A stretch of 35,911 bases of DNA, taken from assembly GCA_018660265.1 (NCBI GenBank), contig JABJKS010000081.1:1-35911 (forward strand), in the 5' to 3' direction. The stretch comes from Rhodospirillaceae bacterium (GTDB lineage Bacteria; Pseudomonadota; Alphaproteobacteria; GCA-2731375). Position 1 is the first letter of the stretch; every line of letters begins with the position of its first letter. Both the position numbers and the translations under genes were made by a program. Of this stretch, positions 1 through 35,911 are shown in pieces. The notes under the pieces are model-generated. The model saw nothing but the letters and a program-made list of their open reading frames with translations. It was not told where the DNA came from and made no database searches.

Positions 1-119
1 TCGCCCTTCAAAGCCTAAAAAGAGCCATCTACTACCTCACAAAGCCAATCCTTTGGATCACCAACACACTCTGCCAATATCCGGCCTGAAAACTTAAAGG
101 GCCAGAATTGGCGACTTTT
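1..119. other. Non-coding left edge
   Basis: This short stretch lies downstream of the stop codon of the minus-strand adenylating enzyme. I see no coding frame, convincing hairpin terminator or RNA gene in it. A neighbouring gene may start outside the window. Confidence 0.4.
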
Positions 120-1577
120 TCAACACACCCTGTGCCCCCATAATGGGCGTAAGTCTTTCACCCGTTCGTCCATCACCCGTTTTGCCTTGAATTCGGTCTT
201 CGGCAGGGTGTCGGGCGCGATGACCTCGACGTCGACCCGGACTTCGATCTCAACCCGGACGGCGGCGGCGACTTGTTCGACCAGGGCGGAAGCCGGTCCA
301 TGCTCGGGGTGTTCGACGATGACTTTCATCACGTCCATGCCGTCCTCGGCTCGGCTGGACAGAACGATCTGGAATTCATCCCCCAGGCCGGCGATGGCGC
401 GCACGGCTTTTTCGATCTGGGTGGGGAAGAATTTGATGCCGCGCAGATTGATCAGGTCATCGGCCCGGCCGGCAAAGCAACCCATGGCCCTGGCGTGGCT
501 GCGGCCACAGGCACAGGCCGCGTGGTTCAGGGTGGTGAAATCACCCACCAGGAACCGTAGTTGCGGGGAGCTTTCAGAAATCAGATTGCTGCAAACGGAC
601 AGGCCGCGTTCTCCCGGCACAGTGGGTTGGTGGGTTTCAGGATCAATGGTTTCCCAAATTTGCAGATCTTCCATCAGATGCAGGAAATGTCCATCTTCGC
701 CCGCGCCACTGGCAGCACAGGCATAGCCGCCCGCCTGGGGCGCGGCCTCGGTACAGCCATAGAATTCCATCAACTTGGCGGACCATAGATCTTCCAGCTT
801 CTCCCGCGTCGGGTCGATGGCCATGGCGGGCTCGCCGGCGCAGAACAGCTTGGTGATCGACGTTGCGCTGGGATCCAGGCCCATATCCTGCATGACCCGG
901 CCCAGATACAGGGCATAGGATGGCGTGCAACACAGCACCGTCGGCTTGAACCGTTCCACCACGGCGGCGCGCATTTTGCCGTCCATGCCGCCGCCGGGAA
1001 TAATCCCGATGCCCATCTTGGCCAGGCCCATCTGCACCCCCCAGGCCCAGACATGGGGACCATAGCCGGACATCATGAAGACCGTGTCCGCCGGGGTGAA
1101 GCCCATGGCATGCATGGCCCGGGCATTGGACCAGGCCCAGTATTCCCGATCAATCTGAGAGTATCGAAAAACCCGCGGCGTACCCGTGGTGCCGGAGGTT
1201 GAAAACAACATCCAGCCCCGGCTGGCCCAAAGATCATCGGACAAGGTGGTGTAATGGCCAAAGGGCGGGTTGGCCTCCACATCAGCGGTCATTTCCGATT
1301 TGTCCACCACCGGCCATTTGACCAAATCCTCGATCGAGGCGATATCCGTCGGTGCCAGGCCCAGGCGGTCAAACCGGTCACGATAGAAATCGCTGTTTTC
1401 ATACAGGAACGGCGTTACAACCCGGAGCTTTTCGTTCTGTATTGTCACCAATTCGTCGCGGGAGGCAGCATCAAGGCGCGGCGACCACATGGCATCATTG
1501 GCGGCCCGGTCCGGGTCGTGTTTGAACTTGGCCAGAGTGGCCAGCCAATCAGCTCTGGTTTTTTCCGCCCGGCTCAT
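120..1577 (-). CDS. Phenylacetate-CoA ligase-like adenylating enzyme
   Basis: A 485-aa member of the ANL (acyl-CoA synthetase) superfamily, closest in layout to PaaK, which converts an aryl or acyl acid to its CoA thioester through an acyl-AMP. The ATP-binding loop STSGTTGTPR lies near residues 127-136, and the adenine-site motif EFYGCTEAAP is mid-protein. The C-terminal hinge is FAGRADDLINLRGIKFFP, typical of PaaK rather than of long-chain acyl-CoA ligases. A CACGRSH segment precedes the hinge and may be a small metal- or structure-forming loop. The start follows the purD stop by 7 bases, so the two are probably cotranscribed. No other aromatic-degradation gene is adjacent, so the substrate is unknown. 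The family call is firm; phenylacetate as substrate is only a guess. Confidence 0.85.
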   Translation of the reverse strand: MSRAEKTRADWLATLAKFKHDPDRAANDAMWSPRLDAASRDELVTIQNEKLRVVTPFLYENSDFYRDRFDRLGLAPTDIASIEDLVKWPVVDKSEMTADVEANPPFGHYTTLSDDLWASRGWMLFSTSGTTGTPRVFRYSQIDREYWAWSNARAMHAMGFTPADTVFMMSGYGPHVWAWGVQMGLAKMGIGIIPGGGMDGKMRAAVVERFKPTVLCCTPSYALYLGRVMQDMGLDPSATSITKLFCAGEPAMAIDPTREKLEDLWSAKLMEFYGCTEAAPQAGGYACAASGAGEDGHFLHLMEDLQIWETIDPETHQPTVPGERGLSVCSNLISESSPQLRFLVGDFTTLNHAACACGRSHARAMGCFAGRADDLINLRGIKFFPTQIEKAVRAIAGLGDEFQIVLSSRAEDGMDVMKVIVEHPEHGPASALVEQVAAAVRVEIEVRVDVEVIAPDTLPKTEFKAKRVMDERVKDLRPLWGHRVC

Positions 1578-1584
1578 CCTCTGG

Positions 1585-2892
1585 CTATTCCCCCTCTTGC
1601 TCCGCTTTCTCTTCCCGTGCCACCGCGCGCCAGCCTATATCCCGGCGGCAGAAGCCTTCCGGCCAATCAATGGCATCAACACCCTGATAAGCCCGCCCCC
1701 GTGCTGTTCTGATATCAGACCCTTGAGCCGTGATGCCAAGGACACGCCCGCCGTTGGCGAGAATTTTGTCGCCCTCAGCGCCGGTCCCCAACTTGGTGCC
1801 GGCATGTAGAACAGAGACACCGGCAATGGCCTCCGCACCGGAGATATTCTTGATTTCGCTGCCTTTGCCATAGTCGCCGGGATAGCCCTGGGCCGCCATG
1901 ACAACGGTAATTGCGGCCCTGTCCGACCAATCCACCTCGTAACCGGCCAACTGTCCTTTCGCAGCAGCAACAAGGGCTGCCAAAGGATCGCTTTGCCAGC
2001 GTGCCAGCAAAACTTGGCATTCCGGGTCACCAAAGCGAACATTATATTCGATCAACTGAGGCCCCCGGTCGGTGATCATCAGGCCCGCAAACAAAAGACC
2101 CTTAAAGGGCCGGCCATCCTGTTCCATGGCCCGCATGGTGGGCAGGATAATCCGTTCCATGGTTTTCTGGCACATCTCGTCCGTCATGACCGGAGCCGGG
2201 GAATAGGCCCCCATGCCACCCGTATTGGGCCCCACATCGCCCTCGCCCACCGCCTTATGATCCTGGGCCGTTGCCAGGGGCAGGGCGTTGCGGCCATCGC
2301 ACAGGGCAAAGAAACTGGCTTCCTCCCCCACCATAAACTGCTCCACCACAATGGCATCACCTGCCGCGCCGAATTGCCCGCCCAGAATATCCTCTGCGGC
2401 GGCCAAAGCTTCCTCAGTGGTTGCACAGACAATGGCACCCTTACCCGCTGCCAGACCGTCCACCTTGACCACGATGGGCGCGCCCCGGTCCTGGATATAT
2501 TCCCTGGCCTTGTCCAGATCGGTAAACTTCTCAAATGCAGCGGTCGGTATATTGTGTTTCTTACACAGATTTTTCGTAAAGACTTTCGAGCCTTCCAGAA
2601 TGGCGGCCCGGGCATTGGGGCCAAAGGCCAGAATGCCCTCCCGGTCAAGGCGGTCAATGATGCCATCCACCAACGGGCCTTCGGGCCCGACGATGACAAA
2701 ATCCACCGCCTCGTCCCGGCAATAGGCAACGATGCCATCAAAATCATCGACCGCAATATCAACACATTCGGCCAAACGTGCGATACCGCCATTGCCTGGC
2801 GCGCAGCTTAACCGGGTTGCCAATGGTGAACGCGCCACCCCCCAACATAGCGCGTGCTCCCGCCCGCCCGCGCCGATAACCAGTACATGCAT
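1585..2892 (-). CDS. purD: Phosphoribosylamine-glycine ligase
   Basis: GAR synthetase (about 435 aa) joins glycine to phosphoribosylamine using ATP in the second step of de novo purine synthesis, in the cytosol. The N-terminus reads MHVLVIGAGGREHALCW, the family's N-domain glycine-rich loop. The ATP-grasp region contains VVKVDGLAAGKGAIVC, PNTGGMGAYSPAP and EYNVRFGDPECQ, all hallmark PurD segments. An upstream in-frame TTG at 2919 would add nine residues. I prefer ATG at 2892 because the family begins exactly at this motif and an AGAGG Shine-Dalgarno-like stretch lies about 10 bases upstream. It is divergent from xseA and leads into the downstream ligase gene. Confidence 0.96.
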   Translation of the reverse strand: MHVLVIGAGGREHALCWGVARSPLATRLSCAPGNGGIARLAECVDIAVDDFDGIVAYCRDEAVDFVIVGPEGPLVDGIIDRLDREGILAFGPNARAAILEGSKVFTKNLCKKHNIPTAAFEKFTDLDKAREYIQDRGAPIVVKVDGLAAGKGAIVCATTEEALAAAEDILGGQFGAAGDAIVVEQFMVGEEASFFALCDGRNALPLATAQDHKAVGEGDVGPNTGGMGAYSPAPVMTDEMCQKTMERIILPTMRAMEQDGRPFKGLLFAGLMITDRGPQLIEYNVRFGDPECQVLLARWQSDPLAALVAAAKGQLAGYEVDWSDRAAITVVMAAQGYPGDYGKGSEIKNISGAEAIAGVSVLHAGTKLGTGAEGDKILANGGRVLGITAQGSDIRTARGRAYQGVDAIDWPEGFCRRDIGWRAVAREEKAEQEGE

Positions 2893-2924
2893 TCCTTCGA
2901 ACCTCTTTAGACTATTCAATACCG

Positions 2925-2952
2925 TTTACACCGTTGGCCCCCCTTGTATCAT
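2925..2952 (+). promoter_or_regulatory. Candidate sigma-70 promoter for xseA
   Basis: TTTACA (2925-2930) and TATCAT (2947-2952) are separated by 16 bases. Each hexamer differs from consensus at one position. Transcription would start near 2960, about 47 bases before the xseA ATG. The assignment is by eye only. Confidence 0.45.
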
Positions 2953-3006
2953 AGCCGGGCAAGAGCGAAAGCAGATGATCGCGGATAAAGTCGAGGTTTA
3001 TGGGCA

Positions 3007-4503
3007 ATGACCGAAAATGGTGCCAAAGGTGATGCCAAAAGTGATTCTGGCAGCGTGCCCAATTTGCCGGAATATTCCGTTTCTGAAATAGCCTCTGCCG
3101 TTAAGCGGACGGTGGAGGATAATTTCGGCTACGTGCGTGTGCGGGGTGAAGTATCGGGCTTTATGGCGGCGCGTTCGGGGCATATGTATTTCTCCCTGAA
3201 GGATGACCGGGCGGTGATCGACAGCGTGGTTTGGCGCGGCAGCGCCGGAAAACTGCGCTTTCGCCCCGAAGATGGCCTGGAGGTGATTTGCACCGGCAAG
3301 CTGACCACCTATGCCCCCCGCTCCCGTTACCAGTTGGTGGTGGAGGCGATGGAACCGGCAGGCGTCGGCGCCCTGATGGCCTTGCTGGAGGAGCGGCGCA
3401 AAAAGCTGGCGGCAGAGGGCCTATTTGCAGAAGAGCGAAAGCAGCCCCTGCCCTATTTGCCGGGCGTCATCGGCGTGGTGACATCACCCACCGGCGCAGT
3501 GATTCGCGACATCCTGCACCGCCTGCGGGATCGCTTCCCCAGCCGCGTGCTGCTATGGCCGGTCCTGGTTCAGGGTAAGGGGTCGGAAGATCAGATCGCC
3601 GCTGCCATCCGTGGCTTCAATGCATTGGGCGAAGGGTCATCCGTGCCCCGCCCGGATCTGCTGATCGTCGCCCGTGGCGGCGGCTCTATCGAGGATCTGT
3701 GGGCCTTTAATGAGGAAGTCGTTGCCAGAGCCGTGGCGGAGAGTGAAATCCCCCTGATCTCGGCCGTGGGGCACGAAACAGACACCACATTGATCGATTT
3801 CGTCTCTGACCGACGCGCACCGACGCCCACGGCCGCGGCGGAAATCGCCGTGCCCGTGCGGGCCGAATTGGTGGCAACAACCCAGGATCTGGACCGGCGT
3901 CTTGGCCTGGGGGCGCAAAGGTTATTGGCGGAGCGGCGGCGGGATCTGGAGGGTCTGGCCCGTGGTCTGCGCGGGCCCCGGGATTTACTGGCCCTGGCCC
4001 GCCAGCGTCTGGATGAGGGGGCGGAACGCTTGCACCGCGCCCTGCTGACCTTTGGGACCGAAAAGCGCAACAGCCTGACCGCTATTACCGCCCGCCTGCG
4101 GCCAAGGCTGGTGTTGGAAGTCGTGGAAGGCGGCGGGCGGAGCCTGCGTGATTTCGATGGCCGCCTGCACCGCGCCGCCCAAGGTCGCATCAACGAACAT
4201 CGCATGCGCCTTTTGGGTCAGAGCAAACTGCTCGATAGTTTGAGTTTCGAGAGGGTGTTGGAACGGGGCTATGCCATGGTGCGCCACCGTGATGGCGGCG
4301 TCGTCATGGCCGCTGCCGGTACCACGGCAGGGGATAGCCTGGATATACGCTTTCATGATGGCGAGGTCGCCGTCACCGTCGATGGCGGGGCCAAAACAAC
4401 GGCACGAAAAACGACGGTCAGGCCCAAGACCAAAGCCACCCCTAATGCGACATCTAAGACAACGCCCAAAACACCCTCCAAGGATCAGGGGTCATTATTC
4501 TGA
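3007..4503 (+). CDS. xseA: Exodeoxyribonuclease VII large subunit
   Basis: XseA (498 aa) is the catalytic and DNA-binding subunit of ExoVII, which with XseB degrades single-stranded DNA during repair. The N-terminal OB-fold (about residues 18-110) includes YSVSEIASAVKRTVED and GHMYFSLKDDRAVIDSVVW. The central catalytic domain holds VTSPTGAVIRDILHR, LIVARGGGSIEDLWAFNEE and the HETDTTLIDFVSDRRAPTPT block. A long helical stretch follows. The last 40 or so residues are a Lys/Thr/Pro-rich tail that looks disordered and basic, probably lineage-specific. The TGA overlaps the next ATG by one base (TGATG), so the downstream peptidase is translationally coupled. The small subunit gene xseB is not in the window. 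Confidence 0.96.
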   Translation: MTENGAKGDAKSDSGSVPNLPEYSVSEIASAVKRTVEDNFGYVRVRGEVSGFMAARSGHMYFSLKDDRAVIDSVVWRGSAGKLRFRPEDGLEVICTGKLTTYAPRSRYQLVVEAMEPAGVGALMALLEERRKKLAAEGLFAEERKQPLPYLPGVIGVVTSPTGAVIRDILHRLRDRFPSRVLLWPVLVQGKGSEDQIAAAIRGFNALGEGSSVPRPDLLIVARGGGSIEDLWAFNEEVVARAVAESEIPLISAVGHETDTTLIDFVSDRRAPTPTAAAEIAVPVRAELVATTQDLDRRLGLGAQRLLAERRRDLEGLARGLRGPRDLLALARQRLDEGAERLHRALLTFGTEKRNSLTAITARLRPRLVLEVVEGGGRSLRDFDGRLHRAAQGRINEHRMRLLGQSKLLDSLSFERVLERGYAMVRHRDGGVVMAAAGTTAGDSLDIRFHDGEVAVTVDGGAKTTARKTTVRPKTKATPNATSKTTPKTPSKDQGSLF

Positions 4504-5312
4504 TGCGCATTTGGCTTTTCTGCCTGCTGACATTTTGGTCCGGAACGGCATTGGCCCAAGCCCCGGATCTGAGAGGTAATTTCACCCAAGGCGGCTTGGT
4601 ACAGGGTGTCACCGTCCCAGGGACCAAAATTGAGTTTCAGGGCCGTGTGGTTCGTGTTGATGACAACGGCCGTTTCATCTTTGGCTTTGGCCGGGATTTT
4701 CCCAAAACCGCGCCCCTGTATTGGACCGGCACGGACGGCATCAGGCACAGCCGAATTTTGAATATCAAAGCCAGAACCTACAAGACCGAAAAGATAAAGG
4801 GCCTGCCGGCCAAGAAGGTTACACCGCCAAAAGACGTCCTGGCCCGCATTCGGCGGGAGAACAAATTGATTTCAGCGGTGCGGCGGAAAGACAGCGCCGC
4901 ATCCTGGTTCGAAAGCGGCTTTGCCTGGCCGCTGCCGGGCCGGATCAGTGGTGTTTACGGCAGCCAGCGCATCCTGAACGACAAGCCGCGACGGCCCCAT
5001 TACGGTTTGGATATCGCGGCCAAAACCGGTAGCCCGGTGCACACCTCCACCGACGGCAGGGTGGCTTTGGCGGAACGGGATTTGTTCTATACCGGCGGTA
5101 CGGTGATGCTGGATCACGGCCATGGCCTGACCTCCGTTTACATGCATCTGAACAGCGTCACCGTGAAGGTCGGGCAGTTTGTCCGCCAGGGTGAACAGAT
5201 CGGCACTGTCGGCAAAACAGGGCGGGCATCCGGGCCACATCTTGATTGGCGTTTGAACTGGTTCAACCAACGCCTGGACCCAGGCCTGTTACTGGGCCCG
5301 AAACCTAAATGA
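4503..5312 (+). CDS. Exported M23 (LytM-type) peptidase
   Basis: A 269-aa envelope protein. Residues 1-18 form a signal peptide (cleavage likely after GTALA), a beta-rich region follows, and the C-terminal M23 domain spans about residues 140-262. The zinc motif HYGLD (His166, Asp170) and the catalytic MHLN His215 are present. The usual HxH motif reads HLD here: His246 is kept, but the second histidine, normally a zinc ligand, is Asp248. The enzyme could therefore use an Asp ligand or be an inactive amidase activator or scaffold. It overlaps xseA by one base and ends 1 base from the convergent acyltransferase stop. The likely role is peptidoglycan cross-bridge cleavage or regulation of other hydrolases in the periplasm. 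Confidence 0.85.
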   Translation: MRIWLFCLLTFWSGTALAQAPDLRGNFTQGGLVQGVTVPGTKIEFQGRVVRVDDNGRFIFGFGRDFPKTAPLYWTGTDGIRHSRILNIKARTYKTEKIKGLPAKKVTPPKDVLARIRRENKLISAVRRKDSAASWFESGFAWPLPGRISGVYGSQRILNDKPRRPHYGLDIAAKTGSPVHTSTDGRVALAERDLFYTGGTVMLDHGHGLTSVYMHLNSVTVKVGQFVRQGEQIGTVGKTGRASGPHLDWRLNWFNQRLDPGLLLGPKPK

Positions 5313-5313
5313 T

Positions 5314-6198
5314 CTATTTCGGCCAGCGATTGTGCGGCCACAGCCATTGTTCAGGCCGGGCCCTGATCCAGCCTTCCAATATATCGTTGACCTGGGCCAT
5401 CAGAGAGGCGACGTCGTCCTGATGGTCGTCGGTCTTGGCGAAGACTAACGGCGCGGCAACGGTAATGCGAAAAGATGCCCCGTTGAGGCGTTCGCAATTA
5501 ACCGGCAAAACCTTGATATCCTGGCGCAAGGCCAATTGCGCCAGGGCCGGGGCGGTCATGGCCGTCTGGCCAAAAAAATCTACCGGGATGCCGTCATTCA
5601 TTTTTTGATCCACCAGCATGGCGATGGAATGGCCTTGCTTCAACGCTGACAGAATACCCCGCGCGGCAGACCGCCCTTTCGCCAGGGCGCTGAGGACGAC
5701 GCCGTCGCGCAGCCGGTACAGCCATTTATCGATCAGAGGGTTATTCGGTGCCCGGTAGATCGCATGTAAGGGACGGCCATATCTCGATATCACCATGGGC
5801 ATTAATTCCCAGTTCGCCAAATGACCACTGAACAAAATGACAGGCTGCCCTTGATCATAGGCGGGCCTGAGATATTCACTGCCAATCACCTGGATCTGTC
5901 CGGGGCCGGGCGTGTCTTCGGTCAGCGTAAATTTTTTCAGATGCGGCAACTCGGCCATTGCCCGGCCTAAATTCTGCCAAACGCCCATATTTATGACGGC
6001 CCGCTGTTCCTGGCTTAGTTCCGGCAGCGCCCGGCGCAAATTACGCTCCACCCGTGCCCGCAGGGGCGGTAGATAGGCCAAGGCTCTACCCAACACGGCA
6101 CCTAGATCCGAAGCGGTCGCCAGGGGCAGTGATGCAAAAAGGGCCCAAAACAGGCGCACCAGGAAATATTCCAATCGATAACGGATCGGATGCTTCAT
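5314..6198 (-). CDS. Lipid A lauroyl/myristoyl acyltransferase (LpxL/HtrB family)
   Basis: This inner-membrane enzyme (294 aa) belongs to the LpxL/LpxM family, which adds a secondary acyl chain to Kdo-lipid IVA or related lipid A precursors. It has an N-terminal hydrophobic anchor (YFLVRLFWALFASLPL) and the HX4E catalytic motif GHLANWE (His126, Glu131). YRAPNNPLIDKWLYRLRDG follows, then a conserved MLVDQKMNDGIPVDFFG block. Its start overlaps the lpxK stop by four bases (ATGA), which indicates translational coupling at the end of the lipid A operon. Acyl chain length and position cannot be read from the sequence. Confidence 0.92.
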   Translation of the reverse strand: MKHPIRYRLEYFLVRLFWALFASLPLATASDLGAVLGRALAYLPPLRARVERNLRRALPELSQEQRAVINMGVWQNLGRAMAELPHLKKFTLTEDTPGPGQIQVIGSEYLRPAYDQGQPVILFSGHLANWELMPMVISRYGRPLHAIYRAPNNPLIDKWLYRLRDGVVLSALAKGRSAARGILSALKQGHSIAMLVDQKMNDGIPVDFFGQTAMTAPALAQLALRQDIKVLPVNCERLNGASFRITVAAPLVFAKTDDHQDDVASLMAQVNDILEGWIRARPEQWLWPHNRWPK

Positions 6199-7169
6199 GG
6201 CGAAGTACCCAGGGTGCGGTCCAACAGAAAGTCCAGGTCAGGGACGTTATCAAATTCCAGTGCGACATCAATCACCGTCACCATGGCGCTGGCCTGGGCA
6301 GGCAGGCGCACGGCGTCTTTGGCAGTGGTAACGGCCAGCCCGCCCTGGCTTTGTGCCGCCTCTACCAGTTTCCAGATTTCATCCTCGCGGTATGGATGAT
6401 GGTCGGGAAATGCCTGCACGCCGACGACCTCTGCACCAAGCTCCCGTACCGTGTGGAAAAACCTCTCGGGGCGGCCAATGCCCGCAAAGGCCAGAACCTT
6501 TTGCCCGCGAAGGATCAGGGCCGTAGCATCGGGGATCAGGCGTGCGGTCAAAATCGGCAGCCGGAAATCAGGCAGAAATGCCGGCGTCTCCCCGGTCTGC
6601 AACAAAACTATGCCCTGGGCCCGCGCCAGGCCGACAGCAATAGACTCCCGCAAGGGTCCCGCAGGATGCACCCGGCCATTGCCCAGGCCATAGGCCGCAT
6701 CAATGACCAGCAATGACAAATCCTTGGCCAGACCAGGATTTTGAAAACCATCATCCATAATGATGGCCTGGGCCCCGGCAGCGATAGCGGCCCTGGCACC
6801 TTTCGCGCGATCACGGGAAATCCAGGCCGGTCCTGCCGCCGCCAGTAACAACGGTTCATCACCCACATCATTGGCATCGTGACGATTTGGATCTACCTGA
6901 AGCGGTCCGGTCAGGCGGCCGCCGTGGCCCCGGCTTAAAAAATGCGCCGCAATGCCCCGGCGGGCCAGGGCCCGGCCAACCGCCAGCGCGGTCGGTGTTT
7001 TGCCCGCACCGCCTGCCACAAGATTACCAATACAGATCACCGGCACGTCTACTTGCCGGGGCGTGGATATCGCCCAGCGCAAACGTCCGAGGGCGTCATA
7101 CAGCCAGGCGAGGGGTTGCAGGCACCAGGCCAGAATACCGTTCCGACGCCAAAATTCAGGCGCCTGCAC
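6195..7169 (-). CDS. lpxK: Tetraacyldisaccharide 4'-kinase
   Basis: LpxK (324 aa) phosphorylates the 4' position of the lipid A disaccharide to give lipid IVA, at the cytoplasmic face of the inner membrane. The N-terminal amphipathic helix is followed by the P-loop IGNLVAGGAGKTPTALAVG (about residues 48-66). Other family blocks are LSRGHGG, AIIMDDGFQNPGLAKDLSLL and GIGRPERFFHTVRELGAEV. The DDGFQ motif contributes to catalysis in this family. The start lies inside the end of waaA (14-base overlap) and the stop overlaps the next acyltransferase. Gene order waaA-lpxK-lpxL follows late lipid A synthesis. Confidence 0.95.
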   Translation of the reverse strand: MQAPEFWRRNGILAWCLQPLAWLYDALGRLRWAISTPRQVDVPVICIGNLVAGGAGKTPTALAVGRALARRGIAAHFLSRGHGGRLTGPLQVDPNRHDANDVGDEPLLLAAAGPAWISRDRAKGARAAIAAGAQAIIMDDGFQNPGLAKDLSLLVIDAAYGLGNGRVHPAGPLRESIAVGLARAQGIVLLQTGETPAFLPDFRLPILTARLIPDATALILRGQKVLAFAGIGRPERFFHTVRELGAEVVGVQAFPDHHPYREDEIWKLVEAAQSQGGLAVTTAKDAVRLPAQASAMVTVIDVALEFDNVPDLDFLLDRTLGTSP

Positions 7170-8472
7170 GGTCGATATCCAAACGCTGGTGTTGCCGTTG
7201 TTCTGGGGATTGACTGGGCAGCAGGGGTGCCAGCTGCTGCAATATTGCCGCTAACACATCATCGCCATCATCAGCTGCAGTCGCCGCAGCCTTGGCCCGA
7301 CGATCAACCTCGACCCCATCGCTTAGCAACAGCGCCACCTGATCAACCAGATCATCCTGGTTTGCAATTTCCCGCGCGCCGCCACTGTTGATCATGGCTG
7401 TGGCCTGATCCGTGAAGTTGAACATATGCCGCCCGAACAACAGGGCGGCGTCCAGGCGGGCCGCCTCCAGGGGGTTTTGGCCACCATGTTCAACCAAGGA
7501 GCCGCCCATGAGAACGATATTTGCCAGGCGATAATAAAGCCCCATCTCCCCCATGCTGTCGCCCAGATAGATTGCCGTGTCATCACCGACCGCCTGCCCC
7601 AAACTGCGCCTGGCAGTTGACAGGCCCATGTTCGCCAGGTCCACGGCAATATCGTCGCCCCGATTGGCATGGCGGGGCACAATGATCGTCAGCAAATTTG
7701 GAAACCGCATAACCAATTGGCGGTGAACTTTGGCGATCATGACTTCTTCGCCTGGATGGGTGGAGGCGGCCAGCCATCGCGGTCGCCGACCAAACATAAC
7801 CTTCACAGCATGCAGCTCACGGGGATCGGCAGACAGAGGCGGCGAGGCGGCCTTCAGATTGCCCAGGAAACTCACGTTATGAGCCCCCAAAGTCGCCAGC
7901 CGCCCGGCATCAGGGGCGCTTTGCGCCATACAGAATTGGAACGACTGCAACAACGGCCTGGCCAAAAACGGCAGCCGACGCCAGCGGCGAAATGAACTTT
8001 CCGACATGCGCGCATTGATTAATGCCATGGCCACGCCCCGTTCCCTGGTTTGATGGATCAAATTCGGCCACAATTCGGATTCCACCCAAAGCGCCAGATC
8101 AGGCTGCCAGTGATCGAGAAACCGGCCAACGCTGGCGGGTTGATCCACGGGGACGTATTGATGCACGGCGCGGGCGGGTAGGCGGTCCGCCATGATCCGG
8201 GCCGAGGTTACGGTACCCGACGTCAACAACACATGCAGGTTTTCGTCTTGTTGCAACAGCCGCTCTATCAACGGCAACACCGAGATAACCTCCCCCACCG
8301 AGGCCCCGTGCACCCAGATCAGGGGACCAGGCGGGCGGGATTTGCCCGGTTCCCCCAATCGTTCCCGAAAGCGCACCGGATCTTCCTTGCCCTGCCGCAG
8401 ACGCCGGCGCAAATACCAGTCGATCAACGGTGCCAACAGGCGCGTCATAGCGGCATACATTCCGTATGTCAT
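7156..8472 (-). CDS. waaA: Kdo transferase
   Basis: WaaA/KdtA (438 aa) is a GT30 glycosyltransferase that adds Kdo sugars from CMP-Kdo to lipid IVA, peripheral to the inner membrane. A short N-terminal hydrophobic helix precedes the acceptor-binding motif IWVHGASVGEV (about residues 51-61), whose Glu is the family's catalytic base. The donor-binding C-terminal half has AASTHPGEE, IIVPRH, YLGDSMGEMGLYYRLA and the GGSLVEHGGQNPLEAA signature. The first ATG overlaps the upstream acyltransferase stop by four bases, which supports this start over the ATG five codons in. Whether it adds one or more Kdo units cannot be decided here. Confidence 0.95.
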   Translation of the reverse strand: MTYGMYAAMTRLLAPLIDWYLRRRLRQGKEDPVRFRERLGEPGKSRPPGPLIWVHGASVGEVISVLPLIERLLQQDENLHVLLTSGTVTSARIMADRLPARAVHQYVPVDQPASVGRFLDHWQPDLALWVESELWPNLIHQTRERGVAMALINARMSESSFRRWRRLPFLARPLLQSFQFCMAQSAPDAGRLATLGAHNVSFLGNLKAASPPLSADPRELHAVKVMFGRRPRWLAASTHPGEEVMIAKVHRQLVMRFPNLLTIIVPRHANRGDDIAVDLANMGLSTARRSLGQAVGDDTAIYLGDSMGEMGLYYRLANIVLMGGSLVEHGGQNPLEAARLDAALLFGRHMFNFTDQATAMINSGGAREIANQDDLVDQVALLLSDGVEVDRRAKAAATAADDGDDVLAAILQQLAPLLPSQSPEQRQHQRLDIDRAGA

Positions 8473-9203
8473 AACGCTGTTCCACGCTTGCTGTCAGGGG
8501 CACCGGCAAAGTCACCAAGAAGACGGTCTGCCCGTTCCATTGCGGCATCAAGTGCGGCTTCAAGCGACCGCCGGGCAGCTTCTTCCTGGGCCGGATTCAT
8601 TTTGCGATCCAGGATAACGGGCGCGCCATAGATTATCGCGCCCCTGGAACACGGCAGGGCCAATCGAAACCGGTCCCAGCTGGAAAAACTATGATGCCAT
8701 CGGGTGCTGATGATGACCGGCACCACCGGCGCGCCGGACAGCCGGGCCAAGGTGATGACACCGCTGCTCAAATACCGGGCCGGGCCACGGGGACCATCCG
8801 GCGTCACGCCAACGGAATGCCCCGCCTTCAATAAAGTCAGCATCTGGCGCAAGGCCACCGCGCCACCTTTATCCCGGTCCCGGTCCTGACGTTGGGTGGA
8901 ACCGCGCACCATGCGCATGCCAAAACGCGCCATAATCCGGGCCACCATCTCACCATCCCCGTGACGGGAAATCAGTAAATGCAGGGGGCTGGGGCCGGGC
9001 CAGGCCTTTGGTATCATCATCAGACGGCCATGCCACGTTATTGCGATGACAGCATGTCCCTGGGCCAGCAAATCCGGCAGAACATGGCCGTCCACGACCT
9101 GCCATCTTGTGGTGACGGTGACGAGGCGCACATACTGCGCCATCAAAACACCAATCATTGACTGGGCGAAAGCGGTATTGAAGAAACGTTTGCCCAGGCC
9201 CAC
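8469..9203 (-). CDS. DUF374 lysophospholipid acyltransferase-family protein
   Basis: A 244-aa protein of the DUF374 family, related to the PlsC/LPLAT acyltransferases and commonly found beside waaA in alphaproteobacteria. An N-terminal hydrophobic helix precedes the putative catalytic segment AITWHGRLMMIP. That segment is a divergent form of the HX4D motif. LISRHGDGEMVARIMARFG and the strongly conserved GVTPDGPRGPARYLSSGVI block follow. The reaction has not been assigned for this branch as far as I know. Its position between msbA and waaA, coupled by a 4-base overlap to waaA, suggests it acylates or handles lipid A or a membrane lipid needed for envelope assembly. Confidence 0.85.
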   Translation of the reverse strand: MGLGKRFFNTAFAQSMIGVLMAQYVRLVTVTTRWQVVDGHVLPDLLAQGHAVIAITWHGRLMMIPKAWPGPSPLHLLISRHGDGEMVARIMARFGMRMVRGSTQRQDRDRDKGGAVALRQMLTLLKAGHSVGVTPDGPRGPARYLSSGVITLARLSGAPVVPVIISTRWHHSFSSWDRFRLALPCSRGAIIYGAPVILDRKMNPAQEEAARRSLEAALDAAMERADRLLGDFAGAPDSKRGTAL

Positions 9204-9208
9204 CGATA

Positions 9209-11095
9209 TCAGCTCCCCAGCTGTGCGGTCGTTTCGACTTCGGGTTTGGCAGCGGGATCGCCATTGGCAAACTGCAAGTTATACAGCCGGGCGTAGCTGC
9301 CTTTGCGTTGCATCAAAGTGTCATGATCGCCGCTTTCCACGACCCGACCGCCATCCAGCACACAAATGCGATCCGCCGCCATAATTGTCGACAAACGATG
9401 GGCGATAACCAAAGTTGTGCGACCGGCCTTTAGGGCATCCAGGGCCGTCTGCACCACACGTTCAGCCTCCGTATCCAGGGCCGAGGTGGCTTCATCCAAA
9501 AGCAATATGGGCGCGTCTTTCAACATGGCCCGGGCAATGGCGATGCGTTGTCGCTGGCCGCCTGAGAGGCGAACGCCATTTTCACCCACCTTGGTGTCGT
9601 ACCCCTGGGGCAGGGCGGCGATGAATTCATCCGCCGCCGCAGTGCGTGCCGCAGCCTCAATTTGTGCCGTTGTGGCACCGGGCCGGCCATAGGCGATATT
9701 GGCCGCCACCGTATCATCGAACAAGGTGATATCCTGGCTGACCAGGGCTGTGGCGTCCCGCAGGGAGGCAATGGTGACATCCCGGATATTCTGGCCATCG
9801 ATCTCCACCCTGCCCTTGTCGGGATCGAAAAAGCGCGGCAACAGGTTCATCAATGTGGTCTTGCCGGAACCGGACGGGCCGACCAAGGCAACGGTGCTTC
9901 CTGCCGGGACTTCAATATTGATGTTGTGCAGGGCCGTCACCTGATCATCGTAGGAAAAATTTACCTCACAAAAGCGGATCGCGCCCTGGGTCACAGTCAA
10001 GGCGGCGGCATTCGGCTTTTCAACAATGGCAGGTGCCACATCCAGAATAGCGAAGATCCGTTGCGCCGCCGCCAGGCCTTCCTGCAGGGCGGTGTTCAAA
10101 CTGGCGAGGCCTTTCAAGGGTTGGTAAGCCATCAACAAAGCCGCCAGGAAGGACATGAATTCGCCCAATGACAGCGCCCCCTGCTGGGCCCGCCAGCCGC
10201 CATAGAAAATGGCCAGGGCCACGGCGACACCGCCCAGGGCCTCGGTCAACGGTGTGGCGGCGGATCGCGTGCGGATGCCGCGCATGATCTCCTTCAGGCG
10301 TCGTTCGATGCGGGCGCGGATGCGTTCCGTCTCGCCCTCTTCCATGCCATAGGCTTTGACCAGGCGCACGCCGTCGATGGTTTCGCTAAGTTGAGTGGCC
10401 AGCTTTCCCGTTTCCTCCTGCGTGGCGGTGGAAGCTTTGCGCATACGCTTGCCCAGTTTACGGATCGCCACGCCGACCAGGGGAAAAATAAAGACCACGA
10501 TCAGGGCCAGTTGCCAGTCCTGCACGAACATCACCACGCCCAGGGCCAGGGCGGTCAAGGCGTCCTTGGCGATGCCGGTAACGGCGCGGCCCACTGCATC
10601 CCGCAACAAATTGGCGTCATAAAGAAATGAAGACAGCAATTGCCCGGAATGGATGGATTGCAAATAAGCCAGATCGGCCCCGATGAGGTGCCGGTACATC
10701 TTAACCTGGGTCTCGGCAATAATGCGCTGGCCGACGCCGTGCATCAAAATGCTTTGCACATAGGTCGCACCACCGCGCAGACAGGCAACGATAACCAGAA
10801 CGATGGGCACCCACAACAACATGCCCGGCACCTGTTTCACGAAGACCTTATCGATCGCAGGTTCCAGCAACCAGGCATTCAAGCCTGTGGTGCCGGCCAC
10901 AATCGCCATAAACAAGGCGGCCCATAATAGACGCCCCGCATGGGGCCTGATATAATCCCGCAACAGGCGCAGCATGAGCCGATGGCTCGTTTGCGGTGCC
11001 AATGCGTCTATAGCAAGCCCGGAAACTACATTAGCCGTATTTGTGGCATTTGCGGGTTCCAGCTTTGCGGATGCGGCATCAATGGGTGTGGTCAC
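9209..11095 (-). CDS. msbA: Lipid A export ABC transporter (MsbA-like)
   Basis: A 628-aa half-transporter with an N-terminal type IV ABC exporter membrane domain (six predicted helices, about residues 50-345) fused to a nucleotide-binding domain. The latter shows Walker A GPSGSGKTTL (near residue 403), signature LSGGQRQRIAIARAML, Walker B ILLLDEATSALD and the switch IAHRLSTI. As a homodimer it would flip lipid A core across the inner membrane, which its place in this operon supports. The only early start is GTG at 11095, preceded by GAGAGA. An ATG 40 codons in also sits before the first membrane helix but lacks a ribosome-binding site. Other drug or lipid exporters share this fold, so the substrate rests on context. 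Confidence 0.9.
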   Translation of the reverse strand: MTTPIDAASAKLEPANATNTANVVSGLAIDALAPQTSHRLMLRLLRDYIRPHAGRLLWAALFMAIVAGTTGLNAWLLEPAIDKVFVKQVPGMLLWVPIVLVIVACLRGGATYVQSILMHGVGQRIIAETQVKMYRHLIGADLAYLQSIHSGQLLSSFLYDANLLRDAVGRAVTGIAKDALTALALGVVMFVQDWQLALIVVFIFPLVGVAIRKLGKRMRKASTATQEETGKLATQLSETIDGVRLVKAYGMEEGETERIRARIERRLKEIMRGIRTRSAATPLTEALGGVAVALAIFYGGWRAQQGALSLGEFMSFLAALLMAYQPLKGLASLNTALQEGLAAAQRIFAILDVAPAIVEKPNAAALTVTQGAIRFCEVNFSYDDQVTALHNINIEVPAGSTVALVGPSGSGKTTLMNLLPRFFDPDKGRVEIDGQNIRDVTIASLRDATALVSQDITLFDDTVAANIAYGRPGATTAQIEAAARTAAADEFIAALPQGYDTKVGENGVRLSGGQRQRIAIARAMLKDAPILLLDEATSALDTEAERVVQTALDALKAGRTTLVIAHRLSTIMAADRICVLDGGRVVESGDHDTLMQRKGSYARLYNLQFANGDPAAKPEVETTAQLGS

Positions 11096-11341
11096 TTTTG
11101 TTCTCTCGCGCAGCGGCGGTAGGAGAGATTCATGTGATTATCATACCATGACGGTAATTCAATCGTCTATACCAGTCCAAGTTTTGCCTTTTGTTTCAGT
11201 CAATTCCGGCGTCTAAAGCACTAAGTATATCGCGATGTGATGTCAATCACTTGTGTTTCTGAAATGAATTCAAATCTTACATTCACGGTATTACATTCGC
11301 TGTTATCCTTTCATTTACCAATAAGCGCAAAAGGGACCGCA
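11096..11341. other. Divergent intergenic region between msbA and the tadG-like gene
   Basis: This 246-bp AT-richer spacer must hold the promoters of the lipid A operon (leftward) and the Tad-like trio (rightward). A good ribosome-binding site (AAGGGA) lies before ATG 11342. I could not settle on convincing -35/-10 pairs on either strand, and I see no small gene or RNA. Confidence 0.4.
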
Positions 11342-12718
11342 ATGACTAGTTGGCATAAAAATTTAGGGCACGGAATTTTAGCCAGGTTTTGGATCGGCTT
11401 GCTGTCTCTATTACGGGACCGGCGCGGCGCTACCACGATCTATGTGGCTTTCGCCGGTGTACTGGCTCTTTCAGGTGGGGTTCTGGCCCTGGATATTGGC
11501 CGGGTCGTGGTGCTGCGTTCACAGATGCAGAATGCCGCTGACGCCGCCGCCCTGTCTGCCGCGGCACAGCTTGACGGCCAAACAGGCGCGATCAGCCGCG
11601 GTACGGAAGCAGCCACAAATGCCATCTCGAACGCCACCTCATTGTCGGATACTGTGGGTGCCTTCACCATCCAAAGCATCACATTTTATAACGATGTAGA
11701 TCCCTCGGACGTGACGACGACCGCAGATAATGATGCGGTTTATGTGGACGTGACCCTTGTTCCACGGACAATTTCGATTTTCCTCGCTCCAGCCTTACAG
11801 GCGGTATCCTCAGGCTCGGTGGCTGATCAATTTACGCTGGAGGCGACCGCGCGGGCAGGTATTGTGCCAATTGTCTGCGCCGCGCCGCCGTACATGGCCT
11901 GCAATCCGGCAGAATCCGGCGGATCGGGGGATGACCTGTTGGACGAGGCCAATGCCGGTCGGCAGTTATTGGCAAAAGCCGGGCCCGGCGGCGGCTCCCT
12001 TGCGCCAGGTAACTTCGGCCTTTTGTGTCCATCGGTGGGCAACTGCGGCGCGGCAAGTGTCGGCGACGCCTTAGCCAATGATCCAGGCCTTTGCTATACC
12101 TCGATCGTGACAACTTCGCCTGGCGTACAGGTCCAGCAAGCCCGAAACGGCATTAATGCCCGCCTGGACGCCGGCAACAAAAGCCCCAAGAATCCGGCGC
12201 AAAATATCATGAGCTATGGTCGTGATTCCGACATGTCCGGTTCCACCATTCTAGGAAATGGCGATTGGGATCCGGAAGCCTATTGGACGACCAACCATCC
12301 CAGCGACGCCCAGCCGACGGATTTGGCCAATTATACCCGCTATCAGGTCTATCTTTATGAATTGGGCGAGACTTTCTATCGCAACGACAATAACACCGTC
12401 TATCCGACAACAGACATCACGATACCATCGGGCTATAGCACGGTGACACCGCCCGGCGCCGCCATTCCGGCAACCGGTGTGCCGGTATCCGCGGCCTCTG
12501 CCGACCTAAAGCGCCGGGTGTTGAAAATCGCCGTGTTGAACTGTAACGCACTTGGTGTCATGGGCAGCGGCGACTACCCGACCTATGGCCGCTATGTCGA
12601 AGTTTTCCTGACCGAAGAAGTCGACGGCACCCGGGCCAGTACCTATGTGGAAGTGGTCGGTCCGTTGTTGCAACAATTTTCAGACGACGTTCATATCAAT
12701 GTTCAACTTATTCAATAG
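11342..12718 (+). CDS. TadG-like Flp pilus/surface assembly protein
   Basis: A protein of about 458 aa with the Tad/Flp N-terminal module. A basic stretch (RDRRGATTIYVAFAG) leads into a single membrane helix (VLALSGGVLALDIGRVVVL). A helix rich in Ala/Asp and starting QMQNAADAAALSAAAQLDG follows. This is the pseudopilin-like start shared by TadE, TadF and TadG. The long C-terminal part is probably extracytoplasmic, with several cysteines (CAAPPYMACNPAE, LLCPSVGNCGA) that may form disulfides. ATG 11342 is preferred over TTG/ATG frames from 11237 because AAGGGA sits just upstream. It overlaps the next gene by 20 bases. No ATPase (TadA), secretin or platform gene is present in the window. Confidence 0.82.
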   Translation: MTSWHKNLGHGILARFWIGLLSLLRDRRGATTIYVAFAGVLALSGGVLALDIGRVVVLRSQMQNAADAAALSAAAQLDGQTGAISRGTEAATNAISNATSLSDTVGAFTIQSITFYNDVDPSDVTTTADNDAVYVDVTLVPRTISIFLAPALQAVSSGSVADQFTLEATARAGIVPIVCAAPPYMACNPAESGGSGDDLLDEANAGRQLLAKAGPGGGSLAPGNFGLLCPSVGNCGAASVGDALANDPGLCYTSIVTTSPGVQVQQARNGINARLDAGNKSPKNPAQNIMSYGRDSDMSGSTILGNGDWDPEAYWTTNHPSDAQPTDLANYTRYQVYLYELGETFYRNDNNTVYPTTDITIPSGYSTVTPPGAAIPATGVPVSAASADLKRRVLKIAVLNCNALGVMGSGDYPTYGRYVEVFLTEEVDGTRASTYVEVVGPLLQQFSDDVHINVQLIQ

Positions 12719-13184
12719 CTGGCAAACCAAAGCGATAGCCGCCCTGTTCTGCCGACGGGCGGTGGCAGCCGTGGAATTCGCCATATTGGCGCCCATGCTG
12801 ACCCTGGTCATGGTCGGTGTGTTTGAATTCGGCTATTACCTAAATCAATCCACGGATTTGGACAAAAGCCTCCGCGTCGGCGCCATGTTAGCGGCCCGGT
12901 CCGACCTGCCTTTATCGGGCACCACCCAGACCACCATCGCCAATTTGGTGAAAACCGGTACAATTGACGGCTCTGCCGATTTTGTTGTGCCCGGCTGGTC
13001 CAACGGTTCGTCTTCTTTCGCTGTGACAACGTCGACGCACACTGCCAGTGGCACTGATTATGAAGTTATCCGGGTCGTGGCGAGCGTGCCGTACGAGCCG
13101 CTTTTCCTGACGTTTTTGGAAAGCCAGGGTTTTACCACATTGACCATGAAGGCCTCCCACGAACAAGCCTTTGTCGGAAACTAG
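12699..13184 (+). CDS. TadE-like pseudopilin-type protein
   Basis: About 161 aa. The N-terminus has the TadE signature: a short basic cytoplasmic segment, then RRAVAAVEFAILAPMLTLVM, where the Glu follows the helix start as in type IV pilin-like proteins. A single hydrophobic helix follows, then an extracytoplasmic domain. The start at 12699 lies inside the end of the TadG-like gene (20-base overlap). The open frame extends upstream to 12645, but those codons duplicate the preceding gene's DNA. It is expected to sit in the inner membrane and be incorporated or processed with its two neighbours. Its exact role in pilus assembly is unknown. Confidence 0.8.
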   Translation: MFNLFNSWQTKAIAALFCRRAVAAVEFAILAPMLTLVMVGVFEFGYYLNQSTDLDKSLRVGAMLAARSDLPLSGTTQTTIANLVKTGTIDGSADFVVPGWSNGSSSFAVTTSTHTASGTDYEVIRVVASVPYEPLFLTFLESQGFTTLTMKASHEQAFVGN

Positions 13185-13187
13185 GCC

Positions 13188-13748
13188 ATGATCATCCACA
13201 CACCCAAAAGATTGATCCGGACGATTAGAAATTGGTGGTCCTGCCGTCGTGGCACCGCAGCGACCGAATTTGCTATGATCCTGCCGGCGTTGTTGCTGTT
13301 GACCATCGGCTCTCTCGAAGTTGGTCTGATCATGTTCGATTATCACAAAGTTTCCGAGGCGACCCGACGTGGCCTACGCGAGGCCTTGATCCAGGATCCG
13401 ATCATAGACCTGAACGATCTGGATGCGACGCCGATTACCTGCACCGGTGCCAGCGTGTCGTGCAGCGGCAGTTCCACTGATAGCGCGGCCTCCTTTACCG
13501 CCATCCTCACCGCCATGCAGGCAGTTTCATCGCGCATTACCGGCGATAACGTTATTGTCACTTACGCAGATAGCGGCTTGGATATTAGCGGGACAGGGCA
13601 GACGGTGACGCCCTTGATTACGGTGGAAGTGACGGGCCTGGCCTATGAATTCGTGGCGTTGACATATATCCCCGGCCTGCCGGATCAGCTGAGCCTGCCC
13701 GGTTTCGACACCACGCGGCTATCCCATACTTCGCTACCAGATCCCTAG
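13188..13748 (+). CDS. Second TadE/TadF-like protein
   Basis: A 186-aa protein with the same architecture as the gene before it: CRRGTAATEFAMILPALLLL precedes a single membrane helix with the conserved Glu, then a domain beginning with a helix containing SEATRRGLREAL. Two cysteines (TCTGASVSC) sit close together in the outer domain. It starts three bases after the upstream stop, so it is the third gene of one operon. Its last 15 bases overlap the convergent ubiA 3' end. The TadG-TadE-TadE arrangement resembles the minor-pilin end of a tad locus. Confidence 0.8.
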   Translation: MIIHTPKRLIRTIRNWWSCRRGTAATEFAMILPALLLLTIGSLEVGLIMFDYHKVSEATRRGLREALIQDPIIDLNDLDATPITCTGASVSCSGSSTDSAASFTAILTAMQAVSSRITGDNVIVTYADSGLDISGTGQTVTPLITVEVTGLAYEFVALTYIPGLPDQLSLPGFDTTRLSHTSLPDP

Positions 13749-14666
13749 CAGCACGGCAGCGAACACCAGCCAGCCGAACCAGGTGTTGGAACGGAATTTG
13801 GCCAGGCAATCGCCTGGATCATCAATATCAACCGACCCCGCCTGCCAGGCCAACTGCGCCGCCGCCACCCCGACGCCGGCAAAAAACAGCGGGCCCAGGT
13901 TCGCCAGCCAACCGGCCAAGGCAAACAGCGTAATCGCTGCACCATAAAATGCCCACAACATCGGCCGGGTCCGCTGGCCCAGGGCCCGGGCCGATGACTT
14001 GATACCGATCAGGGCATCATCCATTTTGTCCTGATGGGCATAGATGGTATCATAGCCCAGGGTCCAGGCGATGCCGCCCAGATACAATAGCAGCGGCGCC
14101 AGGGTCAGCTCCCCCCGCACGGCGGCCCAACCCAACAGCGCCCCCCAATTGAAGGCGAGGCCCAGAAAAACCTGCGGCCACCAGGTAATGCGCTTCATAA
14201 AGGGGTAGATCACCACCGGGGCCAGGGACATCACGCCAATCCACAGCGCAAAGGTATTCAGGCGTAAAAGGATGTTCAGGCCGATCAGGGCCAACAGCAC
14301 CATAAAGGCGGCGGCCTGACCAATGGAAATTTCGCCGCTGGGAATGGGGCGGCCACGGGTGCGTTCGACCTGGCCATCGAAATCACGGTCCGTGATATCA
14401 TTCCAGGCACAGCCCGCCCCGCGCATCACCAATGCGCCCAGGGCAAATGCTGCCAACAGCCATAAAAAATCGGGCCAATTATTCATCTGCCCGTTGCTTG
14501 CCATGGCAATAGACCACCAACAGGGCCACAACAGCAACCAGGTACCAATGGGCCGGTCCAGGCGGGCCAGGCGCAAATAGGGCCGCAGGCGCGTGGGCGC
14601 ATGGCGGGCAACCCATCCCTGGTCGGGAATATCGGTAAATGAAGCTGGTGTTTCTGGCGGCGTCAT
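13734..14666 (-). CDS. ubiA: 4-hydroxybenzoate polyprenyltransferase
   Basis: UbiA (about 310 aa) attaches the polyprenyl tail to 4-hydroxybenzoate in ubiquinone synthesis, inside the inner membrane. The first Asp-rich motif is NDITDRDFDGQVERT, followed by RGRPIPSG. The second is YDTIYAHQDKMDD. Both bind the Mg-diphosphate of the prenyl donor. Several hydrophobic helices fill the rest. An upstream in-frame ATG at 14738 would run into the rsmE start region; ATG 14666 fits the usual short N-terminal tail. The gene is divergent from rsmE and convergent with the Tad-like operon. Confidence 0.94.
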   Translation of the reverse strand: MTPPETPASFTDIPDQGWVARHAPTRLRPYLRLARLDRPIGTWLLLWPCWWSIAMASNGQMNNWPDFLWLLAAFALGALVMRGAGCAWNDITDRDFDGQVERTRGRPIPSGEISIGQAAAFMVLLALIGLNILLRLNTFALWIGVMSLAPVVIYPFMKRITWWPQVFLGLAFNWGALLGWAAVRGELTLAPLLLYLGGIAWTLGYDTIYAHQDKMDDALIGIKSSARALGQRTRPMLWAFYGAAITLFALAGWLANLGPLFFAGVGVAAAQLAWQAGSVDIDDPGDCLAKFRSNTWFGWLVFAAVLLGIW

Positions 14667-14714
14667 AGGGCTAAGATAACGGATTGATGAAACTTTTTTT
14701 GGTTTTTTGGGATA

Positions 14715-15476
14715 ATGGCGAAAAATCAACAACAGCAACTCGCGCGGGCCAAGATCCGCCTATACGTCACGGATGACCTGGGTTCGAACGGCGTTGTCGG
14801 GCTGGAAGCGCCGCAAGCGCACTATCTGCGGTCTGTCCTGCGCCTGGGCCCCGGTGATGAGGCAGCCTTGTTCAATGGCCGGGATGGAGAGTGGCGGGCC
14901 CGGATTGATACCATTGGCAAGGGCTGGGCCTCCCTCCAGCTGGTGGAACAAAGCCTGAGCCAACCACCTGAACCTGACATCTGGCTGCTGTTCGCCCCCA
15001 TAAAGCGGGGCCGGGTGGATTATCTGGTACAAAAGGCGACGGAATTGGGGGTCACGGCCCTGTTGCCCACCACCACAAGGCGCACGGCGGTGGAGCGGAT
15101 TAATCTGGTCCGCCTGGGCACGACGGCGGCGGAAGCGGCGGAGCAATGCCGCCGCCTTTCCGTGCCGGAATTACACACCGTCCAATCCCTGGATAAGATC
15201 CTGGATGCCTGGCCCGAGGATCGCCGCCTGCTGTTCTGTGATGAGGCGGGCGCACCGCCGCCCCTGGAAGCGCTACAGGGGTTTGCGGATGCGCCAACAA
15301 CACCCTGGGCCATACTTATCGGCCCCGAAGGCGGCTTTGACCCAGACGAGAGCCATGCACTGCGCCAACGCCCCTTTGTAGTGCCCATGTCATTGGGGCC
15401 GCGTATTTTACGCGCGGAAACCGCTGCCGTCACGGCCCTTAGCCTGTGGCAGGCGATATTGGGTGACAATCGATAG
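14715..15476 (+). CDS. rsmE: 16S rRNA (uracil1498-N3)-methyltransferase
   Basis: RsmE (253 aa) methylates U1498 of 16S rRNA in the assembled 30S subunit using S-adenosylmethionine. The N-terminal PUA-like domain carries HYLRSVLRLGPGDEAALFNG. The C-terminal SPOUT (knotted) domain carries KRGRVDYLVQKATELGVTAL, LIGPEGGFDPDE and LGPRILRAETAAVTAL, the cofactor-binding signature. The Shine-Dalgarno is weak, so the exact start among nearby codons is less certain, though ATG 14715 gives the expected length. The neighbours ubiA and gshA are its usual company in alphaproteobacteria. Confidence 0.95.
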   Translation: MAKNQQQQLARAKIRLYVTDDLGSNGVVGLEAPQAHYLRSVLRLGPGDEAALFNGRDGEWRARIDTIGKGWASLQLVEQSLSQPPEPDIWLLFAPIKRGRVDYLVQKATELGVTALLPTTTRRTAVERINLVRLGTTAAEAAEQCRRLSVPELHTVQSLDKILDAWPEDRRLLFCDEAGAPPPLEALQGFADAPTTPWAILIGPEGGFDPDESHALRQRPFVVPMSLGPRILRAETAAVTALSLWQAILGDNR

Positions 15477-15522
15477 ACAACGTCTCCCCTGCATCCGCCC
15501 TTGCATCCGAGCGCCGCATAGA

Positions 15523-15551
15523 TTAACTCGAATAGTATTGGCCCCTATATT
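15523..15551 (+). promoter_or_regulatory. Candidate promoter for gshA
   Basis: TTAACT (15523-15528) and TATATT (15546-15551) are spaced by 17 bases, 45 bases before the preferred gshA ATG. The match to the sigma-70 consensus is reasonable (4/6 and 5/6). It was assigned by eye. Confidence 0.4.
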
Positions 15552-15595
15552 TGGAAGCGGGCAGGCCTGATGACGGCAAGCCGAGGTTAATCTGT

Positions 15596-16978
15596 ATGTC
15601 TGATAAAACAACCGGCGCGCTGCCGCCAGTCGAAGATTTTTCCGAGCTGGTAGATTATATCGCCGATGGCGCAAAGCCAAAGGACATGTGGAAAATCGGC
15701 ACGGAGCATGAAAAATTCGTCTATCGCCGCTCTGATCTGGGCCGGGCCGATTATGACGGCCCCCAAGGTATCCGGGCCATGTTGGAAGGTTTACAGCGGT
15801 TTGGCTGGAAACCCGTGTCCGAGGCGGGCAATGTCATTGCCTTGAGCCAGGACGGTGCCTCGATCACGTTGGAGCCGGGCGGCCAGTTTGAACTCTCCGG
15901 CGCACCATTGGAAAACCTGCATCAGACCTGTGCTGAGGTGCATAATCATCTGGCCCAGGTCAAGGAAGTGGCCCAGGGCCTGGATGTGGGATTTTTGGGT
16001 TTAGGGTTCGATCCGAAATGGCGGCGGGAAGATGTCCCCGTCATGCCCAAGGGGCGCTACAATCTGATGCTGGCCTATATGCCCACCAAGGGTAATCTGG
16101 GGCCTGATATGATGCTGCGGTCCTGTACCGTGCAGGTTAATCTGGATTTCGGCTCGGAAGCGGACATGGTGGAGAAATTTCGTGTCTCCCTGGCCCTTCA
16201 GCCACTCGCCACCGCACTTTTTGCCAATTCACCCTTTACCGAAGGAAAGCCGAACGGCTTCCTCTCCTTCCGCAGCCAGATCTGGACCGATACGGACCCG
16301 GACCGCACGGGCATGCTGCCCTTCGTCTTTGATGGCGATATGGGGTACGAGGCCTATGCCCGCCATGCCCTGGATGTGCCCATGTATTTTGTCTATCGGG
16401 ATGGCAAGTATCTCGATGCCACGGGACAGTCGTTCCGGGATTTCATGGCCGGCAAGCTGCCTGCCTTGCCGGGTGAAAAGCCAACCATCAAGGATTGGGA
16501 AGATCATCTGACCACGCTGTTTCCCGAAGTACGCATGAAAAAATTCCTGGAAATGCGCGGGGCCGACGGCGGCCCCTGGGCCAGCCTGTGCGCCTTGCCG
16601 GCCCTATGGGTGGGCCTGTTGTATGACAGCGCGGCGCAATCGGCTGCCTGGGATCTGGTCAAGCATTTCACGGTAGAGGATATGGCACGAATGCGGGACG
16701 AGGTCCCCCGCCTGGGCCTGGCCACGCCCTTACCGCAGAAGGGCACTCTGGGCGGCGGTACCATGTTGGATTTGGCCGGTCCCATACTGGATGTGGCCAT
16801 GGAGGGTCTGCGCGCCCGCGCCCGACCCGGTGTTACCTCTGCCGATGAAACCGAGTATCTGGCAACCCTGCAGGAAACAGTAGCGGCGGGCCGTACCCCG
16901 GCGGAGGTTTTGCTGGAACGTTACAACGGTGCCTGGGGGCAATCCGTTGATCCCGTGTTTGAGGAATTGGCGTACTAA
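15596..16978 (+). CDS. gshA: Glutamate-cysteine ligase, plant/alphaproteobacterial type
   Basis: This enzyme (about 460 aa) forms gamma-glutamylcysteine from glutamate, cysteine and ATP, the first and limiting step of glutathione synthesis. The plant-type class is shown by WKIGTEHEKFVYR near the N-terminus, ITLEPGGQFELSGAPLENLH, MLRSCTVQVNLDFGSEADM and FRSQIWTDTDPDRTGMLP. ATG 15596 is preferred over the TTG at 15551: GAGG lies upstream at a workable distance and the family starts shortly before the EDFSELVDYI segment. An alpha/beta hydrolase begins three bases after the stop. Glutathione made here could serve the GST at 33064..33759. Confidence 0.93.
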   Translation: MSDKTTGALPPVEDFSELVDYIADGAKPKDMWKIGTEHEKFVYRRSDLGRADYDGPQGIRAMLEGLQRFGWKPVSEAGNVIALSQDGASITLEPGGQFELSGAPLENLHQTCAEVHNHLAQVKEVAQGLDVGFLGLGFDPKWRREDVPVMPKGRYNLMLAYMPTKGNLGPDMMLRSCTVQVNLDFGSEADMVEKFRVSLALQPLATALFANSPFTEGKPNGFLSFRSQIWTDTDPDRTGMLPFVFDGDMGYEAYARHALDVPMYFVYRDGKYLDATGQSFRDFMAGKLPALPGEKPTIKDWEDHLTTLFPEVRMKKFLEMRGADGGPWASLCALPALWVGLLYDSAAQSAAWDLVKHFTVEDMARMRDEVPRLGLATPLPQKGTLGGGTMLDLAGPILDVAMEGLRARARPGVTSADETEYLATLQETVAAGRTPAEVLLERYNGAWGQSVDPVFEELAY

Positions 16979-16981
16979 CTC

Positions 16982-17932
16982 ATGCGGACGCCGACCCTGC
17001 CGGCTTCTTTTGCCGAAGCTTTCACCATTATTTCGACCGATGATTTCGCGGTTCGGGCCTACCGACTCCACAATGCGCCCAAAGATCCACTTGGCGATGC
17101 ACCCGCACTGATCTGGGCCCACGCCAACGGCTTCAATGCGGGCTGTTATCAACCCTTGCTGGCGCGGTTAAGCGGCCATTTCCAGGTTTTCGCCTATGAC
17201 GCCCGGGGCCATGGTGCCTCCGACCGGTCTTTGGATAATCTTGAACATGATTTCGCCATGGTCCGTTTTGCCGAAGACCTAAGCCATCTAACGGCCCGGA
17301 TACGGCAAATAATCGGCCCAACGAAGCCTTTGCATTTCGCCTCCCACTCCCTGGGCGGCCTGGCAGCGGTGTTGCTGGAGGCAGACCTGGGCCAGGCACC
17401 TTTCGACAGTCTGACCCTGTTCGAACCGCCCATTTATCCCCCCGCAGGCCACCCGGAACGGGATGCCGCCCTGGCCCATGCGCCAAACTTCATCCGCTGG
17501 GCGGCAAGACGTCAGGGCCATTTCCCCGACCAACAGGCCTTGCGTGACGCGGTCGAAAAAATCATCACTTATCGTCGTTTCGCACCCGATATGATGACGG
17601 CTTACCTTGATGCTGCGGTGGAATCTGACAGCAACGGCGGCCTGAACTTACGCTGCCCCGGCATTATAGAATCCGCCATTTACGCCAACTGCCCCGACAG
17701 CGGTATTTTCGAACAAACCGCATCCGTCACAACCCGCGCCCGCATCTTCGCCACGGACCAGAACGTCCTGCCCGAACTACATTCCTGGGCCCCGGGCACC
17801 ATGGCCTCCATCGCCGAAAACATGGCCGACGGAGAGGCCCGCATCATGCCCAATTGCCTCCACCTCATGGCCCAGGAAGACCCGGATGCGTGTGCTCAGG
17901 CGATTATTGAGCACGCCTTGGAGCGGACCTAA
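16982..17932 (+). CDS. Alpha/beta hydrolase
   Basis: A 316-aa cytosolic hydrolase. The oxyanion-loop region WAHANGFNAGCY (about residues 45-56) replaces the common HGxP pattern, and YDARGHGASD follows strand 4. The nucleophile elbow is SHSLGG with Ser123 as nucleophile and Ser121 where the first Gly of GxSxG normally lies. An acid residue and the C-terminal MPNCLHLMAQEDP, which contains the likely catalytic His, complete the fold. It follows gshA by three bases, so expression is coupled, but no glutathione-related activity can be read from the motifs. The last 29 bases overlap the convergent lipoprotein gene. Confidence 0.85.
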   Translation: MRTPTLPASFAEAFTIISTDDFAVRAYRLHNAPKDPLGDAPALIWAHANGFNAGCYQPLLARLSGHFQVFAYDARGHGASDRSLDNLEHDFAMVRFAEDLSHLTARIRQIIGPTKPLHFASHSLGGLAAVLLEADLGQAPFDSLTLFEPPIYPPAGHPERDAALAHAPNFIRWAARRQGHFPDQQALRDAVEKIITYRRFAPDMMTAYLDAAVESDSNGGLNLRCPGIIESAIYANCPDSGIFEQTASVTTRARIFATDQNVLPELHSWAPGTMASIAENMADGEARIMPNCLHLMAQEDPDACAQAIIEHALERT

Positions 17933-18254
17933 AGGCGATACTTTCACCGTCAGTAGAGGTTGGCCGGGTGCCATCCAGATAAGTCGCCGTCTTTGGCGGG
18001 GTCAGGTAAAGCGGGCCAAACGGCCGCGGACTGCCCACAAAATCAACCACAAAATCCGAGGCTACGTTGATATAGCCCAACGCCAGGCCCGATAATTGGG
18101 CCGGCAATTGCAACAGATCCATCCGCGAATTATCGTTCGCGACGACCGGCACCGTGTCATCCTGCCGTGCACTGGATCTATCAGAGAAAGTGATACACCC
18201 GCTAACCGAAAACAACAAAAATACCGCAATAGCGGCCTTCAAAAAATGCCCCAT
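17904..18254 (-). CDS. Small predicted lipoprotein, unknown function
   Basis: A 116-aa protein starting with a lipoprotein signal: MGHFLKAAIAVFLLFSVSGC, with Cys20 as the lipidation site. The mature part has no domain I recognise; it contains a mildly hydrophobic central stretch (LSGLALGYINVASDFVVDFV) and a Pro/Thr-rich end. Residue +2 after Cys is Ile, not Asp, so outer-membrane sorting is likely under the Lol rule. The gene has its own promoter candidate with a perfect TATAAT at 18322-18327. Its 3' end overlaps the hydrolase gene on the other strand by 29 bases. Confidence 0.72.
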   Translation of the reverse strand: MGHFLKAAIAVFLLFSVSGCITFSDRSSARQDDTVPVVANDNSRMDLLQLPAQLSGLALGYINVASDFVVDFVGSPRPFGPLYLTPPKTATYLDGTRPTSTDGESIAFRSAPRRAQ

Positions 18255-18314
18255 AACATGCCCTCAAAGTTACGTTTCGAAAGGCTCTATTATGGGAAAC
18301 ACCTTCTTAGATTA

Positions 18315-18350
18315 TGTTAAAATTATAGGTTAACAGCCGCCGCCCAACAA
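18315..18350 (-). promoter_or_regulatory. Promoter and overlapping inverted repeat for the small lipoprotein
   Basis: On the minus strand, TTGTTG (18345-18350) and TATAAT (18322-18327) are separated by 17 bases; the -10 is perfect. The arms TGTTAA (18315-18320) and TTAACA (18330-18335) are exact inverted repeats flanking the -10, a layout suited to a repressor site. The start codon lies about 60 bases downstream at 18254. No regulator gene is adjacent. Confidence 0.5.
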
Positions 18351-18364
18351 AGGCATCGCCCCGC

Positions 18365-20860
18365 TCAAAACCGCTCCAGCAACCGTTCGATATAATCCCG
18401 CTCCAACCTGGCGCGGGCGCGTTCGCCGGCGCGGCGGCGAAGTTCTTCCAGGATGTGGCGGGCCCGTTGCAGGTCCGATCCGTCGGGCACCATGACCCGG
18501 CTGGTTTCCGCGCCGCCACCTTGATAGGGGCGGCCAGCGGGGTCCATTTGGCCCTGACCGGTGCCCTGGCCGTCCTGTTCGGCGTTGCGCATCATATCCT
18601 CGGCCAGTTCGCGAAAGCTCTCCGCCAGACCTTCGATGGCCTGGCGTTGGTTCGACAGTGCCTGACCGCCCCGGCCTGAACCCAGGGCCTGTTGCGATTG
18701 CCGCATGGCGCGGTCGACGCCGCCCATGGCCTCAGGGATGCGGCCCATGCCCTCGCCCAATTGCCGCAGTACATCGCCCAATTGCTGGCGCAAATTACCT
18801 TGGCGGCCGGACAGGCCTTGCATAGCCTCCCGCTTGCCGGACGTCATGCCCCGGCCCTGACTCTGACTCTTCCCCTGCCCTTGGCCTTGGCCTTCACCCG
18901 TGCCCTCGCGCTCGCCTTGGCGTTTTTCCCAGGGCATGCGGCGGCGGCGCGGGGTTTGTTGATAGGTTTGGTCCATCAACTCCTGCTGCTTTTGCAACAA
19001 ATCGCCCAGTTGGTTCATGGCCTTTTGGCCGGGGCCATTGCCGGGCCTTTGCGCGGTGCTTTTGCGGGCCTCCAAATTCTCCAGCATCTCCTGCAGCTGG
19101 CGCAGCATCTCGCGCGCTGCATCCGTGGCACCAAGCCGGCTTAACTCTCTGATCCGGTCCATCATCTTTCGCAGCTCATCCGCATCGATGGTGCGGGCGT
19201 TGGGGTCGGCCTGCTGCGGGCCTTGGGCTTGATCCCCATCCGGGGCCTGATCCGCCAAGGCCTGGAGATATTTTTCCATGGCCTTTTGCAGCTCATCCAT
19301 CAGACGCTCAATCTCCGCCTGATCAGCGCCATTCGACAGCGCCGCCATCAAGGCATCCTGGGCCGCGCGCAACTCACGCTCCGCCAAGGACATGGAGCCA
19401 TCCTCGATCCGCAAGGCGACCTGCCACAATAAATCCAGCACCGCCGGCACCGCCTCATCACCGCTATATTGCAAACGCCGCGCCGCCGTGCGCAGGGCCA
19501 GGTAGGCGATTTGGTCGTGGCCATAGGTTTCAGGGCCGGAGCCGATGGCGAACAGGGCATAGGCGATCGCCATACGACGATCCCCGCCGTTGTCCTGGTT
19601 ACGGCTTAGATCCCGCCGCTGTTCAATGATCGCCCGGGCCACCAAATGTTTGAATTGCCGTTCCGGCAAGCGCAGGGTCAGGGCCGCCGACCGGCCGGTC
19701 TGGCCCTTTTCGTCACGGGCCAGATAATGCAGTTGAACCGTCCGGCCGGCCCAGGGGTGGGGGGTAAGATCGAAGAACCCGCCATCCTTGGCCGCCGCCG
19801 CGCCGGGCGGGGAGACCGGCAGTTCCAGCTCTAATGGAGGGATGGGGGCGGCACTCTCAACCCCTGGCAAGCTCAACTCCGCCCAGACCCGGGCCAGGCC
19901 ATAATCATCCGTCGCCTCATAAGACAGGCGCACCGCCTGTCGGGCCGTCACCTTTGGTGCTTCATGGCTTTTTATGACGGGAGGTTGATCAACGATGATC
20001 GACAGGGGCCAATCCGCCAATGACTTCTCGTCCGAGGCGACGCTTAAACGCAGACCCGCGATTATGGTCTGGCTGATCTCAAAATTTCGTTCGTCGATTT
20101 TCTCGAATGGCGTTACCGCGCCATCCACGGACAGGCGAGGGACCTCCCCGCCGCCAAAAACCCGGGCCATGAGGGTGCTGCCCTCAACCACCGCCACGGG
20201 CTCGGAACTTTCGGGATTAAGCTTCACAGGTGGCAGGCCGGTGTAATCGGGTGGGTTGATCCAGGCCTCCAACTCCGCCTGCACCGCGCCAAGGTTGCTG
20301 AAATCAGGTGCCAGGGCGGCCCGCAGACGGTCCGGGGCATCGGCCCAGCCGATGAACAACCCCGCCACCAGCAACAAAAACACCAAAGCGCGCAGGGACC
20401 AGGGGTCACCTTTGGGCAATCCCGGCCGGGGCAGGCCCACGGACAGGTTCTGTAATTGTGCCCTGGCCCGACGTTGATGGGTCTTCCACAGGGCAGCGGC
20501 GAATGTATCGTGACGATTGGCCAGTTGGTCTTCCATGCTCGCCAAAGGCCGATGCGCCAGTCCGCTGTCCTGTTCCACCCGGCGCCGGGCAGCATCGCCA
20601 TCAGGCGTGCGCCAGGATCGCAGGCCCAACCAAACAGCCGCGATCCACAATAGGGCGAACAGGCCAAGCAGAACGCTATGCAGCCAGCCGCCATAGGGAC
20701 CTGCCAGGGCGCTTAAGGCCGTCGGCAATTCCAGCAATGCCACGGCGATAAACAATCCACCGACGCACAAAACCGGCAACAGGGCAGGCCATAAAGCTTC
20801 CCAAAACAGCACCACCTGCGCCAGGGCAAGCATTCGTTTGGTGCTGTTCGGGGTTTCCAT
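18365..20860 (-). CDS. DUF4175 (TIGR02302-type) large membrane protein
   Basis: An 831-aa protein with hydrophobic helices near the N-terminus (residues about 12-48 and 58-82) and a third near 160-175. A long extracytoplasmic part has beta-rich repeats (DWPLSIIVDQPPVI, YEATDDYGLARVWAELSLPG). The C-terminal third is a Gln/Met/Ala-rich helical region with a low-complexity Gly/Gln/Ser segment around residue 655. This domain order matches the alphaproteobacterial family usually found next to lysA, whose function I do not know to be established. It starts 20 bases after the lysA stop, so it is the last gene of the argH-lptM-lysA operon. A structural role in the envelope is plausible but only inferred. 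Confidence 0.85.
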   Translation of the reverse strand: METPNSTKRMLALAQVVLFWEALWPALLPVLCVGGLFIAVALLELPTALSALAGPYGGWLHSVLLGLFALLWIAAVWLGLRSWRTPDGDAARRRVEQDSGLAHRPLASMEDQLANRHDTFAAALWKTHQRRARAQLQNLSVGLPRPGLPKGDPWSLRALVFLLLVAGLFIGWADAPDRLRAALAPDFSNLGAVQAELEAWINPPDYTGLPPVKLNPESSEPVAVVEGSTLMARVFGGGEVPRLSVDGAVTPFEKIDERNFEISQTIIAGLRLSVASDEKSLADWPLSIIVDQPPVIKSHEAPKVTARQAVRLSYEATDDYGLARVWAELSLPGVESAAPIPPLELELPVSPPGAAAAKDGGFFDLTPHPWAGRTVQLHYLARDEKGQTGRSAALTLRLPERQFKHLVARAIIEQRRDLSRNQDNGGDRRMAIAYALFAIGSGPETYGHDQIAYLALRTAARRLQYSGDEAVPAVLDLLWQVALRIEDGSMSLAERELRAAQDALMAALSNGADQAEIERLMDELQKAMEKYLQALADQAPDGDQAQGPQQADPNARTIDADELRKMMDRIRELSRLGATDAAREMLRQLQEMLENLEARKSTAQRPGNGPGQKAMNQLGDLLQKQQELMDQTYQQTPRRRRMPWEKRQGEREGTGEGQGQGQGKSQSQGRGMTSGKREAMQGLSGRQGNLRQQLGDVLRQLGEGMGRIPEAMGGVDRAMRQSQQALGSGRGGQALSNQRQAIEGLAESFRELAEDMMRNAEQDGQGTGQGQMDPAGRPYQGGGAETSRVMVPDGSDLQRARHILEELRRRAGERARARLERDYIERLLERF

Positions 20861-20880
20861 GGTCCTATTCCGGGTTGCCG

Positions 20881-22143
20881 TTAGGGGGACTGCCAGGGCG
20901 GCGGCTGATCCAGGGCGATCAGGTCGGCAATATCCAGGCGCGGGCGGATCACCGCAAAGGTATCGCCACGAACCAGAACCTCCGGTACCAGGGGGCGGCT
21001 GTTGTAAGTAGATGCCATGACAGCACCATACGCCCCCGCACTGCGCACGGCGATCAAATCATTGGGAGCAAGCGGTGCCATGGGCCGGCCCTTGGCCAGG
21101 GTATCGCCGGATTCACATATGGGTCCCACCACATCCGCCGCACTGATCATGGCATCGGGGGCCGCTTCGCGCACCGGCACAATATCGTGCCAACTGTCAT
21201 ACATGGCCGGGCGGATCAAATCGTTCATGGCCCCATCGATGATGACAAAGCGGCGGCCTTCATGTTTTTCATGGATCACCCGGGCCACCAGAATACCTGC
21301 ATTGCCCACCAGAACGCGGCCCGGCTCCAACACCAGGTCGAGCTGACGGTTGGCGGTCAGGCGTTTGACCATCGCGCCATATTCAGCTGGCGGCGGCGGG
21401 GTTTCGCCACTATAGGGAATGCCCAGGCCGCCGCCCAGATTGCAGCGTTTGATATCATGGCCGGCGGCACGCAGTTCATCCACCAGACCAAGGGCGCGGT
21501 CAAAAGCCTCCTCAAACGGGGCCAGATCGGTGATTTGGGAGCCGATATGAATGGCCACCCCCAACATGGCCAAACCGGGCAAAGAGGCACCAAGATCAAA
21601 AATGTCCATGGCGCGATCAATAGGAATGCCGAATTTGTTCTGCTTGCGCCCCGTGGTGATCTTCTCGTGAGTGCCCGCATCCACGTCCGGATTAACCCGA
21701 ATGGACACCGGCGCAACCTTGCCCATTTCAGAGGCCACCGCGCTCAACAGGCGCAGCTCCGGCTCGCTCTCCACATTAAATTGATAGATATCGACGGCCA
21801 GAGCCTGGGCCAATTCGTCCCTGGTTTTGCCCGGGCCGGCAAAAACAATGCTGTCCGCCGTCGCACCCGCCGCCATGGCGCGTTGTAATTCACCGCCCGA
21901 AATGACGTCGGCACCAGCACCCAGTTCAACCATGGTACGGATCACAGCCTGGTTCGAATTGGCCTTCACCGCGTAACAGATGCGCGCACCGGTACCTTCC
22001 AGGGAACCGGCCAGAACCTGATAATGCCGGGTCATGGTCGCGGTGGAATAGCAATAGAACGGCGTGCCAACGGCTGCGGCAATATCCGGTATTGCCACGT
22101 CCTCAGCATACAAGATGCCGTCTCGATACTGAAAATGATCCAT
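20881..22143 (-). CDS. lysA: Diaminopimelate decarboxylase
   Basis: LysA (about 420 aa) is a PLP enzyme that decarboxylates meso-diaminopimelate to lysine, the last step of lysine synthesis. The cofactor lysine lies in CYAVKANSN (Lys60). GGGLGIPY binds the PLP phosphate, and CESGDTLAKGR is the substrate-side motif contributed across the dimer. The frame is open upstream to 22632, but that part lies over the argH 3' end and lptM; ATG 22143, giving MDHFQYRDGILYAED, is the standard start. An AAGGG stretch sits close upstream. The gene follows the lptM-like stop by five bases and precedes the DUF4175 gene. Confidence 0.96.
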   Translation of the reverse strand: MDHFQYRDGILYAEDVAIPDIAAAVGTPFYCYSTATMTRHYQVLAGSLEGTGARICYAVKANSNQAVIRTMVELGAGADVISGGELQRAMAAGATADSIVFAGPGKTRDELAQALAVDIYQFNVESEPELRLLSAVASEMGKVAPVSIRVNPDVDAGTHEKITTGRKQNKFGIPIDRAMDIFDLGASLPGLAMLGVAIHIGSQITDLAPFEEAFDRALGLVDELRAAGHDIKRCNLGGGLGIPYSGETPPPPAEYGAMVKRLTANRQLDLVLEPGRVLVGNAGILVARVIHEKHEGRRFVIIDGAMNDLIRPAMYDSWHDIVPVREAAPDAMISAADVVGPICESGDTLAKGRPMAPLAPNDLIAVRSAGAYGAVMASTYNSRPLVPEVLVRGDTFAVIRPRLDIADLIALDQPPPWQSP

Positions 22144-22148
22144 TGCCC

Positions 22149-22319
22149 TTATTGTCCCGTCTTGGCTTTCTTCCGCTTCTTTCCATCGACCTTCATGTTG
22201 GTACTGCCATCGGCCCGTTCCGGCGGACCCTTTTTGCCACAGGCACCGCCAAGCAACAGCACTGTCCCGCCCATGATCAAGCGGACAAATTTTCGGCGGT
22301 CCATGCCCGCCCTGCTCAT
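22149..22319 (-). CDS. lptM: LptM-like small lipoprotein
   Basis: A 56-aa protein. ATG 22319 overlaps the argH TGA by four bases (ATGA). The N-terminus is basic, then a short hydrophobic core ([16 protein letters not shown]) ends in a lipobox Cys27. GKKGPP follows directly, the hallmark of the LptM/YifL (LppL) family, and the tail is Lys-rich. Known LptM proteins help mature the LptD outer-membrane LPS translocon; that role is transferred by similarity. The position between argH and lysA is typical. A second ATG at 22304 is possible, but the overlap favours 22319. The Lys-rich end ([11 protein letters not shown]) is longer in charge than in enteric examples. Confidence 0.85.
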
Positions 22320-23746
22320 AGCTTACCCCGTGCTTCAGCAATGGCGGCCCGAACCATGACCGGTGCGGTGCCGCCCAGACTGGTTCGGGAGGCAACGGAA
22401 TTCTGCACCCCCAGAACAGCAAAGACCGCCTCTGTAATGCCCGCCTCAACCCCTTGCATATCGGCCAGGGACAGCGCATCAAGATCGACACCGCGCGCCT
22501 CGGCCATTTTGACCAGGCTGCCGGTAACATGATGGGCCCTCCGGAACGGCAGGCCCAATTCCCGCACCAGCCAATCAGCCAAATCCGTCGCGGTTGTGAA
22601 ACCTTGTCCCGCCGCTGCCGCCATGATCTCACGGTTGACCGTCAGATCGCCCAGCATTCCGGTCATGGCGGGCACAGTCAGGGTCAGGGTATCGGCCACT
22701 TCAAAAACCGGTTCCTTGTCTTCCTGCATGTCCTTTGAATAGGTCATGGGCAGGCCCTTCATGACGATGAGCAGGGCATTCAAATCACCGATCACCCGCC
22801 CGGCCTTGGCCCGGACCAGTTCGGCGGCATCCGGATTGCGTTTCTGGGGCATGATCGATGACCCGGTGGAAAAGCCATCGCCCAGTGTAATGAACTTGAA
22901 CTGGGCCGAGGCCCAATTGACAATCTCCTCCGCCAGGCGGGACAGATGCACCGACAGAATGGCAGCCGCGGACAGATACTCCATGGCGAAATCCCGGGCG
23001 GCAACCGCATCCATGGAATTCGCTGTCGGCCGGTCGAAACCCAAGGCGGAGGCGGTCGCGGCCCGATCAATTGGGAACGACGTACCGGCCAGGGCCGCGG
23101 CACCCAGGGGACTTTCATTGAGACGGCGGCGGCAATCGGCAAAACGGCCCCGGTCCCGTGACAGCATTTCCACATAAGCCATCAGATGATGGCCAAAAGT
23201 CACCGGTTGCGCTGCTTGTAGATGGGTGAAGCCGGGCATCACCGTATCGGCATTTTCCTCCGCCCGGTCCAGCATTGCCGTCTGTAAATCCCGCAAGGCA
23301 GGGTCCAGGGCATCGATCTCGTCACGAAGCCAGAGGCGAAAGTCCGTCGCGACCTGGTCGTTGCGGGAGCGCGCGGTATGCAAGCGCCCCGCCGCCTCGC
23401 CAATCAACTCCGCCAACCTCGCCTCCACGTGCATGTGGATGTCTTCCTTGGCCGGGTCGTATTCAAAGGTGCCGGCTGTGATCTCGGCCTCAACCTGATC
23501 AAGCCCTTTCAAGATCGCGTGACCATCGTCCTGATCCAGGATGCCCTGGGCCACAAGCATGTTACAGTGGGCCCGGCTGCCGGCGATGTCCTGGCGGTAG
23601 AAACGCCGGTCGAAATAGATCGACGCATTGATCCGCTGCATGATATCTGAGGCACCGCCCGCAAACCGACCGCCCCATAGTTCGTTGGCAGGGTTTGTGG
23701 CGGCGTTCGGTGCCGGTTTTTTGTCTTCCGACCTGTCGTCGGTCAT
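22316..23746 (-). CDS. argH: Argininosuccinate lyase
   Basis: ArgH (476 aa) cleaves argininosuccinate to arginine and fumarate, the last step of arginine synthesis. It belongs to the fumarase/aspartase superfamily. Conserved region 1 is [19 protein letters not shown], region 2 is the TPxx-type segment around [16 protein letters not shown], and region 3 is the signature [15 protein letters not shown] with the catalytic Ser on the flexible loop. The length is normal for the family, with a short extra N-terminal tail before [10 protein letters not shown]. It heads the operon argH-lptM-lysA-DUF4175 and diverges from the TlpA-like gene with only 28 bases between start codons. Confidence 0.96.
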
Positions 23747-23774
23747 CTAGTTACTCCCGCCTGCTAAGGAGGCT

Positions 23775-24386
23775 GTGGTTACATTGCGAAATATTACTCG
23801 GTTCCCATTTGTCGCCACCATGAGCATTTTTTTGCTGCTGTCCATGGCCCAATTTGCCCTGGCGGATCGCCTGGCCGAAAACAACGCGGCCAACCTTTCG
23901 AAATGGGCCGTCGGGGCGTTGGCGAATTTCAACCCCACAGCCAAGCCGTTGCCGACGAAGAACATAACATTTCGCGATATCGACGGCAAAAAACGTAGTC
24001 TGGCCGAATTTAGGGGGCAGGTCGTCCTGGTGAATTTTTGGGCTACCTGGTGTGGACCCTGCCGCCGGGAAATGCCAGATCTGGACCAGTTGCAGGCAAC
24101 CCTTGGCGGTGCGGATTTTACGGTCGTCGCCATATCATCCGACCGTAAGGGGATGGCGGTGGTGCAAGCCTTTTACGAAGAAAACGAAATCAAACACCTG
24201 GACGCCTTTATTGACGAAACCACAAAGGCACAAAGGGCCTTTGGTGCCTATGGCCTACCCACATCCGTGCTGCTTGATGCCAAGGGCCGGGAAATCGGCC
24301 GTCTTGTGGGACCTGCCGAATGGGCCAGCAAGGACGCGCTGGCCCTGATCAAGGCCGCCATCGGTACCGGCGCAATTGTCAATTAG
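23775..24386 (+). CDS. TlpA-like periplasmic thioredoxin-family protein
   Basis: A protein of about 203 aa with an N-terminal hydrophobic signal or anchor (FPFVATMSIFLLLSMAQFALA) and a thioredoxin fold. The redox motif is FWATWCGPCRREMPDLD with Cys93 and Cys96, the typical TlpA WCxPC. The cis-Pro region is YGLPTSVLLD. Such proteins keep periplasmic cysteines reduced, for example in cytochrome c or copper-site maturation. The start is uncertain: a strong AAGGAGG (23766-23772) is only two bases from GTG 23775 and eleven from TTG 23784; ATG 23820 lacks a ribosome-binding site. It diverges from argH, a recurrent alphaproteobacterial arrangement. Confidence 0.9.
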   Translation: MVTLRNITRFPFVATMSIFLLLSMAQFALADRLAENNAANLSKWAVGALANFNPTAKPLPTKNITFRDIDGKKRSLAEFRGQVVLVNFWATWCGPCRREMPDLDQLQATLGGADFTVVAISSDRKGMAVVQAFYEENEIKHLDAFIDETTKAQRAFGAYGLPTSVLLDAKGREIGRLVGPAEWASKDALALIKAAIGTGAIVN

Positions 24387-24559
24387 CCAGAGTAGCCAAC
24401 TTCGCTTGATTGGGGCGACTTAAGTGATTGGTTCAATTGCTCTATTCTTATGTATCTCAGCGCATTTGGAACAGGTGCGCGCCAGCGTCAATTCGTCCTG
24501 ATTTACCAAATTAGCCAGATACGCTACATTGACGATCTAATTGCGATGGAGCGGTAACG

Positions 24560-25444
24560 ATGTTGCTTGAACAGGCCCAGAAAGATTTTTTCGCCGAGAA
24601 CGGCTTTCTTCGCGTCCCGGGCGTATTGAGCCCCGAAAAATTGCGCGCGATACAGGCCGAGACCGACCGTGTTGTCCAGGCCGCCTCCGGCGTAGAGGAT
24701 CACAACGAGATCTATGATCTGGAAGCCAGCCATAAACCAAATGCGCCCCGTGTGCGGCGGATTAAGACGCCCCATTTACATTTTTCGGCGTTCGAAGACC
24801 TGGTCCGCGACACGGATCTGACGGACCCGGTGGCCGGCCTGATTGGTGAAGACATTCGACTGTACGGGGGCAAGATCAACATTAAGGCGGCCGGCTATGG
24901 CGCGCCTGTGGAATGGCACCAGGATTGGGCCTTTTACCCCCATACCAACGACGACGTACTGACCGTCGCCATAATGTTGGATGACATGGATGCCGACAAC
25001 GGCTCCCTCGGGATCATGGCGGGCAGCCACAAGGGGCCCATATTCGATCATCATGCAGATGGTGCCTTTTGCGGTGCGCTGGATCTGGCCGCGAATTCAT
25101 TGGATTTCGATCAGGCCGCGCAAATGACCGGTAGGGCCGGGGATATGTTGATATTTCATTCCCGCTGTGTGCATGGCTCCCCCGCCAATCGGTCGAACCG
25201 GCAACGGCGTCTAATGATCTGGGAAATGACCGCCGTCGATGCCTGGCCCCTGGCCGGACTGCGTGACGGCTATGACGAATTTGAAAGATGGGTGATCCGG
25301 GGTGAAAGCAGCCTGGTCCCGCGCCTGGAAGACGTCCCCGTGCGGATGCCTTATCCGTTAGCGGTTCACGGCGGCTCCATCTATGAAAACCAACGGGGCA
25401 TGGAACAGCAATACTTCAAACACATGGGCGCGGGCGGCGATTAG
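24560..25444 (+). CDS. Phytanoyl-CoA dioxygenase (PhyH) family enzyme
   Basis: A 294-aa non-haem Fe(II)/2-oxoglutarate oxygenase. The iron facial triad is His120 and Asp122 in EWHQDW and His205 in SRCVHGSPAN. Arg214 or Arg216 nearby would bind 2-oxoglutarate. The N-terminal FFAENGFLRVPGVLSPEKL is the usual PhyH opening. LDDMDADNGSLGIMAGSHKGP matches the conserved DxxNG...PGSHK region. A GGAG stretch precedes the ATG. It stands alone on its strand; the 3' end overlaps the convergent PAS gene by four bases. The family hydroxylates varied small molecules, so the substrate is unknown. Confidence 0.88.
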   Translation: MLLEQAQKDFFAENGFLRVPGVLSPEKLRAIQAETDRVVQAASGVEDHNEIYDLEASHKPNAPRVRRIKTPHLHFSAFEDLVRDTDLTDPVAGLIGEDIRLYGGKINIKAAGYGAPVEWHQDWAFYPHTNDDVLTVAIMLDDMDADNGSLGIMAGSHKGPIFDHHADGAFCGALDLAANSLDFDQAAQMTGRAGDMLIFHSRCVHGSPANRSNRQRRLMIWEMTAVDAWPLAGLRDGYDEFERWVIRGESSLVPRLEDVPVRMPYPLAVHGGSIYENQRGMEQQYFKHMGAGGD

Positions 25445-25989
25445 TTCCGTGCAGGCGGTATCCCGGCACCAATATCTATGAAGCTCGCCTGCTCGGACGG
25501 CGCCAGTTGCTGCAGGTGGTCCATGGCGCGGAGCATTTCAGATCGGCCCAACAGACCCATGACACTGAGCAATTGAACCGGTTGGCCGGCCTTATTCGAC
25601 CGCACGGGCAGGCTTAAGATTTCCGCTGGTCGATAATCCTGGTTTTGAAAGGCGATATTCCAGATCCAGACGACGCCGCAAGGTTTATGGGCAATCTGTA
25701 CAATGCCCGCACCCCTGGCGGCCTGGTACTCAGGCTCCGTTATTTCGAGGAGATTACGGCCCGTCAGTTCAATCCCCATGACCTCACGGATCATGGTACC
25801 GGCCAGACGAAATGTAAGCTCCGTCTCGGATATAACATCGACAATGGTAATCCAGGGCAGAATCTCGACAATATCTTCCAGCTGCATATCGGCGCGTGCC
25901 GGCATGATCTTGTCGCCCCGCCAAGCCGCCCAGGCCGTAGCGAGTTGCTGGCAAATTTTTGTCGTCGATCCAAGCTCGTTCAGTTGCAT
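25441..25989 (-). CDS. PAS-domain protein (PAS_5 type)
   Basis: A 182-aa protein that is essentially one PAS domain. The opening, AWAAWRGDKIMPARADMQLE, and the following DIVEILPWITIVDVI, ETELTFRLAGTMIREVMG and LTGRNLLEI match the PAS_5 family common in alphaproteobacteria. There is no kinase, cyclase or DNA-binding domain, so it is a stand-alone sensor or adaptor. One Cys (KPCGVVW) and a Trp pair lie in the core. The upstream region toward the YHS gene is AT-rich. Its partner cannot be deduced. Confidence 0.8.
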   Translation of the reverse strand: MQLNELGSTTKICQQLATAWAAWRGDKIMPARADMQLEDIVEILPWITIVDVISETELTFRLAGTMIREVMGIELTGRNLLEITEPEYQAARGAGIVQIAHKPCGVVWIWNIAFQNQDYRPAEILSLPVRSNKAGQPVQLLSVMGLLGRSEMLRAMDHLQQLAPSEQASFIDIGAGIPPARN

Positions 25990-26098
25990 CCTGCCGATCC
26001 AGTCGCCGCATTCGACGCCACTATTGGCATGTTAATATATAGTTTTAGTCAACAATTTTCCCAGCCCACCCTAGTTTCGGAAAATGAATAACTTTTCT

Positions 26099-26127
26099 TT
26101 GATTTGTACAAATATCACCTACATATT
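26099..26127 (+). promoter_or_regulatory. Candidate promoter for the YHS-domain gene
   Basis: TTGATT (26099-26104) and CATATT (26122-26127) are 17 bases apart within the AT-rich spacer between the PAS and YHS genes. Both match 4/6 of the sigma-70 consensus. The 209-bp spacer otherwise holds nothing I can identify. Confidence 0.33.
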
Positions 26128-26198
26128 AAGCAATTCATATGATGGCTTGGCGTCTATATCCGCCAGGATGGTAAAGATCGGGTATGAGGGAATAGATC

Positions 26199-26651
26199 AT
26201 GTTGATCAAGAACGTGCGTTTTTCGGCTCTGGCACTGGCCATCGCCATGCTTTTTACGGTACCGGCATATGCAGCCGATGCAATTTACAGCAATTGGCTG
26301 GGCCGGGCCATCGGCGGCTATGACCCGGTCGCCTATTTCACCGAGGGCAAACCGGTGGAAGGTAGTGGGGACTATACCGCCAAATGGAAAGGTGCCGATT
26401 GGCGCTTCGCCTCCGCCGCCAATCGGGACATGTTTGTCGCCGCGCCTGAAAAGTACGCGCCGCAATATGGTGGCTATTGCGCCTATGCGGTGGCACAGAA
26501 CTCCACCGCCAAGATTGATCCGACGGCATGGGCCATAGTGAACGGCAAGCTGTATTTGAATTATTCCCACGATATTCAGAAAACCTGGATCGCGAACCGG
26601 GATGCGTTTATTGTCGCAGCCGACAAGAACTGGCCCAGCGTCTTGCAATAA
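26199..26651 (+). CDS. Exported YHS-domain protein
   Basis: A 150-aa protein with a cleavable signal peptide (ALALAIAMLFTVPAYA, cut before ADAIY) and one YHS domain. It contains GGYDPVAYFTEGKPVEGSG, WRFASAANRDMFVAAPEKYAPQYGGYCAYAVA and a conserved C-terminal LNYSHDIQKTW. YHS domains are often associated with metal-binding or metal-handling proteins; here a single Cys and several His/Asp are available. The secreted form is common in proteobacteria but lacks an assigned function. GAGGGA upstream supports the start. It is convergent with the sensor-kinase gene. Confidence 0.87.
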   Translation: MLIKNVRFSALALAIAMLFTVPAYAADAIYSNWLGRAIGGYDPVAYFTEGKPVEGSGDYTAKWKGADWRFASAANRDMFVAAPEKYAPQYGGYCAYAVAQNSTAKIDPTAWAIVNGKLYLNYSHDIQKTWIANRDAFIVAADKNWPSVLQ

Positions 26652-26681
26652 GTGTCCTGAAACAGATTTGAGGCTACCCCG

Positions 26682-28112
26682 TTAGGGTCGGACCACGAGG
26701 GGCAGTGTCAGGCGCGCTGAAAGGCCGCCCAGGTCGGATGCGGCAAGATCCAACTTACCCTGATAAAGCCCCGCCATATCAGCGACAATTGCCAGGCCTA
26801 AACCGGAACCAGGCTTGCTTTCATCCAAGCGGCCGCCGCGGGCCAACATTTCGGCCCGGCGTTCAGGCGGCAGGCCGGGACCGTCGTCATCGACCGCGAT
26901 GACCAGCGTGCCGGCCTGGGAACTGATGTTCACGCGCACTAGGCCGCGGGCCCATTGGCAGGCATTGTCCATCAGATTGCCCAACATTTCCTGCAAATCT
27001 TCACGTTCTCCGGCAAAGGCCAAATCGGTCGCGCCATCAACTGTGATCTGGACGCCGCCGTCCCCTCCGTCCCCGTGGGCCTGGTGCAGGCGACTTAGCA
27101 CCCGCGCCAGCTCCGCCACCACCGGCGCAACCTCGCAACGGGCACCAAGCACGCCGGCGGCAGCAGCCGTACGGGCGCGGGAGAGATGGCGGTCCACTTG
27201 TCGACGCATTTCAACCACTTGGCGGCGGACGTGGGCAGCTAATTCACCCTCAACCTCCGCCGCTTCATTCCCCAAGACCGCCAGGGGGGTTTTCAAGGCA
27301 TGGGCCAAATCCCCCGCATGACTTCGGGCCCGGCTGATCACAGCCGCCTGATGCCCCAACAAGGTGTCAATTTCATCCGCCAGGGGCTGAATTTCAGTTG
27401 GGAACACGCCTTGTAATTGTTCCGCCTTTCCGGCCCTGATAGCCGCCAATGAACGGCCGATCTGGGCCAGGGGGCGCAGTCCGATCTGGACCTGCAGGAC
27501 CATGGCACCAATCAGACCCAGGCCCAGAATAACCAGGGCAATGGCCAGCAATCTATCAAAGCGCGCTATATCGGCCGTGCCGGCAGCGCTATCCCCGGCC
27601 AATTGAAACAGAACCACGCCGTCGACCCCCGTCAGCGTCAAACGCCGGGCTGCCATGCGGAGCTGCTTGCCGTTAGGCCCGGCGATATCCTGAAATATCA
27701 CGCCACTTTTGCGGTTTTGCCCAAGGGTCCGGGGCAATGCGCCGTCCCACAAAGAGCGGGAGCGTAGAAGGGGCGCCTCCCCGTCGCTGATCTGCCAGTA
27801 CCAGCCCGAAAGGGGCTGTTGGAAACGCGGGTCGGGCAAAGGGCGGCGCAAAGACGGAAGGGGTGACGGATTTGGTGACGGAACAGATGTCGGGGCGGGC
27901 GACAAGGTGGGTAATGGGCCGTCCTGCCCGTCCCATTCGCTGGCTGCGACGAGGCCCTCCAAAAGGGCGGCCAGTCTGTCATCGAAACCCCGCCGCACCT
28001 GATCAGCGAACAAGGCCGACAGCAAAGCCCAGGCCACCAGCAAGGCAATGGCGCACCATAGCGCTGCCATGGCGATCAGGCGCAGGCGGAGGGAGTTACC
28101 GCCGAATTTCAT
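26682..28112 (-). CDS. PhoQ-like sensor histidine kinase
   Basis: A 476-aa two-helix membrane kinase. TM1 is about residues 10-34, and the periplasmic domain contains a Pro/Ser-rich run (PAPTSVPSPNPSPLPS, about 72-87). TM2 is about 188-209, followed by a HAMP region. The phospho-acceptor is His271 in DLAHALKTPLAVL, the PhoQ-type H-box. The ATPase domain has NLMDNACQWA (N box), DDDGPGLPPE (G1) and GSGLGLAIV (G2). It starts three bases after the response-regulator stop and belongs to the PepSY-regulator-kinase operon. PhoQ-like kinases respond to divalent cations, pH or cationic peptides; the ligand here is unknown. Confidence 0.93.
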   Translation of the reverse strand: MKFGGNSLRLRLIAMAALWCAIALLVAWALLSALFADQVRRGFDDRLAALLEGLVAASEWDGQDGPLPTLSPAPTSVPSPNPSPLPSLRRPLPDPRFQQPLSGWYWQISDGEAPLLRSRSLWDGALPRTLGQNRKSGVIFQDIAGPNGKQLRMAARRLTLTGVDGVVLFQLAGDSAAGTADIARFDRLLAIALVILGLGLIGAMVLQVQIGLRPLAQIGRSLAAIRAGKAEQLQGVFPTEIQPLADEIDTLLGHQAAVISRARSHAGDLAHALKTPLAVLGNEAAEVEGELAAHVRRQVVEMRRQVDRHLSRARTAAAAGVLGARCEVAPVVAELARVLSRLHQAHGDGGDGGVQITVDGATDLAFAGEREDLQEMLGNLMDNACQWARGLVRVNISSQAGTLVIAVDDDGPGLPPERRAEMLARGGRLDESKPGSGLGLAIVADMAGLYQGKLDLAASDLGGLSARLTLPLVVRP

Positions 28113-28115
28113 AAT

Positions 28116-28802
28116 TTAGGTGCCATCATCGGAAGCACCGTTATCGGAAGCGCCAAGGCGATAGCCCAGGCCGCGCACGGTTTCGATCAAACCGGCCTGG
28201 GTCTTGCGGCGCAGGCGGCCCACGAAAACCTCGATAGTATTGGAATCCTTATCGAAATCCTGCTCGTACAGATGTTCGACCAATTCCGTGCGGGAAATAA
28301 CCTTGCCCTGGTGGTGCATCAGATAGGACAACAGGCGGAATTCCAGGGCCGTCAATGATACGTTGCCACCATCGAGGGTCACTTTCGAGGCGGCAATATC
28401 CAGGCGCAACGGCCCGCATTCGATTTCATTGCTGGCGTGGCCCGCAGCCCGGCGCAGCAAGGCCCGGATGCGGGCCAGCATTTCCTCAATATGAAACGGT
28501 TTTGCCAGATAATCATCCGCGCCCGCATCAATGCCCGATACCTTGTCGGACCAGCGGTCCCGCGCCGTCAGGATCAGAACCGGCATGTCCCGGCCATCCC
28601 GCCGCCATTGTTGCAGCACCGTGATACCATCCATTGTGGGCAGGCCCAGGTCCAATATGACCGCATCATAGGGCTCCGTATCGCCCAAAAAATGCCCCTC
28701 TTCCCCGTCATGGGCCAGATCCACCGCATAGCCCGCATCGACCAGGGCCCCGCGTAATTGCCGGGCCAGATCCGCGTCATCCTCAACCACCAAAAGCCGC
28801 AT
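28116..28802 (-). CDS. OmpR/PhoP-family response regulator
   Basis: A 228-aa two-domain regulator. The receiver (about 1-115) has the acidic pair EDD, the phosphorylation site Asp51 in ILDLGLPTMDG, a Thr in LILTARD and Lys in YLAKPF. The winged-helix DNA-binding domain (about 125-220) has LTALEFRLLSYLMHHQGKVISR and the recognition part DSNTIEVFVGRLRRK. A short Ser/Asn/Asp-rich tail follows. It is cognate with the kinase three bases downstream and starts five bases after the PepSY gene. Targets cannot be read from this window. Confidence 0.94.
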   Translation of the reverse strand: MRLLVVEDDADLARQLRGALVDAGYAVDLAHDGEEGHFLGDTEPYDAVILDLGLPTMDGITVLQQWRRDGRDMPVLILTARDRWSDKVSGIDAGADDYLAKPFHIEEMLARIRALLRRAAGHASNEIECGPLRLDIAASKVTLDGGNVSLTALEFRLLSYLMHHQGKVISRTELVEHLYEQDFDKDSNTIEVFVGRLRRKTQAGLIETVRGLGYRLGASDNGASDDGT

Positions 28803-28807
28803 CAGCC

Positions 28808-29233
28808 TTACCTCCCGCCCTGCAGGACACGGCCTGATTTGGCATCCACCGTCAGCCGCCGCACCTGATCGCGAGGTGCCAGCAACTTTATACGATAAAT
28901 CCAGCGCCCTTGCCGATTTTGCCCCAAATTCGCGTCCAGCAAACGCCCAGGGTAACGCCGCCCGACGGATTGCATGATCTGGCGGAGGGGCAGCACATCG
29001 CCCGCACTGACCGCATCGCGGGCGCGGTCGTGATCACGCCTGTTTTTCTTGCGCTGCTTGTTGCGCTTAGATTGCGCCAGCTGCCATTTGCCCGCTGCCA
29101 CACGGGGCACAACCTGCTCCGCGCGCTCCCCGCGCCAAACGCCGGGTCCGGCCACAGCATGCGACGCGCGGGCCAAACCAGGCAGCGCCAGTACAGTGAT
29201 CAAAACCAATATGGAGAGACATCGTTGAACCAT
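28808..29233 (-). CDS. Secreted PepSY-domain protein
   Basis: About 141 aa, with a signal peptide (CLSILVLITVLALPGLARA) and a very basic middle (QSKRNKQRKKNRRDHDRARD). The C-terminal PepSY domain contains LRQIMQSVGRRYPGRLLDANLG, WIYRIKLLA and VDAKSGRVLQGG. The frame is open to 29365, but ATG 29233 starts the signal peptide and has TTAGGA six bases upstream. It is first in the operon with the regulator and kinase. PepSY proteins encoded beside PhoPQ-type systems are thought to bind or inhibit periplasmic partners. I infer it feeds the kinase's periplasmic input or is a target of the system. Confidence 0.82.
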   Translation of the reverse strand: MVQRCLSILVLITVLALPGLARASHAVAGPGVWRGERAEQVVPRVAAGKWQLAQSKRNKQRKKNRRDHDRARDAVSAGDVLPLRQIMQSVGRRYPGRLLDANLGQNRQGRWIYRIKLLAPRDQVRRLTVDAKSGRVLQGGR

Positions 29234-29287
29234 GCCATATCCTAACCCAACCGACCTGAACGGCGGGTGAATGAATTTACTGTGGCT

Positions 29288-29323
29288 AATATTGACTTCA
29301 CGGGCCTTGGCCGGGTATCTGAC
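29288..29323 (+). repeat. 36-bp element, copy A
   Basis: AATATTGACTTCAC (29288-29301), ten variable bases and CGGGTATCTGAC (29312-29323). The same two blocks with the same spacing recur at 31236-31271. Overall 30 of 36 positions match. The blocks contain TTGACT and TATCTG 18 bases apart, so it may be a promoter. The variable middle can form a short imperfect hairpin (4 of 5 pairs). Confidence 0.7.
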
Positions 29324-29390
29324 TGTCACCGCAATTGCGACGCTGACAATACCTCCAGAACCCACAAAACATCAATGCAGAAAAAATCGA

Positions 29391-29512
29391 ATCCACAATC
29401 ACGGTCAAAATATATTGCTTATTATCAGTATGTTAAAATAAAAAATAAATTTATATATAAAATTATATAGACATTTATAATTTAGACTCTATATGGTGTT
29501 CTATCGATACCA
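29391..29512 (+). other. AT-rich upstream region
   Basis: Long A/T runs (for example AAAATAAAAAATAAATTTAT) contrast sharply with the GC-rich surroundings. It lies just upstream of the unknown gene at 29531 and probably holds its promoter. Such tracts are typical of horizontally acquired regulatory DNA bound by silencing proteins. Several TATAAT-like hexamers occur, but no single promoter stands out. Confidence 0.55.
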
Positions 29513-29530
29513 GGTAAGTAGGAGAAGGTC

Positions 29531-30268
29531 ATGACCAAGTTTACCCAGAGCATAATTCATGTGGTTGATCCCGCACCCAGCATAAACGTAAGGCCTGGCA
29601 GCATACGCGACAGACACTTCAAGCTAATGGCGCAAGCTGACGGAAAAACCGTGGCAGAATTCTACGCCCTCACAGAGGCTGACGCGGACATACCTGGCCG
29701 CGCTTCCAAGAAAACGATCAGTCGCAGCGTCGACGCGGGTCAAATTACCTTAGAAGCGCCAAAGACGGTGGTAATGGTTCTGACGGCGAAGAGCGCAGAG
29801 GAACTTCGTCAAATTGGTGGAAGTGGAGACTGGAGACTGAACCCAAAAATAGTTGCGGTTACAGATTTTGTGGTTTGCTGTCGCAATGTCTTCCACGAAG
29901 GATCGAGACACACTACTAATCATGGGGAGGGATTCTTGATTGCTAAGATTAAGGGATTGAAGCCATCAGTGGAAAGTCCAGGTCGCCTCGTAATTCAGTT
30001 CAAGGAAGTCGCAGAAATAGCAATGGACAAGCTGTGGACCGGCGACCGCAACCCAGTTCGATATACGACATTGGCCGATCTTGAAATTGACCTGAGATCA
30101 TTGGATTTTCAGCCGTTGTCTGAAGTGCGGGAGCCCGTTGTTGCAAAAAATTTGAAAGCAATCGACGAGAAGGAACCAAGCGGCCTTACCATAGCCGAAG
30201 CCAAAAAGGGCTTAGCCACTACCTTTGGTGTTGATGAAAATGCTGTCGAGATCACGATACGGGGGTGA
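29531..30268 (+). CDS. Protein of unknown function (accessory gene)
   Basis: A 245-aa protein I do not recognise. A good AGGAG lies before the ATG. It has no signal peptide or membrane helix and looks soluble. Features visible: an N-terminal segment with SIRDRHFKLMAQADGKTVAE, a Thr/Ser/Lys-rich KKTISRSVDAG, a central CCRNVFHEGSRHTTNHGEGF with two adjacent Cys and three His, and a C-terminal 30-residue piece (SGLTIAEAKKGLATTFGVDE) set off by a charged linker, which looks like a separable module. Codon choice is less GC-biased than the neighbours, and the upstream DNA is AT-rich. It is bracketed by repeated elements, so acquisition by transfer is likely. Confidence 0.68.
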   Translation: MTKFTQSIIHVVDPAPSINVRPGSIRDRHFKLMAQADGKTVAEFYALTEADADIPGRASKKTISRSVDAGQITLEAPKTVVMVLTAKSAEELRQIGGSGDWRLNPKIVAVTDFVVCCRNVFHEGSRHTTNHGEGFLIAKIKGLKPSVESPGRLVIQFKEVAEIAMDKLWTGDRNPVRYTTLADLEIDLRSLDFQPLSEVREPVVAKNLKAIDEKEPSGLTIAEAKKGLATTFGVDENAVEITIRG

Positions 30269-30298
30269 TTGCGATGCCTGCACAAACCATAAGAAGGA

Positions 30299-30364
30299 TT
30301 GGGGTCAGGTCTTTCATTTTGCATTAATGCGTGATCCGAAATTACGGTGACACGGTGTAACCCC
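30299..30364. mobile_element. REP / IS200-like (Y1 transposon) flank remnant
   Basis: TTGGGGTCAGGTCTTTCATT followed by the palindrome GCATTAATGC and ATTACGGTGACACGGTGTAA. From memory, this combination resembles the conserved non-coding ends of REP-associated tyrosine transposase (IS200-like) units. No transposase gene accompanies it. ACACGGTGT is a further small palindrome. The identification is from recollection of the motif, not a search. Confidence 0.4.
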
Positions 30365-30382
30365 GACGGCGGCAGAGCTGGC

Positions 30383-31147
30383 TCAGCGCGCGGCGTAGCC
30401 ACCATCCACCGGCATGGCGACGCCGGTGACGAAGCTGGCGGCATCACTGGCGAGGAATGCAGCTACTTCCGCTATTTCCTCCGGCTGGCCGAGCCGCCCC
30501 ATCGGGTGCAGCTCTTTGAGGAAATCCTCATGGCCTTCACGCTCGAGCATAGGGGCAAGAATGGGCGTCTTGATATAGCCGGGGCAGATCGCATTGACGC
30601 GCACACCGACCTTGCCGAAGGCGACGGCGAATTGCTTGGTCAACCCGACAACACCATGCTTGCTGGCCACATAGGCGCTGGCGGCTTCGATCGTGACGGG
30701 GTCGTCGTGATATTCGAAGGGCCGCATCAGCGCGCCGAGACCCGCGACAGAGGCTGTGTTGACGATCGCGCCGCCGCCCTGGCCCGCCATGATCGGGCAG
30801 GCGTGGATCAGGCCGTAGTAGACGCCATCCAGGTTGATGGCGGTGGTCGTCTCCCAATTCTTGCCGCCAACGCCTGCATTGTTCATGAGCACGTCCAACC
30901 GGCCCAGATCGCGGGTCGTCTTGGTGAGCGCTTCCTTCACCGCCTCCTCGTTGGCGGTATCAAGCGCGCTAACCACAGCCTTTGCACCCAATTCCTCGAC
31001 CCGCGCGGCGGTGGCCTGCGCGCCCTGCTCGTTAATGTCGGAGCAGACAACGGTGGAGCCTTCCCCAGCGAGCTTCAGCGCCATGGCTTCGCCGATGCCG
31101 GAGCCAGCGCCGGTTACAAAAGAGACGCGGTTTTCAAATGCGGACAT
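30383..31147 (-). CDS. Short-chain dehydrogenase/reductase (classical SDR)
   Basis: A 254-aa NAD(P)-dependent oxidoreductase. The cofactor motif is TGAGSGIG (residues 12-19), and Asp37 at the end of strand 2 (VVCSDIN) favours NAD(H). NNAG is at 89-92, and the catalytic residues are Ser133, Tyr159 and Lys163 (YVASK). A slightly long loop (RPFEYHDDPVTIEAAS) lies before the catalytic Tyr and may shape the substrate pocket. The C-terminal VTGVAMPVDGGYAAR is standard. AGGAGA precedes the ATG. It lies inside the segment bracketed by the two 36-bp elements. The substrate is unknown. Confidence 0.9.
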   Translation of the reverse strand: MSAFENRVSFVTGAGSGIGEAMALKLAGEGSTVVCSDINEQGAQATAARVEELGAKAVVSALDTANEEAVKEALTKTTRDLGRLDVLMNNAGVGGKNWETTTAINLDGVYYGLIHACPIMAGQGGGAIVNTASVAGLGALMRPFEYHDDPVTIEAASAYVASKHGVVGLTKQFAVAFGKVGVRVNAICPGYIKTPILAPMLEREGHEDFLKELHPMGRLGQPEEIAEVAAFLASDAASFVTGVAMPVDGGYAAR

Positions 31148-31235
31148 TGTGGGTGTTCTCCTGGTTTGATTTCGGTGACAGTAACTCCGATTCCAATTTT
31201 TTCAAACTGACGCACTACCCTCCATTTCGTACGGC

Positions 31236-31271
31236 AATATTGACTTCACCGTCCCGAGACGGGTATCTGAC
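31236..31271 (+). repeat. 36-bp element, copy B
   Basis: The same outer blocks as the copy at 29288-29323: AATATTGACTTCAC (31236-31249) and CGGGTATCTGAC (31260-31271). The variable middle pairs as CCGTC/GACGG around CCGA, a perfect five-pair hairpin. TTGACT (31240-31245) and TATCTG (31264-31269), 18 bases apart, could serve as the ettA promoter, ending about 47 bases before its ATG. Confidence 0.7.
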
Positions 31272-31316
31272 GGCATTATTCAACGACTTCATCACATTAT
31301 GGCGGGCTAATCAGGT

Positions 31317-32996
31317 ATGGCGTCTTATCAATACATCTACACCATGCGCAATTTGCGCAAGGTATTCCCCGGTGGCCGGGAAGTTCTGAAAGACATCACT
31401 CTGGCGTTTTTTCCGGGCGCAAAAATCGGTGTTATCGGCGGTAATGGCGCGGGTAAATCGACCCTGCTGCGGATCATGGCCGGTAAGGAGACGGAATTCA
31501 TCGGGGAGGCCTGGGCCGCCGAAGGCGTCCGCGTGGGCATGTTGAGCCAGGAGCCGGAGCTGGACCCGGAAAAAGATGTGCTGGGCAATGTCACCGACGG
31601 CGTGCGCGAAACCAAGGATCTGCTGGATCGGTTTGAGGCTGTCAGCCTGCGCTTTGCCGAGGAAATGACAGACGACGAAATGAACGCCCTGATCGAAGAA
31701 CAGGGCGAATTGCAGGAACAGATCGACGCCAAGGACGCCTGGGATCTGGACCGCCAATTGGAGATCGCCATGGATGCTTTGCGTTGCCCAGCGGGTGATG
31801 CGGATGTGACCAAACTGTCGGGTGGTGAGCGGCGGCGGGTGGCGTTATGCCGGTTGCTGTTGGAAAAGCCCGATCTGTTGTTGTTGGATGAACCGACCAA
31901 CCATCTGGATGCGGAATCCGTGGCCTGGCTGGAACGCTTTCTGCACGATTATACCGGCACCGTGGTGGCCATCACCCATGACCGTTATTTCCTGGATAAT
32001 GTCGCCGGTTGGATTTTGGAATTGGATCGCGGCCAGGGCATTCCCTACGAAGGCAATTATTCCGGCTGGCTGGTACAGAAACAAAAACGCCTGGAACAGG
32101 AAGGCAAGCAGGAAGAGGCCCGCCAGCGCAGCCTGGCGGATGAACTGGAATGGATCCAGCAATCCCCCCGGGCCCGCCAGGCGAAAAGCAAGGCGCGTAT
32201 CCGGGCCTATGACGAACTGCTGGCCCAGGACGTCGGCGCCCGCGCCAAAGGGGCGCAAATCGTCATTCCGCCAGGGCCCCGCCTGGGTGATCTGGTGATC
32301 GAGGCTGTGGGCCTGGAAAAAGCCTACGACGACCGCCTGTTGATCGACGACCTGAACTTCAAATTGCCGCCCGGCGGCATTGTCGGTGTGATCGGCCCCA
32401 ACGGGGCCGGCAAGACCACCCTGTTCCGGATGCTGGTGGGGGAGGAAACCCCCGATAAAGGCGATCTGCGGGTCGGTGATACAGTTCAGTTGGGCTACGT
32501 GGATCAATCCCGCGACGCACTGTCGGGGGAGGCCACGGTTTGGCAGGAAGTCTCCAACGGCGCAGAGGAAATTATGCTGGGCAAGCGCGGCGTCAACAGC
32601 CGGGCCTATTGCACCTGGTTCGGCTTTCGCGGTGCGGATCAGCAAAAGCCCGTGGGGCAACTATCGGGCGGTGAACGCAACCGGGTGCATCTGGCCAAGA
32701 TGTTGAAATCCGGCGCCAACCTGATCCTGCTTGATGAGCCAACCAACGACCTGGACGTGGACACCCTGCGCGCTCTGGAAGAAGCTTTGTTGCAATTTGC
32801 CGGCTGCGCCATGGTGATCTCCCATGATCGCTGGTTCCTGGACCGCATCGCCACCCACATTCTGGCCTTTGAAGGCGACAGCCACGTGGAATGGTTCGAA
32901 GGCAACTACGAAGCCTACGAGGAAGACCGCAAACGCCGCCTGGGCCACGAAGCCGACCAACCCCACAGGATCAAGTACAAACCAATTTCGCGGTGA
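31317..32996 (+). CDS. ettA: Energy-dependent translational throttle protein (ABC-F)
   Basis: EttA (559 aa) is a soluble ABC-F ATPase that binds the ribosomal E site and gates the first elongation steps according to ATP level. Domain 1 has Walker [11 protein letters not shown] (about 41-50), [16 protein letters not shown] and [12 protein letters not shown]. The charged linker between domains ([20 protein letters not shown]) is the tRNA-contacting region. Domain 2 has [10 protein letters not shown] (about 358-367), [15 protein letters not shown] and [11 protein letters not shown]. The C-terminus IKYKPISR is standard for EttA. The last eight codons plus stop are part of a sequence repeated at 35674..35719, so the 3' end may have been supplied by an inserted element. 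Confidence 0.95.
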
Positions 32997-33015
32997 TGGG
33001 GTGAGGGGGTACGTT
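32970..33015 (+). repeat. 46-bp direct repeat at ettA 3' end, copy 1 (att-like)
   Basis: It covers the codons for IKYKPISR, the TGA and 19 bases of flank. Compared with 35674..35719, 40 of 46 bases match. The five coding differences are all third-position and silent, and one difference follows the stop. The block GAGGGGGTACGTT is identical in both copies and could be the crossover core. Confidence 0.7.
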
Positions 33016-33063
33016 GCAGAATTCCATGCTGACGCCTGACCAGAGACCTTAAGCCACGCCGGG

Positions 33064-33759
33064 TTATTGCACTGGAACAAATCTGTTTTGGTCAGAGAAA
33101 TGTGTCGGCAGAGCACGTTGCAGGACGCGGGCGGCGTCGATCACATAGGTATCGCCCGCCATCGGGTAACGCTGCGCCGAATTTAAGTAGGCGGCGATCC
33201 CCGGCAGATCCAGAACTTGGCCATGCAACGCAGCTAACAGAGGGGTGTCTACCAGGAGGCCCGGCACCCATTCAAGATATCCGCTCAACGCCTCAGCAAG
33301 GACAACATCGGCGAACGTTAGGCACGCGCCAGCACAGAACCCTGTACCGTTGTCCGCCAACCGAGCTTCGAACACTGGGCCAAATTTTGCAAACCTGCCC
33401 TTAAGAGTTTCCACAGCGGCTTCGGCGGTCGGTTGAAACGCCGCCTGTATCGAAGTTTCGGCGAAATCGGCGACGGCACCTGCCATCATATCGCACCACA
33501 GCGCATCCGCATCACTCTCACCATAATAACCGCCACGGCGCGCCAGGTAACGGATCATCGCGCTGGATTGGCTCAGGTTGAGGCCATCGATTTCCAGAAG
33601 TGGCATTTGATCGAAAGGCAGCTTGCCCGTCGCCCGCAATGCGGCCAACGCTTCCGGCGTGTCAATCGCCACATTTTCAAAATCGATCCGGCTTACCGCC
33701 AACATCCACCGGGTTGTTTCCGCCCGACCCCGGCCTTTAAAATAATGAAGTCGCGTCAT
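33064..33759 (-). CDS. Glutathione S-transferase family protein
   Basis: A 231-aa cytosolic GST. The N-terminal thioredoxin-like domain starts RLHYFKGRGRAETTRWML, with Tyr6 in the position of the catalytic Tyr of alpha/sigma-type GSTs. LPFDQMPLLEIDGLNLSQSS provides the cis-Pro and the glutathione-binding Gln-Ser. The all-helical C-terminal domain begins around residue 85. It conjugates or isomerises with glutathione; its substrate is unknown, but the adjacent cupin suggests small aromatic compounds. It lies 23 bases after the cupin gene on the same strand, within the segment bounded by the ettA-end repeats. Confidence 0.88.
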   Translation of the reverse strand: MTRLHYFKGRGRAETTRWMLAVSRIDFENVAIDTPEALAALRATGKLPFDQMPLLEIDGLNLSQSSAMIRYLARRGGYYGESDADALWCDMMAGAVADFAETSIQAAFQPTAEAAVETLKGRFAKFGPVFEARLADNGTGFCAGACLTFADVVLAEALSGYLEWVPGLLVDTPLLAALHGQVLDLPGIAAYLNSAQRYPMAGDTYVIDAARVLQRALPTHFSDQNRFVPVQ

Positions 33760-33782
33760 CTCGGTTTTTGATCCTTTTAATT

Positions 33783-34313
33783 TCAGCGAATAAATTGCTG
33801 TACGAAATCGGCACCAAGGCCAACGTTTTCAAAATGAGCACGGCACATATCGATTTTGGTGAAGACGTCTTCGTATCCCAAATGTTTGCCATGGGTGTCG
33901 ACATAGTACATCACACCGTTGACCTGGAAATAGGTGATCATTTCATCGATGTCTTCCGGCACCACCAGTGTGTGGGTCTCGCCCGGCGGTTCATAGACGT
34001 AGCCGCCCTCTTCCGCGACCCAATCATGTTCGAGATAGTGCCAACGCCCCTTCAGCACAAACCCATGCACCGCATTGGGGTGCCGGTGCCGAGACAGGAC
34101 GCCGGATTTTGTCACCTTCAGCAAGTTCATCCAATAGCCCTGCGAGACATTCAGACACAAGGGCCGAAAGAAGACGTGCTCGGTCTGCTGAACCCACATC
34201 CGGTCGTCATTTTCTGATAGAGCGTCAGGAACGACGATCTCAGGCAGCGCATCAGGTGGCATTGGCAGCTGATAGGGGGCGCGGGTGTTTTCGTCGGTTT
34301 CTACGACAGGCAT
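33783..34313 (-). CDS. 2,4'-dihydroxyacetophenone dioxygenase-like cupin
   Basis: A 176-aa single-cupin protein. The conserved core runs RMWVQQTEHVFFRPLCLNVS, GVLSRHRHPNAVHGFVLKGR, WHYLEHDWVAEEGGYVYEPP and GETHTLVVPEDI, a pattern I associate with the 2,4'-dihydroxyacetophenone dioxygenase family. Those enzymes cleave a C-C bond beside a carbonyl using Fe and oxygen. Likely metal ligands are His76, His78, Glu95 and His114. It is upstream of the GST and probably cotranscribed with it, and divergent from the LysR gene beyond a 57-aa gene. The natural substrate may differ from the family name. Confidence 0.85.
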   Translation of the reverse strand: MPVVETDENTRAPYQLPMPPDALPEIVVPDALSENDDRMWVQQTEHVFFRPLCLNVSQGYWMNLLKVTKSGVLSRHRHPNAVHGFVLKGRWHYLEHDWVAEEGGYVYEPPGETHTLVVPEDIDEMITYFQVNGVMYYVDTHGKHLGYEDVFTKIDMCRAHFENVGLGADFVQQFIR

Positions 34314-34352
34314 CGGGAAATCCTTTTGGTATTACTTCTCGACATGACGGCT

Positions 34353-34526
34353 CTATTCGTTGCTTTCCGTATCCCGGAACAGCCATTTGAATAGTCGTCT
34401 GATTTCCCCCGCGCGGGAGCGTTCCGCCACCTCCCGCAGCGCAGATTCATCCCAAGTCGTGATCTCGCCACTGACAATTTGTTGAGGTTCGCCGGAAAAG
34501 CGGCTGTTTTGATAATTCGTGGTCAT
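34353..34526 (-). CDS. 57-aa protein of unknown function
   Basis: A short but gene-like frame: ATG 34526 with TTGGAA directly upstream, hydrophilic and charged, ending ...EIRRLFKWLFRDTESNE. The C-terminal half (EVAERSRAGEIRRLFKWLF) would form an amphipathic helix ending in aromatic residues. No signal peptide or metal motif is seen. It lies 39 bases before the cupin gene on the same strand and is divergent from LysR, so it is probably first in the island's catabolic operon. It resembles in size and charge pattern small proteins found widely in alphaproteobacteria, but I cannot name the family. Confidence 0.6.
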   Translation of the reverse strand: MTTNYQNSRFSGEPQQIVSGEITTWDESALREVAERSRAGEIRRLFKWLFRDTESNE

Positions 34527-34620
34527 TTCCAATATCCTATAATGTATGTTTTATCATGAGTAAGCCTTTGGAACGCCAAGGTTGAACTAGACTATTTGTT
34601 GGTTTTCCGTGCTTACAATT

Positions 34621-34639
34621 GTGATATCGGTCTTATCAC
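34621..34639. promoter_or_regulatory. Perfect inverted repeat, candidate operator
   Basis: GTGATATCGGTCTTATCAC: arms GTGATA and TATCAC with a 7-base centre, in the divergent 176-bp spacer between the 57-aa gene and the LysR gene. TACAAT (a possible -10) ends just upstream at 34619. Two further TTATCATGA copies lie nearby at about 34552 and 34680. It could be the LysR binding site. Confidence 0.5.
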
Positions 34640-34702
34640 GCTATGAAACAAACGACGATTTGTCGCAAATGCATGACATATTATCATGAAAAGGACACTG
34701 CG

Positions 34703-35593
34703 ATGGCGCGTTTACCGAACCTGAATGGCTTGAAATTTTTTGAGGCCACCGCCCGGCACCTCAGTGTCGGCAAGGCGGCGGCGGAGCTGAATGTGACGCA
34801 AACTGCCGTCTCTCATCAATTATCCCGCTTGCAACGGGAACTGGGCCTGGATCTGCTGCAACGCAACGGTCGGGGCGTGGAACTGACTGCAGCGGGCAAG
34901 ACCTTGCTGCCCCATGTGCGGGCGGCGTTCGATGAATTGCGCCTGGGCGCCTCGCGGCTGCAACGGTCCCAGGGCAGCCGCACGGTAACCCTTTCCACTA
35001 CCACGACCTTTGCCTTGAAATGGCTGGTACCCAGGTTGTCGGGGTTTCAGAAAATGCATCCCGACATCGACCTTCGTCTGACCACAACCCTGCGCATGAT
35101 CGATTTTCGCCATGACGATGTGGATGCTGGGATCCGTTGGGGCCTTGGCGATTGGCCCTTTGTGCACACGGAAAAGATGATGGAGGATGATATTTTCCCA
35201 GTCTGTGCGCCAAGTTTGCTCGCCAGCAACCCGCTCAAGTCGCCGCTGGATTTGGCAAACCACACCTTGCTGCATGATGTGCAGAATCCCGATCTGTGGC
35301 AGTACTGGCTGACCGGCACCGGCACCAAAGGCATCGATGCCGCTTCAGGCACCACGTTAGATTTCACCGCCGTCGTGCTGGGGGCCGCCATTGATGGCCT
35401 GGGCGTCGCCATCGGCCGCAGTGCGCTGGTGGACGGCGATCTGGCGGCGGGCAGACTGGTGGCGCCTCTGGACCGCCGCCTGCCAAGCGGGGCCGCATTC
35501 TACCTGGTCATGCCAGAGCGTTCCCGAAAGCTGAAGGACGTTCGTGCCTTCCGCGAATGGCTGTTCCATGAACTGGAGATGACCGACAATTGA
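34703..35593 (+). CDS. LysR-family transcriptional regulator (GcvA-like)
   Basis: A protein of about 296 aa. The winged helix-turn-helix spans about residues 8-66 (LNGLKFFEATARHLSVGKAA, LNVTQTAVSHQLSRLQRELG, LLQRNGRGVELTAAGKTLLP). The periplasmic-binding-protein-like effector domain follows, with DIDLRLTTTLRMIDFRHDDV and GIRWGLGDWP, the GcvA subgroup pattern. ATG 34703 with AAAAGGA upstream is preferred over the frame's first ATG at 34643, which would add 20 atypical Cys-rich residues. It is divergent from the 57-aa/cupin/GST genes, the standard layout for a LysR activator of that operon. Confidence 0.9.
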   Translation: MARLPNLNGLKFFEATARHLSVGKAAAELNVTQTAVSHQLSRLQRELGLDLLQRNGRGVELTAAGKTLLPHVRAAFDELRLGASRLQRSQGSRTVTLSTTTTFALKWLVPRLSGFQKMHPDIDLRLTTTLRMIDFRHDDVDAGIRWGLGDWPFVHTEKMMEDDIFPVCAPSLLASNPLKSPLDLANHTLLHDVQNPDLWQYWLTGTGTKGIDAASGTTLDFTAVVLGAAIDGLGVAIGRSALVDGDLAAGRLVAPLDRRLPSGAAFYLVMPERSRKLKDVRAFREWLFHELEMTDN

Positions 35594-35673
35594 CCTGGAC
35601 TCCATGTCCCATTCAGCCTGAGGTAATGGCCGCATGACCGCTAATGGCAACACCCAGACTTCACTTTTGACCC

Positions 35674-35719
35674 ATCAAATACAAGCCGATTTCACGTTGA
35701 TGGGGCGAGGGGGTACGTT
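35674..35719 (+). repeat. 46-bp direct repeat, copy 2 (detached ettA 3' end)
   Basis: This encodes IKYKPISR and a stop in one frame, just like the end of ettA, but the codons before it (TTT TGA CCC) are unrelated to ettA. All five coding differences from copy 1 are synonymous. It lies 2.7 kb from ettA in the same orientation. This is what a displaced gene end beyond an inserted element looks like. Confidence 0.7.
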
Positions 35720-35753
35720 TGATGCATATGCGACGTCGATGCTAGCGCAATAG

Positions 35754-35911
35754 AGCATCCCACGTAAGGGGAGCCGGCGCGCACTGGAAGAACGGGTCAC
35801 CCAACTAGAACTAACCAAAGCAGAATTAGAGGAACGCGGTGCCAAGTTGGCGAAACTGACGCGTGACCTGAAAGAAGCCCGAGACAGTGCCGAAAAGGCC
35901 AACCGGAGCAA
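35754..35911 (+). pseudogene. Histidine kinase, 5'-broken and cut by window edge
   Basis: The frame reads RRALEERVTQLELTKAELEE, then KLAKLTRDLKEARDSAEKAN RSK-like to the edge. This coiled-coil linker normally precedes the SEFLANMSHE H-box of sensor kinases. No ATG or GTG follows the in-frame TAG at 35751; the first alternative start is TTG 35847, inside the coiled coil. Upstream of the TAG the same frame is open to ATG 35634 but runs through the ettA-end repeat. I infer the original 5' part was lost or disrupted. The rest of the gene is outside the window, so whether a working kinase is made is unknown. Confidence 0.55.

Follow-up and report, generated by a model that had tools for sequence, protein, structure and literature searches.

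A conserved ettA promoter very probably present twice around an accessory insertion in a Rhodospirillaceae bacterium

The stretch of Rhodospirillaceae DNA described here (35,911 nucleotides of contig JABJKS010000081.1, referred to as the window) contains two 36-bp elements which lie in the same orientation on the forward strand, at 29288-29323 and 31236-31271, and enclose a segment of 1,912 bp (29324-31235). Immediately beyond the right element is ettA (31317-32996, forward strand), which encodes the ABC-F energy-dependent translational throttle protein (TIGR03719, 969.6 bits, cut-off 806.75); the distance from the 36-mer to the ATG is 45 nt. This arrangement raises the question of what the paired elements are and how they came to stand on both sides of the enclosed genes. 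The most satisfactory answer is that a conserved promoter of a core gene is, very probably, present twice around an accessory insertion.

The original prediction, made from the sequence of the window, had described two direct elements of 36 bp with the same internal spacing, and its coordinates are right. All 26 specified box positions are matched between the two copies with 0 mismatches and identical spacing, and 4 of the 10 positions of the N10 center are equal. A Fisher test of boxes against center gives p = 1.1e-4, which is not an independent test because the boundary between box and center was taken from the match itself. The peptide reading VRYP-x4-EVNI, which had been noticed in frame on the minus strand of both copies, is also real and follows from the identity of the DNA (36 bases correspond to 12 codons). 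In the genome to which the window belongs (5,547,006 bases, 121 contigs) both copies were recovered at up to three mismatches and no third copy was found, the reversed pattern gave 0 matches, and 100 dinucleotide shuffles gave a mean of 0 matches. A looser form of the pattern, also with up to three mismatches, occurs at 54 places of this genome (both copies counted) vs. 75 for the reversed control, that is, at background level, and the wider promoter class TTGACT-N16-19-TATCWG occurs at 4 places vs. 0 in the control, two of the 4 being the 36-mers. Even with their flanks included, the copies share no exact match of more than 14 bp, so that mis-assembly through the repeat is unlikely. A tandem duplication exceeding the 36-mer was considered and rejected, as the flanks of the two copies differ beyond it.

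The nature of the element was addressed by comparison with ten congeners (G001 to G010). The ettA gene was found in nine of them (all but G006), which provide the readable ettA upstream regions, and seven of these nine have a single TTG(A/C)C...GGGTATC(A/T)G element within the 200 bp upstream of ettA, with 39-86 nt separating the end of its -10 box from the ATG. The -35 side reads TTGACTT in six of the seven and TTGCCAT in G003, and the hexamers are 17 bp apart in G003 and G008 and 18 bp apart in the other five. In G001 and G009 the region upstream of ettA gave a loose TTG-N18-TATATA match only, with a permissive pattern that was written after the other elements had been seen. When a shorter form of the element was searched with up to two mismatches in 143 genomes, including that of the window, it was found in the window's own genome and in three congeners, one copy each, and it directly precedes ettA in all three congeners. 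An alignment of 30-mers from the seven sequences with an 18-bp spacer (the two window copies and five congeners) has two invariant blocks, TTGACTT (columns 1-7) and CGGGTATC (columns 21-28), while 11 of the 13 columns between the boxes vary and two (CC) are constant.

The boxes are constant, the spacer drifts in sequence and varies in length by one base, and the element keeps a set place before a core gene. This suggests that the 36-mer is probably the ettA promoter, of sigma-70 type and conserved in the genus; its activity as a promoter is what we infer from this pattern. In the left copy the -35 box TTGACT would begin at 29292 and be followed by an 18-bp spacer and by TATCTG, ending at 29321. 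What recalls sigma-70 promoters is that a core gene is closely preceded by a pair of conserved hexamers, which have promoter spacing and a drifting sequence between them; the difference is that the -10 box is here TATC(A/T)G instead of TATAAT and is preceded by a conserved CGGG. The -10 consensus is TATAAT, with which TATCTG shares 3 of 6 letters, and a generic promoter scan using this consensus returned neither copy for that reason; this consensus is taken from E. coli and is perhaps not valid for this group. The right copy looks like the ettA promoter by position, as in the relatives. The proposal that the 36-mers are shared strong promoters was thus half right, the part that stands being that the right copy occupies the place of the relatives' ettA promoter. 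None of the literature titles listed has the ettA promoter or its duplication as its topic.

The variable centers had also been read as hairpins in which one paired position changes from T-A to G-C with pairing maintained. The folds did not stand out from chance, since 165 of 200 shuffles for the left copy and 62 of 200 for the right one folded at least as well. The covariation was evaluated in an alignment of six sequences (the two window copies and four congeners) from which G002, G003, G008, G001 and G009 were left out, G003 and G008 having 17-bp spacers. One pair does change as described. None of the five pairs, however, is intact in all six sequences, and shuffling gave an equally good result in 357 of 500 cases. 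On the basis of both sets of shuffles the hairpin reading of the centers was rejected.

The neighbors of the two copies bear on how the arrangement may have arisen. To the left lies a PepSY-like gene (28808-29233, minus strand; Pfam 22.4 bits, under the cut-off of 24). This gene also adjoins the ettA promoter on the left in six of the seven congeners that bear the motif; G002 is without a PepSY match. The PepSY matches are partial in G004 and G010 and nearly full-length in G003, G005, G007 and G008, and in the latter four the gap between the PepSY gene and ettA is about 135-205 bp vs. 2,083 bp in the window. To the left of the left copy the sequence is the flank that is found on the PepSY side in the congeners (by eye, and by BLAST to G006 and G008), and to the right of the right copy it is, by eye, the ettA leader. 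When the interval of the window was compared by BLAST with the congener loci examined, no match longer than 40 bp was obtained, the matches being confined to the promoter, the PepSY-side flank (G006, G008) and scattered stretches of 15-24 bp, and congeners whose PepSY-ettA junction is simple lack the enclosed segment there. With the PepSY-side flank at the left copy, the ettA leader at the right one and 1.9 kb between them, an insertion appears to have split the locus, leaving the ettA promoter present twice. Of the three explanations first put forward for the paired elements, two hold together, in that the element looks like a promoter (of ettA) and flanks an inserted segment. In six congeners a single copy of the element connects the PepSY side directly with ettA; the allele in which the 28.8-29.3 kb region leads directly to ettA exists in these six.

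In the space that separates the promoter from the PepSY gene there is a direct repeat, TGAA-N7-TGAA (29257-29271), which was found in eight of ten genomes checked (not in G004 and G007). The boxes of OmpR-type response regulators have a period like the 11 bp of this repeat, and an OmpR-type response-regulator gene (28116-28802) adjoins the PepSY gene. Autoregulation through TGAA-N7-TGAA would be plausible, given the similar period and the regulator gene beside the PepSY gene. In G007 the PepSY-like gene (locus L068, contig C74, 52264-52662) has two in-frame TAA codons in the aligned stretch and is possibly decayed.

The segment between the copies comprises, as had been listed in the original prediction, an AT-rich tract (29324-29530, 31.4% GC), a gene without a known name and a gene for an SDR-family oxidoreductase. 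The former gene (29531-30268, forward strand) encodes a 245-aa protein of unknown function that received no name from Pfam, NCBIfam or PADLOC; its residues 79-245 match the phage family phrog_37247 (E 2.4e-29), which is itself of unknown function. Among 288 other genomes a single relative of this protein was found, in G001 (43% identity over residues 80-245), and a further search gave 11 loci (six in Rhodococcus, three in Nocardia, one in Speluncibacter and one on a MAG contig that equals the G001 contig in length). Two Brevundimonas phages encode a relative with 31% identity. Compared with members of the family, the protein of the window has roughly 75 additional residues at its N-terminus. 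The SDR protein (30383-31147, minus strand; 254 aa) is encoded by DNA of 63.4% GC and has no relative at E<=1e-60 in the ten congeners (all candidates scored) and none at E<=1e-90 in the 288 other genomes (up to nine candidates per genome scored). Within its own genome the segment gave five weak matches, all inside the SDR gene, and no second copy of the segment, with 40 of 83 candidate places scored. Six further ORFs of at least 60 aa that overlap the segment have no Pfam match above cut-off (an overlapping ORF of 67 aa gave two weak ones below it), no integrase or transposase was present among the two genes and these six ORFs, and neither Rfam, at gathering scores, nor a tRNA search gave a match within the window. 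The listing had also included a REP/IS200-like fragment. This label was not borne out, as a search at up to three mismatches for the 32-mer at 30299-30330 gave one occurrence in the genome of the window and none in 142 relatives, a count with which a lone REP/IS200 remnant would still be compatible.

From the comparison of the junctions we infer a history in which foreign DNA, carrying the phage-related gene and the SDR gene, would have entered the short intergenic region between PepSY and ettA in the lineage of the window, after which the promoter stretch would have been present twofold, on the PepSY side and just upstream of ettA. Because the stretch stands on both sides of the insert, ettA would have retained a promoter. 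The second copy may have arisen by duplication within the lineage, for instance if a circle with the promoter on it had integrated by a single crossover or if the template had been switched during repair; alternatively, it may have been imported from a relative. In the 30-mers the left copy differs at 4 positions from G007, at 5 from G002 and at 6 from the right copy, and the right copy differs at 5 from G005 and at the same 6 from the left one. This pattern of nearest neighbors, which is based on few positions (30 bases), does not favor a simple recent duplication. On the other hand, the window copies are identical outside the 10-bp center, where none of the five congeners agrees with them fully.

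The arrangement resembles other accessory insertions at variable core junctions in that genes rare among the relatives lie between two conserved neighbors and in that other congeners have other DNA at the PepSY-ettA junction; it differs in that the promoter of a neighbor stands here on both sides of the insert. In G001 (locus L071, contig C274) other DNA is found between the PepSY gene and ettA. In G006 (locus L070, contig C52) other DNA, differing in content from that of G001, extends from the PepSY gene up to the end of the contig, and in G009 the sequence upstream of ettA is unrelated and the PepSY match is on another contig. These cases hint that the junction is variable in the genus, which is not the same as a measured hotspot; they amount to a hint because contig ends limit what G006 and G009 can tell. 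A more far-reaching and rather speculative view, which we consider unlikely though worth stating, is that the junction would be a recurrent landing place at which DNA is kept only if a promoter of ettA remains, by duplication in the window or by a new supply in G001 and G009, and that the stranded left copy would be used by the acquired gene, its boxes being under selection.

One observation lies outside what a promoter present twice around an insertion explains, namely an inverted repeat near the two ends of the segment. Its left arm (14 nt, 29322-29335, forward strand) abuts the left promoter copy and could represent the end of an element, and its right arm (14 nt, 31169-31182, minus strand) ends 53 bp before the right copy; the arms are complementary at 13 of 14 positions. 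An equally good pair occurred somewhere in 71 of 300 randomized sequences, and a pair with its left arm within five bases of the left-copy junction in 0 of 300, the latter test having been framed after the repeat was seen. Such a repeat would be expected of a non-autonomous, transposon-like cassette of about 29322-31182, mobilized by a transposase in trans, that inserted immediately after the left promoter, in which case the other promoter copy would have arisen separately. What recalls elements of this kind is that a short inverted repeat is found close to either end of the segment. This history is nevertheless improbable, since apart from the post hoc design of the junction test the right arm falls short of the right copy and the duplication of the promoter is consequently left unexplained; moreover, no transposase is present among the ORFs scanned, a target-site duplication is not evident by eye, and the inverted-repeat ends were not found at the loci examined in other genomes. 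The inverted repeat and the nearest-neighbor result lower the confidence placed in the duplicated-promoter model.

The conservation of all box positions in both copies despite their differing centers could also be explained if each 36-mer had been selected in its own right, as a promoter or operator within a small shared regulon, and if the left one drove the gene for the 245-aa protein, at which it points from 209 nt upstream. This seems very unlikely, considering that in its PepSY-side flank and in its position the left copy corresponds to the ettA promoter of the congeners, that no further copies are present in the genome, and that a promoter-like site is located nearer the gene (29468-29497), although the scan gave 3 sites vs. 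1.9 in shuffles.

The presence of direct repeats around a segment with a phage-related gene would likewise be consistent with an integrative element of the site-specific kind, now without its integrase, whose att-like sites the copies would be. The center at which strands are exchanged must be identical in att sites. In the two copies it is the center that differs (4 of 10 positions identical) and the arms that match, and neither the two genes nor the six additional ORFs that were scanned encode an integrase, which makes integration of this type extremely unlikely; congeners without the insert also have the same boxes with varying centers. A dispersed repeat, the remaining option of the original prediction, is refuted for this genome by the two copies recovered genome-wide at up to three mismatches, and no observation was found in its favor. 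With two copies in 5.55 Mb, a mean of 0 in shuffles and a single element of this type upstream of ettA in each of seven congeners, the chance that the pair is such a repeat or a fortuitous resemblance is practically negligible.

A duplicated ettA promoter around an accessory insertion is thus the preferred account of this locus. It would provide a small, testable case in which foreign DNA has settled directly before a core translation gene that still has a promoter, with a second copy of that promoter left on the far side of the insert. The case would be ordinary in kind and slightly unusual in this respect, and it does not point to a new type of system.
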